A stretch of DNA of 64,000 bases. Source: Urmitella timonensis. GTDB lineage: Bacteria > Actinomycetota > Actinomycetes > Actinomycetales > Actinomycetaceae. A program made the translations under genes and the position numbers. Shown piece after piece: positions 1 to 64,000 of this stretch. Position 1 is the first letter of the stretch; the number at the start of each line of letters is the position of its first letter. The stretch spans positions 868,001-932,000 of the forward strand of contig FQLW01000006.1 of the NCBI GenBank assembly GCA_900120415.1. The letters are read 5' to 3'. The notes beneath the pieces were generated by a model. That model was given only the letters and a program-made list of their open reading frames with translations, made no database searches and was not told the DNA's origin.

Positions 1-787
1 TCTTCAGTTTCTGCTGCGCGTCAGCTAAGACCTCTTTTTTATCTTTTACCTTATCTGCAGCGTCTTGAGCTTTTTGATCTGCGTCTTGCTTGGCGCTTTC
101 AGCCTGCTTTACATTCTGTTTTGCCTGGTCTGCAGCCTTGGTGACTTCATCTAGTTCAGATTTAGCCTGATTGGCTTTTTCTTGCGCCTCATCCAGAGCC
201 TTGGCGGCCTCATCGGCAGCTTTCTTAGCTTCAGCTACCGCTTCAGCTCCCGGAGCGGCGGCCTGGGCTTTAGCGCTAGCTTCCTCGGCTGCCGTTTTAT
301 TTGCCTCGGCAGCTTTTAGGGTTTCACTTGCTTTTTCTGCTTGCTGTTTTGCTTTAGCTAAGTTATCTTCAGCTTGCTGCAGCTGAGAAACCGCGTTGTT
401 TAAAGCAGCCAGAGTATTAGCTTGGAGCTGTTCGTGGGCTTTGGTCGCAGCTTTTCGAGCGCCCTCCTGTTTTGCTTTCGCATTCTGTAAAGCAGCCTGT
501 GCAGCTAGGTATTCATTTAAGGGCTTGGATATTTCCGGTTTTGCTTTAGCGGTCGCTAACTCGGCGGCGGCACTATCAGCTTCCTGTTGAGCCCGTTTAA
601 ATTCCTCGTATGCTTTATTAACTGCCGAAACATCAACTGAGGCACGGCACTGGGTAAGCGAAGTAGGCATATTTACTTTATTGACTTGATTGTCAGTATT
701 AATCCCGAACGCCGCCCCTGCTGGAGCTACTAGAGCAATACCGGTTCCGGCTGCCACCGCTAGTTTAGTAACCCGTTTTTGTGCCAT
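1..787 (-). CDS. Secreted coiled-coil protein, 3' end cut by window edge
   Basis: The reading frame is open from an ATG at 787 to the left edge (262 codons) with no stop, so the C-terminus lies outside. An AAGGGGA ribosome site precedes the ATG. Residues 1-27 look like a signal peptide (MAQKRVTKLAVAAGTGIALV..., then a small-residue cleavage region). A single Cys sits near residue 48. From about residue 60 onward the protein is almost wholly Ala/Lys/Glu/Gln heptad-like sequence, a long alpha-helical coiled coil. Function is not recognisable. A surface or peptidoglycan-associated stalk is an inference from the export signal and from the neighbouring secreted CAP protein on the same strand. The upstream region (841-860) carries a GTTAGC/GCTAAC inverted repeat that may be part of its control region. 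Confidence 0.8.
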   Translation of the reverse strand, partial: MAQKRVTKLAVAAGTGIALVAPAGAAFGINTDNQVNKVNMPTSLTQCRASVDVSAVNKAYEEFKRAQQEADSAAAELATAKAKPEISKPLNEYLAAQAALQNAKAKQEGARKAATKAHEQLQANTLAALNNAVSQLQQAEDNLAKAKQQAEKASETLKAAEANKTAAEEASAKAQAAAPGAEAVAEAKKAADEAAKALDEAQEKANQAKSELDEVTKAADQAKQNVKQAESAKQDADQKAQDAADKVKDKKEVLADAQQKLK

Positions 788-1006
788 GAGATTCCCCTTA
801 AATGAGTTATTTATCGGCGCCAAACACGCCAGGTTTTCGAGTTAGCACTAAGGCGCTAACCATACTTTTAACTTCTCTATAATCTTCCCATCTTTTGACA
901 CTAAAAGTCCAGCTAAAAGCGGGAAATACTGTCATTATCTGAGAGAAGAAAATCACTATTTAGTAGGCTGCAAATAGCGTTTATCTAAAGCCCGGATATT
1001 GCTTAA

Positions 1007-1052
1007 ATTATTCTGGCTCCTAGACTGGGAACGTCCTAGGAGCCAGAATAAT
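1007..1052 (-). terminator. Perfect 16-bp hairpin, probable terminator
   Basis: Arms 1007-1022 and 1037-1052 are exact reverse complements around a 14-base loop. It lies about 125 bases downstream of the CAP-protein stop on the minus strand. The plus strand after it is T-rich while the minus side has only a short T run, so it may work in either direction or as a transcript end stabiliser. Confidence 0.5.
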
Positions 1053-1108
1053 CTATTTATTTATTTTTGAAGCCAATCACTGGGTAACGACTGGGTTCAC
1101 AGATTGTT

Positions 1109-1146
1109 GAGGAACCAGGTCCTCGTCCCTAAGGACGCGGTTCCTC
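1109..1146 (-). terminator. Nested hairpin downstream of the CAP-protein gene
   Basis: Outer arms GAGGAACC (1109-1116) and GGTTCCTC (1139-1146) enclose inner arms GTCCT/AGGAC (1119-1123, 1132-1136). It begins 30 bases after the CAP-gene stop. There is no long T run, so Rho-independent action is uncertain. Confidence 0.4.
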
Positions 1147-1175
1147 TCGGGACCGTTAGGTTAAGAAAACGCAAG

Positions 1176-2942
1176 TTACCCAACGGAGTAGGCAGGTAGC
1201 TTCAACTCGTAAAGCGAAGCTGACATGAACGAAGTGAGCCAGAACTGAACGGTGGGGCGAATCTTCTTGCCCTTCATCTCGGGAGTAAGAGTCAAAGTGT
1301 CCCCAGTTCCAACTTTCTGATCGTTCTGATCTTTCCAAATAACATCACTGTGGCGTGCCACCGAGTCGCTGTTTCCCTGCAAGCTAACCTTTGCAATCAG
1401 CTTGTCACCCTGGCGGATTACCTTGTCTTCATCGAATCCGTAGTATTCCAGCTTCATCGGTTCAGAAATCGAAGTTCCAACCGGGTTAGTCACCTTCAGG
1501 CGGAAGCGTAAGGACTCAGCCTCGGCACGGTTCGCAATCGGAGCAGACCGCAGCAGTCCCCATTTATCTTCGGTGCGAGCACCGGGAGCGTAGTCCAAAT
1601 CATTTGCGGTGCCATAGAAAGTGTGGCTGTCGGGAATACGGAACTTGTCTTTCACGTCCTCCCAGGTCTTGCCGGCATCTTTGGAACGCTGCCACTGGTA
1701 TTTCATTCCGGTAGAGCCCTGCACCGCGAGCTTTGCCGGCTCGGAATATCCACCCTGAGCAACCCGGGGAGCAGCGTAGACCTTGATTTGCGGAGCCATG
1801 CGAGTTGCTGAAATCATCGGGTCGAACAGTTTTACCGTATAGGTGTAAGAGCTGCGAGTTGCGCCCTTAATCCCGGAAACGCTGACCGTGTAGTCACGCG
1901 AGCCATCAGTTCCCACCGGAAGATCGGTAATCTTCGCCATCTTGATTAGGAGGGTGTTGTAGTAGTTCCAAGTGCCCGGGCCTTTCCCGTTTTGGTCATT
2001 GCTGAGGACGGTAATCGGAACTTCCGCGCCATTAGGACCGGTAACCCGTACCCGAGCCTGAGAGAGGTCAGGACGGTCAAACTTGCTTTCACCCCGGAAA
2101 GAAATGCTCCAACGTTCCACATCATCACGGTCGTCACGATTGGTGGTCAGTAGTTGGTAGGGGAAGTAACCAGCCGAAGGCCAAGTCATAATTTCGGGCT
2201 TGTAGGCTTTATCATTCGCGATTTGTTTGTTATTGAAATCAGGGGTGCTTACCAGGTGATTTCCGGAAACTACTATCGCGTTGTAACCATCAACGTTCCC
2301 GTAGGAGCTGGTAGCCAAAGTGGGATCCATTAGGGCAATGCGGTGTCCGAGACGGTCATTAGAGCCAACCTTGGTCATAGTGGAAGCACCTAGGTTGGAG
2401 GGATCAATGAAGTACCAAAGAATCTGTTCAGCAGGAGTCTGGCCGGCACTATCAGAAAGATTAGAGATATAGGCTCCGGTTTGAGCTTTAAGGCTGTAGC
2501 ATTTGGAGTTTTTCTGTACCGAGTGGGTTAGGCGACCATTGGCAGCCATATTAAGGGCGGCTTGCTGAGTGTAATCTTGCAGTCCGGAAGTCATATCCAT
2601 TTTGACCGCTTCGGCTCCATTTAAACCCCGGAAATAGTTTAGGGCGCGAGCTACCGAGTTGGCAGTAGTGGGATTAGCAACCCCCGCCCGGCAATTCTTG
2701 GAGTCGGCACCATTATTGGGGCTTTCCGGGTAGTTGGTATCGGCAATATCGCTGAGGTAACGGGCGCGAACCTCTTCCCGGTTGTTGGTATTAATCGCAT
2801 TCGAAGTGGCTACGGCAGAACCGGTGGTAGAGGTTGCGGTGAAAAAGGTAGCTGCGTCAGCTAGGTTTACCCCGGCGGCAACTACTCCGGCGACTAGAAC
2901 ACCAACGGCCAAAGTCTTGGCGTGCTCTTTCCACGTTTTCAT
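1176..2942 (-). CDS. Secreted CAP-domain (SCP/PR-1-like) protein
   Basis: 588 aa with a clear signal peptide (basic MKTWKEHAK, hydrophobic stretch, cleavage near LADA-A at about residue 30). Residues about 85-235 match the CAP superfamily pattern: ALNYFRGLNG, then a Gln/Ala-rich helix ending MAANGRLTHS, and later GHRIALMDP and YNAIVVSG blocks. The rest appears to be several beta-rich Ig-like modules; one contains YQWQRSKDAGKTWEDV (about residue 415), typical of such repeats, and the last begins near GDKLIAKVSLQG. There is no LPXTG motif or C-terminal membrane segment, so it is probably released or held non-covalently. CAP proteins bind lipids or act at the cell surface; the specific role here is unknown. 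It lies next to another exported protein on the same strand and is divergent from topA. Confidence 0.8.
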   Translation of the reverse strand: MKTWKEHAKTLAVGVLVAGVVAAGVNLADAATFFTATSTTGSAVATSNAINTNNREEVRARYLSDIADTNYPESPNNGADSKNCRAGVANPTTANSVARALNYFRGLNGAEAVKMDMTSGLQDYTQQAALNMAANGRLTHSVQKNSKCYSLKAQTGAYISNLSDSAGQTPAEQILWYFIDPSNLGASTMTKVGSNDRLGHRIALMDPTLATSSYGNVDGYNAIVVSGNHLVSTPDFNNKQIANDKAYKPEIMTWPSAGYFPYQLLTTNRDDRDDVERWSISFRGESKFDRPDLSQARVRVTGPNGAEVPITVLSNDQNGKGPGTWNYYNTLLIKMAKITDLPVGTDGSRDYTVSVSGIKGATRSSYTYTVKLFDPMISATRMAPQIKVYAAPRVAQGGYSEPAKLAVQGSTGMKYQWQRSKDAGKTWEDVKDKFRIPDSHTFYGTANDLDYAPGARTEDKWGLLRSAPIANRAEAESLRFRLKVTNPVGTSISEPMKLEYYGFDEDKVIRQGDKLIAKVSLQGNSDSVARHSDVIWKDQNDQKVGTGDTLTLTPEMKGKKIRPTVQFWLTSFMSASLYELKLPAYSVG

Positions 2943-3601
2943 CGTAGATCCATTCTCTGCGTTTTCCTGGTTTGGAAATCAAATCCTTTGATTCCCGTGA
3001 ACGTCGCTTCCTTTGCTTCGTTCATTAACTATTATCCATGAAAACGCACATGCTTTAAAGCGAAAATGTTTGAAAATGAAAGTTTTACACCCGGTAGGGA
3101 CTATTTGCGAAAACTTACCAACCATAAAGTAGGTTTGACCTGCAATATTAGAATGTTTTCAGATAATTTCAGGTTTTTCAGCACCTTGGGGATATATTGT
3201 GAAGTCCGTCATATCGAATTTTAACCATTTGAATAGTTTAATGAAGATTTTAATGCTAAAAACGTAGCCACCTGCGTAAATAAGCGGTAATCTTCAATTC
3301 TCTCATCTTAAATTAAATGAAACTCAGTCGTCCCACCCCTACAACTTCCTCACATGAGTACATACTCACCTAAACGGCTTAACCAGTTAAGCCCTCACAA
3401 CATTTAGTTATTTTCATCTTTCGCTCCTTTTATGAAATTCTTTCCATCTACGAGCTAACAAGGCGCTAACTTAGCTGGTTAAATGATGTTTACCTCGAAA
3501 CTAGCTACCAGAAATGGACACGCTCATAAACACCATTTGCTTCCCCTCGCCATAAGCAATGTATATATAAGGTATAAAGGTGAGTTCTTAACCAAAAGGA
3601 A
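2943..3601. other. Long divergent intergenic region between CAP gene and topA
   Basis: 659 AT-rich bases with no credible gene on either strand. It must hold both divergent promoters. Visible structure: an inverted repeat GGCTTAA-CCAG-TTAAGCC at 3376-3393, a direct repeat GCTAAC spaced 11 bases at 3454-3470 whose AAGGCGCTAAC core also occurs at 850-860, and a TATATAAGGTATAAAG stretch at 3562-3577 that could supply a -10 element for topA. Confidence 0.5.
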
Positions 3602-6313
3602 GTGGCAGCTTTGAGCGCTAAAAAACTGGTAATCGTAGAATCTCCAGCTAAAGCTCGCACTATCAGCGGATACCTAGGTGCTGACTACCAGGTAGAAGCC
3701 TCAGTGGGGCATATTAGGGACTTGCCACAACCGTCTGCCCTACCAGACAAACTCAAACAAACCGGTTACAAGAAGTTCGCGGTTGATGTAGATGACAACT
3801 TCCAGCCCTACTATGTGGTTAATCCTGACAAAAAGAAAACCGTAGCCACCCTACGTAAAGATTTAGCGAAAGCTGAAGAACTCTACCTCGCAACCGATGA
3901 AGACCGCGAAGGAGAAGCGATTGCCTGGCATCTGCTGGAAGTACTTAAACCCAAGATTCCAGTAAAAAGAATGGTTTTCCATGAGATTACCCAAGAAGCT
4001 ATTGAACGCGCCCTCGAAAACACCCGCGATATTGATACTGACCTGGTAGAAGCCCAGGAAACTCGCCGGATTTTAGACCGTCTATATGGCTATGAAGTAT
4101 CCCCAATTCTATGGAGAAAAGTTGCCCGCCACCTCTCCGCTGGCAGGGTACAGTCAGTAGCAACCCGCCTGGTAGTACAACGCGAACGCGAACGCATCGC
4201 CTTTATACCCGCCAACTATTACGATTTAACCGCCACTTTTAGCGCCAATGGGGAAGATTTTTCTGCCCGCGCCCTCGAAATGGATGGGGTACGCTTCGCG
4301 CTAGGACGCGACTTTGACGACCACGGGCAATTAAAACGGCAAGCTACGGTGATGGATCAGGAGCTGTGGGAAAAACTCTGTGCGGCTCTAGAACAAAAAC
4401 CCATCTGCCAGGTAACTTCTATCGAATCAAAGCCCTATACGCGCCGTCCCGCACCCCCCTTTACTACCTCCACCCTCCAGCAGGAGGCCGGACGAAAACT
4501 AAGAATGTCCTCGCGACAAACCATGGCGGTGGCGCAATATCTTTACGAAAACGGTTTCATAACCTATATGCGTACCGACTCGACGGCGCTTTCAAGCCAG
4601 GCAATCTCGGCTGCTCGCCGTCAGGCAAAGAACCTCTATGGCGCTGACGCTATCCCCGAAAAACCCCGTTTTTATGCGAAGAAAGCCAAAGGGGCGCAAG
4701 AAGCCCATGAAGCGATTCGCCCCGCTGGCGATAACTTCCGCACCCCTGAACAGGTGCGCTCCTTGCTCAGTGACCAGCAAGCTGCCCTCTATGAACTGAT
4801 TTGGAAACGCACCTTAGCCTCGCAAATGAATGATGCGCGCGGGACTACCGATACCGTTAGGGTAAGCGCCCAGATTAATCTAGAGGACACCTCTCACGAA
4901 CTGGTGTTTACCGCCTCGGGAACCGTGATTACTTTCCGGGGTTTCCTGGCCGCCTATGAAGAAGGTAAAGACAAATCCCGCTACACTAGCAGCGACACTT
5001 CCACCGCCTTGCCCAAACTAAGCGAGGGACAAGAACTAACCTTTACCGAGGTAGACAGGGAAAAAGCAGCGCATGTAACCAGCCCGCCTCCGCGCTATAC
5101 CGAAGCATCCTTGGTGAAAACCTTAGAAGAAAACGGAGTAGGGAGACCCTCCACCTATGCCTCGACTATCGGGGTAATTATTGAACGCGGATATGTGCGC
5201 CGCGCCGGGCAAGCCCTGGTTCCCTCTTGGCAAGCATTCGCGGTAGTGCGCCTCCTGGAAGAAAATCTCGCTTCCCTAGTAGACTACGATTTCACCGCCA
5301 CCATGGAGGGCTACCTGGATCAGATAGCTGCCGGCGAGCGCGATGGCAAAGAACTATTGGCACACTTTTATTTTGGAGGGGGCGCTTCCGGAGAATTTTG
5401 GGCACGCGGGCTTAAAGATACGGTCGAGGGTCTAGGTGACATTGATGCCCGTGAGCTGAACTCTATTGAGGTACTTAAAGGGATAAACGTGCGGGTAGGA
5501 CGATACGGTCCTTATTTAGAGGACGCAGAGGGCAAACGCGCCTCGGTCCCTGAAGATTTAGCCCCCGACGAGTTAAATGCCGAAAAAGTTTCAGAACTGT
5601 TCACGATTTCGGCTGATACTGGCCGAGAACTGGGTAAAGACCCCGAAAACGGGAACTTGATTTTAGTAAAAAACGGGCGCTACGGCCCCTACTTTACCGA
5701 GGTTTTACCCGAGGACGCCCCCAAGAGTGCCAAACCTCGCACCGCCTCCCTATTTAAAACCATGTCCATTGAGAGCGTCGGTTTAGATGATGCCTTAAGA
5801 CTGCTTTCGTTGCCACGAATCGTGGGTAAAGACCCCGAGAGCGAAACCGAAATTACCGCGCAAAATGGCAGGTACGGCCCGTATTTGAAGAAAGGTTCAG
5901 ATTCGCGCTCGCTAGAAACCGAAGACCAGATTTTCTCAATCACCCTAGAGCAAGCCTTAGAGATTTACGCTCAGCCAAAGACCCGGCGCGCTCGCACTGC
6001 AAAACCGCCGTTAAAGGAACTGGGAACCGATCCGGTCTCCGGCAAACCGGTAGTGATTAAGGACGGGCGTTTTGGTCCCTATATTACGGACGGCACTACC
6101 AATGTGACGGTTCCGCGTTCGAGCACTATTGAAGATATTGACGCTGAACAGGCCTATACGCTGCTAGCTGATAAGCGGGCGAAAGGACCGGCTAAAAAAC
6201 GCGGGACTCGCAAAACCACCAAGAAAACTACGAAGAAAACTGCAGCCAAGAAAACTACCGCGAAACGGGCTACCGCCAAGAAATCCGCAGCTCAAACCGT
6301 AAAGGAACAGTAG
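3602..6313 (+). CDS. topA: DNA topoisomerase I (type IA)
   Basis: 903 aa. It relaxes negatively supercoiled DNA through a 5'-phosphotyrosine intermediate. The N-terminal Toprim domain shows VIVESPAKA (about residue 10) and DEDREGEAIAW (about residue 99). The catalytic tyrosine is in GFITYMRTDS (about residue 322). The C-terminal half carries four GRxGPY modules (VGRYGPYLED, KNGRYGPYFTE, QNGRYGPYLKK, KDGRFGPYITD) in place of zinc fingers, then a Lys/Thr/Ala-rich tail of about 45 residues, as in other actinobacterial enzymes. Start: GTG at 3602 sits only one base after AAAAGGA; an in-frame TTG at 3611 has more usual spacing, so the true start may be nine bases further in. It stands alone, convergent with the next gene. 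Confidence 0.97.
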   Translation: MAALSAKKLVIVESPAKARTISGYLGADYQVEASVGHIRDLPQPSALPDKLKQTGYKKFAVDVDDNFQPYYVVNPDKKKTVATLRKDLAKAEELYLATDEDREGEAIAWHLLEVLKPKIPVKRMVFHEITQEAIERALENTRDIDTDLVEAQETRRILDRLYGYEVSPILWRKVARHLSAGRVQSVATRLVVQRERERIAFIPANYYDLTATFSANGEDFSARALEMDGVRFALGRDFDDHGQLKRQATVMDQELWEKLCAALEQKPICQVTSIESKPYTRRPAPPFTTSTLQQEAGRKLRMSSRQTMAVAQYLYENGFITYMRTDSTALSSQAISAARRQAKNLYGADAIPEKPRFYAKKAKGAQEAHEAIRPAGDNFRTPEQVRSLLSDQQAALYELIWKRTLASQMNDARGTTDTVRVSAQINLEDTSHELVFTASGTVITFRGFLAAYEEGKDKSRYTSSDTSTALPKLSEGQELTFTEVDREKAAHVTSPPPRYTEASLVKTLEENGVGRPSTYASTIGVIIERGYVRRAGQALVPSWQAFAVVRLLEENLASLVDYDFTATMEGYLDQIAAGERDGKELLAHFYFGGGASGEFWARGLKDTVEGLGDIDARELNSIEVLKGINVRVGRYGPYLEDAEGKRASVPEDLAPDELNAEKVSELFTISADTGRELGKDPENGNLILVKNGRYGPYFTEVLPEDAPKSAKPRTASLFKTMSIESVGLDDALRLLSLPRIVGKDPESETEITAQNGRYGPYLKKGSDSRSLETEDQIFSITLEQALEIYAQPKTRRARTAKPPLKELGTDPVSGKPVVIKDGRFGPYITDGTTNVTVPRSSTIEDIDAEQAYTLLADKRAKGPAKKRGTRKTTKKTTKKTAAKKTTAKRATAKKSAAQTVKEQ

Positions 6314-6403
6314 GTAACGTCCCGTAAGTATTAGTCAGGATTGTCCGTCTAACGTGGTGGGGGGCAGCTCCGCCTCAGCGCCTCCTTTGCGCCCTCAGCT
6401 AAC

Positions 6404-7756
6404 TTAGTAGGTAGTGCGCTCGGCTTGACGCATAGTGAAACCCCTACCAGTCTTTGAGTTCCAACAGTCCACGCCAGTGTATTGACCGACTTCACAGGCG
6501 TAGTCGCCATTGTAATAGGTGGTGCCATAACTGGCTTCTACTTGCGGATCGGTTCCGTTACCAGGATCGCAATGTTGATTTACTCCGCTACTGTTTAGCT
6601 CAATTGCCCAGATGTCATTACAGCCTTTTTCCCACTGCCGTTCACCTATCTGACAATATACTGAATCTCCATTCATCAGGCAAGCAATATTTTTGGTGGG
6701 GGTGAAGAAACCATGACTTTCGTAAACCGCATCGGCGGGTATCGGTCTAGCTGCTGGTGTGGGATTTTCAGTGCTGGTCACCGTGGTTTCTACCACCGTG
6801 GAGGTACGGGTAGTTGCACTCTCAGACTGACCGCTAGCAGCCTGCCCTTCGCTCTGTCCTTTTGAAGAAATAATCCAGGTACCCACAATCGCTAAGCCAA
6901 TCAAGGCGAAAACCAGCAGCACTGTCAAAATAATTATCCCCCAACTGCGCTTAGGTTTCTGCTGTATAGGAGCGCTCTGGGGATAGCTCTGCGCTGCCGG
7001 GTCAGGATAAACGGGATAGGGCGAATAGCTGGGCGCAGGTGTAGTCATGATTGATTGTCGAGGTCTGGGGGAATAGCCTGGCGCAGAATAAGCCTCTGGT
7101 GGCATCACTGGGGGAACCATGCGCGTTGCAGACTCGTCATATGAGGACGCAGCTACCGTAAAATCGCTAGGGGGCAGACTTCCCAACCGAGTTGCATCTA
7201 CGTCAGCTAATTGGGTCTCGGTTCCCAGCTCAAATTGGTTTGCACTCTCCTGACCAAGACCGTTTCCTTCAGTAGATTCTTTGCTACCAGCTGCGATATC
7301 GGTTAGGGCTTCCGGTTCTACTACCGTGTTTTCCGGGGTTTGTTCCTCGTTTGGCTGCGGGTAATCGTTCGCGTCCTCTTGGGCGTTGTCTATCTCATCC
7401 GCTTCCTCCTGGGGAGCAAAAGCGCTATGAGATGAGCCCGTCTGATTAGACCGCTCTGGTCCACTATCTGGTGAGCTTTCCGGTTCAAACGCACCTGGAG
7501 ATGCCGGGATTCGCCCTGCCTGCCCTAAGGCTTCTAAACCCGATAGACCGTTACGGCGCGCCTGTACTACGGCTTTCACCCGGTCATCGCCCACGTTTTC
7601 TAACCAATTGAGCAAGTCTGGATAGGCGTTCGGGTTCGCCGCGACCTCTGCATAAACCTCGGGATGTTGCGCAGATATCTCGAATAGTTGATTTGCGTCG
7701 GTTTCGGGCGCTAATGCGCGTTCGCGCAATTTCTTTAAATCATCACTATCAGTCAT
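6404..7756 (-). CDS. Membrane protein with variant leucine-repeat N-terminus and Cys-rich exported domain
   Basis: 450 aa. Residues about 5-70 (LRERALAPETDANQLFEIS... to the NWLENVGDD region) resemble the short helical variant leucine-rich repeat domain found at the N-terminus of many actinobacterial membrane proteins. A long acidic then Pro/Tyr/Ser-rich linker (about 75-265) follows, then one membrane helix at about 270-295 (WGIIILTVLLVFALIGLAIV) and a Ser/Thr-rich spacer. The C-terminal domain of about 100 residues holds six cysteines (NIACLM, VYCQIG, KGCND, QHCDPG, YACEVG, VDCWN), which suggests three disulfides outside the cell. The topology implies a cytoplasmic repeat domain and an extracellular sensor or binding domain. 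Function unknown. No enzyme motif is seen. Confidence 0.75.
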   Translation of the reverse strand: MTDSDDLKKLRERALAPETDANQLFEISAQHPEVYAEVAANPNAYPDLLNWLENVGDDRVKAVVQARRNGLSGLEALGQAGRIPASPGAFEPESSPDSGPERSNQTGSSHSAFAPQEEADEIDNAQEDANDYPQPNEEQTPENTVVEPEALTDIAAGSKESTEGNGLGQESANQFELGTETQLADVDATRLGSLPPSDFTVAASSYDESATRMVPPVMPPEAYSAPGYSPRPRQSIMTTPAPSYSPYPVYPDPAAQSYPQSAPIQQKPKRSWGIIILTVLLVFALIGLAIVGTWIISSKGQSEGQAASGQSESATTRTSTVVETTVTSTENPTPAARPIPADAVYESHGFFTPTKNIACLMNGDSVYCQIGERQWEKGCNDIWAIELNSSGVNQHCDPGNGTDPQVEASYGTTYYNGDYACEVGQYTGVDCWNSKTGRGFTMRQAERTTY

Positions 7757-7972
7757 GGCTTACCTTTAGGTTGGGAAAACACTGCTCCTATTCTAACTAG
7801 CATTTAATGGCGGCGTACAGCGCTTACCTAATAAATCAGTTAAACCCGAAAGCAGTAAAAATCGAAAGCCGCAACAAGTTAAGGGAATAGTGTTTAAGGT
7901 TGCGAATAGGGCGTGCAGCTTTCCGCCCCGAACGCAGCGGGCGCGGCGGACGAGTTTTAATCCCTTTCCCAC

Positions 7973-8716
7973 CTAAGCGGGACGGAAAGAAAACTTTTCA
8001 AATCCCAAATCTTCGATTTCCTTAGCCCAGGTTTTTACTTGGCTATCCCAACCTTGAGCTTGCGCCTGAAAATCTGGAGAGGCTCCCAACTCGCGCGCCT
8101 GCTGTAAAGCAAAGTTCTTTACCCCTCGCGCCGCCAAATCTCGCGCCAAATCCACCACTTTTCCGGGGTGCCCTGGGTAAACAGTTAGGCGTACCTCGTA
8201 GTCGATACCCCTGGACAACACGACATCTAGGCAGGTGAAAGCCTTATGCGCGCCGGCTACCCCAGTTACTTGCCGGTAATCGGCGGGTAAGGCTTTAATA
8301 TCTAGCCCCACCCAATCGAGCAAACCCGCCGCCAACATTTCTTGCAGGCGCGTCGGATAAGCCCCCGCCGCGTGCAGCCCCACCTGGAAACCTTGCGATT
8401 TCACCCAGCGCGCTGCCGGGATTATCGCCGCCTGCGCTAGCGCTTCCCCGCCGGAAAACACTACCCCATCCAGGAGACCTTGTCTGCGCCCTAGTAACTC
8501 CTCTAGCTCTGCAAACGGGACTGCGCCGGGTACTAAAAAATCTAAGATTTCGCAGTTTTGACAGTAGACACAGCGCCAAGGACACCCCTGGCAAAACACG
8601 CTCGCCACAATCTTTCCCGGCCAGTCCACAGTAGAAAATGGCACTAGCCCCGCGATATTTAACTGGCGGGCTCGCCCTAACAAACTAGGTTGGGAGGGCA
8701 GCGAAAAATCAGACAC
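7973..8716 (-). CDS. nrdG: Anaerobic ribonucleoside-triphosphate reductase activating protein
   Basis: 247 aa radical-SAM enzyme that installs the glycyl radical on NrdD. The [4Fe-4S]/SAM motif C-X3-C-X2-C is at Cys45-Cys49-Cys52 (CPWRCVYC). VFSGGEAL at about residue 90 is the glycine-rich SAM-binding strand. It starts at GTG 8716, which overlaps the last eight bases of nrdD, so the two are translationally coupled. It is longer than the E. coli-type activase (about 150 aa) and resembles the longer form typical of anaerobes and actinobacteria. A pyruvate-formate-lyase activase would look similar, but direct coupling to nrdD settles the assignment. Confidence 0.92.
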   Translation of the reverse strand: MSDFSLPSQPSLLGRARQLNIAGLVPFSTVDWPGKIVASVFCQGCPWRCVYCQNCEILDFLVPGAVPFAELEELLGRRQGLLDGVVFSGGEALAQAAIIPAARWVKSQGFQVGLHAAGAYPTRLQEMLAAGLLDWVGLDIKALPADYRQVTGVAGAHKAFTCLDVVLSRGIDYEVRLTVYPGHPGKVVDLARDLAARGVKNFALQQARELGASPDFQAQAQGWDSQVKTWAKEIEDLGFEKFSFRPA

Positions 8717-10532
8717 CGGCTAACTCTTGCGAGAAAGTCGTGCGCTCTGCATATTCGCTCTTCTTGCCCTTGTTGAAGGAAGTCACTGGACGGAAATATC
8801 CCATAACCCGAGTCCACACTTCACAGGGCTGCTCATGGTTACCTTCGGCGGCACACTTCGGGCAGTCGAAATGTTCACCCGACAAATACCCATGAACTGG
8901 GCAAATCGAGAAAGTGGGAGTAACCGTAATATAGGGCAGCTTAAAGTTCGCGAGCGCCCTGCGCACCAGGTTCTTACAGGATTCAGCCGAATTCACTGCC
9001 TCCCCCATATACAGATGCAACACGGTTCCACCAGTGTATTTACCTTGTAGCTCTACCTGTTCTTCCAAAGCCTGGAAAGGATCATCGGTATAACCTACCG
9101 GAAGCTGCGAAGAGTTGGTGTAGTAGGGCGCATCCTTAGTTCCGGCCTGGATAATTTCGGGGAAGCGTTTGGCGTCCTCTTTCGCGAAACGGTAGGTAGT
9201 GCCTTCGGCAGGCGTTGCCTCCAGGTTATAAAGATGCCCGGTTTCTTCTTGCAGCTGCACCATCCGACCTCTAATATGATCTAGCAGGTCAGCGCAGATT
9301 TTATGCCCCGCCTCTCCGGTAATATCTTCCGCGTCATCGGTAAAGTTGCGCACCATCTCATTCATTCCGTTTACCCCAATAGTGGAGAAATGGTTGTCAA
9401 GAGTGCCCAGGTAGCGGCGGGTATAGGGGAAAAGACCGGAATCCATATGCCAGGAAATAACTTCCCGTTTCTTCTCTAGAGATTGGCTAGCCAGGTCGAT
9501 TAGATAATCTAGGCGCTTGGTAAGCCCACTTAAATCCCCCTTATAGAGGTAGCCGAGGCGCGCCATATTGATAGTCACTACCCCCAGGGAGCCGGTTTGT
9601 TCTGCCGAGCCGAACAGTCCGTTGCCTCGTTTTAAGAGTTCCCGCAGGTCTAGCTGCAAACGGCAGCACATGGAGCGAATCATATGGGGGTCAAGATCAG
9701 AATTCAGGAAGTTCTGGAAATAGGGCAAACCGTATTTAGCGGTCATGGCGAACAGGCGCTCGGTGTTAGGGGAATCCCAATCAAAATCGGGGGTGATGTT
9801 ATAGGTGGGAATAGGGAAGGTGAAAACCCGTCCATCAGCGTCCCCACCGGTCATCACCTCGATAAACGCCCGGTTAATCATGTCCATTTCTGCTTGTAAA
9901 TCCCCATAAGTGAAATCCATTAATTCCTCACCAATCAGGGGGTTTTCATCTGCGAGGTCGTCGGGGCAAGTCCAATCAAAAGTGAGGTTAGTGAAGGGAC
10001 ATTGGCTGCCCCAGCGGCTGGGCACGTTAAGGTTGTAAATCAGTTCTTGCATACATTGGCGAACCTGCTGGTAATCCAGGTTATCTTTGCGGATAAATGG
10101 AGCCATATAGGTGTCGAAGCTAGAGAATGCCTGGGCGCCAGCCCACTCGTTTTGCAAAGTTCCCAGGAAGTTTACGATTTGCCCGCAGGCGGAGGAAAAA
10201 TGGGTGGGAGGATTCGAGGCGATTGCTCCTGGAACCCCGTTAAAACCTTGCTGCAATAGCTGCTTTAGAGACCAACCGGCACAGTACCCGGCAAACATAT
10301 CTAGGTCGTGGATATGGTAGTCGCCCTCGCGGTGCGCCTTTCCAATTTCGGGAGTATAAATCTCGTTTAACCAGTAGTTAGCGATAATTTTTCCCGCAGA
10401 GTTGAGAATCATTCCCCCTAGGGAGTATCCCTGATTTGCGTTTGCGTTTACCCGCCAATCAGCTTTTGATAGATACTCATTAACGGTTTGAGCAGGATTA
10501 ACCAAGTTTTTATCTTGAGTTTGGGGTGCCAT
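8709..10532 (-). CDS. nrdD: Anaerobic (class III) ribonucleoside-triphosphate reductase
   Basis: 607 aa. It reduces ribonucleoside triphosphates to deoxyribonucleotides under anaerobic conditions. The glycyl-radical site is RVMGY with Gly578, 29 residues from the C-terminus. The zinc site is CPVHG...CPKC (about residues 545-565). Cysteines in FAGYCAGWSL and SMCCRLQLD match the catalytic finger-loop and active-site cysteines of the family. No ATP-cone is visible at the N-terminus: the chain goes almost directly into the catalytic barrel (YSLGGMILNSAGK). Overall activity may therefore lack the usual dATP switch. AAAGGAAAAAGAAGGA precedes the ATG. Two NrdR-like boxes lie about 85 and 118 bases upstream. 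First gene of the nrdD-nrdG operon. Confidence 0.96.
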   Translation of the reverse strand: MAPQTQDKNLVNPAQTVNEYLSKADWRVNANANQGYSLGGMILNSAGKIIANYWLNEIYTPEIGKAHREGDYHIHDLDMFAGYCAGWSLKQLLQQGFNGVPGAIASNPPTHFSSACGQIVNFLGTLQNEWAGAQAFSSFDTYMAPFIRKDNLDYQQVRQCMQELIYNLNVPSRWGSQCPFTNLTFDWTCPDDLADENPLIGEELMDFTYGDLQAEMDMINRAFIEVMTGGDADGRVFTFPIPTYNITPDFDWDSPNTERLFAMTAKYGLPYFQNFLNSDLDPHMIRSMCCRLQLDLRELLKRGNGLFGSAEQTGSLGVVTINMARLGYLYKGDLSGLTKRLDYLIDLASQSLEKKREVISWHMDSGLFPYTRRYLGTLDNHFSTIGVNGMNEMVRNFTDDAEDITGEAGHKICADLLDHIRGRMVQLQEETGHLYNLEATPAEGTTYRFAKEDAKRFPEIIQAGTKDAPYYTNSSQLPVGYTDDPFQALEEQVELQGKYTGGTVLHLYMGEAVNSAESCKNLVRRALANFKLPYITVTPTFSICPVHGYLSGEHFDCPKCAAEGNHEQPCEVWTRVMGYFRPVTSFNKGKKSEYAERTTFSQELAGV

Positions 10533-10617
10533 TTTTTCCTTCTTTTTCCTTTAGCTCTGGGGCTTTTTAGCCACTGTTACCGACTATAGGTGCAATCAGA
10601 GCGAGGGAAGCAGCGAC

Positions 10618-10665
10618 ACACGAGATATAGTAGGTTTCCTAAATGCTAACCACTAGATATTGTGG
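10618..10665 (-). promoter_or_regulatory. Pair of NrdR-box-like palindromes upstream of nrdDG
   Basis: Two 16-base sites, 10650-10665 (CCACTAGATATTGTGG) and 10618-10633 (ACACGAGATATAGTAG), resemble the NrdR consensus (A/T palindrome with ACAC...GTGT ends). Their centres are 32 bases apart, about three helical turns, which is the spacing known for NrdR tandem boxes. They lie upstream of nrdD on its strand. NrdR is the usual ATP/dATP-responsive repressor of reductase genes; its gene is not in this window. Confidence 0.75.
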
Positions 10666-10766
10666 TTTCAAGATTTCTCTCATATTCCCAGGCTACGACG
10701 CAAATGAAGGCGCAATTTTAGAATACGACTTTCATCTACCTGCACAAACGGTTTAGGTATAAAGCC

Positions 10767-11681
10767 CTAGACGGTAGAGGAGGGGTTTTTCACAGGCCGC
10801 AACCCCGCCCTCGCCACTTCAAAAACAAAAATCCAGCAGACCCCCAGCAGGGCGAGCACCGTTCCTGCACTCAGGGCGAGAGCAAGCGGGTGGCGCGAGG
10901 CAGCCAGGCGACTCAAATCGCTGGTAACCGTACCCGCCGTGAAGTAGCCTTGCCCCGAGGTAAGCCTGAAATAACAGTAGCTGACTATTACTACCCCCAG
11001 CAGAGCTACTACCGCTGCCAGCACAGTCAAGATTCGTCCTCGCCTCAATGCCCGCTGACCACGTTCATCACCAAGCTCAAGCGGTGAAAGTAGGAGCGCA
11101 AAAACTGTAACCACACAAATTGCAGCGAAAACATCCGAGGGGCGATGCCAACGCGCCACAATCACCGCCAGCGCCACCAGGAACAACACTAGAGCCGACA
11201 GGTAGGTAGCCAGCTCGCGCCACTTAGAAGCCGAAACCATTACCAAAGCTACGGCAGCAGCCCCCGCCGCCGTAGTGTGACCAGAGGGGAAAGAGTTAGT
11301 CATATAGTAGGTGACCCCTAGCGCCGGACGAGAAAGCAGCATATGTTTAAGCACCTGGGTAGTAACTGTCGCCGCCGCCACCATTATCAACATTCGTATC
11401 CCTAACGCGAAACGCCGCCTGAACAGTGCTACTATTACCGCAGCCGCGATTAAAGGCGCCAAAATAAACCAGTACCACTCCCGCAGTAACACCTGATCCC
11501 AGGAAGCGAAAGAAGCGTTCAAATCGGAAAGGGTAAACATCGTCAAAGTGTCCACTACCTGACCAGTGCGAGTGCAAACAAATATGAAATAACAGAGCAC
11601 TAACAGCATTGCGGCGGCACAGGATGCTGAAAAACGACGCACATAACCTGGCGTTAGATTACTTTCCGACCTGCTATTCAT
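10767..11681 (-). CDS. PAP2-superfamily membrane phosphatase
   Basis: 304 aa integral membrane protein with about seven hydrophobic helices. The three phosphatase signatures are present: KHMLLSRP (about residue 110), SFPSGHTTAAG (about 132) and ARWHRPSDV (about 175), giving the Arg/His/Asp catalytic set with the active site on the outer face. Family members dephosphorylate undecaprenyl pyrophosphate, phosphatidic acid or phosphatidylglycerol phosphate; the substrate cannot be chosen from sequence. It starts at ATG 11681, divergent from the helicase gene about 95 bases away. Confidence 0.88.
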   Translation of the reverse strand: MNSRSESNLTPGYVRRFSASCAAAMLLVLCYFIFVCTRTGQVVDTLTMFTLSDLNASFASWDQVLLREWYWFILAPLIAAAVIVALFRRRFALGIRMLIMVAAATVTTQVLKHMLLSRPALGVTYYMTNSFPSGHTTAAGAAAVALVMVSASKWRELATYLSALVLFLVALAVIVARWHRPSDVFAAICVVTVFALLLSPLELGDERGQRALRRGRILTVLAAVVALLGVVIVSYCYFRLTSGQGYFTAGTVTSDLSRLAASRHPLALALSAGTVLALLGVCWIFVFEVARAGLRPVKNPSSTV

Positions 11682-11777
11682 GGTTTAACCTTATTTTGTC
11701 ACCTGCTAGATTTCTACAATCAGCAAGTACCTACCAACGAATGTTATCCAACTATCTTGCAGTAAAAGGAGGCGCTG

Positions 11778-14114
11778 GTGGCTATCTCGGATTTGTTAGC
11801 GCACTTGCGTTCCTTAAACGTTGAACAGTTACTGCATGAAAAGACCCTGCCCGCTCAAAGAGCCAGTTTTGCTCCTTGGCCACCTTGGGTTAGCGAAAAC
11901 CTGCGTAATAGTTTTGTTCAAAATGGGATAGAAAAACTATGGGAACATCAGGCAACCTGCGTAAACACTCTACATGAGGGTGGGGACGTAATCCTTACTA
12001 CCGGAACAGGATCGGGCAAATCTTTAGCCGCCTGGCTGGCGTTCTTGGCGCGGCGCGAAGGCGCTAACCCAGGCGACAGTTGTCTCGATAACGTCTCGCC
12101 TACGGCTCTTTATATTGCGCCCACCAAGGCACTTGCCCGCGACCAGGCAACTACTTTAACCCAGTGGAATGGGCAAGCAAATCTATATTTGCAGATTGCG
12201 CCAGTAGATGGCGATTCTTCTTCCCCGGTGAAAAAGTGGGCACGCACTCACGCCGATATTGTGCTCACTAACCCCGATTATTTACATTTTGCTATTTTGC
12301 GCTCACACCAGCTTTGGCGACCGTTCCTGCGCGGTCTGTCCCTGGTGATTATTGATGAGGCTCACTATTATCGGGGCGTATTAGGCGCTAACGTAGCCTT
12401 GATTTTGCGGCGCTTGCGCCGCCTCGCCCGCCTGTATCATGCGCAGCCAACTTTTGCGCTGCTATCGGCAACTACCGCCAATCCGGCAGTTCACGGACGT
12501 AATCTTTTAGGAGGAGGGCGTACCCTGCGGGTCATTGACCGCGACACTTCCGGCTCGGGAAGCCGGACGGTATTGGTGTGGCAGCCAGGGAAAATCCCCG
12601 TAGAAGATGAGGAAAATCAGCCACGTTTTCCTGCTATCTGGGAGAGTGCTCGCCTAATGGCGGAGCTAGTAAATTGCGGAGGACGAGTAATCACTTTTGC
12701 GCCATCTCGGCAAGGGGTGGAAACTATAGCTCAACTTGCGCGCGACCATTTAAGTACCCGTAACCCTCTTTTGATACCGAAAGTTGCGGCCTATCGTGGC
12801 GGCTATTTACCTGAAGAGCGCCGCCAGCTAGAAAAGGATTTACGCAGCGGGAAGCTGCAAGGATTATCGGCAACATCTGCCTTGGAGCTGGGGATTGATA
12901 TTTCCGGTCTTGATTGCACTGTTACCTGTTCATGGCCGGGCACGCGAGCCAGTTTCTTTCAGCAAATAGGCAGAGCTGGGCGGGCTGGTAAAGATGGTAT
13001 CGGTATTTTTGTGGTTTCAGATAATCCCCTCGATGACTTTTTGGCTCACCATCCAGAAGAGATTTTCCGCCCGGTAGAAACTATAGTTTTCGACACCGAA
13101 AATCCGTTTGTACTGGCTCCTCAGCTTTTATGCGCGGCCGCCGAAAGCCCTTTAACCAGTGAAGATACTGACCTATTTGGGGAAGCGGGCGAACAGGTGA
13201 CCAAGGAACTACTTAAGCAAGGATTACTGATAGCTAGACCTGGGGGACTTTGTTTTGACATCACCAAGCCGTTTTCCCCTTGGGAAAAAGTTAGAATCCG
13301 CGGCGAGAGTGGACAGGTTCAGATTATTGAGTCCGCGAGCGCGCAAATGGTGGGCACGGTTGATAGCAAACGCGCCGATAGTGTCTTACATCCGGACGCT
13401 ATTTATGTGCATCAAGGGCGTGTCTGGCAGGTTTTGCGGCGTGAAGAGGACGTAGCGGAGGTAATTCCCGGGCCAAAGAATCTCCGAACTCGCCCTAATA
13501 CTGACACCAGCATTTCTATACTTTCTGAGGAAGCAGAGCCGCTTAGTGTTCCTGCGGGTATCAGCTGGCATTATGGACGTATAGAGGTTCAAACCACAGT
13601 TACCTCTTTTGATTTGCTGCGTCTGCCCCGGCACGTCTATCAGGCGACTTTCCAATTGGACTGCCCTACCCGGTCGTTTCAAACTACTGGCACTTATTTC
13701 ACCTTGGATGAAGAGGTTATTAAGCACTTACATTTTGATGATCAGCAATTGCTAGCTGGGGCTTTACATGCCGGTGAACACGCCTTGATTGGAATGCTTC
13801 CCCTGGTCGCTACTTGTGACCGTTGGGATTTGGGGGGACTCTCGCTCACGCAACATCTACAGACAGGTCTGCCAACAGTGTTTATCTATGATGGCACTTT
13901 GGGGGGAGCTGGTTTTTCGCGTCACGGCTTTCACCAGTTATCCTCCTGGTTGGATTTAACCTATCAACAGGTCGCGGAATGTTCGTGTACCTTGGGGTGT
14001 CCTCGGTGTATTCATTCCCCTAAATGCGGCAATGGCAACGAAATGCTTTCTAAATCAGGGGCTCGCGACCTTTTGGGGTTCCTGCGTGAGAGCTTTTACG
14101 AGACTATCAGGTAG
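11778..14114 (+). CDS. DEAH-box helicase with C-terminal zinc cluster (DUF1998 / MrfA-Hrq1-like)
   Basis: 778 aa superfamily-2 helicase. Walker A is TTGTGSGKS (about residue 75), motif II is IIDEAHYYRG (about 193), motif III is LSATTANP, and motif VI is QQIGRAGRAG (about 398). The C-terminus has the four-cysteine cluster CSCTLGCPRC...CGNG (about 735-755) of the DUF1998 domain. This matches the YprA/MrfA/Hrq1 family, 3'-5' helicases linked to repair of crosslinks and bulky lesions. The GTG start follows a strong AAAGGAGG. In mycobacteria a homologue also sits between topA and the Tad pilin genes, and the order is kept here. A hairpin terminator overlaps its stop codon. Confidence 0.9.
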   Translation: MAISDLLAHLRSLNVEQLLHEKTLPAQRASFAPWPPWVSENLRNSFVQNGIEKLWEHQATCVNTLHEGGDVILTTGTGSGKSLAAWLAFLARREGANPGDSCLDNVSPTALYIAPTKALARDQATTLTQWNGQANLYLQIAPVDGDSSSPVKKWARTHADIVLTNPDYLHFAILRSHQLWRPFLRGLSLVIIDEAHYYRGVLGANVALILRRLRRLARLYHAQPTFALLSATTANPAVHGRNLLGGGRTLRVIDRDTSGSGSRTVLVWQPGKIPVEDEENQPRFPAIWESARLMAELVNCGGRVITFAPSRQGVETIAQLARDHLSTRNPLLIPKVAAYRGGYLPEERRQLEKDLRSGKLQGLSATSALELGIDISGLDCTVTCSWPGTRASFFQQIGRAGRAGKDGIGIFVVSDNPLDDFLAHHPEEIFRPVETIVFDTENPFVLAPQLLCAAAESPLTSEDTDLFGEAGEQVTKELLKQGLLIARPGGLCFDITKPFSPWEKVRIRGESGQVQIIESASAQMVGTVDSKRADSVLHPDAIYVHQGRVWQVLRREEDVAEVIPGPKNLRTRPNTDTSISILSEEAEPLSVPAGISWHYGRIEVQTTVTSFDLLRLPRHVYQATFQLDCPTRSFQTTGTYFTLDEEVIKHLHFDDQQLLAGALHAGEHALIGMLPLVATCDRWDLGGLSLTQHLQTGLPTVFIYDGTLGGAGFSRHGFHQLSSWLDLTYQQVAECSCTLGCPRCIHSPKCGNGNEMLSKSGARDLLGFLRESFYETIR

Positions 14115-14145
14115 CCAGGAGAGTTTTCCCCTGGTCGCTACCTTT
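14109..14145 (+). terminator. Terminator of the helicase gene
   Basis: Arms AGGTAGC (14109-14115) and GCTACCT (14136-14142), extended by CAGG/CCTG, followed by a short T run. The hairpin begins within the stop codon region of the helicase gene. Confidence 0.6.
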
Positions 14146-14279
14146 TGCTGCCTAGAAATCTCATCTAGCTGCGCCCTGATTTAGGGCTATTTCCCGCCAA
14201 TACCCATGCTAGCGCCCGCGAGATACCGACTTATAACCGCTATTACTGGTCGCATTTACAAGGTATGCGCGGTTAGTGG

Positions 14280-14651
14280 CTAATGCCAGTTATATTTGAC
14301 CGGACCGGCTCTAGAATGTGCCGAGACCTGCCAGTTGGAAAGGGCGCTAACGCTCACCTGTACTCGCACGTCCTTTTCGCCCAGTTCACAGGAATCTAAA
14401 GCAACTTGATTTTGATGTGCAACTTGTTCAGCTAGGACGCAAGGGGAGGTTTCACTGCCATAAAAGTGGGCGCTGGCGGCAGCTAAAGCCGCAAAATCGG
14501 CACCTGTTTGGGCACGGGCTTTCGCTGCCAATGCTCCATTCAATACCGCGATTCCTGCCACTAATGTCACCAGTAAACATATAAATCCCACTGCCCAAAT
14601 GGTGGCGGAACCTTCCTCTAGAACTCTAGAGTTACTCGGAGTCTTTTTCAC
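14280..14651 (-). CDS. TadE/TadG-like pseudopilin (Rv3654c-type)
   Basis: 123 aa. After a short basic leader comes EEGSATIWAVGFICLLV, a prepilin-like segment with an acidic-Gly junction and a hydrophobic helix of about 22 residues, then AKARAQTGADFAALAAA, the conserved start of the helicase-neighbouring TadE-like family. Two cysteines near the C-terminus (SPCVL, DSCEL) could form a disulfide. The GTG start overlaps the stop of the preceding TadE gene by four bases, so they are coupled. Probably a minor pilin of a Flp-type pilus or a secreted protein processed by a prepilin peptidase. Confidence 0.8.
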   Translation of the reverse strand: MKKTPSNSRVLEEGSATIWAVGFICLLVTLVAGIAVLNGALAAKARAQTGADFAALAAASAHFYGSETSPCVLAEQVAHQNQVALDSCELGEKDVRVQVSVSALSNWQVSAHSRAGPVKYNWH

Positions 14652-15052
14652 CGTTCAATCCCCATAGCAAGTTCTGGTTCTTTAAGAGCGCTGGCACTAC
14701 AAGTTAGTGCCGGTAATAGTTTTGCCTGTCCAACTAAATGTTTCCGGGCAGTAACCTTTACCCATTTGTCGGAACTATCCACGGTTACTGACACCGTATT
14801 TCCCGCCCTATAAGGCGTGCCGATACTTTCGGCGCGCGCTGCCACGCGCGCCACGTCACACGCCTGTACTTTCGCTGCTCCAGCAGCTGATACCCCTAAG
14901 GCGAGAGCCACCACTGCCAGCAGTGCGGGAAGCGTAAGTGCAGTCTCTACCGTGGCATAGCCACCCTCACTATCTAGGCAAAGTTGCCATAGTCGGCGCA
15001 GCCACTGCTTTCGCTGCGCCGACCACAGATGCTTCTGAACTAATTTAGTCAC
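14648..15052 (-). CDS. TadE-family minor pilin
   Basis: 134 aa. A cytoplasmic leader of about 28 residues is followed by EGGYATVETALTLPALLAVV, the TadE signature with Glu shortly after the processing site, then one membrane helix and an exported domain with one cysteine pair (VQACDVAR, LTCSAS). The GTG start lies one base after the stop of the pilin gene and its 3' end overlaps the next gene by four bases. Minor pilin or assembly factor of the Flp/Tad pilus. No TadA ATPase or TadB/C platform gene is in the window. Confidence 0.85.
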   Translation of the reverse strand: MTKLVQKHLWSAQRKQWLRRLWQLCLDSEGGYATVETALTLPALLAVVALALGVSAAGAAKVQACDVARVAARAESIGTPYRAGNTVSVTVDSSDKWVKVTARKHLVGQAKLLPALTCSASALKEPELAMGIER

Positions 15053-15053
15053 T

Positions 15054-15266
15054 TTAAATCGAGAGCGCCTGTTTAATAATTGCAGTTAAAGCGCTTTTTA
15101 TCCCCCCTCCCTTAATCACAGCCATCAATAAAGCGGCAAAAGCGGCCGCAGCTAAGGTTCCGATGGCATATTCTGCGGTAGTCATTCCATCCTCTTCGTT
15201 TCGCAGTCGCTCCACCGCTTGCCGAGTTTGCGCCCAAGCCAATATGCGCAACGCTAAATCTTTCAT
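15054..15266 (-). CDS. DUF4244 Flp-like pilin
   Basis: 70 aa. The leader ends at NEEDGMTTAEYAIGTLAAAA, the Flp/DUF4244 prepilin signature with Glu and Tyr close to the cleavage site, followed by one hydrophobic helix and a short hydrophilic tail. This would be the major pilin subunit. A strong GGGGAG ribosome site stands just before the ATG. First gene of a three-gene minus-strand operon (DUF4244, TadE, TadG-like) that is tightly packed. Confidence 0.85.
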   Translation of the reverse strand: MKDLALRILAWAQTRQAVERLRNEEDGMTTAEYAIGTLAAAAFAALLMAVIKGGGIKSALTAIIKQALSI

Positions 15267-15372
15267 TTCTCCCCTTTCGTCCTCCCCAGACCGCTATCGG
15301 TCTGCGGTTAAAACCACGATGCCAGGGATTTAGATATTTAATCGAAGTTCAAATAATTGTTTAAGTACAGCC

Positions 15373-15393
15373 GGTGATTATCACCCCTTGGGG
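15373..15393 (+). promoter_or_regulatory. Palindromes immediately upstream of hemL
   Basis: GGTGAT-T-ATCACC (15373-15385) and CCCCTTGGGG (15384-15393) overlap, 23-43 bases before the hemL ATG. Their position suggests an operator, but the regulator is unknown. Confidence 0.35.
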
Positions 15394-15415
15394 ACTTGTG
15401 AGCGATAATAGGCGC

Positions 15416-16834
15416 ATGAGTAAGCAAGCAAACCAATCCGATAAAGAACTATTTGCCCAGGCACGCGAGATGATTCCCGGCGGGGTAAACTCTCCCGTTC
15501 GCGCCTATGGCTCCGTGGGAGGAACTCCCCATTTCATTAAAGAAGCCTTTGGCCCGTATGTGCGCGATGAAGAGGGGAATACTTTTGTGGATTTGGTGTG
15601 CTCTTGGGGTCCGGCTCTGCTGGGGCATTCTTGTCCCCAAGTGGTGCAGGCAGTTCAAGATTGTGCCGTTAAAGGTTTATCTTTTGGAGCCCCTACGGTT
15701 GCGGAAACAAAACTAGCGCAAGCTATCACTGCCCGGATGCCTTCTTGCGAGCAGGTAAGAATGGTTTCTACCGGTACGGAAGCCACTATGACCGCGATTC
15801 GCTTGGCGCGGGGAGTTACCGGACGCGACCTGATTGTAAAGTTCGCGGGTTGCTATCACGGTCACTCCGATGGTCTACTTGCGGCTGCCGGTTCGGGGGT
15901 TGCTACCCAAGGGCTTCCCGGCTCGGCGGGAGTAACCGCCGCGGTAGCTAGCGAAACTATAGTTGTGCCATATAACGATTTCGATGCCCTCACCGAGACT
16001 TTCGAGCTTAAGGGCGAACAAATCGCGGCAGTTATCTGTGAATCTTGCCCCGCCAATATGGGGGTAGTACCCCCACTACCCGGCTTTAACCAGCACATTC
16101 GCGCCCTCACCAGAAGATATGGTGCGTTAATGATTACCGATGAGGTTCTCACCGGTTTTCGGGTTGGCCCTAGCGGATATTGGGGATTGCAAAATGATTA
16201 TTGGGTTGATTTACCAGCTAAGCTTCCTGATTTTTCCGATGAGGACGCACGCGCAGCTTGGCATGAGCAACAACTTAAAAACTTAGATTTTATTCCTGAT
16301 ATTTTCACTTTCGGCAAGGTGATTGGGGGAGGGATGCCGCTGGCAGCTTTAGGCGGATCGCGTGAAATTATGGAACACCTTTCTCCGCTGGGACCGGTTT
16401 ATCAGGCGGGTACCCTTTCGGGTAATCCTTTGGCAACCGCAGCTGGATTAAAAACTCTGGAGCTCGCCGACCACGCCGTATATGCGCGCACTGCGGCTGT
16501 AGCAGATGTGATTTCGCGTGCCATTGAACAAGAAGCTGAGCAGGCAGAGGTGGCGATAAAAGTGAACCGTGCTGGCTCGTTGTTCTCGGTATTTTTTGGG
16601 CAACAACCCGCAGAACACGGAGTACACAATTTTGAACAGGCTAACGCGCAAGAGACTTTCCGTTACCGCGCTTTCTTCCACGCTATGGAAGAACAAAATA
16701 TCGCGTTACCGCCTTCTGGTTTTGAAGCCTGGTTTGTTTCTGCCGCTCACGATGACCGGGCAGTTGGACGGATTTTATCGGCGTTACCGTCTGCTATGGA
16801 AGCCGCCCGCGAAGCTGAAGATGAAGACCGTTAG
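15416..16834 (+). CDS. hemL: Glutamate-1-semialdehyde 2,1-aminomutase
   Basis: About 472 aa from ATG 15416. A PLP enzyme that converts glutamate-1-semialdehyde to 5-aminolevulinate in the C5 route to heme. The N-terminus has the family hallmark MIPGGVNSPVRAY. The PLP lysine lies in FGKVIGGGMP (about residue 301), and CYHGHSD and ITDEVLTGFR are conserved. It is longer than the usual 430 aa because of an insert of roughly 30-40 residues between VGPSGYWGLQ and DIFTFGK. An upstream in-frame GTG at 15374 gives a non-conserved extension, so the internal ATG is preferred, though its ribosome site is weak. No other heme genes adjoin it. Confidence 0.94.
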   Translation: MSKQANQSDKELFAQAREMIPGGVNSPVRAYGSVGGTPHFIKEAFGPYVRDEEGNTFVDLVCSWGPALLGHSCPQVVQAVQDCAVKGLSFGAPTVAETKLAQAITARMPSCEQVRMVSTGTEATMTAIRLARGVTGRDLIVKFAGCYHGHSDGLLAAAGSGVATQGLPGSAGVTAAVASETIVVPYNDFDALTETFELKGEQIAAVICESCPANMGVVPPLPGFNQHIRALTRRYGALMITDEVLTGFRVGPSGYWGLQNDYWVDLPAKLPDFSDEDARAAWHEQQLKNLDFIPDIFTFGKVIGGGMPLAALGGSREIMEHLSPLGPVYQAGTLSGNPLATAAGLKTLELADHAVYARTAAVADVISRAIEQEAEQAEVAIKVNRAGSLFSVFFGQQPAEHGVHNFEQANAQETFRYRAFFHAMEEQNIALPPSGFEAWFVSAAHDDRAVGRILSALPSAMEAAREAEDEDR

Positions 16835-16945
16835 GTTAAGAATGTTTTATAGGAAGTTTTTAATCGAGATACCATTATCGCAGGATTGAAATTAAATAAT
16901 CCCTAAACTCCATTAAAGTTCTATCGCTAATCTTTAATCTTGTGT

Positions 16946-16951
16946 TATACT
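16946..16951 (+). promoter_or_regulatory. Candidate -10 element for the surface-protein gene
   Basis: TATACT in a TTGTGTTATACTAAGG context about 43 bases before the ATG at 16994. No clear -35 box. Confidence 0.4.
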
Positions 16952-16993
16952 AAGGGTGTAAATATCGGTTGGGTAGGAAAGTTCCGATTAACT

Positions 16994-18637
16994 ATGAGCC
17001 TTCTGCGTAAAGTCAGCAGTTTTGCTGCCACAGCGTTCGTGGCAGCAGCGCCGCTATGCGTTGGCTTTTATTCTGCTTCCCTCGCCCAGGCAACCACTAC
17101 CCCAACACCCACCACTTCATCATCGGCTAAACAAGCTACGAACTTGGATGACTGGGCTAAACAGCATTGCCCAAATGGTGAACAATTAGAGAATAATTCA
17201 CTCGGTAACACCCCTATCTATCTGGGATATTCTACTGAAAAGAAATCGACCTATCTGGGGATGGCGCAATCCACGAAGGTTAACGATACCGGGATATTTA
17301 TCGATCCCAGTACAGTTCAGTCTAAAGATAAACTTGCTGCTTGCGTACGTGTAAAGTCAAAACAGCAAGCAACCCCGATTAATGCCGAAATTTTCTATGG
17401 GGCTCTGTTTAAGTCTGACCCGCAAGCCTCAACCCTACTTTGGAAAACAAGTAAAATACGCAAGACTTACACGACTACTTTCGAAGTCACCAAAGCTAGT
17501 TTTTACACGAACACCGCTTCGCTGAGTATTCAAAGTAAAGATATTGAAGCTGGAACGCTTGCAACTCCTTACGCTTTTCCTGCTATTAAAAGCCAAGAGG
17601 AATACTCACAGTCTTTTAGTTTCTCCGAGCCCGGCTTTTACACCCTAAGCATCAAGGCAACGACTACGAATAAATATATGCCATCTAATCAGTACGTCTC
17701 CTACCTTGATTACACTTTTATCGTTGGAAAAGAAGCGGTAATACCTTCCCAGATAGAGGACGCAGTTCGTCCTACTACTGATCCCACTACCGACCCTTCC
17801 ACCGAGCCTTCTACTGACCCGACTGCGGAGCCTTCTACTGACCCCAGTACAGACCCCTCGACCGACCCGAGCACCAAGCCCAGTACTGACCCTTCTACCA
17901 ATCCGTCTACGGATCCTTCCTCAGATCCCACTAGCAATCCCTCTACCGATCCCTCCACGAAGCCTTCGACTGGATCTACTGACAAGCCGGCAACTCCGGG
18001 TAACCCCGATAATCCCACAGGCACCCGAGACCCCAGCAATCCCAGTCCCGGAACTGATTCCCCGGCTCCCTCAAGCGAACCCACCTCTCCGCAACATCCT
18101 TCAAGTAATCCAGGGGGCTCAACAAATCCGGGCACAGACTCTCACCCCACTGCACCTCGCAATCCCGGTGAGGGCGGATTGCCTTCCCAATCCGGACAGA
18201 ACTCCGGTAACAGGAATCTTGCCTCCTCTTCTTCCTCTAGCTCCGCTAGATTGCAAGGTCAAAACGGCAGACATTCCACGGGAACAGATTTAATCGCCGC
18301 GCTTTATCCGCAATCCCGTTTAGGAGCCAGCGTCCCGAACCATTCCAAAGGTTTCCCGCTTTCCCCTGGTTATGCGCCCTCGGACTCCGATTCTTCTAGC
18401 TCCTCAAGCTCGCAGGAAGCTACCGACTCCCAGGCTTCTGATACTTCTAGCGCTGATAACAATAGCAGCATCTCCAACTTAATTAATCCGCCAAAATTCC
18501 ATGCAGCCAGCGGTTCTACTGATGCCGCGGTTAAACAGTGGATTAGCAGTTCATCTCTGGCGGTCTTTGTCCTAGGTTTAGGTTCCGCGGGATTCTTTGG
18601 AGTCGGATTAGTTATTTACTCGCGTCTACATCCTTAA
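16994..18637 (+). CDS. Stalked surface protein with Thr/Asp/Pro/Ser repeats and C-terminal membrane anchor
   Basis: About 547 aa from ATG 16994 (signal peptide MSLLRKVSSFAATAFVAA, cleavage near SLAQA). Residues about 45-255 form a probably globular domain with two cysteines (KQHCPNG, LAACVRV) that I do not recognise. Then comes a low-complexity stalk of about 60 residues built from TDPST/DPSTEPST units (DNA 17770-17970), more Pro/Ser/Asn-rich sequence and serine runs. The protein ends with one hydrophobic helix (LAVFVLGLGSAGFFGVGLV) and a short basic tail. There is no LPXTG, so it is not a sortase substrate; it would sit as a membrane-anchored stalk crossing the cell wall. An in-frame start at 16940 would add 18 residues without signal-peptide logic. 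The stop codon directly abuts the next ATG. Confidence 0.8.
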   Translation: MSLLRKVSSFAATAFVAAAPLCVGFYSASLAQATTTPTPTTSSSAKQATNLDDWAKQHCPNGEQLENNSLGNTPIYLGYSTEKKSTYLGMAQSTKVNDTGIFIDPSTVQSKDKLAACVRVKSKQQATPINAEIFYGALFKSDPQASTLLWKTSKIRKTYTTTFEVTKASFYTNTASLSIQSKDIEAGTLATPYAFPAIKSQEEYSQSFSFSEPGFYTLSIKATTTNKYMPSNQYVSYLDYTFIVGKEAVIPSQIEDAVRPTTDPTTDPSTEPSTDPTAEPSTDPSTDPSTDPSTKPSTDPSTNPSTDPSSDPTSNPSTDPSTKPSTGSTDKPATPGNPDNPTGTRDPSNPSPGTDSPAPSSEPTSPQHPSSNPGGSTNPGTDSHPTAPRNPGEGGLPSQSGQNSGNRNLASSSSSSSARLQGQNGRHSTGTDLIAALYPQSRLGASVPNHSKGFPLSPGYAPSDSDSSSSSSSQEATDSQASDTSSADNNSSISNLINPPKFHAASGSTDAAVKQWISSSSLAVFVLGLGSAGFFGVGLVIYSRLHP

Positions 18638-19354
18638 ATGAACAGTTTTTTACGTTCACGCTGGCGCGATTACCGTTTGAAACACGAAAAAGACCAGCCC
18701 CTTGATGAAGCCATCTACATGACGATAGCTACCGGTCGCCTTGAACCGCTACTGCGCGCCCTCGCCACCTACCCGGTCTATAGCAATGGGCAAACTATTG
18801 TAGAAAACGATTCTGAGTTTTTACTGGTGTACTCGACTCAGCTACGAGCCGCCGAACCTAAAAAAGCTATCGGCGCTCTACTAAGTGAGCATCTAAAAGA
18901 CCTGTCTCAAAAAGGGTTTAATTATTTGGGCGCGCGATTAAATCCAGGCGGAAAACATGAAATTACCCTAGAAGCACACAATATTTCCCGCCTAAATCTA
19001 CTGGTGGCAGGGATTGCCACTGAGGACGCTTTAACGGCGATTGCTTCCGAATCTTTGGAAGTAACCACCTGCGCGCCCTCGCACCAAAAACTTCTCGATA
19101 GTATTAACGCCACCTTGCCTCTACCTAAGGGTCAGACATTCATTGCCCTTAGCGCCAATTTTTACGGTTTCAAGCCGGGCACTTGGTCGGTAGTCTTCCT
19201 GGTTGATTCCTTAGCCACCCCCCAAGAAATCCCTCCCGAGCTTAGTGAAGAACTACAGCAAGACTTCCCTCAGGTGATAGCGGTAAACCCGGCGGTTGCC
19301 GACTGGCGGCGTGATTTATTTTGGGATTACCGCCATCTGCTTCGCTGTGACTAA
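18638..19354 (+). CDS. Hypothetical protein, possibly SseB-like
   Basis: 238 aa, soluble, no signal peptide or membrane helix. The ATG follows the upstream stop codon with no gap (TAAATG) and has no clear ribosome site, so it is probably translated by coupling to the surface-protein gene. The segment LLRALATYPVYSNGQ...FLLVYSTQLRA (about 37-75) is reminiscent of the SseB N-terminal fold, common in actinobacterial proteins of unknown role. This is a weak resemblance, not a firm assignment. The C-terminus ends DLFWDYRHLLRCD. Coupling suggests a cytoplasmic partner for the surface protein, which is inference. Confidence 0.65.
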   Translation: MNSFLRSRWRDYRLKHEKDQPLDEAIYMTIATGRLEPLLRALATYPVYSNGQTIVENDSEFLLVYSTQLRAAEPKKAIGALLSEHLKDLSQKGFNYLGARLNPGGKHEITLEAHNISRLNLLVAGIATEDALTAIASESLEVTTCAPSHQKLLDSINATLPLPKGQTFIALSANFYGFKPGTWSVVFLVDSLATPQEIPPELSEELQQDFPQVIAVNPAVADWRRDLFWDYRHLLRCD

Positions 19355-19485
19355 CCCCCTCTGGCGAGAACATTAACGCCGTACAACGGCAACTCTCTCA
19401 ATGAGCCACGCGAACACAGCAGATAAATCAGAGTTAATAACTACGCGGCTACCAGGCTCGATACTGCTGCTAAATGCCTTTGCTG

Positions 19486-20541
19486 CTAACTAGGTTCGAC
19501 CTGACCGATTGCCGTCAAGAACTGATCATTTTCCTGTCGCAATCCAATGGTGACCCGCACGCCCTCGGGAAAACCGCGCGTTTGTATCCCCTGCGCTAAG
19601 GCAGCCGCGAGTATCTTCTCGCCCACCTTGCCGGGAAACCAAATAAAGTTCCCACCCGAATCTTGGATATTCCATCCCGCCTCGCGCAGTCGGCTAACTA
19701 CCCGTTCACGTTCTTGAATTATCTCTTGTACCTGGCAGCGCATTTTTTGTTCGTCCGCAAGCGCCGCCACTGCACAGGCCTCAGCTACCGCGCTCAAAGC
19801 AAATGGGGTGGAAACTTTTAGGATTGCCTCTGCTATTTCCTGACTGGCTAAACCATAACCGCAACGCAGACCGGCCAGGCCGTAGGCTTTAGAAAAGGTG
19901 CGCAGCACTAACAGATTAGAAAACTCAGCGAGCAGTCGAGCCCCATCAACGTGACCTTTTAAGGTATCGAACTCAAAATAGGCCTCATCTAATACCACCA
20001 GCACCGATGGGGGAATCTCGGCTAGAAAATCCCGGACTTCTTTTTCGGTCAGGGAAGTTCCCGTTGGGTTATTGGGGCTACAAAGAATAACCGCCGCAGT
20101 ATCGCCGTCCACCGCTGCTTTCATCGCATCTAGGTCGTGTCTGCCCTGAGCGGTTAAGGGAATCTGCCGCGAGGAAGCTCCAGTTATCCCCACTAGAATC
20201 GGGTAGGCCTCAAAGGAACGCCACCCGTAAACCACGTTTTTTCCGCTTTGTGCCACGGCAGTTAGAGCATTCGCGAGAACCTGGATAGAACCAGGCCCTA
20301 CCACCACCTGATTGTTTGGAAGCTGATAGCGTGATGCGAGTTTTTCTACCAGACCAGCTCCGGTGGCACTGGGATAGCGATTCGCATCTTTAAGGGCATA
20401 TTGACCAGCCTGAATTATTTGCGGTGCGGTCAAAAAGGGCAGTTCATTACTGGACAGCTTCACGGTTTTATGACCGTCACCTTTCCCGGCAACATAGGCG
20501 GGAAGCTTAGCTAGTACCTCGCGAAATTTCACCTGGCTCAT
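19486..20541 (-). CDS. hisC: Histidinol-phosphate / aromatic amino acid aminotransferase
   Basis: 351 aa class I/II PLP aminotransferase of the HisC type. Visible motifs: SSNELPF near the N-terminus, CSPNNPTGT (about residue 155), VLDEAYFEF (about 182), and RTFSKAYGLAGLRCGYG with the PLP lysine at about residue 217. It transfers the amino group of glutamate to imidazole-acetol phosphate in histidine synthesis. Stand-alone copies like this, outside a his operon, often act on aromatic 2-oxo acids, and the sequence alone does not decide. It is divergent from purB, and no other his genes are nearby. Confidence 0.88.
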   Translation of the reverse strand: MSQVKFREVLAKLPAYVAGKGDGHKTVKLSSNELPFLTAPQIIQAGQYALKDANRYPSATGAGLVEKLASRYQLPNNQVVVGPGSIQVLANALTAVAQSGKNVVYGWRSFEAYPILVGITGASSRQIPLTAQGRHDLDAMKAAVDGDTAAVILCSPNNPTGTSLTEKEVRDFLAEIPPSVLVVLDEAYFEFDTLKGHVDGARLLAEFSNLLVLRTFSKAYGLAGLRCGYGLASQEIAEAILKVSTPFALSAVAEACAVAALADEQKMRCQVQEIIQERERVVSRLREAGWNIQDSGGNFIWFPGKVGEKILAAALAQGIQTRGFPEGVRVTIGLRQENDQFLTAIGQVEPS

Positions 20542-20627
20542 ATTCTTAGTTTGCTCTTTTTTAGCGTTCCTTGCGCCCTCGTCCCAGATTGTATGCCAGA
20601 ATACGTGCCATAATAGGAGATATGCAG

Positions 20628-22058
20628 ATGCGCTTTGATAACTGTTTTGATTTCGCTAAATCCGATATTGCTTTAGGTCCGCTCGATGGACGCTACCGCT
20701 CGCAGGTGGCAGCGCTCACCAACTACCTGTCTGAACCGGCTCTAAACCGAGCTCGGCTACTAGTAGAGGTCGAGTGGCTGATTTTCTTAGCCGAGAACCA
20801 GGTATTGACAGGGGTTAGTCCTTTTAACGAGGACGAAAAACGCTACCTAAGAGCGCTAGTTGCTAGTTTTGGCAGCGAAGAGGTTAGCGAACTTAAACGC
20901 ATTGAGGCGGAAACTAGACACGATGTGAAAGCGGTGGAGTATTTCCTGCAAGAGCGCTTGCGCCGGGCAGGTGAGCATATTGCCAACACCGATTTGCCTC
21001 GCTATCTAGCGGCAGTGCACATTTTTTGCACTTCTGAAGATATTAACAACCTGTCCTACGGGATTTGCATTAAGGGCGCAGTTAGCGATGTTTGGCTTCC
21101 TCAACTGCTTAGCCTGGTAGAACAACTTGACGAGCTGGCCGGCAGCGCAGCTGATGTTCCCATGTTGGCACATACTCACGGTCAGCCTGCTACTCCGGTT
21201 ACTTTAGGTAAAGAGATTGCAGTTTTTGCTCATCGTTTGCGACGCCAGATTCGCCGGATTGAAAACACGGAATATCTGGGGAAGATAAACGGCGCTACTG
21301 GGACTTGGGCTGCTCATCAGGTCGGGGTTCCCTCTGCTAACTGGCCGCTTCTCGCTAAGGCTTTCGTTGAGCACTTGGGGCTACAGTGGAATCCACTTAC
21401 TACCCAGATAGAATCTCACGATTGGCAAAGTGAGCTTTATAGCGATATCAGTCGAGCAAATCGGATTATGCATAATTTGGCTACCGATTGTTGGAGCTAT
21501 ATTTCCATGGGATACTTCCATCAAAACTTGGCCGGGCAAGGCTCAACCGGTTCTTCTACTATGCCCCATAAGGTAAACCCGATTCGTTTTGAGAACGCGG
21601 AAGCGAACCTAGAGATTTCATCTGCCCTACTAGAGACGTTATCCGCCACCTTGGTTACTTCCCGTTTGCAACGGGATTTAACTGATTCTTCTACTCAACG
21701 CAATATCGGGGTTGCTATTGGGCATTCTCTGCTTGCCCTAAACAACCTAGCGGGAGGGCTTCGCGGATTGGACGTAGCTGACAAGGTTATGAAACAGGAT
21801 CTTGATCAGAACTGGGAAGTTTTGGGTGAGGCAGTGCAGCAGGTAATGCGGGTAGAGGGCTTAGCTGGCACTGCCGGTATGGATAACCCGTACGAGCGGC
21901 TAAAGGAACTTACTCGGGATAACCGGGTCGATGAAGCGACAATGAGAGATTTTGTGGTTTCTTTAGGTCTGTCTGAGGACGCGCAGGCACGTCTGCTGGC
22001 TCTGCGCCCCGATAATTACATTGGTTACGCGAGCGAGCTGGCGGCGAAGAACATCTAA
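20628..22058 (+). CDS. purB: Adenylosuccinate lyase
   Basis: About 476 aa from ATG 20628, chosen because TAGGAGA ends seven bases before it; ATG 20622 lies too close. It catalyses two purine steps, SAICAR to AICAR and adenylosuccinate to AMP, releasing fumarate. The fumarase/aspartase-superfamily signature GSSTMPHKVNPIRFENAE is at about residue 310. THGQPATPVTLGKE and ETRHDVKAVEYFL are also conserved. It is of the E. coli PurB subtype (IALGPLDGRYRSQV start). Single gene, divergent from hisC. Confidence 0.96.
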   Translation: MRFDNCFDFAKSDIALGPLDGRYRSQVAALTNYLSEPALNRARLLVEVEWLIFLAENQVLTGVSPFNEDEKRYLRALVASFGSEEVSELKRIEAETRHDVKAVEYFLQERLRRAGEHIANTDLPRYLAAVHIFCTSEDINNLSYGICIKGAVSDVWLPQLLSLVEQLDELAGSAADVPMLAHTHGQPATPVTLGKEIAVFAHRLRRQIRRIENTEYLGKINGATGTWAAHQVGVPSANWPLLAKAFVEHLGLQWNPLTTQIESHDWQSELYSDISRANRIMHNLATDCWSYISMGYFHQNLAGQGSTGSSTMPHKVNPIRFENAEANLEISSALLETLSATLVTSRLQRDLTDSSTQRNIGVAIGHSLLALNNLAGGLRGLDVADKVMKQDLDQNWEVLGEAVQQVMRVEGLAGTAGMDNPYERLKELTRDNRVDEATMRDFVVSLGLSEDAQARLLALRPDNYIGYASELAAKNI

Positions 22059-22068
22059 TATAACGAAA

Positions 22069-22086
22069 ACTTACCAGGTGGTAAGT
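22069..22086 (+). terminator. Short hairpin after purB
   Basis: ACTTACC-AGGT-GGTAAGT, seven base pairs, starting about 10 bases after the purB stop. No T run, so weak. Confidence 0.3.
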
Positions 22087-22294
22087 AAACGGGATTTAGC
22101 TTTTCTAGCAAAAATGTCGGATTTTTAGGGGCAGTTCTTTAGCATCTTCCCTGGTTACAGCATTATATGTCACATCTCACCTAGATTAGACAATTATCAG
22201 CTGGCTTTTTAGTGACCATGCGGTAAGATTGGAACTGTCATCATTTATTGGAGCGTTCCCACTTAAGGCTCCGCGACAGATGAGGGATTGAAAA

Positions 22295-23593
22295 ATGAGA
22301 CTTAATAACTTCGCCAAGACCCTAGTATCTGGGATGTGCGCAGCGGCACTAATTCCTGCCGGTCTCTTAGCAGCCTCAGCGGCTAACAACCTACAAGAGC
22401 AACCAGTGGCAAACACAGACGGCGTAACCACTTCGGTTGCTAACACTCCAAAGTTTTTGACTGGTTGCATCGGCACTGATCAGCTTGGGCACGAGAATGT
22501 AACCATCAAGAAGCTGCCCGCCGGGAAAGATTGGTTCTTAACCATCTCTGACTCTGAAAACAGTCCCTTCGCTACCGCCGGTAGCTACAAGAATCCTAAC
22601 GCTGGCGGCTATATGTACACCTTTGATGCCGCGGCGAACGCTAACTATCGTTTCATTCAAGAAGCGGTAGTAAACACCGGTTTCGGTTTAGCAGGAAGCT
22701 ATCACTTTAACGACAACGTAAAGAAGACTTACGGCTGGCTTTTGGTACAACTTGATGACGAACTATACGGAGCATTAAGGGTAAACGCCGGATGTGACTA
22801 CGACTTTTCCACCGTGCTCGAAAATAACGTTTTCGACAAATACGTGGAAATCAAGAAGTTGGTTATCGACCCCACAGCGGTAAAACAAGAGTTCAATCCA
22901 CGCCTTACTCTCCATCAGTTCACCGCACCGCAAGCTGGGGACTTCAAAGTCCTAGATTCCCGTCCCACCCCTCCGCCTACTACCGACCCCTCCACGGAAC
23001 CATCCGATCCTAATCCTCCGGAAGTTCCCGATTCTCCGACACTTGAACCGAGCGCTCCCCAGCTTTCCCCTACACCGAAAGCACCGAGCACCCGCGACTC
23101 CCAGAGCACCCAAACTAAACCGTCTCAGAGCAGCACCGCTGCCCAAAGCACAGCTACTCAGAACCGCACTCAACCGGCTCCTACCCGAACCATTATTCAG
23201 ACTCGGGAAAATACCCGTACGGTAACTGTGCCCGGTCCGATTCGCTACCGGGAAGCTCCCAGGAATACATCCAGCAATCCTTCATCCGGAAACATCGCAA
23301 GCAACCCCAGCAGTACGGATACTTCTTCTACTGCCTCGAACAGCACCACGCAGCCTACTCAAGAGGGGTCTGGCAGCGTGAGTGGCTCAACTGGCAACGG
23401 GACCGCCAGTCAAGTTCAGGGAGTAGAACAACCCAAGGCAGCGCCCTCCGCGCCTGCAGCCGCCAAGACGACCAGCAATCCCAGCGTTGTTAATCGCATG
23501 GGTGGACTGGGAACAATCGCCGCGATTGCAGTACTTGGGTTAATCGGCGCAGGTGGCGCCATCGCCCTAACCAGGTCACTAATGAACGGTTAA
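22295..23593 (+). CDS. Secreted membrane-anchored surface protein with Pro/Ser/Thr stalk
   Basis: 432 aa. Signal peptide MRLNNFAKTLVSGMCAAALIPAG with cleavage around AASA-AN. Residues about 50-205 form an unrecognised globular domain with two cysteines (TGCIGTD, NAGCDYD) that could pair. Residues about 225-395 are a stalk of Pro, Ser, Thr and Gln. The C-terminus is one hydrophobic helix (MGGLGTIAAIAVLGLIGAGG) with a short tail, without LPXTG. The architecture (export signal, about 160-200 residue domain, disordered stalk, membrane anchor) matches the surface protein at 16994-18637, although the globular domains do not look alike by eye. A strong terminator follows. Confidence 0.8.
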   Translation: MRLNNFAKTLVSGMCAAALIPAGLLAASAANNLQEQPVANTDGVTTSVANTPKFLTGCIGTDQLGHENVTIKKLPAGKDWFLTISDSENSPFATAGSYKNPNAGGYMYTFDAAANANYRFIQEAVVNTGFGLAGSYHFNDNVKKTYGWLLVQLDDELYGALRVNAGCDYDFSTVLENNVFDKYVEIKKLVIDPTAVKQEFNPRLTLHQFTAPQAGDFKVLDSRPTPPPTTDPSTEPSDPNPPEVPDSPTLEPSAPQLSPTPKAPSTRDSQSTQTKPSQSSTAAQSTATQNRTQPAPTRTIIQTRENTRTVTVPGPIRYREAPRNTSSNPSSGNIASNPSSTDTSSTASNSTTQPTQEGSGSVSGSTGNGTASQVQGVEQPKAAPSAPAAAKTTSNPSVVNRMGGLGTIAAIAVLGLIGAGGAIALTRSLMNG

Positions 23594-23635
23594 GTCCACT
23601 GGGAACTGGCCTTAACAGCTTCTAACTGGTTAGGT

Positions 23636-23670
23636 ACGGGGCAGGAGATTCCCTCAATCTCCTGCCCCGT
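23636..23670 (+). terminator. Perfect 15-bp terminator hairpin
   Basis: Arms 23636-23650 and 23656-23670 (core GGGGCAGGAGATT) are exact complements with a five-base loop, followed by ATTACTATCTTC. It ends transcription of the surface-protein gene. Confidence 0.75.
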
Positions 23671-23784
23671 ATTACTATCTTCATTTCAGATTCTATTTTG
23701 GGTATTAATCCGGGAAACCACTACAAAGCACCTCTAAAGCACTACAATTCAATCAGAGCATACCTAGAGAAAAAAGAGGATATT

Positions 23785-24057
23785 ATGCGGTTCTTCCCAG
23801 CTAAACGCCCCGGACAAAAAACCATTGATCGCACCATCGATATTTTAGTTACCGGAATGACTTGCGATAAATGCGTAGAACGCATCACTCGTGCCCTTGG
23901 CAATTTGGACAATGTTAAAAGAGTATCGGTGCTGTTACGCAGCGATAAACCTAGCCAGGTCACGATTCTCACCGATTACGAAATTGATGATGAGTGCATC
24001 CGGGAAACCATTAAAGAAGCCGGTTATAGCGTTGTAGATATCGAACGCAATCAGTAG
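23785..24057 (+). CDS. CopZ-like heavy-metal-associated (HMA) metallochaperone
   Basis: 90 aa from ATG 23785 (AGAGGA ribosome site). A single HMA ferredoxin-like domain with the metal motif GMTCDKC at residues 24-30 follows an unusual basic leader (MRFFPAKRPGQK). The family binds Cu(I) and hands it to P-type ATPases. A CopA ATPase is encoded about 36 kb away at 60446-62704, so they may work together, but they are not an operon. An upstream in-frame start at 23698 would add a non-conserved 29 residues and is rejected. The upstream stretch has two copies of CACTACAA (23719-23755) that might be part of an operator. Confidence 0.85.
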   Translation: MRFFPAKRPGQKTIDRTIDILVTGMTCDKCVERITRALGNLDNVKRVSVLLRSDKPSQVTILTDYEIDDECIRETIKEAGYSVVDIERNQ

Positions 24058-24099
24058 CGCAAGGGGGACAAATCCCAGCAGTAAAACCCCGCTCTATCC

Positions 24100-24759
24100 C
24101 TATTTATCGGCTGCTTTTTTAGTTGCCCGAGCCTTAATAAAGCTAATCACCATCGGCAGCACGGAAATCGCCACGATTGCAATCGCAATCAGCTCCACAT
24201 TATTGGCAACCAGAGGAATATCTCCCAAAAGTACCCCTGCCACCATAAAAGCCCCAATCCAAAGCGCCGCTCCTATCATGTTCCAGATTAGGAAGGTACG
24301 GAAATGCTGTTTACCAATCCCGGCAATAATGGGGACAAAGGTACGAACAAAAGGCACGAAACGCGCCAAAACCAGCGCTACCCCGCCGTAACGGCGAAAG
24401 AAATCCTCAGATTTATGCATATTTTCGGTAGATAAATAGCGGGCATCATCTTTGAACAGCCGTCTGCCATATTTTCGTCCTAACCAATAACCAACAAGAT
24501 TACCGCTGATAGCCGCGATAAAAAGCACTAGGAAAGTAAGCCATTCCGGAACGGAAGGAATCCGGTTATGCAATATCCCTAAGGCAAAAATCATAGAATC
24601 GCCAGGCAACACCGGAAATAGCACCCCAGATTCGATGAATACGATGAGAGCCACCGCCACCACCATCCAGCCTCCCAGCTGGGCTAAAAGAGTATTTAGC
24701 AAAAGATTCGGATCAGTTAGGTAATCGAATATCCCCGCTGTTTGTAGTGCCGCAACCAT
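24100..24759 (-). CDS. DedA-family (SNARE-associated) membrane protein
   Basis: 219 aa. The conserved motifs are FIESGVLFPVLPGDSM (about residue 40), GNLVGYWLGRKYGRRLF (about 85) and RFVPFVRTFVPIIAGIGK (about 135), where the paired Arg/Pro are essential in DedA proteins. Several hydrophobic helices. The family includes undecaprenyl-phosphate and phospholipid translocases that recycle the lipid carrier for peptidoglycan synthesis. AGGAGG stands before the ATG. It is divergent from the next gene, itself a lipid-flippase-like protein. Confidence 0.9.
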   Translation of the reverse strand: MVAALQTAGIFDYLTDPNLLLNTLLAQLGGWMVVAVALIVFIESGVLFPVLPGDSMIFALGILHNRIPSVPEWLTFLVLFIAAISGNLVGYWLGRKYGRRLFKDDARYLSTENMHKSEDFFRRYGGVALVLARFVPFVRTFVPIIAGIGKQHFRTFLIWNMIGAALWIGAFMVAGVLLGDIPLVANNVELIAIAIVAISVLPMVISFIKARATKKAADK

Positions 24760-24878
24760 GCATCCTCCTGAGGCTAAACCTTAACTTCTGTAATTCTAAA
24801 TGAGTCCTTTAACGCCCTGGTACGCGAGGGGCAGCCTTAGGGGTAAGCTCACATCTAGGTATGCGCCGATACATTGCA

Positions 24879-24891
24879 TACAATCAAGTCA
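24879..24891 (+). promoter_or_regulatory. Candidate -10 box for a leaderless transcript
   Basis: TACAAT (24879-24884) ends six bases before ATG 24891, which lacks a ribosome site. Transcription would start at or next to the start codon. No good -35 is visible. Confidence 0.35.
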
Positions 24892-27458
24892 TGAGCGCTT
24901 CGGGAGAGACTGTCAAGACCCAGCTGACCCACCACATCACCCGAGTAGTTGATACTAAAAACTCCCGCTTGCGACGCGTAGACGACCTAGCCCGTGCCGG
25001 TCTGTACCTAACAGCAATTATCATGGTGGTATTGCTAGCAATCTATGCCCATGCCACTACCCAAGCCGTTGCCCAAGACCTGACCAAAGTATTCGTGAAC
25101 ACCACCTTAGCGCAGGTTTTACTGTTGCCTTTATCGATGTTGCAGAACCTATTTATCCTGGCAACCCCGGTAGCGCTGCTGATTATGCTGGCTTTTAAAG
25201 CGCAGTGGTTACGTACTTTCCAGGCTGCTTTTACCGGTATTATCGGGGCGATAGTAGCTAGCGCTTTCACCGCCCTTATCTCCGCCCTCCCCTACGTGTT
25301 TTCCAACGCCCTAAAAGTGTGGGTGGTAGGTGGCTCGATCGTCGCGATTTCTATCCCCTCTACCGCTGTGGTCGCCATGATGAGCATGGCGGGGGAACGT
25401 CGCCGCGACCAACTGGTGCGTATCCTATGGATAATAACCTGGGCAATCCTGGTTTTGGCAGTGCTGCAAGGACGGATGACTCTACCCTCGGCACTAATCA
25501 CGGTGCTGCTGGGCACTTTCACCGGTTGCCTAGGACGCTACCTCTGGGGAGTTAGTAATCACCGTCCTACTGGACCAGCCTTGATTCGGGCATTAACCGA
25601 AGTTGGGATAACTCCGCGCCGTATTCTTCGCCTAGACACTCCCACCGAGGGGGATTTATTACAAGTAGAGGATATAGCTTTCTCTACCGAGCCCGGTTTC
25701 TTAACTCCTACAGGAAAAATGCAAAGGACGCAGCTATGCCTTGATCCGGTTTTAGAACTGAGCACCTTTGCTGGCGGTGATTTGAAAACTCATGGAGAGG
25801 CTAGCGAATCCGGAGAAAGAGCTTACTGCGTAATATCTGATACCGGTCACCGCTACCGCATGATTGCTACCGACGGAGACTCTCGCCTTATAACCTGGAT
25901 TACCGGAATCTGGAATAATCTACGTTTGCGTTCTTTCTCCAAATCTACAGCTGCCACCGTGCGGCAAAACGGAGAATACACTGCCCTAATGGGGGCAATG
26001 ACCACCCGCGCCCAAATCAAAACCCGCCCTTACCACGGCCTAGCGCACTGCGGTAGCACCATGCTGAACATTTTCGAGGACGATATTGCGCTCACCCCTT
26101 TTAGCGCCCTCACCGCGTCAGATATTTCAGATTCTCAACTACGAGCAGCCTGGCAACAGCTAGTATCTGCCCACCAAGGCGGGCTAGCTCACCGTAATAT
26201 CAACTCTTCTAATCTGTGTTTAGGAGCCGATGGAGCTATATATTTCCTTAACTGGTCACAGGGAGAAGTTGCGGCTTCCAGAATGTCAATCCTGATTGAC
26301 CAGGTACAGCTGCTAGTTATAACCAGCCTCGGGCTGGGAAAGAATCGGGCAGTTAGTGCCATGAAAGCAGTCCTTCCTACTTCCCAGATTCAAGCAATGG
26401 TCCCGGTTTTGCAAACCTTGGCGCTACCGCAATCAACTAGAGCTAAACTGCGTAAAACTGCGCTGCTCGCTACCCTCCGCCAAGAACTATTGAGCAGCAC
26501 CCGGACTAATCCCAGCGAGGTTCAGCCTGCCCAACTGCGCCGATTCTCTTATTCCTCGCTAATATTTGCCTCCCTTGGCGTGGTTGCGGTGCTGGTGGTG
26601 TTAGGTTCTTTGAACTTTAAGGAAATCTATACCACCATCGCTGCCGCCAATACTTGGTGGATTATAGCCGGGGCATTTTTCTCTATTGCGATGAGCAGCG
26701 GACAAAGCCTTTCTTTACAGGCAGTAACTCCCAGTCGTCTGGGTTACGGCGAACTATTTTTACTGCAAATTGCCGGCTCCTTCACCTCTTTAGTAGTACC
26801 TGCCGGAGTCGGGGTTGGTGCGTTGAACCTGCGCTATTTAACTAAGAAGAATATGAGTAATGCTCTCGCCTTAGCGACCGTTTCCTTGATGCAACTGTTC
26901 CAGTTTGTATGTACCGTAGCGCTGCTGGTGATAATGGTCATGTTTACCGGGACTTCCATGAATGTTAGCCTGCCTTCCTCAACCATGTTGGCCGCTGTGG
27001 TAGCGATTGTGGCTGTATTGGTGGGTGGGTTAGCTATTCCCAAGGTTCGCGGGTGGATTTGGACAAAAGTTAAACCTACTTTCCACCAGGTGTGGCCGCG
27101 CGTAATCTGGATTACTTCCAGCCCTAAGAGAATGTTGCTAACCACGATTGGGTCTTTGCTGCAAACCGGTTTGCAAGTTAGTGCCTTTTACTGCGCGGTT
27201 GCTGCTTTTGGCTACCATCTTCCCATTTCGACTATCACCGTGACTTTCCTGGTATCCAATACTTTAGGTTCACTGATTCCCACTCCCGGTGGTTTAGGAC
27301 CGGTTGAAGCCACCTTAACTGCCGGTTTGCAGGTGGCAGGAGTTCCCGGCGCGACTGCGCTCTCGGGTGCACTGCTTTATCGCCTCCTCACTTTTTGGCT
27401 TCGCGCCCCCCTAGGTTGGATAGCTACCCGCTACCTGCAACGGCGTGACGTTATATAA
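24891..27458 (+). CDS. Flippase-like (LPG synthase TM / UPF0104) protein with internal pseudokinase-like domain
   Basis: About 855 aa from ATG 24891 (or 865 from ATG 24861). About six N-terminal membrane helices (about 30-220) are followed by a cytoplasmic region (about 230-550). That region has a kinase-like catalytic-loop relic, HRNINSSNLCLGADGAIYFL, where the usual HxD and DFG aspartates are Asn. The C-terminal third (about 560-850) has about eight helices and PTPGGLGPVEATLTAG, the signature of the lysylphosphatidylglycerol-synthase-type transmembrane (AglD/MprF-like) family. No lysyl-transfer catalytic domain is present, so a lipid or glycolipid flippase role is likelier than LPG synthesis. 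The pseudokinase may sense or scaffold; that is inference. Divergent from the DedA gene. Confidence 0.8.
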   Translation: MSASGETVKTQLTHHITRVVDTKNSRLRRVDDLARAGLYLTAIIMVVLLAIYAHATTQAVAQDLTKVFVNTTLAQVLLLPLSMLQNLFILATPVALLIMLAFKAQWLRTFQAAFTGIIGAIVASAFTALISALPYVFSNALKVWVVGGSIVAISIPSTAVVAMMSMAGERRRDQLVRILWIITWAILVLAVLQGRMTLPSALITVLLGTFTGCLGRYLWGVSNHRPTGPALIRALTEVGITPRRILRLDTPTEGDLLQVEDIAFSTEPGFLTPTGKMQRTQLCLDPVLELSTFAGGDLKTHGEASESGERAYCVISDTGHRYRMIATDGDSRLITWITGIWNNLRLRSFSKSTAATVRQNGEYTALMGAMTTRAQIKTRPYHGLAHCGSTMLNIFEDDIALTPFSALTASDISDSQLRAAWQQLVSAHQGGLAHRNINSSNLCLGADGAIYFLNWSQGEVAASRMSILIDQVQLLVITSLGLGKNRAVSAMKAVLPTSQIQAMVPVLQTLALPQSTRAKLRKTALLATLRQELLSSTRTNPSEVQPAQLRRFSYSSLIFASLGVVAVLVVLGSLNFKEIYTTIAAANTWWIIAGAFFSIAMSSGQSLSLQAVTPSRLGYGELFLLQIAGSFTSLVVPAGVGVGALNLRYLTKKNMSNALALATVSLMQLFQFVCTVALLVIMVMFTGTSMNVSLPSSTMLAAVVAIVAVLVGGLAIPKVRGWIWTKVKPTFHQVWPRVIWITSSPKRMLLTTIGSLLQTGLQVSAFYCAVAAFGYHLPISTITVTFLVSNTLGSLIPTPGGLGPVEATLTAGLQVAGVPGATALSGALLYRLLTFWLRAPLGWIATRYLQRRDVI

Positions 27459-27515
27459 CTAAATAGCTTAAGCTAGGTATTCTCGAGGCTAAATATGAAG
27501 AGAGGAAACAGGTAA

Positions 27516-28328
27516 ATGAGTGAACACCCCAAGTCCGGGCGCGAAAAGAAAAAACCGGCGTTAATCGCCCTCCTAGTGTTATTAGCATTGGCATTTTTAG
27601 TGCTGGTGTTTTTTATCGCCTACTATATGGGTTCCGCCAAGAACAATACGACCGCGCTAGAGTCCTCAGCCCCTAAAACTAGTGCCTCGACTTCCCAAGA
27701 TGCCAGTGAACTTCCGCAAGGAGTCAATCAAATCACTGACGAACAGGGTAAAAAACTCATTAAGTCCTTTTACCGCACCGACCCAAAGGATTCGCGGGCA
27801 ATAGGTGACCCTAAAGCTCCGGTAACTATGGTTCAGTTTTCGGACTTTTCTTGCCCCCTGTGCTATCAATACGAATCTACAGTGTTTAAGCAGTTAAAAC
27901 CCTATATTGATAACGGTACTTTGCGCATTGAGTTTAATAATCTCTCGATTTTCGCTGCCCAATACCGTTCCGATCTGGCAGCAACCGGCGCTATCGCTGC
28001 CTCCAAGCAAGGGAAATTTTGGCAGTTCCTAGAACAGGCAACCCAGCTGGCGACCAAGCAGGGTGGGGGGCACATCAACTGGGACGACCAGCTGGTAACC
28101 CAACTTGCCAAATCCAGTGGGGTTAGCGACCTTACGCAATTTAACAAGGATTTGAAGTCTGCGGATACTCGAAAAATAGTGGAGGACGAAAGTACTCATG
28201 CCCGCTCGGTCGGTATCAACGGTACACCGGCATTTTTCATCAACGACTATTTTATTAGCGGCTCTCTACCGGCAGAGACTTTCATTAAAACTATTGAAAT
28301 CGCAGCTAAACAAGGAAACAACAAGTAA
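27516..28328 (+). CDS. Membrane-anchored DsbA-like thiol-disulfide oxidoreductase
   Basis: 270 aa. N-terminal membrane anchor at about 15-38 (ALIALLVLLALAFLVLVFF), a Ser/Thr linker, then a thioredoxin-fold domain with a helical insert. The active site is FSDFSCPLCYQYE (CPLC, about residue 110) and the cis-Pro loop is GINGTPAFFINDYFISG (about 235). Catalysis is outside the membrane, forming or exchanging disulfides in exported proteins. The CPLC dipeptide differs from the common CPHC and CPWC. The stop overlaps the start of the ccdA-like gene by one base, so the two form an oxidase/transporter pair. Confidence 0.88.
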   Translation: MSEHPKSGREKKKPALIALLVLLALAFLVLVFFIAYYMGSAKNNTTALESSAPKTSASTSQDASELPQGVNQITDEQGKKLIKSFYRTDPKDSRAIGDPKAPVTMVQFSDFSCPLCYQYESTVFKQLKPYIDNGTLRIEFNNLSIFAAQYRSDLAATGAIAASKQGKFWQFLEQATQLATKQGGGHINWDDQLVTQLAKSSGVSDLTQFNKDLKSADTRKIVEDESTHARSVGINGTPAFFINDYFISGSLPAETFIKTIEIAAKQGNNK

Positions 28329-29188
28329 TGTCTATTAACTTCACTATTGCCTATCTTGGAGGTTTAGTCACTTTTTTGGCTCCCTGTGGGGCGTTTTTAT
28401 TACCGGCTTTTTTTGCGTGTGCATTTGAAGACCGCTCCCGGCTATTGCAAAGAATCTTGGTATTTTTCTTAGGTTTAATCGTTGCCTTGGTACCTTTAGG
28501 CTTTGCCGCCGGAGGGTTGGGAGGCTGGCTACTAGCCCATTCTCACCTGGTAACTTTAATAGTCGGGATAGTTATCCTAGCTTTAGGTATTACCCAGGTT
28601 TTGGCTCTTCCTCTACCAAAACTACCTCTACCTAAGGCTTTAGGGGGAACTACTAAAGCTAGTGTGGCCGGGGTTTTCCTATTCGGCATTTACTACGGGT
28701 TGGCTGGTTCTGGTTGCACCGGTCCAATCCTAGGGGCGGTACTTTCTAGTGCAACCCTAACTGGTTCCAGTTTCCGAGGGGGAGCACTGATGTTTTGCTA
28801 TGCGGCAGGAATGCTAACGCCAGTGGCGCTGTTATCTCTTATTTGGGGATCGCTAACAGCTAGCCAACGTCGTTTCTTCCATCCGCGTCCTTTGAGGTTA
28901 TTTGGACGGGAAACTACCTGGGGTTCTGTTATCTCGGGTGCAGTATTCGTACTGGTAGGAGTATTACTACTGGTTACTGGAGGTACGAATAACCATTCTT
29001 TACTGGACGCCGGTCAGCAAATATCCCTAGAGACCCGTATTAGTCAGGCAGTCAGCTCACTTCCCGATTTCCTCCTGCCCCTACTGCTGGTGGTAATGGT
29101 TGCCTTTATTGGGGTTTTAATTTGGTATTTACGCAGTCAGCGCTCAAATGACAGCCAAAACGCTACTCAGGCGACATCAGATAAATAG
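28328..29188 (+). CDS. CcdA/DsbD-type membrane electron-transfer protein
   Basis: 286 aa, about seven membrane helices. The two redox cysteines are in TFLAPCGAFLLPAFF (helix 1) and GLAGSGCTGPILGAVL (helix 4), the pattern of CcdA and the DsbD core. It carries reducing equivalents from cytoplasmic thioredoxin across the membrane to extracytoplasmic thiol proteins. Translationally coupled to the preceding DsbA-like gene. No cytochrome c maturation gene is seen, so disulfide homeostasis of exported proteins is the likelier role. Confidence 0.88.
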   Translation: MSINFTIAYLGGLVTFLAPCGAFLLPAFFACAFEDRSRLLQRILVFFLGLIVALVPLGFAAGGLGGWLLAHSHLVTLIVGIVILALGITQVLALPLPKLPLPKALGGTTKASVAGVFLFGIYYGLAGSGCTGPILGAVLSSATLTGSSFRGGALMFCYAAGMLTPVALLSLIWGSLTASQRRFFHPRPLRLFGRETTWGSVISGAVFVLVGVLLLVTGGTNNHSLLDAGQQISLETRISQAVSSLPDFLLPLLLVVMVAFIGVLIWYLRSQRSNDSQNATQATSDK

Positions 29189-29283
29189 TTTTTATTTTAC
29201 ATTTATGCCTTTTTAACTTTGGTTTTGGTGGCAACGCTGCTTCGTGCAAAAATGGCAATTAACCTAGTAAAAAGGAGACGCGC

Positions 29284-30543
29284 ATGGGTACGCAAAAGAA
29301 AGGAACGCATCTAGATCTTTGGCAGGATTCCTACGCTGCGCGGGCTCACAATCTGCGTGAATCTGAAATTCGTGCCCTTTTCTCGGTGGTTTCACGCCCC
29401 GAAGTTGTCTCCTTAGCGGGTGGTATGCCTAATATCCACGATTTGCCACTCGCCGAGCTGGCTGAAGGCGCTAAGGAACTGGTGTTAAATCACGGTGAAC
29501 AGGCAATGCAATATGGCAGCGGGCAGGGTTGGGCTCCGCTTCGCGAATCTATCACTGAGGTAATGGCGGCCGAGGGTATTAACGCCAATCCTGACAACGT
29601 AGTAATCACCACTGGCTCTCAACAAGCATTAGACCTGGTCACACAGCTTTTCATCGAGCCTGGGGACGTTATTCTTGCCGAGTCGCCCTCATATGTGGGC
29701 GCTTTGGGTGTCTTCAATGCCTACCAAGCCGATGTGCGTCATGTTGGGCTCGATGACCAGGGTTTAATACCGGAAGAGTTTGCTTCAGCCGTTGAGCAGG
29801 CACGCGGTGAGGGAAAGCGAATTAAGTATCTTTACACTATCCCGAATTTTCACAACCCGGCCGGGGTGTCAATGTCCATTCCTCGGCGAAAAGAACTTGT
29901 TGAGCTGTGTCGAAAATACGGGGTCTTAATCCTGGAGGATAATCCCTATGGTTTGCTAGGTTTTGAAGGGCAAACTATGACTCCCCTCGTAGAACTTGCA
30001 CCTGACCTCGTAGTTTATCTTGGTTCGTTTTCTAAGATATTTGCTCCTGGTTTCAGAATCGGTTGGGCATATGCTCCACCAGCGGTTCGTGACAAGCTGG
30101 TAGTAGCTTCCGAGTCAGCAATTCTTTCTCCCTCGATGGTTGGACAAATGGCTATTCATGCCTATCTTCGTGACTATGATTGGCGTGGACAAATCGACTC
30201 TTACCGGCAAATGTATCGGGGACGCCGAGACGCCATGTTAGATGCCCTGGCTACCTATCTACCAGAATGCACCTGGACGATACCTGAGGGAGGTTTCTAC
30301 ACCTGGCTTACTTTACCTTCAGGAATGGATTCAAAAGCTATGCTCAGCCGGGCGGTTACCGAGTTAGTTGCCTACACTCCTGGAACTGCGTTTTATGCCG
30401 ATAATCAAGGGCGGGAAAACTTAAGGCTTTCTTTTTGTTATCCGCCTGCTGATGAGATTCGCGAGGGCGTGCGTCGCCTTGCTAAAGTAGTCGAACGCGA
30501 AATTGAGCTTTTAAAGTTATTTGGTTCGCAAGAAAGGCACTAA
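29284..30543 (+). CDS. PLP-dependent aminotransferase (LysN/ARO8-like, MocR-type domain)
   Basis: 419 aa fold-type I aminotransferase. Visible: SLAGGMPNIHDLP (about residue 47), YGSGQGWAPLRE (about 80), TIPNFHNPAGVSMS (about 190), EDNPYGLL (about 222) and the PLP lysine in GSFSKIFAPGFRIGWA (about 250). There is no N-terminal DNA-binding domain, so it is an enzyme rather than a MocR regulator. The closest characterised types act on 2-aminoadipate, aromatic or branched amino acids, or alanine. A strong AAAAAGGAG precedes the ATG. Only one base separates it from the ligase gene, so the two form an operon and may make and join an amino acid for the cell wall, which is inference. Confidence 0.88.
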   Translation: MGTQKKGTHLDLWQDSYAARAHNLRESEIRALFSVVSRPEVVSLAGGMPNIHDLPLAELAEGAKELVLNHGEQAMQYGSGQGWAPLRESITEVMAAEGINANPDNVVITTGSQQALDLVTQLFIEPGDVILAESPSYVGALGVFNAYQADVRHVGLDDQGLIPEEFASAVEQARGEGKRIKYLYTIPNFHNPAGVSMSIPRRKELVELCRKYGVLILEDNPYGLLGFEGQTMTPLVELAPDLVVYLGSFSKIFAPGFRIGWAYAPPAVRDKLVVASESAILSPSMVGQMAIHAYLRDYDWRGQIDSYRQMYRGRRDAMLDALATYLPECTWTIPEGGFYTWLTLPSGMDSKAMLSRAVTELVAYTPGTAFYADNQGRENLRLSFCYPPADEIREGVRRLAKVVEREIELLKLFGSQERH

Positions 30544-30544
30544 T

Positions 30545-31507
30545 ATGACTGAGCTTAAGGGCTTAAAGGTTGCGATTATTACCGGTGGTCAGCTGCAAGA
30601 GCGTGAAGTGTCTTTGCGCTCGGCAAACAGAGTTGCAACTGAGCTTCGCCAATATGCCCATACGGTTAAGACCTTAGAATTAGACCATAATCTTTTAGAT
30701 TACTTGCGTGAGTTCAATCCCGATGTGGTCTGGCCGGTTATTCACGGACGCGAGGGCGAGGACGGCTCTCTGCAAGACCTCCTGGAGCTTGGGGGCGTAC
30801 CTTATGTTGGTTCTGGTCCAAAGGGATGCAGAATTTCTTTATCAAAACCGGTTGCTAAGTCGGTTGTAGACAAGAATGACCTACCTACGCCCCGCTCGGT
30901 TGCCCTTCCCCAAATACTATTTCGCCAGGTGGGAGCAACTACGCTACTTGCGGAAGTCTCAACTAGGTTAGGTTTTCCTTTAATGGTTAAGCCTTCGCGC
31001 GGCGGGTCCGCTATGGGGGTAACCTATGTTGAGGACGAAGCGGGGCTGCGAACCGCTATGGTTAATGCTTTTGCTTACGATGATGAAGTCCTGATTGAAC
31101 AATTCATTTCGGGGAGGGAAGTCTCAGTTTCTATCATTGAGGATTCGGGGGAATCCCGCGCGCTCCCCCCGGTAGAGATTCGCACTGATGCTGGTCGTTA
31201 TGATTTTGATGCTCGCTATTTAACCGGACGTACCGAGTTTTTTGCTCCGGCACCGCTTGAAGATAACCTTGATGAGGCGGTTCGTGCGGTGGCTTTACAG
31301 TGCCACCGAGTCCTTGAATTAGAAGGTTTTTCGCGGATTGACCTGATTGTTGATAATGAAAATAACCCCTGGTTTATTGATGCGAACGCAGTGCCCGGTA
31401 TGACTGATACCTCGCTTTGGCCACTGGCAGCGGAAGCAGATCTTGGTTTTGGCAAACTAATTGATGCCGTAACTCGTGACGGTGCAGCAAGGGGCGTACG
31501 TTCCTAA
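30545..31507 (+). CDS. D-alanine-D-alanine ligase-family ATP-grasp enzyme
   Basis: 320 aa from ATG 30545 (AAAGG before it; the in-frame 30521 start lies inside the upstream gene). Family motifs: HGREGEDGSLQDLL (about residue 67), FPLMVKPSRGGSAMGVTYV (about 145) and RIDLIVDNENNPWFIDAN followed by AVPGMT (about 265-285). It departs from classic Ddl in places: the Mg ligand Glu in the usual E(V/I)NTxPGMT is Asp (DANAVPGMT), GSSxG is GSAMG, and the MDK loop reads LSKPVAK. It probably joins D-Ala or a related residue for peptidoglycan, but the substrate could differ. Downstream partner of the aminotransferase, convergent with parB. Confidence 0.85.
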   Translation: MTELKGLKVAIITGGQLQEREVSLRSANRVATELRQYAHTVKTLELDHNLLDYLREFNPDVVWPVIHGREGEDGSLQDLLELGGVPYVGSGPKGCRISLSKPVAKSVVDKNDLPTPRSVALPQILFRQVGATTLLAEVSTRLGFPLMVKPSRGGSAMGVTYVEDEAGLRTAMVNAFAYDDEVLIEQFISGREVSVSIIEDSGESRALPPVEIRTDAGRYDFDARYLTGRTEFFAPAPLEDNLDEAVRAVALQCHRVLELEGFSRIDLIVDNENNPWFIDANAVPGMTDTSLWPLAAEADLGFGKLIDAVTRDGAARGVRS

Positions 31508-31568
31508 GGGCTATCAGGGAATCTAACAGGTTTTGTAATCGCTGATTTTCACAATAGTTTACACAGCC

Positions 31569-31586
31569 CAAGGAGTTTTCTCCTTG
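31569..31586. terminator. Hairpin between the convergent ligase and parB genes
   Basis: CAAGGAG-TTTT-CTCCTTG, seven base pairs with a four-base loop. No T run on either side, so only a moderate case for a bidirectional terminator. Confidence 0.4.
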
Positions 31587-31599
31587 AATGATATGACTA

Positions 31600-32763
31600 T
31601 TACTTACGGATATTCTTTAGCAATTGGGTAATCCGCTCTAAATCGTCCTCGTCAGCATATTCAATTACCAGCTTGCTGGTTTTTTTGCCCGGCTTTATAA
31701 GTACTCGGGTATCGAAGATATCTCTCCAAAGACGTTGGACGTTTTCCTGTCTCTCAGAAAGCTCCACTTGAGTGCGTTTACCACCCGTGCTAATCCGTTT
31801 CGCACCAGCTCGCACATTTCCGAGCGCTACGATTTCTTCTGTGGACCGCACCGATAAACCTTCCGCAATAATCCTTTCAGCAAGATATTCTTGTTCGGCT
31901 GGGTCACTTATCGCTAATAATGCCCGGGCGTGACCAGCGGAAATAACTCCTGCTGCCACTTTGGGTTGCACGCTAGCAGGTAGTCGGAGTAATCGCAGCG
32001 CGTTAGTAATTGCAGGGCGTGACTTTGATACCCGCTGAGACAGTTCCTGCTGAGTACACCCGAAGTCCTCCATCAACTGCTGGTAAGCAGCCGCTTCTTC
32101 TAGTGGGTTTAGCTGCACACGATGCAGGTTTTCAATCAGGGCATCCAGGAGCATCTTATTATCGGAAGTCTCCCTAACGATAGCCGGAACTTCTTTTATT
32201 TTTGCTATCTTGGAGGCTCTTAAACGCCGCTCACCCATAATTAATTCATAGGCATCTTTATTTACCGGGTCTTTTCTAACTACTATCGGCTGCAGTAGTC
32301 CAACTTCCTTTATAGAAGCCGATAATTCTGCAATTTCATCATCGTCAAAAGTCTGTCTCGGTTGCGCACGATTAGGATTAATGCTTTCCACTGCTAGCAT
32401 TTCTAATCTTGCTCCGGGTACCGGAACTAATGATGTTTCACGTGAAACATCTTGAGCTGAATTTAAGCGGTCGCCACTACTCTGCTTATTACCATTATCA
32501 GAAGTAACCGGCGCTACGCTTGACTTACCCTTTCGTGCAGCGCCCTTAGAGCTAGAAGCCCGCGATGTTTCACGTGAAACATTTTTACGAGGTTCAAGAA
32601 GTTCTCGTGCGGAACCGCCTTTAGGAGAACTAGCGTGACCACCAAAAAAAATATCAGCGGGTCTAGAGTTACCATCTAAATTACGCTGTTCATCCTGATT
32701 AACAACCGGGTCGGTTGGGATTAACGCAGATAAGCCACGCCCTAAATGTTTTTTCCGTGCCAT
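31600..32763 (-). CDS. parB: Chromosome-partitioning protein ParB
   Basis: 387 aa. A CTP-dependent clamp that loads at parS and organises the origin for segregation. The ParB/Srx core shows ESINPNRAQPRQTFDDDEI (about residue 127) and GERRLRASKIA (about 175), and the helix-turn-helix is around TQQELSQRVSKSRPAITNALRLL (about 235-260, in two parts). The N-terminal 120 residues are long and low in complexity, and carry two copies of the peptide VSRETS. Each is encoded by a perfect parS palindrome, so the gene contains its own binding sites. It overlaps the parA stop by one base. Confidence 0.96.
   Translation of the reverse strand: MARKKHLGRGLSALIPTDPVVNQDEQRNLDGNSRPADIFFGGHASSPKGGSARELLEPRKNVSRETSRASSSKGAARKGKSSVAPVTSDNGNKQSSGDRLNSAQDVSRETSLVPVPGARLEMLAVESINPNRAQPRQTFDDDEIAELSASIKEVGLLQPIVVRKDPVNKDAYELIMGERRLRASKIAKIKEVPAIVRETSDNKMLLDALIENLHRVQLNPLEEAAAYQQLMEDFGCTQQELSQRVSKSRPAITNALRLLRLPASVQPKVAAGVISAGHARALLAISDPAEQEYLAERIIAEGLSVRSTEEIVALGNVRAGAKRISTGGKRTQVELSERQENVQRLWRDIFDTRVLIKPGKKTSKLVIEYADEDDLERITQLLKNIRK
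32434..32449. promoter_or_regulatory. parS site 1 (perfect), inside parB
   Basis: TGTTTCACGTGAAACA, an exact match to the bacterial parS consensus and a full palindrome. It lies within the parB coding sequence and encodes part of DVSRETS. Confidence 0.95.
32566..32581. promoter_or_regulatory. parS site 2 (perfect), inside parB
   Basis: A second exact TGTTTCACGTGAAACA, 132 bases from the first and in the same reading frame of parB (NVSRETS). Confidence 0.95.
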
Positions 32764-33683
32764 TATGATCTCACCTCACGACTAATTAATTCGTACGCGG
32801 CATCTAAGTAACATTTTGCACCCTTGGAACCTGGTTGATATGTCAAAATCGATTCCTCGTGGGAAGGAGCCTCTGCTAAAGCTACATTACGAGGAATTAT
32901 AGTTTGCATTACAATATCCCCGTAATACGCTCGAACTTCTTCTAATACCCCTTTACCCAACAAAGTATTAGTAGTTACCATTGTAGGTAAAATTGCAGTA
33001 AAGCGTAGCTTTGGATTTAGTCGAATAACCAGCATATCAATAGTTTTGGTTAGTTGGGTAAGACCTTCTAATGCCAAATACTCAGCTTGGAGAGGAACCA
33101 AAACCTCATGAGCCGCCACGAGAGAATTAACCGTCATAATCCCCAAGGAAGGGGGAGAATCAATAAAAATATAATCAAAATACTCTCCGCTGCTAAGCAA
33201 AGCATTTACTGCCTCGGAGAGAATTTGTTGAAAATTAGTTCTCCCATTTAGCTCAAGTTCAATACCAGCCATATCCATTGATGCGGGAACGATCAAAAGA
33301 CCGGGGATTTTCTGATTCTCTACCATTGCTTCCCGTAAGGGTACGCCCTCGGTCATAACCTCATACAGTGATACCTGATCATCTGAAAGATTTCTAAAAC
33401 CTAGTGTAGAAGAGGCGTTACCTTGTTGATCTGCATCGATAACCAAAACTCTTAGTCCGCCTAAAGCAATAGCTGCCGCTAGATTAACGACCGTAGTAGT
33501 TTTGCCGACCCCTCCTTTTTGATTCGCCACCGCAATTACCCGAGTAGCTTGCGGGGCAGGTAACTTTTCCACTGCCTGCCTATTTGCTTCCCGCTGTCCC
33601 TTAACAAGACCCGATGAAAAACTATCTTGACCGCTTATAGCTTGCTCAACCATCTCGGCATCTGCCAAACGATGTTTACTCAT
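32763..33683 (-). CDS. parA: Chromosome-partitioning ATPase ParA
   Basis: 306 aa. The deviant Walker A motif KGGVGKTTTVVNLAAA is at about residue 55 and the Walker B region FIDSPPSLG at about 175. Dimerises on ATP and moves ParB-parS complexes. About 45 residues precede the ATPase core. GGAGGC stands before the ATG. It is the upstream gene of a parA-parB pair, 42 bases downstream of rsmG on the same strand. Confidence 0.96.
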   Translation of the reverse strand: MSKHRLADAEMVEQAISGQDSFSSGLVKGQREANRQAVEKLPAPQATRVIAVANQKGGVGKTTTVVNLAAAIALGGLRVLVIDADQQGNASSTLGFRNLSDDQVSLYEVMTEGVPLREAMVENQKIPGLLIVPASMDMAGIELELNGRTNFQQILSEAVNALLSSGEYFDYIFIDSPPSLGIMTVNSLVAAHEVLVPLQAEYLALEGLTQLTKTIDMLVIRLNPKLRFTAILPTMVTTNTLLGKGVLEEVRAYYGDIVMQTIIPRNVALAEAPSHEESILTYQPGSKGAKCYLDAAYELISREVRS

Positions 33684-33725
33684 TATGCCTCCAATATAAA
33701 AGCGGTACTTTAAAAACTGCGGAGT

Positions 33726-34379
33726 CTAGGCGCGTTTAGTTGCCATAATGATTCTCGTAACTGAATCATCTATTAAAGACGGTACCTGTTCAATATGAGC
33801 AGCTTCTAGTTTAGCTTGAAATAGTGCCTCGCGTGCATTCGCTAGCTCTTCGGGGGCGCGTTCACCTTTAATGGCAAGCATTATCCCACCCGGAGCAACC
33901 AAATTACCCGAAATCCGTACCAGCTTGTTTAAGTTAGCAACCGCCCGGGAAGTTACTGCCGAAAACTGCTGATGAGCTGGTAAATCTTGACTGCGAGAAC
34001 GCAAAACTTCCACGTTTTGCAAATCCAGTTCTGCTTTAACCTCTTCTAACCACTCGGCACGTCTACCGAGGGGTTCAATAAGATAAAACTGCAAGTCAGG
34101 ACGCATAATTGCCAAAACTATTCCCGGTAAGCCCGCGCCCGAACCCACATCGGCAACAGTGGCATTTTTCCCAATCGGCAAAAATTTCTCAGCCGCACCG
34201 CAGTTTAAAAGATGCCGTGACCAAAGCCGAGGAAGCTCCCTCGGCCCTAATAAACCGCGTAATTGACCCTGCTCGATGAGCATCTGCGAATAGCGCGCCA
34301 TTAAGGGAAAAGAAGTACCGAAAAAATCGGTAACAGCTTGTCCCGGTTGCTCAATCGGGGGAAGCGTTTCTAATGTCAT
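33726..34379 (-). CDS. rsmG: 16S rRNA (guanine527-N7)-methyltransferase
   Basis: 217 aa Rossmann-fold SAM methyltransferase. Motif I is VADVGSGAGLPGIVLA (about residue 73), followed by LIEPLGRRAEWLEEV (about 100) and SRAVANLNKLV (about 138), all typical of RsmG/GidB. It methylates G527 of 16S rRNA. In the conserved origin-side order jag-rsmG-parA-parB. The ATG at 34379 has no strong ribosome site. Confidence 0.95.
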   Translation of the reverse strand: MTLETLPPIEQPGQAVTDFFGTSFPLMARYSQMLIEQGQLRGLLGPRELPRLWSRHLLNCGAAEKFLPIGKNATVADVGSGAGLPGIVLAIMRPDLQFYLIEPLGRRAEWLEEVKAELDLQNVEVLRSRSQDLPAHQQFSAVTSRAVANLNKLVRISGNLVAPGGIMLAIKGERAPEELANAREALFQAKLEAAHIEQVPSLIDDSVTRIIMATKRA

Positions 34380-34433
34380 GACTTAAATCTGTTAAACCAA
34401 GAACTCACCAAATCAATCTGGTGTAGCAGGGCG

Positions 34434-34955
34434 CTATTCAGCTTCCTGCGGGCCGGAAGCATCGGGATAGATTACTACTGCCCGATTGGGAGCCTGTCCT
34501 TGCGAACCTGAATAAACGCCCTCTTCAGCAGCGACATCATGACAAACTTTCCGTTCAAACGGATTCATCGGCTCTAGGCGAACCGGCTCCCCACTGGCCT
34601 TTGCTTTGGTAATTGCCTCTTCTGCAATCGCCCGCAATTCTTGTTTGCGTGTCTGGCGAAAGCCGGCAATATCTAGCATCAAGCGGGAATGTTCGCCCGT
34701 CTTTTGAGAAACCGCCAATCGGGTTAAATCCTGGAGAGCCTCCAAAACTTCGCCCTCATTTCCCACTAATCGCTGCAAATCACCCAAATCCTGGGCGTCA
34801 GCCACAATATCTACACTGGCGCGGTCATGCTCAACGTCGATTTCTAGATCCCCGCCCAAATCGGCGATATCTAGCAGCTCTTCTAAATAGTCGGCAGCAA
34901 TATCGCCCTCTTCCTCTAGAGCTGCTACCCGTTCTGATGACTGTTCTTCGCTCAT
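34434..34955 (-). CDS. jag: Jag/KhpB RNA-binding protein (KH-II and R3H domains)
   Basis: 173 aa. An acidic N-terminus leads into a KH-like domain (DLQRLVGNEGEVLEALQDLTR, seen in two parts at about 80-105), then an R3H domain (MNPFERKVCHDVAAEEGVYS, about 130-150). The Jag N-terminal domain of firmicutes is absent. It binds RNA and, in other bacteria, works with KhpA in cell-division and envelope control. GGAGGA precedes the ATG. It lies between yidC and rsmG, its usual place. Confidence 0.93.
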   Translation of the reverse strand: MSEEQSSERVAALEEEGDIAADYLEELLDIADLGGDLEIDVEHDRASVDIVADAQDLGDLQRLVGNEGEVLEALQDLTRLAVSQKTGEHSRLMLDIAGFRQTRKQELRAIAEEAITKAKASGEPVRLEPMNPFERKVCHDVAAEEGVYSGSQGQAPNRAVVIYPDASGPQEAE

Positions 34956-34988
34956 ATCAACTATCCTCCATGCCTATTAGCATCGATA

Positions 34989-36359
34989 CTATCGGTTCTG
35001 GTTACCTTTTTTACCTGCGTTATTATTTCGCCGTGCCTGTCGGCGTTTCGCTTTTTCTTCATCACTAAGCTGACCGGCAGCCCGCCGCCGTTTAGCTTGC
35101 GCATCCCGCTGCGCCCTCGTCAGCCTCTTAGGTTGTGCTTGCGCATTCCTAACCCCTGGTTGCATCCCAGCTTGCTGCTGAGCCTGCTTTTGCAAAGCCG
35201 CCATCATCTTTGATTGTTTAACTGGTTTCTTTGGCTTTTCTTCCAGCTCAAGATCTTGAGCTTTTTTGTGCAAATGCTCTTGGGTTTCTTTATAGAGGGC
35301 GAGCCCCTCACGTAATTTCTCGCCGTTCTCTATCCCGCTAAAGGGGTCATCTTCACCCTTGCGGGTCGCTTTTACCTCCAGACGCAAGGCTTTAGCCACG
35401 TCCTCGCCACTTAGTCCCAAATCCATTAGCTTTTGGTTATATTCCGCTAAAGTCTCTTCTTTGAAGCTATCGTATTTGACCTGATGCCTGCGCATTTGCG
35501 CATCGTGAGCCGTTGAACCGGGGGTGGGCAGATAATACATTACAAAAATCTGCTGAATAAAGCTGACCACCATCGTAACTACCAGGTAGACCAGCACCCC
35601 AATCTGGACGATAAAACCAAACCAAGCAGTCATCAAGGGCATCAAATACACCATCATTTTCATCATCCGCATTTGTTGCGCATTTGAGGTGTTCATATTG
35701 TGCTTCATATTGATGAACTGCTGGAAGAACATTAATCCTGCGTAAAGCAAAACGGATACAATAATCAGGATTTTGGTAGTCGTTGGGTTAGAAGCACTAT
35801 TAGAAAATGTATCTGATAAATAGACCCCAAAAACGGTAGATTTATCCATCTCGGCAGCAAGAGTAGAATCAAAACCCCCAATATGCGCCCCTGGTTGGGA
35901 TGCAATTAGGGGCATTTGCCAAAGGACCCGATACAGGGCGGCCAAAATCGGCAACTGAATAAGCAGAGGGAAACAAGATGCCATCGGATTAACGCCATAT
36001 TGCTTGTAAAGATTCATGGTTTCCTGGCTCATCTGCTGCTTAGAAACCTGGTCGTTACGACCTTTGTATTTTTCTTGAATCTTCTTTATTTCCGGTTGGA
36101 TAGCACTCATGCCCCGCGTGGACTTAATCTGTTTAATAAACAGCGGGATAATCAAAAGCCTTACAAAAATAGTGAGCACCACAATTGACAAAACCCAGGT
36201 AATTCCCGGTCCTTCCGGCAGACCTAGCGTAGTTAGTCCTCGGTGGATACCAACTAATACCCAGGCGGTAACCCATTTAAATGGAAATAAAACTGTGTCA
36301 TACCACCCGCCCGAGGTGGGTTCGGTAGATGCCGCTAGCAGCTGTGCACTTAGCATCAT
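34989..36359 (-). CDS. yidC: Membrane protein insertase YidC (Oxa1 family)
   Basis: 456 aa. The five-helix insertase core runs from about residue 50 to 270 (WVLSIVVLTIFVRLLIIP with the conserved groove Arg, then KQYGVNPMASCFPLLIQLPI). A long basic cytoplasmic tail follows (KQSKMMAALQKQAQ... ending KKGNQNR), which can contact ribosomes. It lacks the large periplasmic domain of Gram-negative YidC. AAAGGAG precedes tandem ATGs at 36359 and 36356. Confidence 0.96.
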   Translation of the reverse strand: MMLSAQLLAASTEPTSGGWYDTVLFPFKWVTAWVLVGIHRGLTTLGLPEGPGITWVLSIVVLTIFVRLLIIPLFIKQIKSTRGMSAIQPEIKKIQEKYKGRNDQVSKQQMSQETMNLYKQYGVNPMASCFPLLIQLPILAALYRVLWQMPLIASQPGAHIGGFDSTLAAEMDKSTVFGVYLSDTFSNSASNPTTTKILIIVSVLLYAGLMFFQQFINMKHNMNTSNAQQMRMMKMMVYLMPLMTAWFGFIVQIGVLVYLVVTMVVSFIQQIFVMYYLPTPGSTAHDAQMRRHQVKYDSFKEETLAEYNQKLMDLGLSGEDVAKALRLEVKATRKGEDDPFSGIENGEKLREGLALYKETQEHLHKKAQDLELEEKPKKPVKQSKMMAALQKQAQQQAGMQPGVRNAQAQPKRLTRAQRDAQAKRRRAAGQLSDEEKAKRRQARRNNNAGKKGNQNR

Positions 36360-36374
36360 GGATTTGCTCCTTTA

Positions 36375-36704
36375 CTATTTTCCCCTGCTTATTTGGAGTC
36401 CACTATCGATTTTTGCCCAATGAGCTTGAAGTTCGCTTAAAGACATTTGATGATAGGGAGCGCTCTTCCATTCTCCCTTTTGGGGAGGATAATCCACCCC
36501 TCCGTTAGATAGCGGATTACACCGAATAAGTCTCCACGCTGACAGCAGACTTCCTTTGAAAGCGCCGTGAATATTAATTGCGGAAAGCGCATAGGTACTG
36601 CAAGTGGGATAGTACTTACAGCGAGGAGGAAAAAGGGGCGAAAGGCGGCGTCGATAAAGATTTATCGCCGCAATGATTGCCCTTTTCGCAAGTTTTCCAC
36701 TCAC
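36375..36704 (-). CDS. yidD: Membrane protein insertion efficiency factor YidD
   Basis: 109 aa, with LYRRRLSPLFPPRCKYYPTC (about residue 16), followed by STYALSAI and RCNPLSNGGVDYPP, the family's cysteine and arginine signatures. It assists YidC-dependent insertion. The GTG start overlaps the rnpA stop by four bases. Confidence 0.95.
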   Translation of the reverse strand: MSGKLAKRAIIAAINLYRRRLSPLFPPRCKYYPTCSTYALSAINIHGAFKGSLLSAWRLIRCNPLSNGGVDYPPQKGEWKSAPYHQMSLSELQAHWAKIDSGLQISRGK

Positions 36705-37054
36705 TGCTTGCCTTTCGCCTGCGCCCTAGCCAATGCCTGCTCCACCGCGCTAGTGAGCTGACGAAAAGAGGCGGTCTTAGCTTTTTCCCGGGCGCGAATC
36801 ACCGTGACAGTACCTTCCCCAAAATTTTGCAGACGCGTAGCGCAAACCGCCCGAAGTCGCCTTTTAACCAGGTTACGATCAACTGCTCGAGGTAAAGACT
36901 TTTTCGACACCACAAAACCGACTAGGGGATTACCTTCACCTGATGGTGCAGGTAAATGATGTACCACCACAGCCTTGTTACCCGCGCTGTATCCGCGTCG
37001 AAAGACTTTAGAGAAATCGGCTGACTTTTTCAGGCGATTTGCCCGCGGCAACAT
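36701..37054 (-). CDS. rnpA: Ribonuclease P protein component
   Basis: 117 aa with basic RNA-binding motifs: RLKKSADFSKVFRRGYSAG at the N-terminus, FVVSKKSLPRAVDRNLVKRR (RNR-like motif) at about residue 47-68. It is the protein partner of the catalytic RNA that trims tRNA 5' ends. It begins three bases after the rpmH stop, and ends overlapping yidD. Confidence 0.95.
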   Translation of the reverse strand: MLPRANRLKKSADFSKVFRRGYSAGNKAVVVHHLPAPSGEGNPLVGFVVSKKSLPRAVDRNLVKRRLRAVCATRLQNFGEGTVTVIRAREKAKTASFRQLTSAVEQALARAQAKGKQ

Positions 37055-37057
37055 GCC

Positions 37058-37195
37058 CTAAGCCGTAAGTTCCTTGCGCCCTTTGCGACGACGACTAGCG
37101 ATAATAGCGCGCCCTGCACGGGTACTCATACGCGCCCGAAAACCATGTTTTTTGGCTCGGCGACGGTTATTCGGCTGAAAAGTCCGCTTTGTCAC
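37058..37195 (-). CDS. rpmH: Ribosomal protein L34
   Basis: 45 aa, read directly from the sequence: GTG start at 37195 preceded by CAGGAGAA, then [19 protein letters not shown], a short middle part ([18 protein letters not shown]) and a TAG stop at 37058. This is the full-length, canonical L34 pattern. First gene of the rpmH-rnpA-yidD-yidC-jag-rsmG-parA-parB run and divergent from dnaA. Confidence 0.97.
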
Positions 37196-37603
37196 TGTAG
37201 TTCTCCTGAGTGTTATTTATTTACCGAAAATGATTCCGATATTTTATTTTCCAGTTTCATTTCACCTGGATTAGACAACATATGCAAGCCTACGCATAGC
37301 GCTTTGCCAGGTCAAATAGTTATTCAGTGGTTATAACCACTAATTTCTAATCACAGGTTTGCAAAGCTGTGGAACTTGAAAAAACTACAAAGATGTAAGA
37401 TGTTAATTTTCTATTATTGCCAAGTTTCAAATTTTTGCAGTTTATGCACGCAGGAAGCTATTTTCATCGTTAAACTACAACCACGTAAGTTATCCACAAT
37501 ATTTTCCCCAGATTGGGGATAACCTAGTTTTTGCCCTACAATCATCAATAACCCCACAGTTGGGGATTCCTCACTGCTTTTATTAGGAATTTTGGAGAAA
37601 TCA
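37196..37603. other. rpmH-dnaA intergenic region, part of the origin region
   Basis: About 408 AT-rich bases without genes, containing the divergent rpmH and dnaA promoters. Visible: one perfect DnaA box TTATCCACA (37490-37498), TTATGCACG (37442-37450), an inverted TGGGGATAA (37514-37522), a 16-base palindrome (37326-37341) and two copies of ACTACA-N4-YGTAAG (37384-37399 and 37474-37489, the second abutting the perfect box). This may be part of oriC or the dnaA autoregulatory region. Confidence 0.7.
37490..37498 (+). promoter_or_regulatory. Perfect DnaA box
   Basis: TTATCCACA, identical to the high-affinity consensus, 106 bases upstream of the dnaA ATG. Confidence 0.8.
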
Positions 37604-39016
37604 ATGTCCAGTTCGCTACAGACACTCTGGCAAGATGCGATAAGACAACTAAAAGAAAATCCACAAGTCGGGCAAGCAGACTTGGCGTTCCTAAGAATGT
37701 CTACCCCTTTGACCACTTACGAAAACACCATCGTAATCGCGACCCCTAATGAATACTCGAAGTCCGTCCTCGAAAACCGACTGGGTTCTTTTTTACGGAA
37801 GGCTCTGTCTACCAGCACTTCCCGTGAAGTTATCTTGGCAATCTCTGTAGATCCTTCCCTAGATCAAGGAGAAACTGTTAGCCCTAATAATGAACAAGAA
37901 ATCGCTCCTGCCCCGCAAAATTTCGAAACCACTGCACAAGAAAAAATTCCGCCCGCTAAACCTAAAAAACCTTTTGAAAGTCGCCTGAACTCGAAATATA
38001 CCTTCGAATCATTCGTAATCGGTGGTTCAAATCGTTTTGCCCACGCTGCAGCTATCGCAGTTGCCGAAGCCCCCGCTAAAGCCTATAACCCGCTTTTTGT
38101 CTATGGCGGATCAGGTCTAGGCAAAACCCACCTACTACATGCAATCGGAAACTACGCTCTAAACCTCTATCCTCATATCAAGGTGCGTTACGTTAATTCC
38201 GAAGAGTTCACTAACGATTTCATTAATTCAGTTTCCGAGGGTAAAGCCCACGAGTTTCAACGCCGTTACCGCAATATCGATATTCTAATGATTGACGATA
38301 TTCAGTTCTTGCAGGGTAAAGAACAAACCATTGAAGAGTTTTTCCATACTTTCAACTCGCTCCATAATGACAATAAGCAGGTAGTTATTACCTCCGATGT
38401 TCCTCCCAAAAAACTTGAAGGATTTGAAGAACGCCTGCGTTCTCGCTTCGAGTGGGGACTTTTAACCGATGTCCAGCCTCCTGACTTAGAAACTAGAATC
38501 GCTATTTTGCGTAATAAAATTCGTCAAGAGGAGGTGGAGGCACCCTCGGAGGTATTGGCCTATATAGCCTCCCGTTTTACTATCAATATTCGTGAGCTTG
38601 AGGGAGCTTTACTGCGGGTTAGTGCTTTCGCCTCTTTAACAAAGCAACCTTTAAGCTTGCAGCTTGCGGAAATGGTATTAAAAGATATTGTTTCTGACCC
38701 TAATGATCAAGAGATTACCCCCGCCCTAATCAAGGCACAAACCGCTGGATATTTTGAAACCACCGTTAATGATTTATGTTCGCCCTCACGTTCGCGTTCG
38801 CTTACCGAGGCTCGTCAAATCGCAATGTATCTTTGCCGAGAACTAACCGAACTGTCGCTTCCTCAAATCGGAAAAGAGTTTGGAGGACGCGATCACACTA
38901 CGGTTATGCATGCAAATAAGAAAATCACCCAGATGATGAAATCTAAGCCCCAGATTTTTGATCACGTTAATGAGCTGACAAATCAGATACGGCAAGCAGC
39001 ACGACATTCTAAGTGA
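37604..39016 (+). CDS. dnaA: Chromosomal replication initiator DnaA
   Basis: 470 aa from ATG 37604, with GGAG just upstream; an in-frame TTG at 37592 is less likely. It binds DnaA boxes and opens the origin. Domain I: LWQDAIRQL... (1-90). Domain II: a short linker rich in Pro/Glu/Ala. AAA+ domain: YTFESFVIGGSNRFAHAAA, Walker A GGSGLGKTHLLHAIG (about 167), Walker B ILMIDDIQFL (about 228). Domain IV box-binding signature: FGGRDHTTVMHANKKI (about 430). Domain II is much shorter than in high-GC actinobacteria such as Streptomyces. dnaN does not follow; a penicillin-binding protein gene does. Confidence 0.98.
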   Translation: MSSSLQTLWQDAIRQLKENPQVGQADLAFLRMSTPLTTYENTIVIATPNEYSKSVLENRLGSFLRKALSTSTSREVILAISVDPSLDQGETVSPNNEQEIAPAPQNFETTAQEKIPPAKPKKPFESRLNSKYTFESFVIGGSNRFAHAAAIAVAEAPAKAYNPLFVYGGSGLGKTHLLHAIGNYALNLYPHIKVRYVNSEEFTNDFINSVSEGKAHEFQRRYRNIDILMIDDIQFLQGKEQTIEEFFHTFNSLHNDNKQVVITSDVPPKKLEGFEERLRSRFEWGLLTDVQPPDLETRIAILRNKIRQEEVEAPSEVLAYIASRFTINIRELEGALLRVSAFASLTKQPLSLQLAEMVLKDIVSDPNDQEITPALIKAQTAGYFETTVNDLCSPSRSRSLTEARQIAMYLCRELTELSLPQIGKEFGGRDHTTVMHANKKITQMMKSKPQIFDHVNELTNQIRQAARHSK

Positions 39017-39474
39017 TTTATCTAATAAAACAGCTCTATATCCTAGTATTTATAAAGAAGACATAAGAATTATTTTAAGTTAATTTTAGATTCCTGCTAC
39101 CAGCGAAACTACAAAAATGTAGTTCTCATGAACACAGGTTAAACCGTGTTTCTCCACAGCTGTTAATAACCCTGTGTATATCTGGGGATTGCAAGTGACA
39201 AATTGTGTATATTTTTCGGCGAAACTGCTTTCCAGACCGAATAATCCTCAACTAATCCCCAGACATCCCCACAAACATTCACAGCAATAAACATAAATTA
39301 ACCTGGGATTTTATCCTTCAATCCCACCAATGCTAGGTAGTGATGATAACGATAAACAATAAAAAATCTATGTATAAACAACCCGCCAAAATTTAAGTGC
39401 TGCCCAAAACAGAAAACTATTTATTACTGAAAAATCAGCACTGAATCGCTATCTTGCTAAGCTAACCTGTACCT
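39017..39474. rRNA. Not an rRNA: gene-free region downstream of dnaA, candidate oriC Confidence 0.
39017..39474. other. oriC: Candidate replication origin (oriC) between dnaA and the PBP gene
   Basis: 458 bases with no gene. The first 90 bases and the stretch about 39330-39440 are very AT-rich and could unwind. DnaA-box-like 9-mers are degenerate: TTCTCCACA (39150-39158, one mismatch), and the 9-mer TGTGTATAT twice (39173-39181, 39204-39212; ATATACACA on the minus strand). There is a near-perfect inverted repeat AACACAGGTT/AACCGTGTT (39131-39150) and a perfect ACTACA-AAAA-TGTAGT (39108-39123). In most actinobacteria oriC lies right after dnaA, so position supports the call, but the absence of dnaN and the weak boxes leave room for an origin split with the regions before dnaA or dnaB. 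Confidence 0.6.
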
Positions 39475-41898
39475 ATGACGGATAAGTATTCATCGCGTGG
39501 CTCTAAATTTAGCGGACAGGACTTTCCTAGCCGCAGACATGAAAAAGAGCAGTTACAAGCCAGAGCACAAGCAAACGCTCAGCGAACCGCTGCACCCTTG
39601 AACCCTGCTAAATATGCCCGAGACGTAAAACCGCTAAAATCGTCCTCAAAAGTCAGTAGCTCAAACGGCTCAAAAAATCGACAAGGTATGTCCCCCTCAA
39701 AACTAGAACCAGCAGGAAAACCCAAAAAAATAGCTGTCAGTACAAAACCTGCTAACAGTCAGCATTCTAAAAACCTGAAAAAATCATCAAACCCAGCAAA
39801 GGCTCAAAATCAAGACACGAGCAAGCCAAGAAAGAAAGCCAGCAAAAATAACCGTCCCCCTAAACGCAGTCGCGTCCTAACTTGGACGAAACGAATCATT
39901 GGGATACTTACCGGGTTAGTTTTAGTGGCAATTATCGCCGGATGTATAACTTTCTTAATTGCCTATTATCGCCTGGAAATACCAGAGGCTCAAAAGTTTG
40001 CTCACGCCCAGGTAACTACGGTTTATTGGGGTAACACTGATAAAATGATGGGAAAGTTTGCCGAACGAAATCGCACCATCGTTGATACCAAGACTTTTAA
40101 AAACTCCTATATTCAAGATGCGGTAGTAGCCAGCGAAGACCGTACTTTCTACGAAAACAGCGGGATTGATATTAAGGGGATAGTCCGTGCCTTTTGGAAT
40201 AACGTCAGAGGACGACCTACACAGGGAGCTTCCACCCTTACGCAGCAATATGTAGAAAACTATTACACCGGAAAAAATGTTGGTTATACCGGGAAATTTA
40301 AAGAAACAATTTTAGCTTTGAAGATAAATCGTCAGGTTTCTAAAGAAAAAATCCTCAATGACTACCTAAATACAATCTATTTTGGACGCGGTGCCTACGG
40401 GATTGAAGCTGCTGCAAACGCTTATTTCGGTAAGGACGCCAAGGATTTAGACCTATCAGAGTCGGCAATGTTGGCGGGAATAATTCCAGCCCCGAACTCA
40501 TGGGATCCACTTGTCAATCCTGACAAGGCAAAACAACGTTGGCAACGAGTATTAAACCTAATGGCTGCCGATAACATGATTAAGGAAGAAGAAAAGTCTA
40601 GCGCCACTTTTCCCAAAGTAATAGAGAAGAAACCACAGGCCACCTACTTTAAAGGAACTACCGGTTACCTGTTACAGCACGTACGACAAGAATTAGTCAA
40701 ACAAATTGGCTATACCGAAGACGAAATAGATCGCGCTGGAATCAAAATTTATACCACCATTGATCCTAAAAAACAGAAAATGATAGAAGATGCTATCGGG
40801 GCTCTTCCAGATAAACTACCAGAGGGATTGCGGGTGGCCGCCAGTTCTGTAGACACTGCAACTGGCGCGATTTTAGCTGAATATGGCGGTTCTGACTATC
40901 AAAAAGTTCAGCGAAATGCCGTTACCCAGGATGTGGCGCAAGCCGGATCAACATTTAAACCCTTCGCCCTATTAGCCGCCCTAGAAAAAGGGCATAAGTT
41001 AAGCGAACAACTTGATGGTTCTGGACCGATGAAAGTCAATGATGCTTGGGTCGGTAACTATGGCGGTGCCTCCTATGGAAAAGTAGATTTGATAAGGGCA
41101 ACTAAGCTTTCAATAAATACCGCTTATGTCAGACTCAATAGTGAGATTGGGATGGAAGCAACCAGGCAGGTAGCAATCTCTGCCGGATATTCGAAAGACA
41201 CCGTAGGGCTGGATAAAAACTCTATCGTGGGGGTTTTGGGAACAAGTTCTCCACACAATTATGAGATTGCCGAGGCATACACTACTTTCGCTACCGGAGG
41301 GGTGCGCAGACCTGCGCACATAATTGCCAAAATTACTGATTCAGCTGGCAATATCCTCTATGAAGCTGAAACTCAAGGCACCAGACAATTTGAAGAAGAA
41401 AACATCTCTGAGCTAACCAAGGCCTTAGCGGCAGTAACCGAAAGCGGTGGAACAGGTGCTACTGCCGGAAAACTAGGACGACCGGTAGCTGCAAAAACTG
41501 GTTCTTCAAATGATAACCGTTCAGCACAATTTGTGGGGTATGTTCCGCAAATGGTCACTGCGGTCTCTATGTATCAGGTGGGTAAGGACGGTTCCGAACA
41601 ATCGATTACCCCATTCGGGGGAGTCAGAGAAGTAACCGGGGGAACCTGGCCAGCAAAAATATGGTTGGCATATATGAAAGATGCTGTAAAAGATTTACCT
41701 GAGCAACCACTATTTTCTGTTGAAAACGGAAAACAAAAAGTTAAACCCAGACCTAAAAAAACTCCCTATCAGACAGCAGAAGTTCCCTCTCCTCCGCCAC
41801 CGCAAACTATAGAAACGCCACTCAAAGTGCCCTCTAGTAGCGTGAGCGAAAATCCGCCTGCGCCCTCTGAGGAACCAAGCACGAGTCCTAGCCCATAG
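39475..41898 (+). CDS. Class A penicillin-binding protein (bifunctional transglycosylase/transpeptidase)
   Basis: 807 aa. A basic, disordered cytoplasmic N-terminus of about 135 residues is followed by a membrane helix (about 145-165). The glycosyltransferase-51 domain has the catalytic Glu in ASEDRTFYEN (about 221) and GASTLTQQYVENYY (about 255). The transpeptidase domain has the SxxK motif in GSTFKPFAL (about 492), SxN in LSINTAY (about 546) and KTGSSNDN (about 675). A Pro/Ser-rich tail ends the chain. It polymerises and crosslinks peptidoglycan. It occupies the place where dnaN usually follows dnaA. Upstream part of the rpsF-side gene run, though about 210 bases separate it from rpsF. Confidence 0.95.
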   Translation: MTDKYSSRGSKFSGQDFPSRRHEKEQLQARAQANAQRTAAPLNPAKYARDVKPLKSSSKVSSSNGSKNRQGMSPSKLEPAGKPKKIAVSTKPANSQHSKNLKKSSNPAKAQNQDTSKPRKKASKNNRPPKRSRVLTWTKRIIGILTGLVLVAIIAGCITFLIAYYRLEIPEAQKFAHAQVTTVYWGNTDKMMGKFAERNRTIVDTKTFKNSYIQDAVVASEDRTFYENSGIDIKGIVRAFWNNVRGRPTQGASTLTQQYVENYYTGKNVGYTGKFKETILALKINRQVSKEKILNDYLNTIYFGRGAYGIEAAANAYFGKDAKDLDLSESAMLAGIIPAPNSWDPLVNPDKAKQRWQRVLNLMAADNMIKEEEKSSATFPKVIEKKPQATYFKGTTGYLLQHVRQELVKQIGYTEDEIDRAGIKIYTTIDPKKQKMIEDAIGALPDKLPEGLRVAASSVDTATGAILAEYGGSDYQKVQRNAVTQDVAQAGSTFKPFALLAALEKGHKLSEQLDGSGPMKVNDAWVGNYGGASYGKVDLIRATKLSINTAYVRLNSEIGMEATRQVAISAGYSKDTVGLDKNSIVGVLGTSSPHNYEIAEAYTTFATGGVRRPAHIIAKITDSAGNILYEAETQGTRQFEEENISELTKALAAVTESGGTGATAGKLGRPVAAKTGSSNDNRSAQFVGYVPQMVTAVSMYQVGKDGSEQSITPFGGVREVTGGTWPAKIWLAYMKDAVKDLPEQPLFSVENGKQKVKPRPKKTPYQTAEVPSPPPPQTIETPLKVPSSSVSENPPAPSEEPSTSPSP

Positions 41899-42058
41899 AG
41901 AGCTGGAAAGAAAATAGCTAGGACATATAAAAGCTACCTACCTAATAGAGCGCGGTAGTGGCGAAAAAGAGCATTTACTAACAAAGTTAAGAAATAGCTA
42001 GAAAAACTGCCTTAACTTCGTTATTCTGTAACGTGACTTTCGGGTCAAATGCATATGC

Positions 42059-42104
42059 CCTCCTGCCGCGGAAGGACCGTGGCCGTTAGACCAAAGGAGG
42101 TGGG
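42059..42104 (+). promoter_or_regulatory. Candidate S6:S18-type autoregulatory leader before rpsF
   Basis: A 7-bp GC hairpin GCCGCGG-AAGGA-CCGTGGC (42065-42083) is bracketed by CCTCCT (42059-42064) and the ribosome site AGGAGG (42095-42100), which are exact complements. Closing that outer helix would hide the rpsF ribosome site. Leaders bound by the S6:S18 complex are known before rpsF in many bacteria and use CCG elements; CCG triplets occur here. Confidence 0.5.
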
Positions 42105-42109
42105 TTAAG

Positions 42110-42394
42110 ATGCGCAAATACGAGATGATGGTGATCCTGAATCCCGAAATCGACGAACGCACAGTAGCCCCGGCGTTAGAAAAGCTACTAAACGTAGTTT
42201 CTACAAACGGGGGAAGTGTGGATTCGACCGATATTTGGGGCAAACGTCGCCTTGCATATCAGATTGAAAAGCATTCCGAAGGGATTTATGCGGTTATTGA
42301 TATGACCACTACCCCGCAGATTGCTGAAGAGCTAACCAGGCAGCTATCGCTAAACGAATCAGTTTTACGTACCAAGCTGCTGCGGCGGGATTAA
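42110..42394 (+). CDS. rpsF: Ribosomal protein S6
   Basis: 94 aa, full length. [19 protein letters not shown] start, central [21 protein letters not shown], and [16 protein letters not shown] end are canonical S6. It binds S18 in the 30S platform. First gene of rpsF-ssb-rpsR-rplI; AAAGGAGG lies nine bases before the ATG inside a possible sequestering stem. Confidence 0.97.
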
Positions 42395-42415
42395 TTTTCG
42401 CGGAGAGGAACGAAA

Positions 42416-42994
42416 ATGGCTGGAGAAACCCAGATAACGGTTGTTGGTAATCTGACTGCCGATCCGGAACTGCGCTACACTGCGCAGTCGGTTCCAGTGG
42501 CCTCATTTACCGTGGCCTCCACTCCCAGAACCTATAATCGCGCGTCCGGACAGTGGGAAGATGGTACCGCCATGTTTCTGCGTTGTTCCGCTTGGCGGGA
42601 AATGGCTGAAAATATCGCTGAATCTTTAACTAAAGGTATGCGGGTGATGGTTCACGGTCGCCTGCAACAACGCAATTGGGAACGTGATGGACAAAATCGT
42701 TCCTCAATAGAGATTCAAGTTGATGAAATCGGTCCGTCTTTACGCTACGCGCAAGCTCAAGTTACCCGGATTCCTCGTTCAGGTGGTGGATTTAATCAGG
42801 GTGGACAGAGCGGATATGGGCAAGTTTCTCCAGCTGGCAGTTTCAATCAAGGTGGCAGTTTTAATCAGGACATGAATCAGAATCTGGGAACGGGTTCTAT
42901 GGATATGGCACAGCCTGAGGCAGCCGGGGTTGATAACCCGTGGGCTACCCCTGTTACCGATGATAACGGCGACAATCAAGCGCCACCGTTTTAA
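42416..42994 (+). CDS. ssb: Single-stranded DNA-binding protein
   Basis: 192 aa. The OB-fold domain (1-115) begins [19 protein letters not shown] and includes [22 protein letters not shown] Gly/Gln/Asn/Ser-rich linker with FNQGG repeats (about 120-165) follows, and the acidic tip ends [11 protein letters not shown], the partner-binding tail. It protects and organises single-stranded DNA in replication and repair. 21 bases after rpsF, in the usual operon. Confidence 0.96.
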
Positions 42995-43008
42995 ATATTT
43001 CAGGATTA

Positions 43009-43025
43009 GACCTACAAAGTAGGTC
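43009..43025 (+). promoter_or_regulatory. Intercistronic hairpin between ssb and rpsR
   Basis: GACCTAC-AAA-GTAGGTC, seven perfect base pairs, 20 bases before the rpsR start and just ahead of its ribosome site. Possibly an RNA processing, stability or attenuation element. Confidence 0.4.
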
Positions 43026-43044
43026 GCACCATTAAGGAGTAAAT

Positions 43045-43287
43045 ATGGCGAAGAAAGTTCTTCGCGTTAAGCCGATAAAGAAAAAGGCTAACCCGTTACG
43101 GAATATGCCGGTTGATAAAATCGACTATAAAGATACCCCTTTCCTCAGGAAATTTATTTCTGATCGGGGAAAGATTCGCTCCCGGCGAGTAACCGGAGTT
43201 AGTGTTCAGCAACAGCGCGCCATCGCTAAAGCAGTAAAGAATGCCCGCGAAATGGCGTTGCTTCCCTATACAAGTTCTGGTCGCTGA
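43045..43287 (+). CDS. rpsR: Ribosomal protein S18
   Basis: 80 aa with [19 protein letters not shown] and [29 protein letters not shown], canonical S18. It has no cysteines, so it is the zinc-independent form. AAGGAG precedes the ATG. Third gene of the operon. Confidence 0.97.
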
Positions 43288-43304
43288 TAGGAGGGATTAT
43301 AGTC

Positions 43305-43766
43305 ATGGCAACAGCCAAAGTAATTTTAAATATGGATGTACCGGGGCTGGGTTCCTCCGGTGACGTAGTAACTGTAGCGCGTGGTTATGCCCGTAACTAT
43401 CTGGTACCTCGGAAAATGGCTCACCCTTGGACTAAGGGTGCTCAAAAGCAGATAGACGAAATGCTTCGGGCACGTAGGCGTCGGGAAATCTCGAATGTAG
43501 AGGACGCCCGCGCAGTTCGGGACGCAATCGAAGCTCACGATACCGTGGTAGTTTCCAAGCGAGCCGGTCATTCCGGTCGCCTGTTTGGAGCCGTATCCAC
43601 CCAGGATGTGGTGGCTGCGGTTAAAGAACAGATTGGGCAAACTATTGATCGGCGCAAAGTCATTATTGAAAAGCCGATTAAAGCAGTCGGTAAATATCAA
43701 ATACAAATCAATTTGCATGAAGATATTAGCGCCAAACTGTTTTTGAACGTTGAGGGATCAAAGTAA
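43305..43766 (+). CDS. rplI: Ribosomal protein L9
   Basis: 153 aa, full length. N-terminal domain VILNMDVPGLGSSGDVVTVA...GYARNYLVPRKMA, a connecting helix, and a C-terminal domain with GHSGRLFGAVSTQDVVAAV. Eighteen bases after rpsR. A strong terminator follows. Confidence 0.97.
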   Translation: MATAKVILNMDVPGLGSSGDVVTVARGYARNYLVPRKMAHPWTKGAQKQIDEMLRARRRREISNVEDARAVRDAIEAHDTVVVSKRAGHSGRLFGAVSTQDVVAAVKEQIGQTIDRRKVIIEKPIKAVGKYQIQINLHEDISAKLFLNVEGSK

Positions 43767-43802
43767 GTGGAAATCACTTAATAACTGATATCACTTAGCA
43801 TT

Positions 43803-43845
43803 AGGCGGGTGAGCCAGGTGAAAATCTGGTTCACCCGCCTTTTTG
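43803..43845 (+). terminator. Terminator of the rpsF-ssb-rpsR-rplI operon
   Basis: Fifteen-bp stem (43803-43817 with 43826-43840; one G-T pair) with core AGGCGGGTGA/TCACCCGCCT, followed by TTTTT. A textbook Rho-independent terminator. Confidence 0.9.
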
Positions 43846-43867
43846 TAAAATAGTACCTGTTCTATAC

Positions 43868-45178
43868 TCACATCCAAGCATCAGTACGGATACGTAGCCA
43901 AAGGGAAAGTGCCCTTCCTCCGATAAAGACCAGTCCATAAATAGCCCAAATCCCTACCAGAGAAATGACTCCTGCCGGAAGTAAACGAACCAACAAAATA
44001 CTCGGTAAATACAGAATAAAAACAACACCCATGGATAGCGCTAAATATTTACTATCATCGGCTCCAATCAGATAACCGTCATAAATATAGGTAAGTGCCG
44101 CTAAAGGTTGAAATAAACCGACAGTAACCAGACCAGCAGTGGTGATAGCTAAAACCCTACTATCAGAAGTAAAAAGTTGCGGTAACAAGGGAGAAGTCAA
44201 AATAAATAACCCTCCAATTACGCCTCCCAAGCCTAGCGCCCACCCATTCAACTTTTTAATCAAAGTCCGAATCTGACGCTGGTCGCCCTCACCAAGCGCC
44301 CTCGCTAAAAGAGATTGCGCTGCAATCGCTAAAGCATCCAGCCCAAAAGCCCCCAAAGTCCAGATAGTTTTTAGAATCTGGTAGCCCGCTAAAGTGACAG
44401 CTCCAAAAGCGGCTGCCTGCCAAGTGGTGACTACGATAGCGGCTTGCAGAAATAGCGAACGAAATACCAGTGGCATCCCGTGCAGACCAGAATGCAAAAT
44501 CAGCTTAAAACTAGGGCGCGCCGACACTCCCTCTAAATGCAGCTTTTTTACTATCACCATCCCCAGCCAACCTGTCATGATGAACTGACTAATCGCGGTG
44601 CCCGCCCCGGCACCGGCTATTCCTAGACCGCAAGGAAATATCAAGATAGTGGAAATAGGTACGTTAATCAGCGCGCCAGTGGTGGTGACAACTAGGGGAG
44701 TTCGAGTATCGAGAAGGGCGCGGAAAACGCCATTAGCAGCTAAAACTGAAAGCATAGCAACTAGACCGGGCGCGGAAACTAAAAGATAGGTGCGAGCGAA
44801 ACCTAAAACTTCTTCTTGCCCCTTAAAAACGCTAACAATTGGGGATGCGAAAACTATCAAGATGAGTGCCAGTATCGTTCCTAATGCAGCTCCTAGCCAT
44901 ATTCCCTGAATGCCTTTTCTAAGCCCCTCCTGGCTTTTACCAGCACCAATGGCGTGACCGGTGACCGCAGTGGTGGTGTAAGCCAAGAAAACACTCATCC
45001 CAACTATCAGGTTTAACACGGTTGAGCCGATAGCCAGTCCAGCCAATTCAAAAGTTCCTAGATGACCAATCAAAATAGAATCAGCCATAGTTAGTAGAGG
45101 TTCTGCAATCAGTGATCCTAGGGCGGGTAGCGCCAGCTGGAGAATACGGCGATTTATACTGTTTCCCACTTTATCCAC
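43868..45178 (-). CDS. MATE-family multidrug/cation efflux protein
   Basis: 436 aa with twelve hydrophobic helices in two six-helix halves. It starts INRRILQLALPALGSLIAEPLLTMADSILIGHLG, in which the Pro-Glu-Pro run and MADSxxIGHLG are family marks; GYQILKTIWTLGAFGLDALAIAAQ opens the equivalent part of the second half. Na+- or H+-coupled export, possibly DinF-like. The GTG start codon overlaps a near-consensus DnaA box (45171-45179). Convergent with rplI, divergent from dnaB. Confidence 0.93.
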   Translation of the reverse strand: MDKVGNSINRRILQLALPALGSLIAEPLLTMADSILIGHLGTFELAGLAIGSTVLNLIVGMSVFLAYTTTAVTGHAIGAGKSQEGLRKGIQGIWLGAALGTILALILIVFASPIVSVFKGQEEVLGFARTYLLVSAPGLVAMLSVLAANGVFRALLDTRTPLVVTTTGALINVPISTILIFPCGLGIAGAGAGTAISQFIMTGWLGMVIVKKLHLEGVSARPSFKLILHSGLHGMPLVFRSLFLQAAIVVTTWQAAAFGAVTLAGYQILKTIWTLGAFGLDALAIAAQSLLARALGEGDQRQIRTLIKKLNGWALGLGGVIGGLFILTSPLLPQLFTSDSRVLAITTAGLVTVGLFQPLAALTYIYDGYLIGADDSKYLALSMGVVFILYLPSILLVRLLPAGVISLVGIWAIYGLVFIGGRALSLWLRIRTDAWM

Positions 45179-45322
45179 TAATCTAGCCTCCAGTTTCTAT
45201 CCACAATTTGTGAATAACCCTGTTAGTAGTTTCCCAGTTTGTAAGCTGTTTATAAACTCTGCATCATTTACTGCCCACAATAACTTAGCTAGTTTCCACA
45301 GGTTTTTAACAGTTTATCCACC
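45171..45322. promoter_or_regulatory. Cluster of near-consensus DnaA boxes upstream of dnaB
   Basis: Within about 150 bases: TTATCCACT (45171-45179), CTATCCACA (45197-45205), TTATTCACA on the minus strand (45209-45217) and TTATCCACC (45314-45322), each one mismatch from TTATCCACA, plus TTTCCACA (45293-45300). The surrounding sequence is AT-rich. This is a denser cluster of good boxes than either flank of dnaA. Confidence 0.65.
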
Positions 45323-45424
45323 CTAATTTGCAAGTTTTTAACAAGTTAATTTCTAAAGCTAGTAGCGGTATATGAAAGAATTAAAGAGTTTCAAATTCCT
45401 AATAGGAGGAATCAGGAGGTATCG

Positions 45425-46750
45425 GTGACAGAATTTGATCGCACCCCTCCCCAAGACATTGTCGCTGAACAATCAGTTTTGGGAGCTATGATGCTCTCTA
45501 AAGATGCTATCGCTGACGTGACGATGATTATTAGAGGGGAGGACTACTATAGACCGGTTCACCAAACCATCCATGAAGTTATCCTGAGCCTTTTTGGACG
45601 CGGCGAACCTGTAGATGCTGTCACTGTAGCTGGCGAACTTAAACGTCACGGCGACCTAGAGAGAATCGGAGGCGCCCCCTATCTACATCAACTTATCTCC
45701 GGGGTTCCCACCGCGGCGAACGCTGGATTTTATGCTCGGATTGTCCGCGAGAGGGCGCAGCTGCGATCCTTGGTACAAGCGGGAACTCGGGTCGTTCAGC
45801 TTGGATACGCTGATGATGGCGGAGATGTTGATGAGCTTATCAATCAGGCGCAAAGCGAAATCTATGCGGTCAGTGAGCGTGGAAATGCCGAAGACTATCG
45901 CCAAATTGGTGATTTTTTAGATGAGACCGTTAAAGAACTGCAAGAACTGGAGAAAAACGGGGGAATGGCTTCCGGTATTCCCACCGGTTTTTACCAGCTA
46001 GATAATCTCACTCACGGTCTACATCCGGGGCAATTGGTGATTGTAGCTGCGCGTCCGGCTATGGGTAAATCAACTTTAGCTCTCGACTTTTGCAGAAATG
46101 CTGCTATCCATAACCAAATGACCGCGGTGATTTTCAGTCTAGAAATGGATGGGGTAGAAATTTCGCGACGCATGATTTCGGCAGAATCTGGGGTGTCCAT
46201 GTCCCGGATGAGCTCTGGTGATTTAGAGGACGCTGACTGGACTAAAATAGCGCAGGTACTATCAAGGTGTTCCCAAGCACCCCTATATATTGACGATTCC
46301 CCTAATATGACCATGCCGGAAATTCGTTCAAAATGTAGGCGACTTAAACAACAAAACGATCTAAAGCTGGTAGTAGTAGATTACCTTCAGCTAATGAGTT
46401 CCGGGAAAAGGGTCGAATCCCGCCAACAAGAAGTTGCCGAGTTTTCCCGCTCTCTAAAACTACTGGCTAAAGAACTCGATATTCCGGTGGTGGCAGTTGC
46501 CCAGCTAAACCGTGGCCCTGAACAGCGAATTGAACATAAACCAATGCTTGCTGACCTGCGTGAATCTGGTTCACTGGAGCAGGATGCGGATGTGGTTATG
46601 CTGCTAAATCGCCCCGAGGTCTATAACCAAGAAGATCGCCCCGGCGAGGCAGATGTAATCGTTGCCAAGCATCGTAACGGCCCTACCGCCACTATCCCCT
46701 TAACCTTCCTAGGACGCCTGTCTAAGTTTGGTAATCCTGCCCGCGAATAA
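45425..46750 (+). CDS. dnaB: Replicative DNA helicase DnaB
   Basis: 441 aa, no intein. The N-terminal domain begins PPQDIVAEQSVLGAMMLS. The RecA-like domain begins at about residue 180 with PTGFYQLDNLTHGLHPGQLV, Walker A ARPAMGKSTLA (about 212), Walker B LVVVDYLQLM (about 318), and ends with LRESGSLEQDADVVMLL...KHRNGPTATIPLTF. Hexameric 5'-3' helicase at the fork. The GTG start is backed by AGGAGGT. A DnaA-box cluster lies 100-250 bases upstream. Confidence 0.97.
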   Translation: MTEFDRTPPQDIVAEQSVLGAMMLSKDAIADVTMIIRGEDYYRPVHQTIHEVILSLFGRGEPVDAVTVAGELKRHGDLERIGGAPYLHQLISGVPTAANAGFYARIVRERAQLRSLVQAGTRVVQLGYADDGGDVDELINQAQSEIYAVSERGNAEDYRQIGDFLDETVKELQELEKNGGMASGIPTGFYQLDNLTHGLHPGQLVIVAARPAMGKSTLALDFCRNAAIHNQMTAVIFSLEMDGVEISRRMISAESGVSMSRMSSGDLEDADWTKIAQVLSRCSQAPLYIDDSPNMTMPEIRSKCRRLKQQNDLKLVVVDYLQLMSSGKRVESRQQEVAEFSRSLKLLAKELDIPVVAVAQLNRGPEQRIEHKPMLADLRESGSLEQDADVVMLLNRPEVYNQEDRPGEADVIVAKHRNGPTATIPLTFLGRLSKFGNPARE

Positions 46751-46811
46751 CTTGATCTGGTAGGGGTAGCATCAGATTCAGTAACTGTCACCGTAAACGG
46801 TGAAGTAAAAG

Positions 46812-49427
46812 CTAGTGAGCCTTCCCCGCGTCCTCTTTAAGATGCAGTGATTCTTGGTGGTGATTGCTGTTTCCCGGCAGAGGTAGGCGTGAATGTAAAG
46901 ATTTAAGCCATTTTGGAGACCACCAATTTGCTTGTCCGCAAATCATCATGACTGCGGGAACTAGCCCCATACGTACCAGGGTAGCATCTAGGGCGACTGC
47001 GACCGCCAAAGTGAAACCAATCTGTTTAATAGCTTGAATACCTCCGGTAGTAAAACCTAGGAATACGACCAGCAGAATTAAAGCTGCGGAAGTAATCGTA
47101 GAAGCCGAATGGGTAAGTCCCTCTCGAACCGCGCGTTTATTATCACCAGTTTCATCCCAGATTTCTTTAACCCGAGAAACAAGGAACATTTCATAATCCA
47201 TTGACAAGCCAAAACCGAAACAGAACACGATTGCTACTACATAAGATTCCACTGCTCCCAGGGAAGTGAACCCGAGAAACTTTTCCCCATGTCCATATTG
47301 GAAAACCCAAACCGCTATCCCTAAGGACGACATTAACGAAACCGTGTTTAACACCAAGGCTTGCAGGGGAAGCAATAGCGCTCCGGTCATTAGGAACAAC
47401 ATTAAATAGGTAGTGAGGGCGACGGTAATAAAAACATAGGGAGCATATTCAAATAAGGCTTGCTGGAAATCTGTTTGCAGCGCAGCCTCACCGGTAACCC
47501 AGGTTTCAAACGGAGCCGGTAAATCCCTTATCGCTCGCATAACCCGTTTAACTTCCACGGCAAAAGCATCTTTTTCTTTAGTATAAATATCGACAGAAGC
47601 ATAACGCTGACCAGCAATATTCAACTCTTCCGCGGGACGGATTCGCTCAACATGAGAAAGTGGTTTCACTTTCTTATCCGCCCAATCTTGCAGACGAACA
47701 GAATCAGTTTTCGCTACCACCCGAATTTGCGGGTTAGCAGAATCCGGGAAACGTTCCCACATATCCCATAACGCCCCAATTTGAGGTATCGAACGAGGCA
47801 TAGATTCTACTGCGGATGAACGCATCTGCATATGGTAAAGCGGAATCGACATCACCACTAAAACTATGGTTACCGCTACCAAAACCGGCCAGGGGCGACG
47901 GGTAACGAAAGTCGATACCGAGCGGAAAAGTGGGGAAGGGTCGTCCTCTGAACGTTTATTTTGGCGACGTAAAATATGCTGACGAAACCAGTTCACCCAG
48001 TTAGCGATATTCGAGGGCGAAGCAAGAGCCGGTCCGAAAAGCATCATTAGTGCTGGTAGTAGCGTCATGTTAGCGAGCATTGCCAAAAGAGTGACTGCCA
48101 CCCCGCCAATGCCCATTAACCGCAATAGGGGGAGCGGAAATATGCAAAGCCCCAAAATTGCCATAGAGACAATGAGGGCGGAAAAGAAAACTGTTGCCCC
48201 CGCAGTATCCATGGTTTTATCTAAAGCTTGCATATAGGGTTCACGAGCTTTTAAAAGCTCTACCCGGTAGCGCCTACGTGAAAGGATTGGGCTGATGCCA
48301 TTGCCACCTGGATGCGAACCAATCAATAGTTGAACTGGGCGCGGATAAAAAATAAAAGTGTCTCCCTGTCCATAAATACCGCGTTTATGCAGTTCCAGGC
48401 GGTAGCGAGACACTATTAGTAGACCGTAGTCAATCGAAAGCCCCAGCCCCAAGAAAGAAACAATGTTTACCACGAAAGATTCCACAGTTACAAGATAGGT
48501 AAGCAGCAAAATCAATATCAAGGTAATCCCGATAGCTGCTCCCGCACCGATTAGTGGCATTAAAGCCGCGAACATCCCCCCAAAAACTATCGCCATGATA
48601 ATCAGTGAAATCGGAATCGAGATTCCTTCCCCGCGAATCATATCCGCTTTAACTTGCCCATTGGCGGCTTCTTGCAGACCGATATTATCTACGATATTCA
48701 CGCTGACATCGAGTGAAGAAGTTGCGAAATAGTCAGGTAAGCTATCTAAAATCTCGGCAACTTGCTTGCGAGCGCTGGAATCAACCTGACCGTATCCCTG
48801 CGCTTCTAGCTGCACGTTTATTAGAAAAGTCGTTTCGTCCTTAGCAATCATCTGCCTCAGTTCACTGCGGTTAATAGTGTCCCAAACTGGCGGCAGGTGT
48901 GCCTGGAATTCCTTTTTTACCTGAGCTTGCGCAATTTGTTTGGCTCTTTCGATTTGTGAACTGCTAGCTTGCCGAGCTTTCGCGGTTTCTTCAGCTTTTT
49001 TAAGCGCAATACTCAATGCCTGGTTTAGGGCGTTGTTTTTGGCTTCCTCTGCTTTTTTGCCGGCAGGTAGCTGGGGGTCAAATGCGATAAATGGATCAAA
49101 AATTCCCTTAACTTTTTTGACTTTTAACAAGTCCGAATGGATTGGGCGCAGGGTTTTCGCTACTTGCTCAGCATTTTTTTGCAGGTCTTTAACTTTTACT
49201 ACCGCGGTTAGGGGATAAGTATCTGCGTGTGCCTGCTCGTATAGCTTTTTTCCTATAGCTGATGGTGAGGACGGGTTTGAGGGTTGGGGAGTGACTAAAC
49301 GTTCAAATAGGGGCTGGTCACCAAGACCGGAAAATACCGCAAGTAAAGAGATTACTACTGAAAGCAGCCAGATTGTTACGACAAAGCCAGGGTGTTTTCC
49401 CCACCAAAATTGCTTCATCGTCTTCAT
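46812..49427 (-). CDS. MMPL-family (RND) transporter
   Basis: 871 aa. Membrane helix 1 at about 12-32, a large exported loop rich in Lys/Ala/Gln, then two blocks of five to six helices. GLGLSIDYGLLIVSRYRLE (about 327) and CFGFGLSMDYEMFLVSRVKEIW (about 735) are the duplicated MMPL proton-relay motifs. Family members export lipids or hydrophobic compounds in actinobacteria. Mycolic-acid genes are not visible, so a drug or lipid role is open. It may be cotranscribed with the upstream TPR gene (164-base gap). Confidence 0.92.
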   Translation of the reverse strand: MKTMKQFWWGKHPGFVVTIWLLSVVISLLAVFSGLGDQPLFERLVTPQPSNPSSPSAIGKKLYEQAHADTYPLTAVVKVKDLQKNAEQVAKTLRPIHSDLLKVKKVKGIFDPFIAFDPQLPAGKKAEEAKNNALNQALSIALKKAEETAKARQASSSQIERAKQIAQAQVKKEFQAHLPPVWDTINRSELRQMIAKDETTFLINVQLEAQGYGQVDSSARKQVAEILDSLPDYFATSSLDVSVNIVDNIGLQEAANGQVKADMIRGEGISIPISLIIMAIVFGGMFAALMPLIGAGAAIGITLILILLLTYLVTVESFVVNIVSFLGLGLSIDYGLLIVSRYRLELHKRGIYGQGDTFIFYPRPVQLLIGSHPGGNGISPILSRRRYRVELLKAREPYMQALDKTMDTAGATVFFSALIVSMAILGLCIFPLPLLRLMGIGGVAVTLLAMLANMTLLPALMMLFGPALASPSNIANWVNWFRQHILRRQNKRSEDDPSPLFRSVSTFVTRRPWPVLVAVTIVLVVMSIPLYHMQMRSSAVESMPRSIPQIGALWDMWERFPDSANPQIRVVAKTDSVRLQDWADKKVKPLSHVERIRPAEELNIAGQRYASVDIYTKEKDAFAVEVKRVMRAIRDLPAPFETWVTGEAALQTDFQQALFEYAPYVFITVALTTYLMLFLMTGALLLPLQALVLNTVSLMSSLGIAVWVFQYGHGEKFLGFTSLGAVESYVVAIVFCFGFGLSMDYEMFLVSRVKEIWDETGDNKRAVREGLTHSASTITSAALILLVVFLGFTTGGIQAIKQIGFTLAVAVALDATLVRMGLVPAVMMICGQANWWSPKWLKSLHSRLPLPGNSNHHQESLHLKEDAGKAH

Positions 49428-49591
49428 AGTTCAATTGTGAGCCTTTGTAGGCTTTGGTGCAGCAGAATCGGGAGTAGATTTAAAACAATTGAGAACCAGA
49501 TTTTGTCCAAATTTCCCCTGCCTGTTTGGCAAGGAGATTATCGCAGTAGACGGGCGTTTCTAGCGCACTCGCGTGACTTGATGAGACCCAA

Positions 49592-50803
49592 TTAGCTTTG
49601 CGCGTCCTCATCAGCTAAAAAATCCTCAAACCAGAGGGGGTGAGGTATTAGGAAATCATCTCCTGCCTGTTTTTGAATTTGCGTGAGCAGTTCATCGCTA
49701 TCGGTGCCTAGCTGGTGTAATTGGGAAGCAACTTTAGCGCTGCCGGGAGCTATTTCCGCTGCTTTCCAGTATTTTTGCCGTTCTTTCAAGGCTGCCTGAT
49801 TGCAGTAAACAAGCAGTTCAGCAGCCTTTTCTAGGGAAGAGCTTGGTTTGGATTCCGGCAGGGATTTAAAGCGGGTTAAAGCCAGATTGTAGTTTACCTG
49901 GCAGCCCGCCAATACTGCCTGGGGTTCAGTCATTTTTGCTTCTAGAATGAACGGCATTTTCTTGCTAGCGTGAGATAAATATATAGTGGCATTTTGCAGG
50001 TCGCCGGCGTTTAGATAGGTGGTTCCCAGGTTGTAGTTCACCAGCCACCTATCGGCTAGTAGACGGGAGTCGGCTTGGCGTAGACGCAAATCTTGCGCCA
50101 AGGAATGATTTCCCTGCCGGTCTGCGCGTACCGCCTGTTGCTCTCGTGCCCAACTGTGGGTTTGTAGCCCCGAAACAACCAGCAGGCAGAGCACGGTTAA
50201 AGTCACGGGCACTATCCAAAACCGAGATCTGCGAGGAGGCTTGATTACCAAATCCTGACGAGTATTTAAAGCGTGGGCGTGGAGTTGGCTGCGATAGCTA
50301 ATCTGGGCGAGCACGGCCGTTAGCGTGGCAGTGTCGCTGGGAGAAACCTGGGCGCGTCCTCCCCTGGGAGTTTGTCCGGGGTCAGGCAGCGCCGAAACCA
50401 GGGTAGCCAGCTCTGGCCAGTCAGTAGCCAGTAGTTGTTGCGGGTGATAGTTACCCCAACCGGCGGTGCGGTAATACTGCTGAGAGAGATTTATTAGGAT
50501 TTTTGCGAGGACGCGGCGTCGCTCTGTAGAGTCTAAGACGCTATAGCAAGGATCGGTGACTAGAATCAAAATCCGCTGGCGGTAGGTTTCTAGGAGCTGG
50601 CGGAGGTTCTCTTGCCGGCGGGCATTAAAGGTTAAAATTGGTAGGCGCGAGGCGCTTTGGTAGAAAACAACTGTCCACACTATTAGCAGTACTGCCACTA
50701 TAAGTAGCGCTAAAGAACCTATTAGTGCAATGACCGAGTGCTCCATCAAAGGCTGGATAGGTAAGCTCGGTAATGAGTCTAAGAGCGGCACTTTCCCATT
50801 CAT
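49592..50803 (-). CDS. Membrane protein with TPR-like repeats, function unknown
   Basis: 403 aa. Two membrane helices, about 25-48 (ALIGSLALLIVAVLLIVWTV) and about 197-215 (RFWIVPVTLTVLCLLVVSG), flank a domain of about 150 residues that probably faces the cytoplasm. After helix 2 come tetratricopeptide-like helical pairs (DRWLVNYNLGTTYLNAGDLQ; CQVNYNLALTRF). The layout recalls the TPR member of BatA-type/MoxR clusters, but no MoxR or vWA gene adjoins it, so the link is only a suggestion. No good ribosome site precedes ATG 50803, and an ATG at 50746 is an alternative start. Confidence 0.7.
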   Translation of the reverse strand: MNGKVPLLDSLPSLPIQPLMEHSVIALIGSLALLIVAVLLIVWTVVFYQSASRLPILTFNARRQENLRQLLETYRQRILILVTDPCYSVLDSTERRRVLAKILINLSQQYYRTAGWGNYHPQQLLATDWPELATLVSALPDPGQTPRGGRAQVSPSDTATLTAVLAQISYRSQLHAHALNTRQDLVIKPPRRSRFWIVPVTLTVLCLLVVSGLQTHSWAREQQAVRADRQGNHSLAQDLRLRQADSRLLADRWLVNYNLGTTYLNAGDLQNATIYLSHASKKMPFILEAKMTEPQAVLAGCQVNYNLALTRFKSLPESKPSSSLEKAAELLVYCNQAALKERQKYWKAAEIAPGSAKVASQLHQLGTDSDELLTQIQKQAGDDFLIPHPLWFEDFLADEDAQS

Positions 50804-51218
50804 TTAGCTGCCAGTAGGAGGTTGAGGAGGTGTAGACCGGGTACTTCCCCTTGGGTAGGAGTTGTAAGGAATCGTCATTTTGTCTCCCGGTGGGTATGGT
50901 AAATGCTTGTCTTGACTATATTTTTAGCTCCAGCTCGATTAAGTCTAGAATTATCAAAGAATTCAGGCAATATCTTTTCAAGCATAGATGCCGGTGACAG
51001 GGTTAATTATGATTATTTATTCCCGGATTGAAACCGCCACTGCGCAGGAAATATGGTTATTAGCTAGCTAATCTGATTTTAAAATACAGACTATTCAGGT
51101 AGTTACTTTTATCGCCAGACAGCAAAAACTAATCCTTGGTACTCCAGTAGTTCCTCCTCCTATCTATCGCGGTTAATCTACAATTGCTAACGGAAAGGAA
51201 ATACAGGGAGGTATCACC
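50804..51218. other. Divergent intergenic region, no gene seen
   Basis: 415 bases between the TPR gene (minus) and the small hypothetical gene (plus). AT-rich in the middle. I see no ORF with coding character, no RNA gene and no clear operator. Several AGGAGG-like runs occur near 50811-50830 and 51150 but are not placed before start codons. Confidence 0.4.
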
Positions 51219-51620
51219 ATGACACAGCTTGAACGCCCAATCCCCAGTGACCATGAGCTGGAAGCGCTGCTTGCTGATACTCGCGCCCTGCTAGCTGAAA
51301 AAGCTCGCTGGGAAGATGGGCAGGTAAATCGAGATTTAGATGTGTTGATGCACAGAGTACGGGGAGTAAAACGAGGCAGCTATTCCCAGGTGTTAAGGGA
51401 GCGTGCTCAGTTGTGGAAACAGCGGAAATCTAAGGAAGCTATCGAAGGGAATAATCGGACTGAGTCCCCTCAATCTGTTTCGGTTTTGCCTCCTTGGATA
51501 GGAGAAGAAGATTGCCCTGACCAGTTCGCCGACCAGTTAGCGCGTGTAGAAGCGCAAATCAGTCAGTCAGAATCCGCAAACCAGATTGGCAGTTATGAGG
51601 ACGAGCCCAACGCAGATTAA
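51219..51620 (+). CDS. Small hypothetical protein upstream of csrA
   Basis: 133 aa, acidic and polar, no signal peptide or membrane helix. The N-terminal half is predicted helical (HELEALLADTRALLAEKARW; LRERAQLWKQRKSKEAIEG); the C-terminal half is likely disordered and ends DEDEPNAD-like acidic sequence. GGGAGGT precedes the ATG. It lies 75 bases before csrA on the same strand and may be cotranscribed. Not recognised; a role with CsrA (for example as an antagonist) is speculation only. Confidence 0.6.
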   Translation: MTQLERPIPSDHELEALLADTRALLAEKARWEDGQVNRDLDVLMHRVRGVKRGSYSQVLRERAQLWKQRKSKEAIEGNNRTESPQSVSVLPPWIGEEDCPDQFADQLARVEAQISQSESANQIGSYEDEPNAD

Positions 51621-51677
51621 ATGATATAGGCGCAGTTAATCAGGTAATTCGCTTCGGATAGCAGTTTGTAATAGTCA

Positions 51678-51705
51678 TTTAGGAGGAAAGCAAGGATGCT
51701 AGTGC
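51678..51705 (+). promoter_or_regulatory. CsrA-like binding sites over the csrA ribosome site and start
   Basis: The leader reads AGGAGGAAAGCAAGGATGCT across the start codon. It has GGA cores at the ribosome site and again at CAAGGATG, which matches most of the known CsrA consensus (ACARGGAUGU). Two GGA sites at this spacing suggest that CsrA represses its own translation. Confidence 0.45.
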
Positions 51706-51914
51706 TAACCCGCAGGCGCGGAGAAGAAATCGTCATCGGCGACGAGGTGGTAATAAAGGTAGTTGAATCCCATAAAGACTCAGTACGAGTCGGTATTAGC
51801 GCCCCTAGGAATTTATCTATTCGGCGTGGGGAGCTACTGGATGAGGAAGCGAGGACGCGACTCGGTTTGCAAGGTCCTGGGCCAGAGACTAAAAAGCAAG
51901 AAACGGGTAAATAG
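51696..51914 (+). CDS. csrA: Translational regulator CsrA
   Basis: 72 aa. MLVLTRRRGEEIVIGDEVVI and VRVGISAPR followed by SIRRGEL are canonical CsrA: the beta-1 strand and the Arg of VGI-AP-(R)-xxxxR form the RNA-binding face of the dimer. It binds GGA-containing hairpins in mRNA leaders and usually blocks translation. CsrA is uncommon in actinobacteria; in Gram-positives it often regulates flagellin together with FliW, but no flagellar gene or fliW is in this window. Its own start region has CsrA-like sites. Confidence 0.95.
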   Translation: MLVLTRRRGEEIVIGDEVVIKVVESHKDSVRVGISAPRNLSIRRGELLDEEARTRLGLQGPGPETKKQETGK

Positions 51915-51967
51915 GCTTTCTTAGGGAGTCGATACCGGGATACCATCCTAGTAGCCGGACTTAAAAT

Positions 51968-51985
51968 GCGTCCTAGGTGGGACGC
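51968..51985 (+). terminator. Hairpin after csrA
   Basis: GCGTCC-TAGGTG-GGACGC, six base pairs, about 55 bases after the csrA stop and 87 before pntA. No T run, so weak. Confidence 0.35.
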
Positions 51986-52071
51986 CGAGTACGCTAATAA
52001 CAAGTTATCCGCTTCAAAATATGGATAAAAATGTGTTGGTATTTGAAAAGCCAAAACTATAAGGAGTAACT

Positions 52072-53628
52072 GTGCGAATTGGAGTTCCCAAAGAGCCCAC
52101 GCCAGACCAAACCTTGGTCGCCGCCACTCCGGATACGGTAAAAAAACTCATCAAACTAGGATATGAAGTCCTGGTCGAGCAGGGAGCGGGCGAAAAGGCC
52201 GCCTACCTGGATGAGCAGTATTCGCAAGCCGGAGCGCAAATCGTGGACACTCAGGCCGCCTGGCAGGCCGATATTGTCACCGTCTTAGATACGCCTCCCA
52301 CCGACTACCTGAATCTGGTTAAACCCGGAGCGCTCCTAATCGCCCGGATGGCGCCAGGTCGCCATCCCGAGACCGTAGATGCCCTGGTAGAGCGAGGTAT
52401 CACCGGATTTGCGATGGATACGGTTCCTAGAATCTCTCGGGCGCAGTCCATGGATGTGCTCTCCTCGATGTCGAATGTGTCTGGCTATCGCGCCGTTATC
52501 GAGGCCGCAGAAAGTTTCGGTCGCCTCTTTACCGGTCAGGTGACTGCCGCCGGAAAAATCCCGCCCGCCAAGGTCTATGTGATCGGTGTCGGGGTAGCCG
52601 GTCTCGCTGCTATTGGCACCGCCAACTCGATGGGAGCCCAGGTTAGCGCCACGGACGTGCGCAGTGAAACTGCCGAGCAAGCAGAATCGGTAGGGGCAAA
52701 GTTTGTTCCCATCCCGATTGCGCAAGAAAAATCCGATGATGGTTACGCCAAAGAAATGAGCGCCGACCAAGCGGACGCTGCCACCAAGCTCTACACCGAG
52801 CAGGCAGCTGCAAATGACATCGTGATTACCACCGCGAATATTCCCGGTCGCCGCTCGCCGCTGCTAATCACCAAAGAGGCAGTAGCGGCCATGGCTCCCG
52901 GTTCAGTCATCGTGGATATGGCCGCAGCTGGCGGCGGTAACTGCGAACTGACCCGACCGGGCGAAAAAGTGGTTACCGAAAACGGGGTGACCATTATCGG
53001 CTATACCGACCTCGCAGGACGCTTGCCTGGACAATCATCACAGCTGTACGGACAAAATATTGTTAATCTCTTCAAGCTGATTACTCCGGAAAAAGATGGC
53101 AACTATGTCCTCAATATGGAAGACGAAGTAGTCCGCGGAATCACGGTTGCTAAAGATGGGGAAAATATGTTCCCCCCGCCTCCCATTCAAGTACATGCGA
53201 GCCCGGCTCCAAAGAAAACCGAATCGGTAGAGGACGCGGCAGCCGCCGCCCGCAAGCAAGCCGAAGAAAAAGCCTCTAAAAAGCGTAAACGCTTGCTGTG
53301 GGCAGCGCTAGGAATCATTTTAGGATTGACTCTGATTTCGGTCACCCCCAAACCTTTAATCCCTTACTATTTCATTTTGATGCTGGCGATTGTGGTTGGC
53401 TTCTATGTGATTACCTCGGTTACCCACGCGCTACACACCCCCTTAATGAGTGAAACCAACGCCATTTCCGGAATTATTTTGGTGGGCGCAATACTGCAGG
53501 TAGGTAGCGCTAATCCGCTAGTTTCCGTGCTTAGTTTTATCGCGATTCTAGTGGCTTCAATCAACATTTTTGGTGGTTTCTCAGTGACACACCGGATGCT
53601 TGCCATGTTCCGGGGGGAGGAGAAATAA
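52072..53628 (+). CDS. pntA: NAD(P) transhydrogenase subunit alpha (Re/Si-specific)
   Basis: 518 aa. Domain I (about 1-375) binds NAD(H): [22 protein letters not shown] start, [22 protein letters not shown] Rossmann motif (about 163, longest run here split) and the [14 protein letters not shown] loop (about 278). A charged Ala/Lys-rich linker leads to three or four membrane helices (about 405-500). It moves hydride between NADH and NADP+ driven by the proton gradient, supplying NADPH. AAGGAG precedes the GTG start. It carries both alpha-1 and alpha-2 parts in one chain, as in E. coli. Three bases separate it from pntB. Confidence 0.95.
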
Positions 53629-53631
53629 GAA

Positions 53632-55173
53632 ATGAGTAATACGTTATTTTCGCTAACCCCCACGCTGATTGCCAGTGCCTCAAAAAGCGAATTTTGGATT
53701 AGCCGGGGACAAAATATTGCCTATCTGATTGCGGCGCTGCTGTTTATTCTGGCGCTCGCGGGTCTGTCAAAAAATGAGACCGCCCTGCGGGGTAACCGCT
53801 TCGGGGCTATTGGAATGTTTGTTGCGGTGGCAGCAACTATCGCGGTGGCACTATATAACGCGGGGGCTCCCGGTTATCAATCGACACTGGTAACTGCGCT
53901 GCTAATTGCAGTAGCGATGATTGCCGGCGCAATTATCGGTCTTTGGCGCGCCAAAACTATCCCCATGACCGGGATGCCGGAACTGGTAGCCATGCTGCAC
54001 TCCTTTGTAGGCTTAGCGGCAGTGCTGGTTGGATACAACACTTTCATTCATATGCCCGGGGAATTCAAGAAGGCAGGTGTTGATGCAGCCACCGCGATTA
54101 CGCCCGCCACCGTAGGGTTCCACCTAGGTGAAGTGGGAGTAGGAATCTTCATCGGTGCAGTCACCCTCACCGGCTCTATCATTGCCTACCTGAAACTGTC
54201 GGGGAAGATTAAGGGCGCTCCCCTGACTTTGCCGGGACGCAATTGGCTGAACGCTATCGCCATTATCGTATCCATAGTGCTCATCGGGGTGATGGTACGG
54301 GGCTCGCACTTTAGCGCTACCGCTATGACCTTGACCTGGATGCAGTGGGTAGCCATCATCGTGATGACCCTAATCGCCCTGGTATTGGGGCTGCACCTGG
54401 TGGCCGCGATCGGCGGTGGAGATATGCCAGTCGTGGTTTCGATGCTGAACTCTTATTCTGGTTGGGCTGCGGCCGCCGCGGGCTTCATGTTGGGTAACAA
54501 TATGCTGATTATCGCGGGGGCTTTGGTGGGCTCTTCTGGTGCCTACCTGTCCTACATCATGTGCAAAGCCATGAACCGTTCGTTTGTTTCCGTGATTTTG
54601 GGTGGCTTCGGCTCTGACGGCGGACCGGCTAAGGGGGCAGATACCGATTACGGTGACTACACCGAAACCAGTGCGGCCGAGGTCGCGCAAGCGCTTAAAG
54701 ATGCCTCTAACGTGATTATTACCCCTGGCTACGGGATGGCGCAGGCGCAAGCCCAATTCCCGGTAGCCGACCTGACCGCTAAGCTGCGCCAGGCAGGAGT
54801 AAATGTTCGTTTCGGGATTCACCCGGTAGCGGGACGAATGCCCGGACATATGAATGTGCTGCTGGCAGAAGCTAAAGTACCCTACGATGTGGTGCTAGAA
54901 ATGGATGAGATTAACGACGACTTCCCCGATACTGACGTAGTTCTGGTGATTGGGGCAAACGACACCGTTAATCCCGATGCCACTAAACCGGGCAGCCCGA
55001 TTGCGGGAATGCCGGTGCTGGAAGTGTGGAAAGCCCGCCAGGTAGTGGTGTTTAAGCGTTCAATGAATCCCGGTTATGCCGGGGTGCAAAATCCGCTGTT
55101 CTTTAACGACAACACCAATATGCTCTTTGGAGATGCGAAAGCTTCAGTAGAAGAAATCGTGCGCAACCTGTAA
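53632..55173 (+). CDS. pntB: NAD(P) transhydrogenase subunit beta
   Basis: 513 aa. About nine membrane helices (about 25-315) with [21 protein letters not shown] (about 262, shown in part) and then the NADP(H)-binding domain III with [19 protein letters not shown] (about 362), [20 protein letters not shown] and [15 protein letters not shown]. It forms the proton channel and NADP site of the transhydrogenase with PntA. GGAGGAG-like sequence at the pntA end serves as its ribosome site. Confidence 0.96.
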
Positions 55174-55210
55174 GCCCGTTTTTACCGGCAGCTTTAATAG
55201 CAATAACTTT

Positions 55211-55247
55211 GGGGGCGGGGTCGATAATCGTTTTCGACCCCGCCCCC
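55211..55247 (+). terminator. Terminator of pntAB
   Basis: Fourteen-bp GC-rich stem GGGGGCGGGGTCGA / TCGACCCCGCCCCC with a nine-base loop, followed by ATTTTC. About 37 bases after the pntB stop. Confidence 0.85.
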
Positions 55248-55286
55248 ATTTTCATGCCGCCTTTAGCTGACGGTGGTGTGGATAGC

Positions 55287-55333
55287 GTTAATGCTCGGGT
55301 TAATACCTTGAGGGTATTAACCCGAGCATTAAC
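55287..55333. repeat. Perfect 21-bp inverted repeat
   Basis: Arms 55287-55307 and 55313-55333 are exact complements around TTGAG. It lies between convergent pntB and the LmeA-like gene, just past the pntAB terminator. No T run; it may terminate or protect the opposite transcript, or be a dispersed palindromic element. Confidence 0.6.
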
Positions 55334-55380
55334 CTAGGTGAAAACCGGCAACCATCACGCTGCGCTCGAAGAATCCCCGG

Positions 55381-56097
55381 TTAGGAATGCGATTTCTTAG
55401 GTAGCAAAATATCCTTGCCTACCAGGTTAAAGACCAATTTATTGTCACGTATTTCAACCTTATTAAATTGCATCTGAGTAGGTAAATGGCGAATAGGGAT
55501 TCTAATTGTGGGCAGCGACTGTGGCATTTTAAGACGAGCTTGTAACTGGCGTGGTAATTGAGTTTTAAGGGTCGTAGCTTTAATGATTAAGGAAAGCGGA
55601 CTCCCATCCTTTGGGTCACTAAGCTCAACCTGTCCGTCTGCAAGAATCTCTTGACCCCATTTTTTAGCTGAAAAAACAATCTTTCCGTCCTGCAAACTGG
55701 TCTTTACCCCCGGAGCCTTAGCTGCCACTATTTTTTCTAATGCAGCTTGGGTTAGATTTGCCTGCGCCTTGATATGTCCTATTTTCTCGATATTTAACCG
55801 CCCGGTACTCAGCTGCAGATTGTTAATCTGGGCGTGAATATCTGTTAAAGGCATTGCCCCAGATTCGGTGGGAAAATCCCAACGCGGAATCTCAAGGTTT
55901 ACTTCCCCAATGTTTCCGCCAATGACCGAGGTCAAGAAGGGGAGGTCAGCGATTTTAACATCAGAGTTCTCGGCGCCCCGCTTTTCTAAGACCTGAGCGC
56001 CCTCACTTTGAGCCCACCAGCAAGAAACCCGGTCGAGTGCACCTAATAACAGTGCCAGTACGCCTATTACAATTAATAATCGCTTTATGATTCGCAC
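55381..56097 (-). CDS. DUF2993 / LmeA-like exported phospholipid-binding protein
   Basis: 238 aa. An N-terminal membrane anchor or signal (RIIKRLLIVIGVLALLLGAL) is followed by a beta-rich domain with VKIADLPFLTSVIGGNIGEV and the long tubular-lipid-binding pattern of the DUF2993 family. Mycobacterial LmeA binds phosphatidylinositides and affects lipomannan synthesis in the envelope; here only an envelope lipid-binding role can be inferred. Last minus-strand gene after trxA, with a terminator between. Confidence 0.82.
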   Translation of the reverse strand: MRIIKRLLIVIGVLALLLGALDRVSCWWAQSEGAQVLEKRGAENSDVKIADLPFLTSVIGGNIGEVNLEIPRWDFPTESGAMPLTDIHAQINNLQLSTGRLNIEKIGHIKAQANLTQAALEKIVAAKAPGVKTSLQDGKIVFSAKKWGQEILADGQVELSDPKDGSPLSLIIKATTLKTQLPRQLQARLKMPQSLPTIRIPIRHLPTQMQFNKVEIRDNKLVFNLVGKDILLPKKSHS

Positions 56098-56128
56098 CAG
56101 TTAAGTATATAGTATATAGAAAGACAGC

Positions 56129-56175
56129 TCCGCCCTCTCTTAGCTTCTTAAGTAATGTGGCTAGGAGAGGGCGGT
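56129..56175 (-). terminator. Hairpin after trxA
   Basis: CCGCCCTCTCTTAGC pairs with GCTAGGAGAGGGCGG (one mismatch) about 50 bases downstream of the trxA stop, a probable terminator of trxB-trxA. Confidence 0.6.
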
Positions 56176-56225
56176 GGCTAAAAGCTTAAAACCTGTCCTG
56201 AAGTTTTAGCTAGACAAACTGGGGG

Positions 56226-56555
56226 TTATTTATCTATTTCTTGCTGTAAAGGTCCAAGCAGTTCTCGCTTCGGGTTGGCTCCCAAAATACCTCGAGCTAT
56301 CTCGCCCTGGTTGAAAATCATAAACATGGGGATAGAGTTAATGCCATATTTTGCTGCCAGTTCCGGGTTGTCATCAATATTTACCTTAACGACCTTCGCT
56401 TTATCGGCTACCTCAGCGGCAATCTCATCAACTACCGGTCCCATTTGGCGGCAAGGACCACACCAAGGTGCCCAAAAGTCAGCCAAAACCGGAACCTCAG
56501 ATTTTAATACTTCCTGTTCAAAGGTATCTTCGGTTACATCTAGTGGTTTAGTCAT
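56226..56555 (-). CDS. trxA: Thioredoxin
   Basis: 109 aa from ATG 56555 (GAGGACA ribosome site). The active site is FWAPWCGPCRQMGPVVDEI and the cis-Pro loop is GINSIPMFMIFNQGE. Reduced by TrxB, it supplies electrons to reductases and probably to the CcdA-type membrane protein encoded at 28.3 kb. An upstream in-frame start at 56618 falls inside trxB and is rejected. 34 bases after trxB. Confidence 0.95.
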   Translation of the reverse strand: MTKPLDVTEDTFEQEVLKSEVPVLADFWAPWCGPCRQMGPVVDEIAAEVADKAKVVKVNIDDNPELAAKYGINSIPMFMIFNQGEIARGILGANPKRELLGPLQQEIDK

Positions 56556-56589
56556 TTTTTGTCCTCTCTTAATGGTTAAGAATCTGCGT

Positions 56590-57510
56590 TTAGTCGGCGA
56601 GGGAACGCTCGGCATCAAGGGCGGCTCTACACCCTGAACCGGCAGCGGTAATCGCTTGGCGGTAAGTGTGGTCTACGAGGTCACCACAGGCAAATACCCC
56701 TTTCAGGTTAGTGGCAGTTCCCGGCTCAGCAACTATAACGTATCCTGCCGAATCGAGCTTTACCTGTCCTTTAAGAATTTGTGAGCGGGGATTGTGACCG
56801 ATAGCAACAAATACTGCGGTAGCGTCCAGGTTACTGGTTGCGCCGTCCACAGTAGATTTTAAGGTAATAGATTCAACTTTGCTATCCCCGTTAATCTTCT
56901 CAACCTCGCTGTTCCATGCGAATTCAATCTTGGGATTAGCTTGGGCACGTTCGGACATAATTTTCGAGGCGCGTAGTTGGTCGCGGCGATGAATTACCGT
57001 AACTTTTTTCGCGAAATTAGTGAGGAATAGGGCTTCTTCCATTGCGGAATCCCCACCCCCAACTACTGCTAAATGTTGATCTTTGAAAAAGAAACCGTCA
57101 CAGGTTGCGCAGTAAGATACCCCGCGTCCTGACAGTTCAGCTTCGCCCGGAACGTTAAGTTTGCGGTATTCAGAGCCCATAGCCAAAATAACGCGGCGTG
57201 CCGAATACTGCCCCTCGGAAGTGACTACTGTTTTCTGTGCTCCTTCAAGGGAAACTTCTAGGGCGTCCTCGTAAATAATCTCGCAGCCAAACCGTTCTAC
57301 CTGGGAAAGCATATTGGCCATCAAATCAGGACCTTGAATCCCTTGCGGGAAACCGGGGAAATTTTCCACCTCGGTAGTGTTCATTAGGGCGCCACCGGCG
57401 GTTACTTCTCCCGCTATGAGGAGTGGTTTTAATCCGGCACGGGCAGTGTAAATGGCAGCCGTATAGCCGGCCGGTCCAGAACCGATAATAATAATGTCAC
57501 GTACCGACAT
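56590..57510 (-). CDS. trxB: Thioredoxin reductase
   Basis: 306 aa FAD/NADPH oxidoreductase. FAD-binding [20 protein letters not shown] at the N-terminus, redox site [10 protein letters not shown] (about residue 133), NADPH-binding [15 protein letters not shown] (about 150) and C-terminal [21 protein letters not shown] (about 272, shown in part). It reduces thioredoxin with NADPH. AGGGAGG precedes the ATG. In mycobacteria trxB-trxC lies beside parB; here the pair is about 24 kb away on the other side of dnaA. Confidence 0.96.
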
Positions 57511-57717
57511 GAAGCCTCCCTAAGCCTTTGCGCAGCATTTATTTGAATACATCTTCGCAGCCAAAACGGGATGGGCGCAACTACTTAACGCAGTGAGCGA
57601 AACCTAGCCAATCTTTATGTTCCACGCCCTCAAAACTTCTTTACCCCATAATAAAATCCAGTTTGATAGCTTTCCCATATTGATAACGCGAGGTAGAAAG
57701 CTCATGAAATTGGTACT

Positions 57718-57755
57718 TTAACCTAGAGGAAGGTTAAAACGATTAACCTATAGGT
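57718..57755 (+). promoter_or_regulatory. Repeated TTAACCT operator-like sites before the BCCT gene
   Basis: TTAACCT-N6-AGGTTAA (57718-57737) is followed at once by a third half-site TTAACCTA (57743-57750), which starts the palindrome ACCTATAGGT (57746-57755). They lie about 45-80 bases before the transporter start and probably bind a regulator. The identity is unknown. Confidence 0.5.
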
Positions 57756-57798
57756 GACGGCTTAAGACAAAGAGGCAATAGGGGATAGGCGGTTTCTA

Positions 57799-59868
57799 AT
57801 GAGCCAATCTGCAGGTGAAATCCCAACTGAACAGGAAGCGGCGCTGGCGGAACAGGGAAAGAAAAAAGCAAAAGTAAATTTTCCGGTATTCCTAGGATCT
57901 TCAGCTGGGGTTCTATTAATTGCGCTCTGGGCTCTAATCTCACCTGATAGCGCGGCGAATGTATTGGGGGTGGCGGTCGGAGCCATCTCAAAATGGTTCG
58001 GCTGGTTCTATATTGGTCTGGCTGCCATAATCTTGATTTTCGTGTTTTTCCTTGGGTTTTCTCGCTATGGAGAAACCCGACTAGGACCTCCTAACTCGCG
58101 TCCAGAGTTCTCTACTTTCTCTTGGGCATCAATGCTATTTGCTGCCGGTATTGGTACCGATATCCTGTTTTTTTCAGTTGCCGGTCCGGTCAGCCAATAT
58201 ATGCACCCTCCTGTAGGTGAGGGGCAAACCATTGAGGCTGCCCGCGAGGCTACTGTTTGGACGCTTTTCCATTATGGAATCACCGGATGGGGGATGTATG
58301 CCCTTATGGGGATGGCTTTAGGATATTTTGCCTATCGCCGTAAAAAACCCTTATCGGTACGCTCAGCCCTATACACGATTTTTGGAGATAAACTGAACGG
58401 TCCTTTGGGGCATATCGTTGATGCTGCTGCAATACTAGGCACAATTTTTGGGGTAGCGACCACGCTGGGAATAGGGGTGGTGCAGTTAAATGTGGGATTG
58501 GAAATCCTTTTTGGCATCAAACAGGGTATTGGCGCGCAAATAGGGTTAGTGATTTTAGCAGTCGTGATGGCAACCATTTCGGCAACTACCGGAATCCATA
58601 AGGGTATTCGTTTCCTCAGCCAACTCAATGTGATACTCGCAATGTTCCTGGCTGGATGGGTTTTTTTCACTGGTAGAACCGATTTTCTCCTCAACGCTAT
58701 TGTTATGAATATCGGGGATTTCATCTGGAGTTTCCCTCGCCGTTCCCTGGAAACTTTCGCCTATTCTGACGTTAATGCTTGGATGGCGGCTTGGACACTG
58801 TTCTTTTGGGCATGGTGGGTTGCTTGGGCATCCTTTGTGGGAATGTTTTTAGCGCGAATTTCCAGAGGACGCACCCTGCGGGAGTTCGTAGTAGGAACCA
58901 TGCTGATTCCCTTTTCCTACGTCCTGATGTGGGTAGCTATTTTCGGTAACGCTGCAATCGACATGATTAGACAGGGAAATACCACTATCGGGGAAATTGC
59001 GTTAAAAACTCCTGAAATGGGATTTTATCTGTTACTAGACCAATGCCCGGCAGCGGTATTCATTATGGGGATAGCGACCTTTGTGGGCTTGCTATTCTAT
59101 GTGACGTCCGCAGATTCTGGAGCCTTAGTAATGGCGAACCTGTCCTCATTCTTGCCGACCGTGCGCTGTGATGCTCCGGGATGGTTAAGAGTGTTCTGGG
59201 CAGCGGTAACTGGCCTATTAACTATTGGAATGCTATTAGTTGGGGGGATTCCGGCTTTACAAAATGCCACCATCATCATGGGACTACCCTTCTCTGTCGT
59301 CATGATTCTGGTGATGATTGGGTTGGCGAAAGCCCTCAAACAGGATAGGCGTGCTCGGCAGTTGCGAGCACATTCTGCCCGCAATATTTTAGCCGGAACT
59401 GGCTCTATAGCTGGCAGGTTGGAAACCAATTGGCGTGACCGGCTCAACAGAACTTTTGGACAGGTCACTCCGCTTGAAGCACAAGCATATTTGGATAGGG
59501 TAGCTGAACCGGCACTGCGGGACTTTGCTACCGAGCTAAATAAGCAGGGGATTCCCGCAAAGGTTATTCGTAAAGATGATGACCCTCTTGAACAGGTAGA
59601 CACCCAGACCCGAATTTATGACCGGGTAAAACTGACGGCATTTAGCGGCCCTGACCAGTTTGTTTACCGAATATTGGCGGTTGATACTCCGGGTACTATT
59701 TATGCGGGTTCATCTTTGGATACTTCGCGTTCAACCCGTTTAGAGGTGCATCTACCTGACAACGATCAGGACTACGATGTTATGGGGTATTCTCGCAGCG
59801 CGATTATTCAAGATGCATTTGACCATTTTGACCGTTACCAGGATTATTGGCGGATAAATGATGCCTAA
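57799..59868 (+). CDS. BCCT-family betaine/choline/carnitine transporter
   Basis: 689 aa with twelve membrane helices. The conserved Trp-rich segment WTLFFWAWWVAWASFVGMFLARISRGRT (about 330-357; quoted in parts: FFWAWWVAWASFVG) is the substrate and coupling region. GIGTDILFFSVAGP (about 118) replaces the usual GMGIGLxFW. FVTSADSGALVM is conserved near helix 11. The C-terminal cytoplasmic tail of about 145 residues is long. It takes up quaternary ammonium osmolytes with Na+ or H+. Substrate not determinable by eye. Operator-like repeats lie upstream. Confidence 0.92.
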   Translation: MSQSAGEIPTEQEAALAEQGKKKAKVNFPVFLGSSAGVLLIALWALISPDSAANVLGVAVGAISKWFGWFYIGLAAIILIFVFFLGFSRYGETRLGPPNSRPEFSTFSWASMLFAAGIGTDILFFSVAGPVSQYMHPPVGEGQTIEAAREATVWTLFHYGITGWGMYALMGMALGYFAYRRKKPLSVRSALYTIFGDKLNGPLGHIVDAAAILGTIFGVATTLGIGVVQLNVGLEILFGIKQGIGAQIGLVILAVVMATISATTGIHKGIRFLSQLNVILAMFLAGWVFFTGRTDFLLNAIVMNIGDFIWSFPRRSLETFAYSDVNAWMAAWTLFFWAWWVAWASFVGMFLARISRGRTLREFVVGTMLIPFSYVLMWVAIFGNAAIDMIRQGNTTIGEIALKTPEMGFYLLLDQCPAAVFIMGIATFVGLLFYVTSADSGALVMANLSSFLPTVRCDAPGWLRVFWAAVTGLLTIGMLLVGGIPALQNATIIMGLPFSVVMILVMIGLAKALKQDRRARQLRAHSARNILAGTGSIAGRLETNWRDRLNRTFGQVTPLEAQAYLDRVAEPALRDFATELNKQGIPAKVIRKDDDPLEQVDTQTRIYDRVKLTAFSGPDQFVYRILAVDTPGTIYAGSSLDTSRSTRLEVHLPDNDQDYDVMGYSRSAIIQDAFDHFDRYQDYWRINDA

Positions 59869-60076
59869 AACCTGCCGGAGAAAAGGCAGTATCCCACTTT
59901 AAATAACCCAGGGTAGCGTTTTCTATTTTCTGGCAAGTTTTTCCGGTAAGCTGCAAGTATCGACAAGATGCAAGGTGATTCGTTTTAGCTAGGTTCAAAA
60001 GGTAACGTTGGTGAAGCTAATCATTCAATAAAGATATCTTGTAAGGTCGTGCCAGCATTTTAGAGAGGAAGAAATA

Positions 60077-60445
60077 ATGACTATCCCGGTGTCACTACCT
60101 AGATTACCGGAGGCTATCTCCTGTTTTAACTCGGCTTCTTTAATTACTTTGCCCTATGGTGCGCATGTAGACGTTCATACTGTGGATCCGCTGATAGAGG
60201 ACGGTCGCCTGGTAATAAAGAACGCAAAAGATTCGGCATTACGAAATGGGGCAGCTAACCCTAACGTTACTTTGATTTGGCAAAGCCCCTACCCCCACGG
60301 TTGGAGCCTAATAGTTGAAGGTCAAGCTTGGGCAAACGGACCAGATTTAATGATAGAGTTCGAGTCCGGAATTCTAGACCGCCCCGCCTACCACAATGAT
60401 GGTCCGCAGTGGGTTTGGCAAGACGGTACTCGACCCGTCCAATAG
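60077..60445 (+). CDS. Pyridoxamine 5'-phosphate oxidase-like (flavin split-barrel) protein
   Basis: 122 aa. The pattern of short strands, ASLITLPYGAHVDVHTVDP then RLVIKN and SALRNGAANPNVTLIW, then WSLIVEGQAWANG, resembles small PNPOx-like split-barrel proteins of actinobacteria that bind FMN, F420 or heme. No catalytic assignment is possible. GAGAGGAAG precedes the ATG. Its stop codon directly abuts the convergent copA stop. Confidence 0.7.
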   Translation: MTIPVSLPRLPEAISCFNSASLITLPYGAHVDVHTVDPLIEDGRLVIKNAKDSALRNGAANPNVTLIWQSPYPHGWSLIVEGQAWANGPDLMIEFESGILDRPAYHNDGPQWVWQDGTRPVQ

Positions 60446-62704
60446 CTATCCAGCATTAACCGGCTGAAAAGAGCGCAGCCGCAGACTGTTTCCCACTACA
60501 AACAGAGAGGAACAAGCCATCGTCGCTCCGGCGAGCATCGGGTTTAACAATCCTACAGCTGCCAGAGGAATCGCAGCCACGTTATAGGCAAATGCCCAAA
60601 ATAGGTTACTCTTAATGGTTTTTAGGGTGCGTCTAGAAAGCCTGATAGCGTCAATGGCCGCCAACAAATCTGATCGCATTAAAGTAATATCTGCTGCTTG
60701 AATAGCCACGTCAGTTCCGCTACCCATGGCGATTCCTAAATCTGCCTGTGCAATGGCGGCGGCATCATTAACTCCGTCTCCAATCATGGCTACCAAAGCG
60801 CCCTGTCTTTGCTTAGCGAATACCGCCTCAACTTTATCTTTTGGTTTCACTTGCGCGATAACTTCTGTAATTCCCAGTTTCTTGCCGACCTGGTGAGCTA
60901 TCTCCTGCCCGTCACCGGTTAAAAGCACCGGTTTTAACCCCAGGTCTTTAAGTATCTCTACGGCTTGGGCACTGTTTTCTTTTAACCGATCAGCAAACCC
61001 AAAAACTGCCTTTACCTGCTTATCTACCGCCACCAAGATGGCGGTTTCACAGCGTCGGGAACACTCGTTAAGCCCCGCCAACATCTGTGGCGCAATCCCA
61101 CCCCCGCGTTCCTCGATAAAACTGCGATTCCCCGCCAATACCGCTTTACCCTCGACAGTTCCGCTGAGACCGCCTCCTGGATAGTTACGAAAATCGGCGG
61201 GTATCTGAGCGCTATTAAGGGGGATTCCTTTTTGTGAAGCCGCCCGAATAATTGCCTGGGAGATGGGGGGTTCGCTACCAGATTCAAGGATTGCGACCTG
61301 GTGTAAAACTGAGACCTCTTCCTCGGGAAAAATGCTCACCATTTCCATATTTCCGCCGGTAACAGTGCCAGTTTTATCAAGGATAACCGTATCTACTTGC
61401 CGGGTTGATTCCAGTATTTCGGCTCCCTTGATTAAGATTCCCAGTTCTGCTCCTCTGCCGGTACCTACCAGTAATGCGGTGGGGGTAGCCAAGCCGAGGG
61501 CGCAGGGACACGCAATGATTAACACTGCGACTGCGCAGGTAAAGGCGGTAACAGGGGTGGCAATTAGTAGCCAAACAACAAAAGTCAATAGTGAGATAGT
61601 GATTACTGCCGGAACGAAAATCGCAGATATGCGATCGGCGAGACGCTGAATCGGAGCTTTTCCTGACTGCGCCTGCTCAACTAGACGGGTAATCTGGGCG
61701 AGCTGAGTATTAGCACCTACTTCGGTGGCGCGAACTACGAGATGTCCATACGTGTTGATAGTAGCGCCGGTAACTTGATCGCCAACCCTCACTTCTACAG
61801 GCATTGATTCCCCGGTGAGTAGGGAGTTATCTACGGCGCTGATTCCAGATACTACTACCCCGTCGGTGGCAATCTTTTCCCCAGGCAAGGTAATAAACTC
61901 TTCGCCCTTCTTAAGCTCGTTAATCGGGATTTTAACCTGCCTACCTTCGCGCACTGCGGTTACCTCCTTTACCCCCATTTTGGCGAGGGCGCGCAGCGCG
62001 TTGCCGGAGCGAACTTTAGCCCGTTTTTCAAAATATCTTCCAGCCAGGATAAACACGGTTACCCCGGAACAGACTTCTAGGTAAATGTGGCTACCTGCCT
62101 CCTTCGGGTGGGCAATCAGTTGGAAATCGTGGGTCATTCCTCTCATGCCGGCGTCCCCTAGAAAAAGGGCGAAAAGTGACCAGATGAAAGCAGCTAAGGT
62201 TCCTAGCGAAATCAGGGTATCCATGGTGGTGACACCCCGTTTCATATTCAAGAATGCGGCGCGGTGGAATGGGTAGGCTCCCCATAGGGTTACCGGAGTG
62301 GCGAGAGCCAGAGATACCCACTGCCAATAATTGAACTGTAGTGGGGGAATCATAGCTAATAGAATTACGGGAGCAGCGAGTATAGCGCAGATAAGTAGGC
62401 GCTTGCGTAAAGCTGACAGTTCGCCCTCAATACCGTTGCTGTCCGGGTTATTCTCTGTATTTTCACTTTCGGTATCTGCGCGCTTTATAACCTGGTAACC
62501 AGCGTTTTCGACTGTTTTAATGAAGTCTTTAACGCCGAAATTTCCAGATTTTGTAATGGTGGCTTTTTCGGTGGCGTAATTTACGCTGGCGCTTACTCCC
62601 GGCATTTTATTGAGGTCTTTTTCAATATGTGCAGCACACGCTGCGCAACTCATTCCCCCGATTTTTAGTTCCAGGTTTTCTGAAATGCTTTCAATATCTG
62701 CCAT
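60446..62704 (-). CDS. copA: Cu(I)-exporting P1B-type ATPase
   Basis: About 752 aa from ATG 62704, preferred for its GAGAGG ribosome site; an in-frame GTG at 62761 would add 19 residues. One N-terminal HMA domain with GMSCAAC (about residue 17-23), eight membrane helices, the transport motif CPC in [13 protein letters not shown] (about 395), the phosphorylation site DKTGT (about 440) and hinge [18 protein letters not shown] (about 645). The C-terminal [13 protein letters not shown] has the Asn/Ser pattern of Cu(I) pumps. It exports copper from the cytoplasm, and the CopZ-like protein at 23.8 kb is a likely donor. 116 bases downstream of tRNA-Thr on the same strand. Confidence 0.94.
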
Positions 62705-62819
62705 AGGTTTCCTCTCACTTTCGCGCTCTATGCTACTCGGAGTTGCTTCTGATTTCGCCACAGGATTGCTGATGGGTGAAGAAACGAAAGTGAAGCCGGT
62801 GCTGCTGGGTTTTAGTTAA

Positions 62820-62895
62820 TGGAGCCGCTAATCGGACTTGAACCGATGACCTACGCTTTACGAGAGCGTTGCTCTACCAACTGAGCTATAGCGGC
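62820..62895 (-). tRNA. tRNA-Thr (anticodon CGT)
   Basis: 76 bases including an encoded CCA. The acceptor stem GCCGCTA/TAGCGGC, D-arm GCTCAGTTGGTAGAGC, anticodon stem ACGCT/AGCGT with loop CTCGTAA (anticodon CGT, reads ACG Thr codons), and T-arm ATCGG-TTCAAGT-CCGAT all pair. Stand-alone gene upstream of copA. Confidence 0.95.
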
Positions 62896-62983
62896 AAAGT
62901 GCTTAAAGCACCGTGTCAGTCTATCTAGCCTTATGCCTGCTTTCCAAACTAATCGACCAGGTATAACGGTTATTTTCGCCACG

Positions 62984-64000
62984 CTAGGGATTGCAGCCGT
63001 TAAAGCGGTAAAGAACAGCGCGCCCTCCTCGATCTACCTCTGTGAAATACCCGTCTATAGGTACTCCATAGAAACCGGGCCATTCGAAGCTACGCGAAAC
63101 CTCCCTGAACTTGCTATCTGGGCGAGTATAAAAATGAGTTACCTTTAGGTTGTTAAGTGCCTGGCAAATCTGCGGGTCTTTACCTAAATCATTCAGATGA
63201 TAGAACAGGCGACTGCGCTTAGAATCCCAAACCGATTTACTTAAGGCAGGGAAAACCACTTTACGTCCCGCTATAGAGTCAAAATATACGGTTCCGATGG
63301 AAGGATCTCCCAGGATTACCGCATCTTTTGGCAAGGTTGAAGCGGAGCGGTTAATTAAAGCCAATTCTGCGCTGTTTGCGAACCCATCTGTGCCCGTCTG
63401 GTTGGGATTAAAAACTGACTGGAGTGCCCATACCCGACTGTCCGAGGCTGAAATCCCGATAATCAGGGAGAGTGAAAGGACGGTTATCAGCCCAACTTTA
63501 CGTCCTTTGCTGGATACCCCCCGGGATTTAAGGAAGCGAGAACGTCTTACTATAAAGAAGTCTAAACCCACGCCAACCAGTAGGTTTAGGGGTAACTGTA
63601 GTAGGGCCATTAGACGGCGCGGATCCGAATACCACGGCCCGGTTAATACTTTTAGCTCGGTGGTTGGCAGGGAAGAAACCATTACCAAGAAAGCGCAAAC
63701 TGCCCAGCTTCCCAGCAACCACTTTGGTGCCTTCCCGTGAAATACCGCTAAAATCCCAAAGATAAATAGCACAGTCATTAACCCCATGAACAGGATAAAT
63801 GACAGAGACTGGTAGAAGAAAGGAGCGGGGAAAAGCGGACGAATAAAGGAAAGGAGCAAATCACCTTTTCTATCAAATAGGGCGGTCGCCAAACTGGAGG
63901 GGTTAAGGAAAGCAACCTCTAGAACTATCAAGGTTCCAAGGCATGCTCCTAGCCACCCGGCAAGGTTTAAGAGTTTTCCTTCCCTCACGGCTTGCCACAA
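62984..64000 (-). CDS. Multi-pass membrane protein (DUF6541-like), 5' end cut by window edge
   Basis: At least 338 aa of C-terminal sequence; the frame is still open at the right edge, so the start lies outside. Five or so hydrophobic helices (about 12-32, 55-75, 90-110, 130-150 and 168-185 of the visible part) precede an exported domain of about 150 residues with KDAVILGDPSIGTVYFDSIAGRK (shown in part) near its start. The pattern PWYSDPRRLMALLQLPL and the exported tail resemble the actinobacterial DUF6541 / mannosyltransferase-like membrane family (GT-C-like). The visible part does not show a catalytic motif. Confidence 0.7.
   Translation of the reverse strand: MWQAVREGKLLNLAGWLGACLGTLIVLEVAFLNPSSLATALFDRKGDLLLSFIRPLFPAPFFYQSLSFILFMGLMTVLFIFGILAVFHGKAPKWLLGSWAVCAFLVMVSSLPTTELKVLTGPWYSDPRRLMALLQLPLNLLVGVGLDFFIVRRSRFLKSRGVSSKGRKVGLITVLSLSLIIGISASDSRVWALQSVFNPNQTGTDGFANSAELALINRSASTLPKDAVILGDPSIGTVYFDSIAGRKVVFPALSKSVWDSKRSRLFYHLNDLGKDPQICQALNNLKVTHFYTRPDSKFREVSRSFEWPGFYGVPIDGYFTEVDRGGRAVLYRFNGCNP

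Follow-up and report, generated by a model that had tools for sequence, protein, structure and literature searches.

Which protein reads a palindrome that stands on both sides of dnaA, and what would it do there? In the window (the whole 64-kb stretch of DNA analysed), an earlier note had pointed out three copies of ACTACA-N4-YGTARK, at 37384-37399, 37474-37489 and 39108-39123, and we found all three in the sequence at exactly these coordinates. We put the probability that the copy downstream of dnaA, here called box 3, is an operator of the MerR-family regulator McdR at about 0.8. On the best reading of the sequence comparisons below, McdR would be an origin-associated regulator that links initiation, dNTP supply and division.

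Palindromes on both flanks of dnaA

The dnaA gene occupies 37604-39016 on the plus strand (470 aa from the ATG at 37604; the open reading frame list starts it at TTG 37592) and is divergent from rpmH (37055-37210, minus strand, named by eye). The motif of the earlier note described real sites and was understated, as conservation in the perfect copy continues for one more base at either end, an A and a T. The three proposed McdR boxes, none of which is assigned a strand, are accordingly given here with these outer bases. Box 3 (39107-39124) is a perfect 18-bp palindrome, AACTACAAAAATGTAGTT, which starts 91 bp past the end of dnaA. Upstream of the gene lie two imperfect palindromes, box 1 (37383-37400, AACTACAAAGATGTAAGA) and box 2 (37473-37490, AACTACAACCACGTAAGT), the latter running into the consensus DnaA box TTATCCACA (37490-37498, plus strand), with which it has the first base of that box in common. 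This DnaA box is the only exact one at the origin and one of three exact TTWTNCACA matches in the window. It ends 14 bp before the putative -35 element of the likely dnaA promoter (37513-37542, plus strand; TTGGGG at 37513 and TACAAT at 37537), which was located by eye from the sequence and the genus alignment and was not reported by a consensus promoter scan. Like the palindromes, DnaA-box-like sites (defined as TTNTCCACA with up to one mismatch) are found on both sides of dnaA. Four of them, with one mismatch apiece, form a group without overall strand at 39150-39212 (39150 on the plus strand; 39161, 39173 and 39204 on the minus strand), and a fifth, also 3' of dnaA and with one mismatch, is at 39369 on the minus strand. 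The cumulative G-C minimum within the window falls at 39881. Further 3' of dnaA, positions 39475-43766 carry a penicillin-binding-protein-like gene followed by rpsF-ssb-rpsR-rplI (names by eye), a gene order that differs from the dnaN-recF-gyrB found downstream of dnaA in many actinobacteria. A further palindrome, AGTGGTTATAACCACT, is located upstream of rpmH at 37326-37341; it is exact in G000, G005 and G002 and has one to two base changes in G004, G003 and G001.

The pattern ACTACANNNNYGTARK occurs at three places in the window, compared with 0.01 expected from shuffles, and at four places in the 2.14-Mb genome, three of them at dnaA; the fourth (C5:48682) sits between two unrelated reading frames. 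Box 3 matches the pattern AANNACANNNNTGTNNTT at 10/10 fixed positions and is the only place in the window that reaches at least 9/10. The 18-mer is identical, spacer included, in all six genus genomes (the 3' alignment comprises all six), and the rest of the intergenic region is variable. Boxes 1 and 2 were likewise found in six of six genomes; their alignment comprises five, with G004 read across contig ends. Given this rarity and conservation, the earlier note's idea held up against the prospect of a motif scattered at background frequency or lacking in relatives. Its view of a non-DnaA element at dnaA that is conserved between species is likewise borne out. None of the three palindromes contains an exact TTWTNCACA.

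The two upstream boxes score 8/10 fixed positions here, with one good half each. Box 2 scores 9/10 in G004 and G005, and the changes in box 1 (AATAACA in G005, AATTACA in G004) both affect variable positions of the operator. When the six upstream regions are pooled, 8/10 matches are as frequent at spacing N8 (n = 12) as at N4 (n = 12), so that spacing alone does not single out these boxes. As both are weak and the window holds 17 matches at the 8/10 level, the evidence for them consists mainly of conservation and position. One genus genome, G004, additionally contains a perfect ACTACA-N4-TGTAGT before two small reading frames (C1:184874-184889), which is perhaps a mobile element's own operator.

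Directly behind dnaA, a palindrome could also act at the RNA level, as the hairpin or terminator of the transcript, and box 3 can indeed form a 7-bp stem with a 4-nt loop. The predicted fold is no better than that of shuffled sequences (z -1.06; 34 of 200 shuffles as good), there is no T run, the site is absent from the terminator list, and sites of this kind are present 5' of dnaA and at promoters as well, all of which makes a hairpin highly improbable. A second alternative is that the palindromes are operators of a BlaI/MecI/CopY-type repressor; the earlier note had remarked that the TACA/TGTA half-sites recall BlaI/CopY-type operators, with a wider spacing. This likeness does not survive comparison: the spacing in operators of that type is N2, and the genome (assembly 99% complete) yielded no PF03965 match in a search that was positive in seven of 14 control genomes. 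We give it next to no chance.

McdR and its probable operators in the genus

McdR (also ResR, Rv1830) is a MerR-family protein that regulates cell division in mycobacteria; its published operator is AATnACAnnnnTGTnATT, which has a fixed 4-bp spacer and lies before whiB2, MSMEG_0833 and MSMEG_5468 (the Rv0996 homologue); altering the length of the spacer abolishes the McdR effect, altering its sequence does not (PMC9040748). Binding at whiB2 and a tolerance of mismatches are also described (PMC10336103). The consensus AAYTACANNNNTGTARTT was derived from origin loci before it was compared with the published operator, and the generalised form AANNACA-N4-TGTNNTT fits that operator. The spacer of box 3 is exactly 4 bp, as in the McdR operator. 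Two of the 12 fixed positions differ, as box 3 has C/G at positions 3/16 and the published consensus T/A; in other genomes, WhiB2-like and ripA sites often have C/G-type halves like those of box 3.

Four places in the genome match the MerR_1 family, and two of these neighbour each other beside an FHA gene. One is the McdR orthologue (C1:556868-557416), a protein of 183 aa with a PF13411 match above cut-off; NCBIfam holds no model naming McdR, and its weak matches to the orthologue stay below cut-off. Amino acid identity is 61-63% to four Mycobacterium-like orthologues, a label assigned by gene order in a comparison that includes no named Rv1830 sequence. These orthologues keep GITYRQLDYWAR, from which some other genera vary by one or two residues, and the McdR orthologue of this genome, too, keeps this helix region, which is thought to read DNA. 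The second gene of the pair adjoins mcdR and encodes a 255-aa Rv1828-like MerR protein. It, or some factor with the same operator, might bind the palindromes instead, since paralogues can have half-sites in common; the operator that has been tested belongs to McdR, whose whiB2 target is shared here, and we regard another regulator as unlikely.

Besides the place after dnaA, AANNACANNNNTGTNNTT is matched at 10/10 at two further places in the genome, before a WhiB-family gene and before nrdH. All three sites recur in six of six genus genomes, and a reversed-pattern control gave no place in five of them and one in G001. The WhiB-family site, AATGACACGCATGTAGTT, lies 42 bp before a gene with PF02467 that is WhiB2-like by eye. 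The other (C5:1257304; L258 of G000) is a McdR-type box 48 bp before nrdH, which scores above the NCBIfam NrdH cut-off; next in line are nrdI and the beginning of a gene for ribonucleotide reductase (nrdHIE). Adjacency to these genes was confirmed at four of four whiB2 loci and six of six nrdH loci examined, and nrdH is also 3' of a site in another family (L216). A fourth match, AAACACATAAGTGTCTTT, is present in three of the six genus genomes, and the one copy examined (L248) lies inside a long reading frame. A first pattern search had also given AATACAAAAATGTAGT, away from dnaA in G003, G004 and G005; it was set aside as coding, being inside a gene that looks by eye like a sugar transporter. 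The dedicated origin-binding or dnaA-regulating protein of the earlier note is thus retained in part: the palindromes are best read as sites of a protein that acts on dnaA or the origin, and this protein probably does not serve the origin alone, as the same 18-bp operator type stands before the WhiB2-like gene and nrdHIE.

Sites near dnaA and among DnaA boxes in Actinomycetia

Up to 600 bp on either side of dnaA were scanned in 108 loci outside the genus that are named or placed as Actinomycetia, a count in which related genera are not independent events. At spacing 4, the motif was found at 10/10 in 21 sites (19 loci) and at 9/10 or better in 43 sites (37 loci), compared with 0-1 sites at ten other spacings for the former and 1-5 at other spacings for the latter. 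Everted controls at the same spacings gave 0-1 sites (10/10) and 0-7 sites (at least 9/10; five at spacing 4). Fourteen Firmicutes loci yielded none (10/10) and one (at least 9/10) at spacing 4, with 1-5 at other spacings for 9/10. Eleven of the 21 dnaA-flanking 10/10 sites abut a DnaA-box core, compared with 8.7% of positions. Other genera, too, have related palindromes beside DnaA boxes. One such case is AACCACAACGGTGTAATTATCCACA, located before dnaA in Arthrobacter (L041), and two Arthrobacter loci (L041, L042) show a box-2-like arrangement (AACCACAACSGTGTAATTATCCACA). No site of at least 9/10 was found at three Mycobacterium (L082-L084) or 11 Streptomyces dnaA loci, some of which have short flanks (111 bp upstream in L084).

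At the level of whole genomes, AAYTACANNNNTGTARTT is present in 118 of 396 Actinomycetales (reversed control, by our reading, in two) and in 118 of 394 of a sample of the class (reversed control, by our reading, in five), two samples that overlap in genomes. McdR itself is nearly universal, with a strong match in 31 of 32 genomes of a first sample, a count that leaves out a weak MerR-domain match in G066 (E 4.9e-4), and in 30 of 32 of a second, where the other genome without a match is G045 (91% complete). G066 is an assembly of 1060 contigs, and its missing McdR is probably an assembly gap; loss of McdR was considered as the cause of missing sites and rejected, as 10 of the 11 members of its genus in the second sample have McdR. 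With McdR near-universal and 278 of the 396 Actinomycetales genomes lacking the strict site, a genome that has McdR need not have the box.

Part of the sites found in the class lie at promoters. In 10 of 29 loci from the class search (L210-L238), the site precedes a WhiB2-like gene. In Mycobacterium-like genomes, two sites precede RipA-type genes (L236, L237; L237 passes the NCBIfam RipA cut-off) and two precede SepX/GlpR genes above the NCBIfam cut-off (L235, L238). SepX/GlpR (Rv0996/MSMEG_5468) is a published McdR target (PMC9040748).

A different setting dominates among 30 loci from the Actinomycetales search (L158-L187), in 25 of which the site adjoins a rhomboid gene. Both rhomboid and crgA were detected in 16; there the two genes are convergent, with the site in the interval between them. 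One locus has only crgA and a sortase gene (L170), and the remaining four are a dnaA-dnaN locus (L163), the dnaA site of this study (L166), and two loci, L169 and L179 (= L196 and L197), with the site between genes for an NlpC/P60 hydrolase and a Cys/Met-metabolism enzyme (families scanned in L196; the enzyme is O-acetylhomoserine sulfhydrylase by eye). The same operator was noted in L190, L196 and L197 with an NlpC/P60-type hydrolase gene on one side and, divergent, an O-acetylhomoserine sulfhydrylase-like gene on the other, and L191 and L192 have flanking sequence in common with L190. Among 19 more hand-picked sites, a rhomboid gene adjoins six; of these loci, L209 repeats that of G036. In three genomes, the rhomboid-crgA locus is situated downstream of dnaA at a distance of about 15 kb (G030), 17 kb (G036) and 23 kb (G022).

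Within 250 bp of the palindrome, the 25 rhomboid loci contain 12.0 DnaA-box-like sites per kb, compared with 1.0 per kb elsewhere in them; the corresponding counts are zero in 10 WhiB2-like loci and five (0.77 per kb) in 13 other promoter-type loci. The palindrome directly adjoins a DnaA-box core in 23 of the 25 rhomboid loci and in none of the 10 WhiB2-like or 13 other promoter-type loci. The operator thus occurs both at promoters, where DnaA boxes are few or absent and DnaA offers no explanation, and at replication loci, where they are numerous; its association with DnaA boxes recurs across Actinomycetia. These counts also bear on whether DnaA itself might recognise the palindromes as inverted, divergent DnaA boxes. 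The half-site does end in ACA as a DnaA box does, the sites often abut real DnaA boxes or have bases in common with them, and inverted TCCACA-N4-TGTGGA pairs occur near dnaA in some loci. The lack of any nearby DnaA-box-like site at all 10 WhiB2-like promoters with the operator, the lack of an abutting core at all 13 other non-rhomboid loci, and the close fit to the McdR operator, spacing included, make recognition by DnaA very unlikely, and we retain McdR as the protein that would bind.

The rhomboid-crgA setting is convergent and not an obvious promoter, and we consider the interval a candidate DnaA-control locus. No description of a DnaA-box locus between rhomboid and crgA was found in the openly licensed literature. 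In the genome studied here, crgA adjoins a sortase-like gene 208 kb from dnaA, and the 14-kb stretch around it (L189, G000 C5:690000-704000) has no rhomboid gene, palindrome or DnaA-box cluster; the idea that the palindrome had moved with crgA was dropped, as the stretch contains none.

A possible role of McdR and its known counterparts

In M. smegmatis, overexpressed McdR represses genes of cell division and increases the copy number of ori-proximal DNA, and DIP-seq gave five McdR peaks, with dnaA not among three of these that are named (PMC9040748). The main texts of PMC9040748 and PMC10336103 contain no occurrence of dnaA, and the mention of oriC in the former is in its reference list. Across the main texts of the openly licensed literature, no placement of McdR at dnaA, oriC or DnaA-box clusters was found.

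From these data we suggest how McdR might work. Taken to bind as a dimer, it would have a strong site in box 3 and weaker ones in boxes 1 and 2. At box 2, which overlaps the DnaA box at 37490 upstream of the likely dnaA promoter, McdR would meet DnaA; it could compete or cooperate with DnaA at the origin and adjust transcription of dnaA. Its other operators would give it control over division, by way of whiB2, and over dNTP synthesis, by way of nrdHIE. The direction of the effect can be extrapolated from M. smegmatis, where more McdR goes with more origin-proximal DNA and less division, and McdR would then promote initiation. The main weakness is that M. smegmatis may use another route, as the mycobacterial dnaA loci examined are without the box. 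On balance we lean slightly towards McdR modulating initiation or dnaA at box 3, and the distribution of sites suggests that it may act on the start of chromosome replication in many related bacteria. More tentatively, and with somewhat less than even confidence, McdR could be an ancestral actinobacterial replication regulator whose dimers are interspersed with the DnaA boxes of oriC and, in a large number of Actinomycetales, with those of a second cluster in the convergent rhomboid-crgA interval, and would set the amount of free or active DnaA; acting also through whiB2 and nrdHIE, it would time division and dNTP supply as one cell-cycle switch.

The coupling of replication and division in actinobacteria is poorly known, and McdR/ResR matters for mycobacterial growth and drug tolerance. 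No mechanism was found in PMC9040748 for the rise in origin-proximal copy number on McdR overexpression. A likely McdR operator at dnaA, at near-origin DnaA boxes, and before nrdHIE and whiB2 offers a concrete, testable one, and also draws attention to the conserved rhomboid-crgA interval with its DnaA boxes.

Among known systems, clusters of DnaA boxes outside oriC include datA and DARS in E. coli and D78, H24 and H69 in Streptomyces; H69 is, at a guess, the rhomboid-crgA interval. As we interpret that interval, it resembles datA and DARS2 in that each binds a second protein; the partner of those two differs from the one proposed here. The operators of the MerR-family regulators GlnR and TnrA have a TGTNA half-site in the orientation TGTNA-N7-TNACA. 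The half-site and the MerR fold are common to both systems, with sequence matches to GlnR chains (MerR fold), but the GlnR/TnrA half-sites point the opposite way to those of box 3. MtrA at the mycobacterial oriC, AdpA at the Streptomyces oriC, CtrA and Spo0A are transcription factors that bind the origin and adjust initiation (PMC4285127). As with these factors, some of which compete with DnaA boxes (PMC4285127), the sites described here lie near DnaA boxes beside oriC, although the proteins and motifs are different ones. The closest counterpart is mycobacterial McdR/ResR, with which the present system has in common an 18-bp inverted repeat (AATnACA-N4-TGTnATT in mycobacteria, from which box 3 departs at positions 3 and 16), the whiB2 target and a MerR protein (PMC9040748, PMC10336103), and whose Mycobacterium-like orthologues keep the same helix region. 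The named targets of mycobacterial McdR are promoters (whiB2, MSMEG_0833, MSMEG_5468/Rv0996 and rplN), whereas the sites described here flank dnaA and, in other genomes, stand among DnaA boxes.
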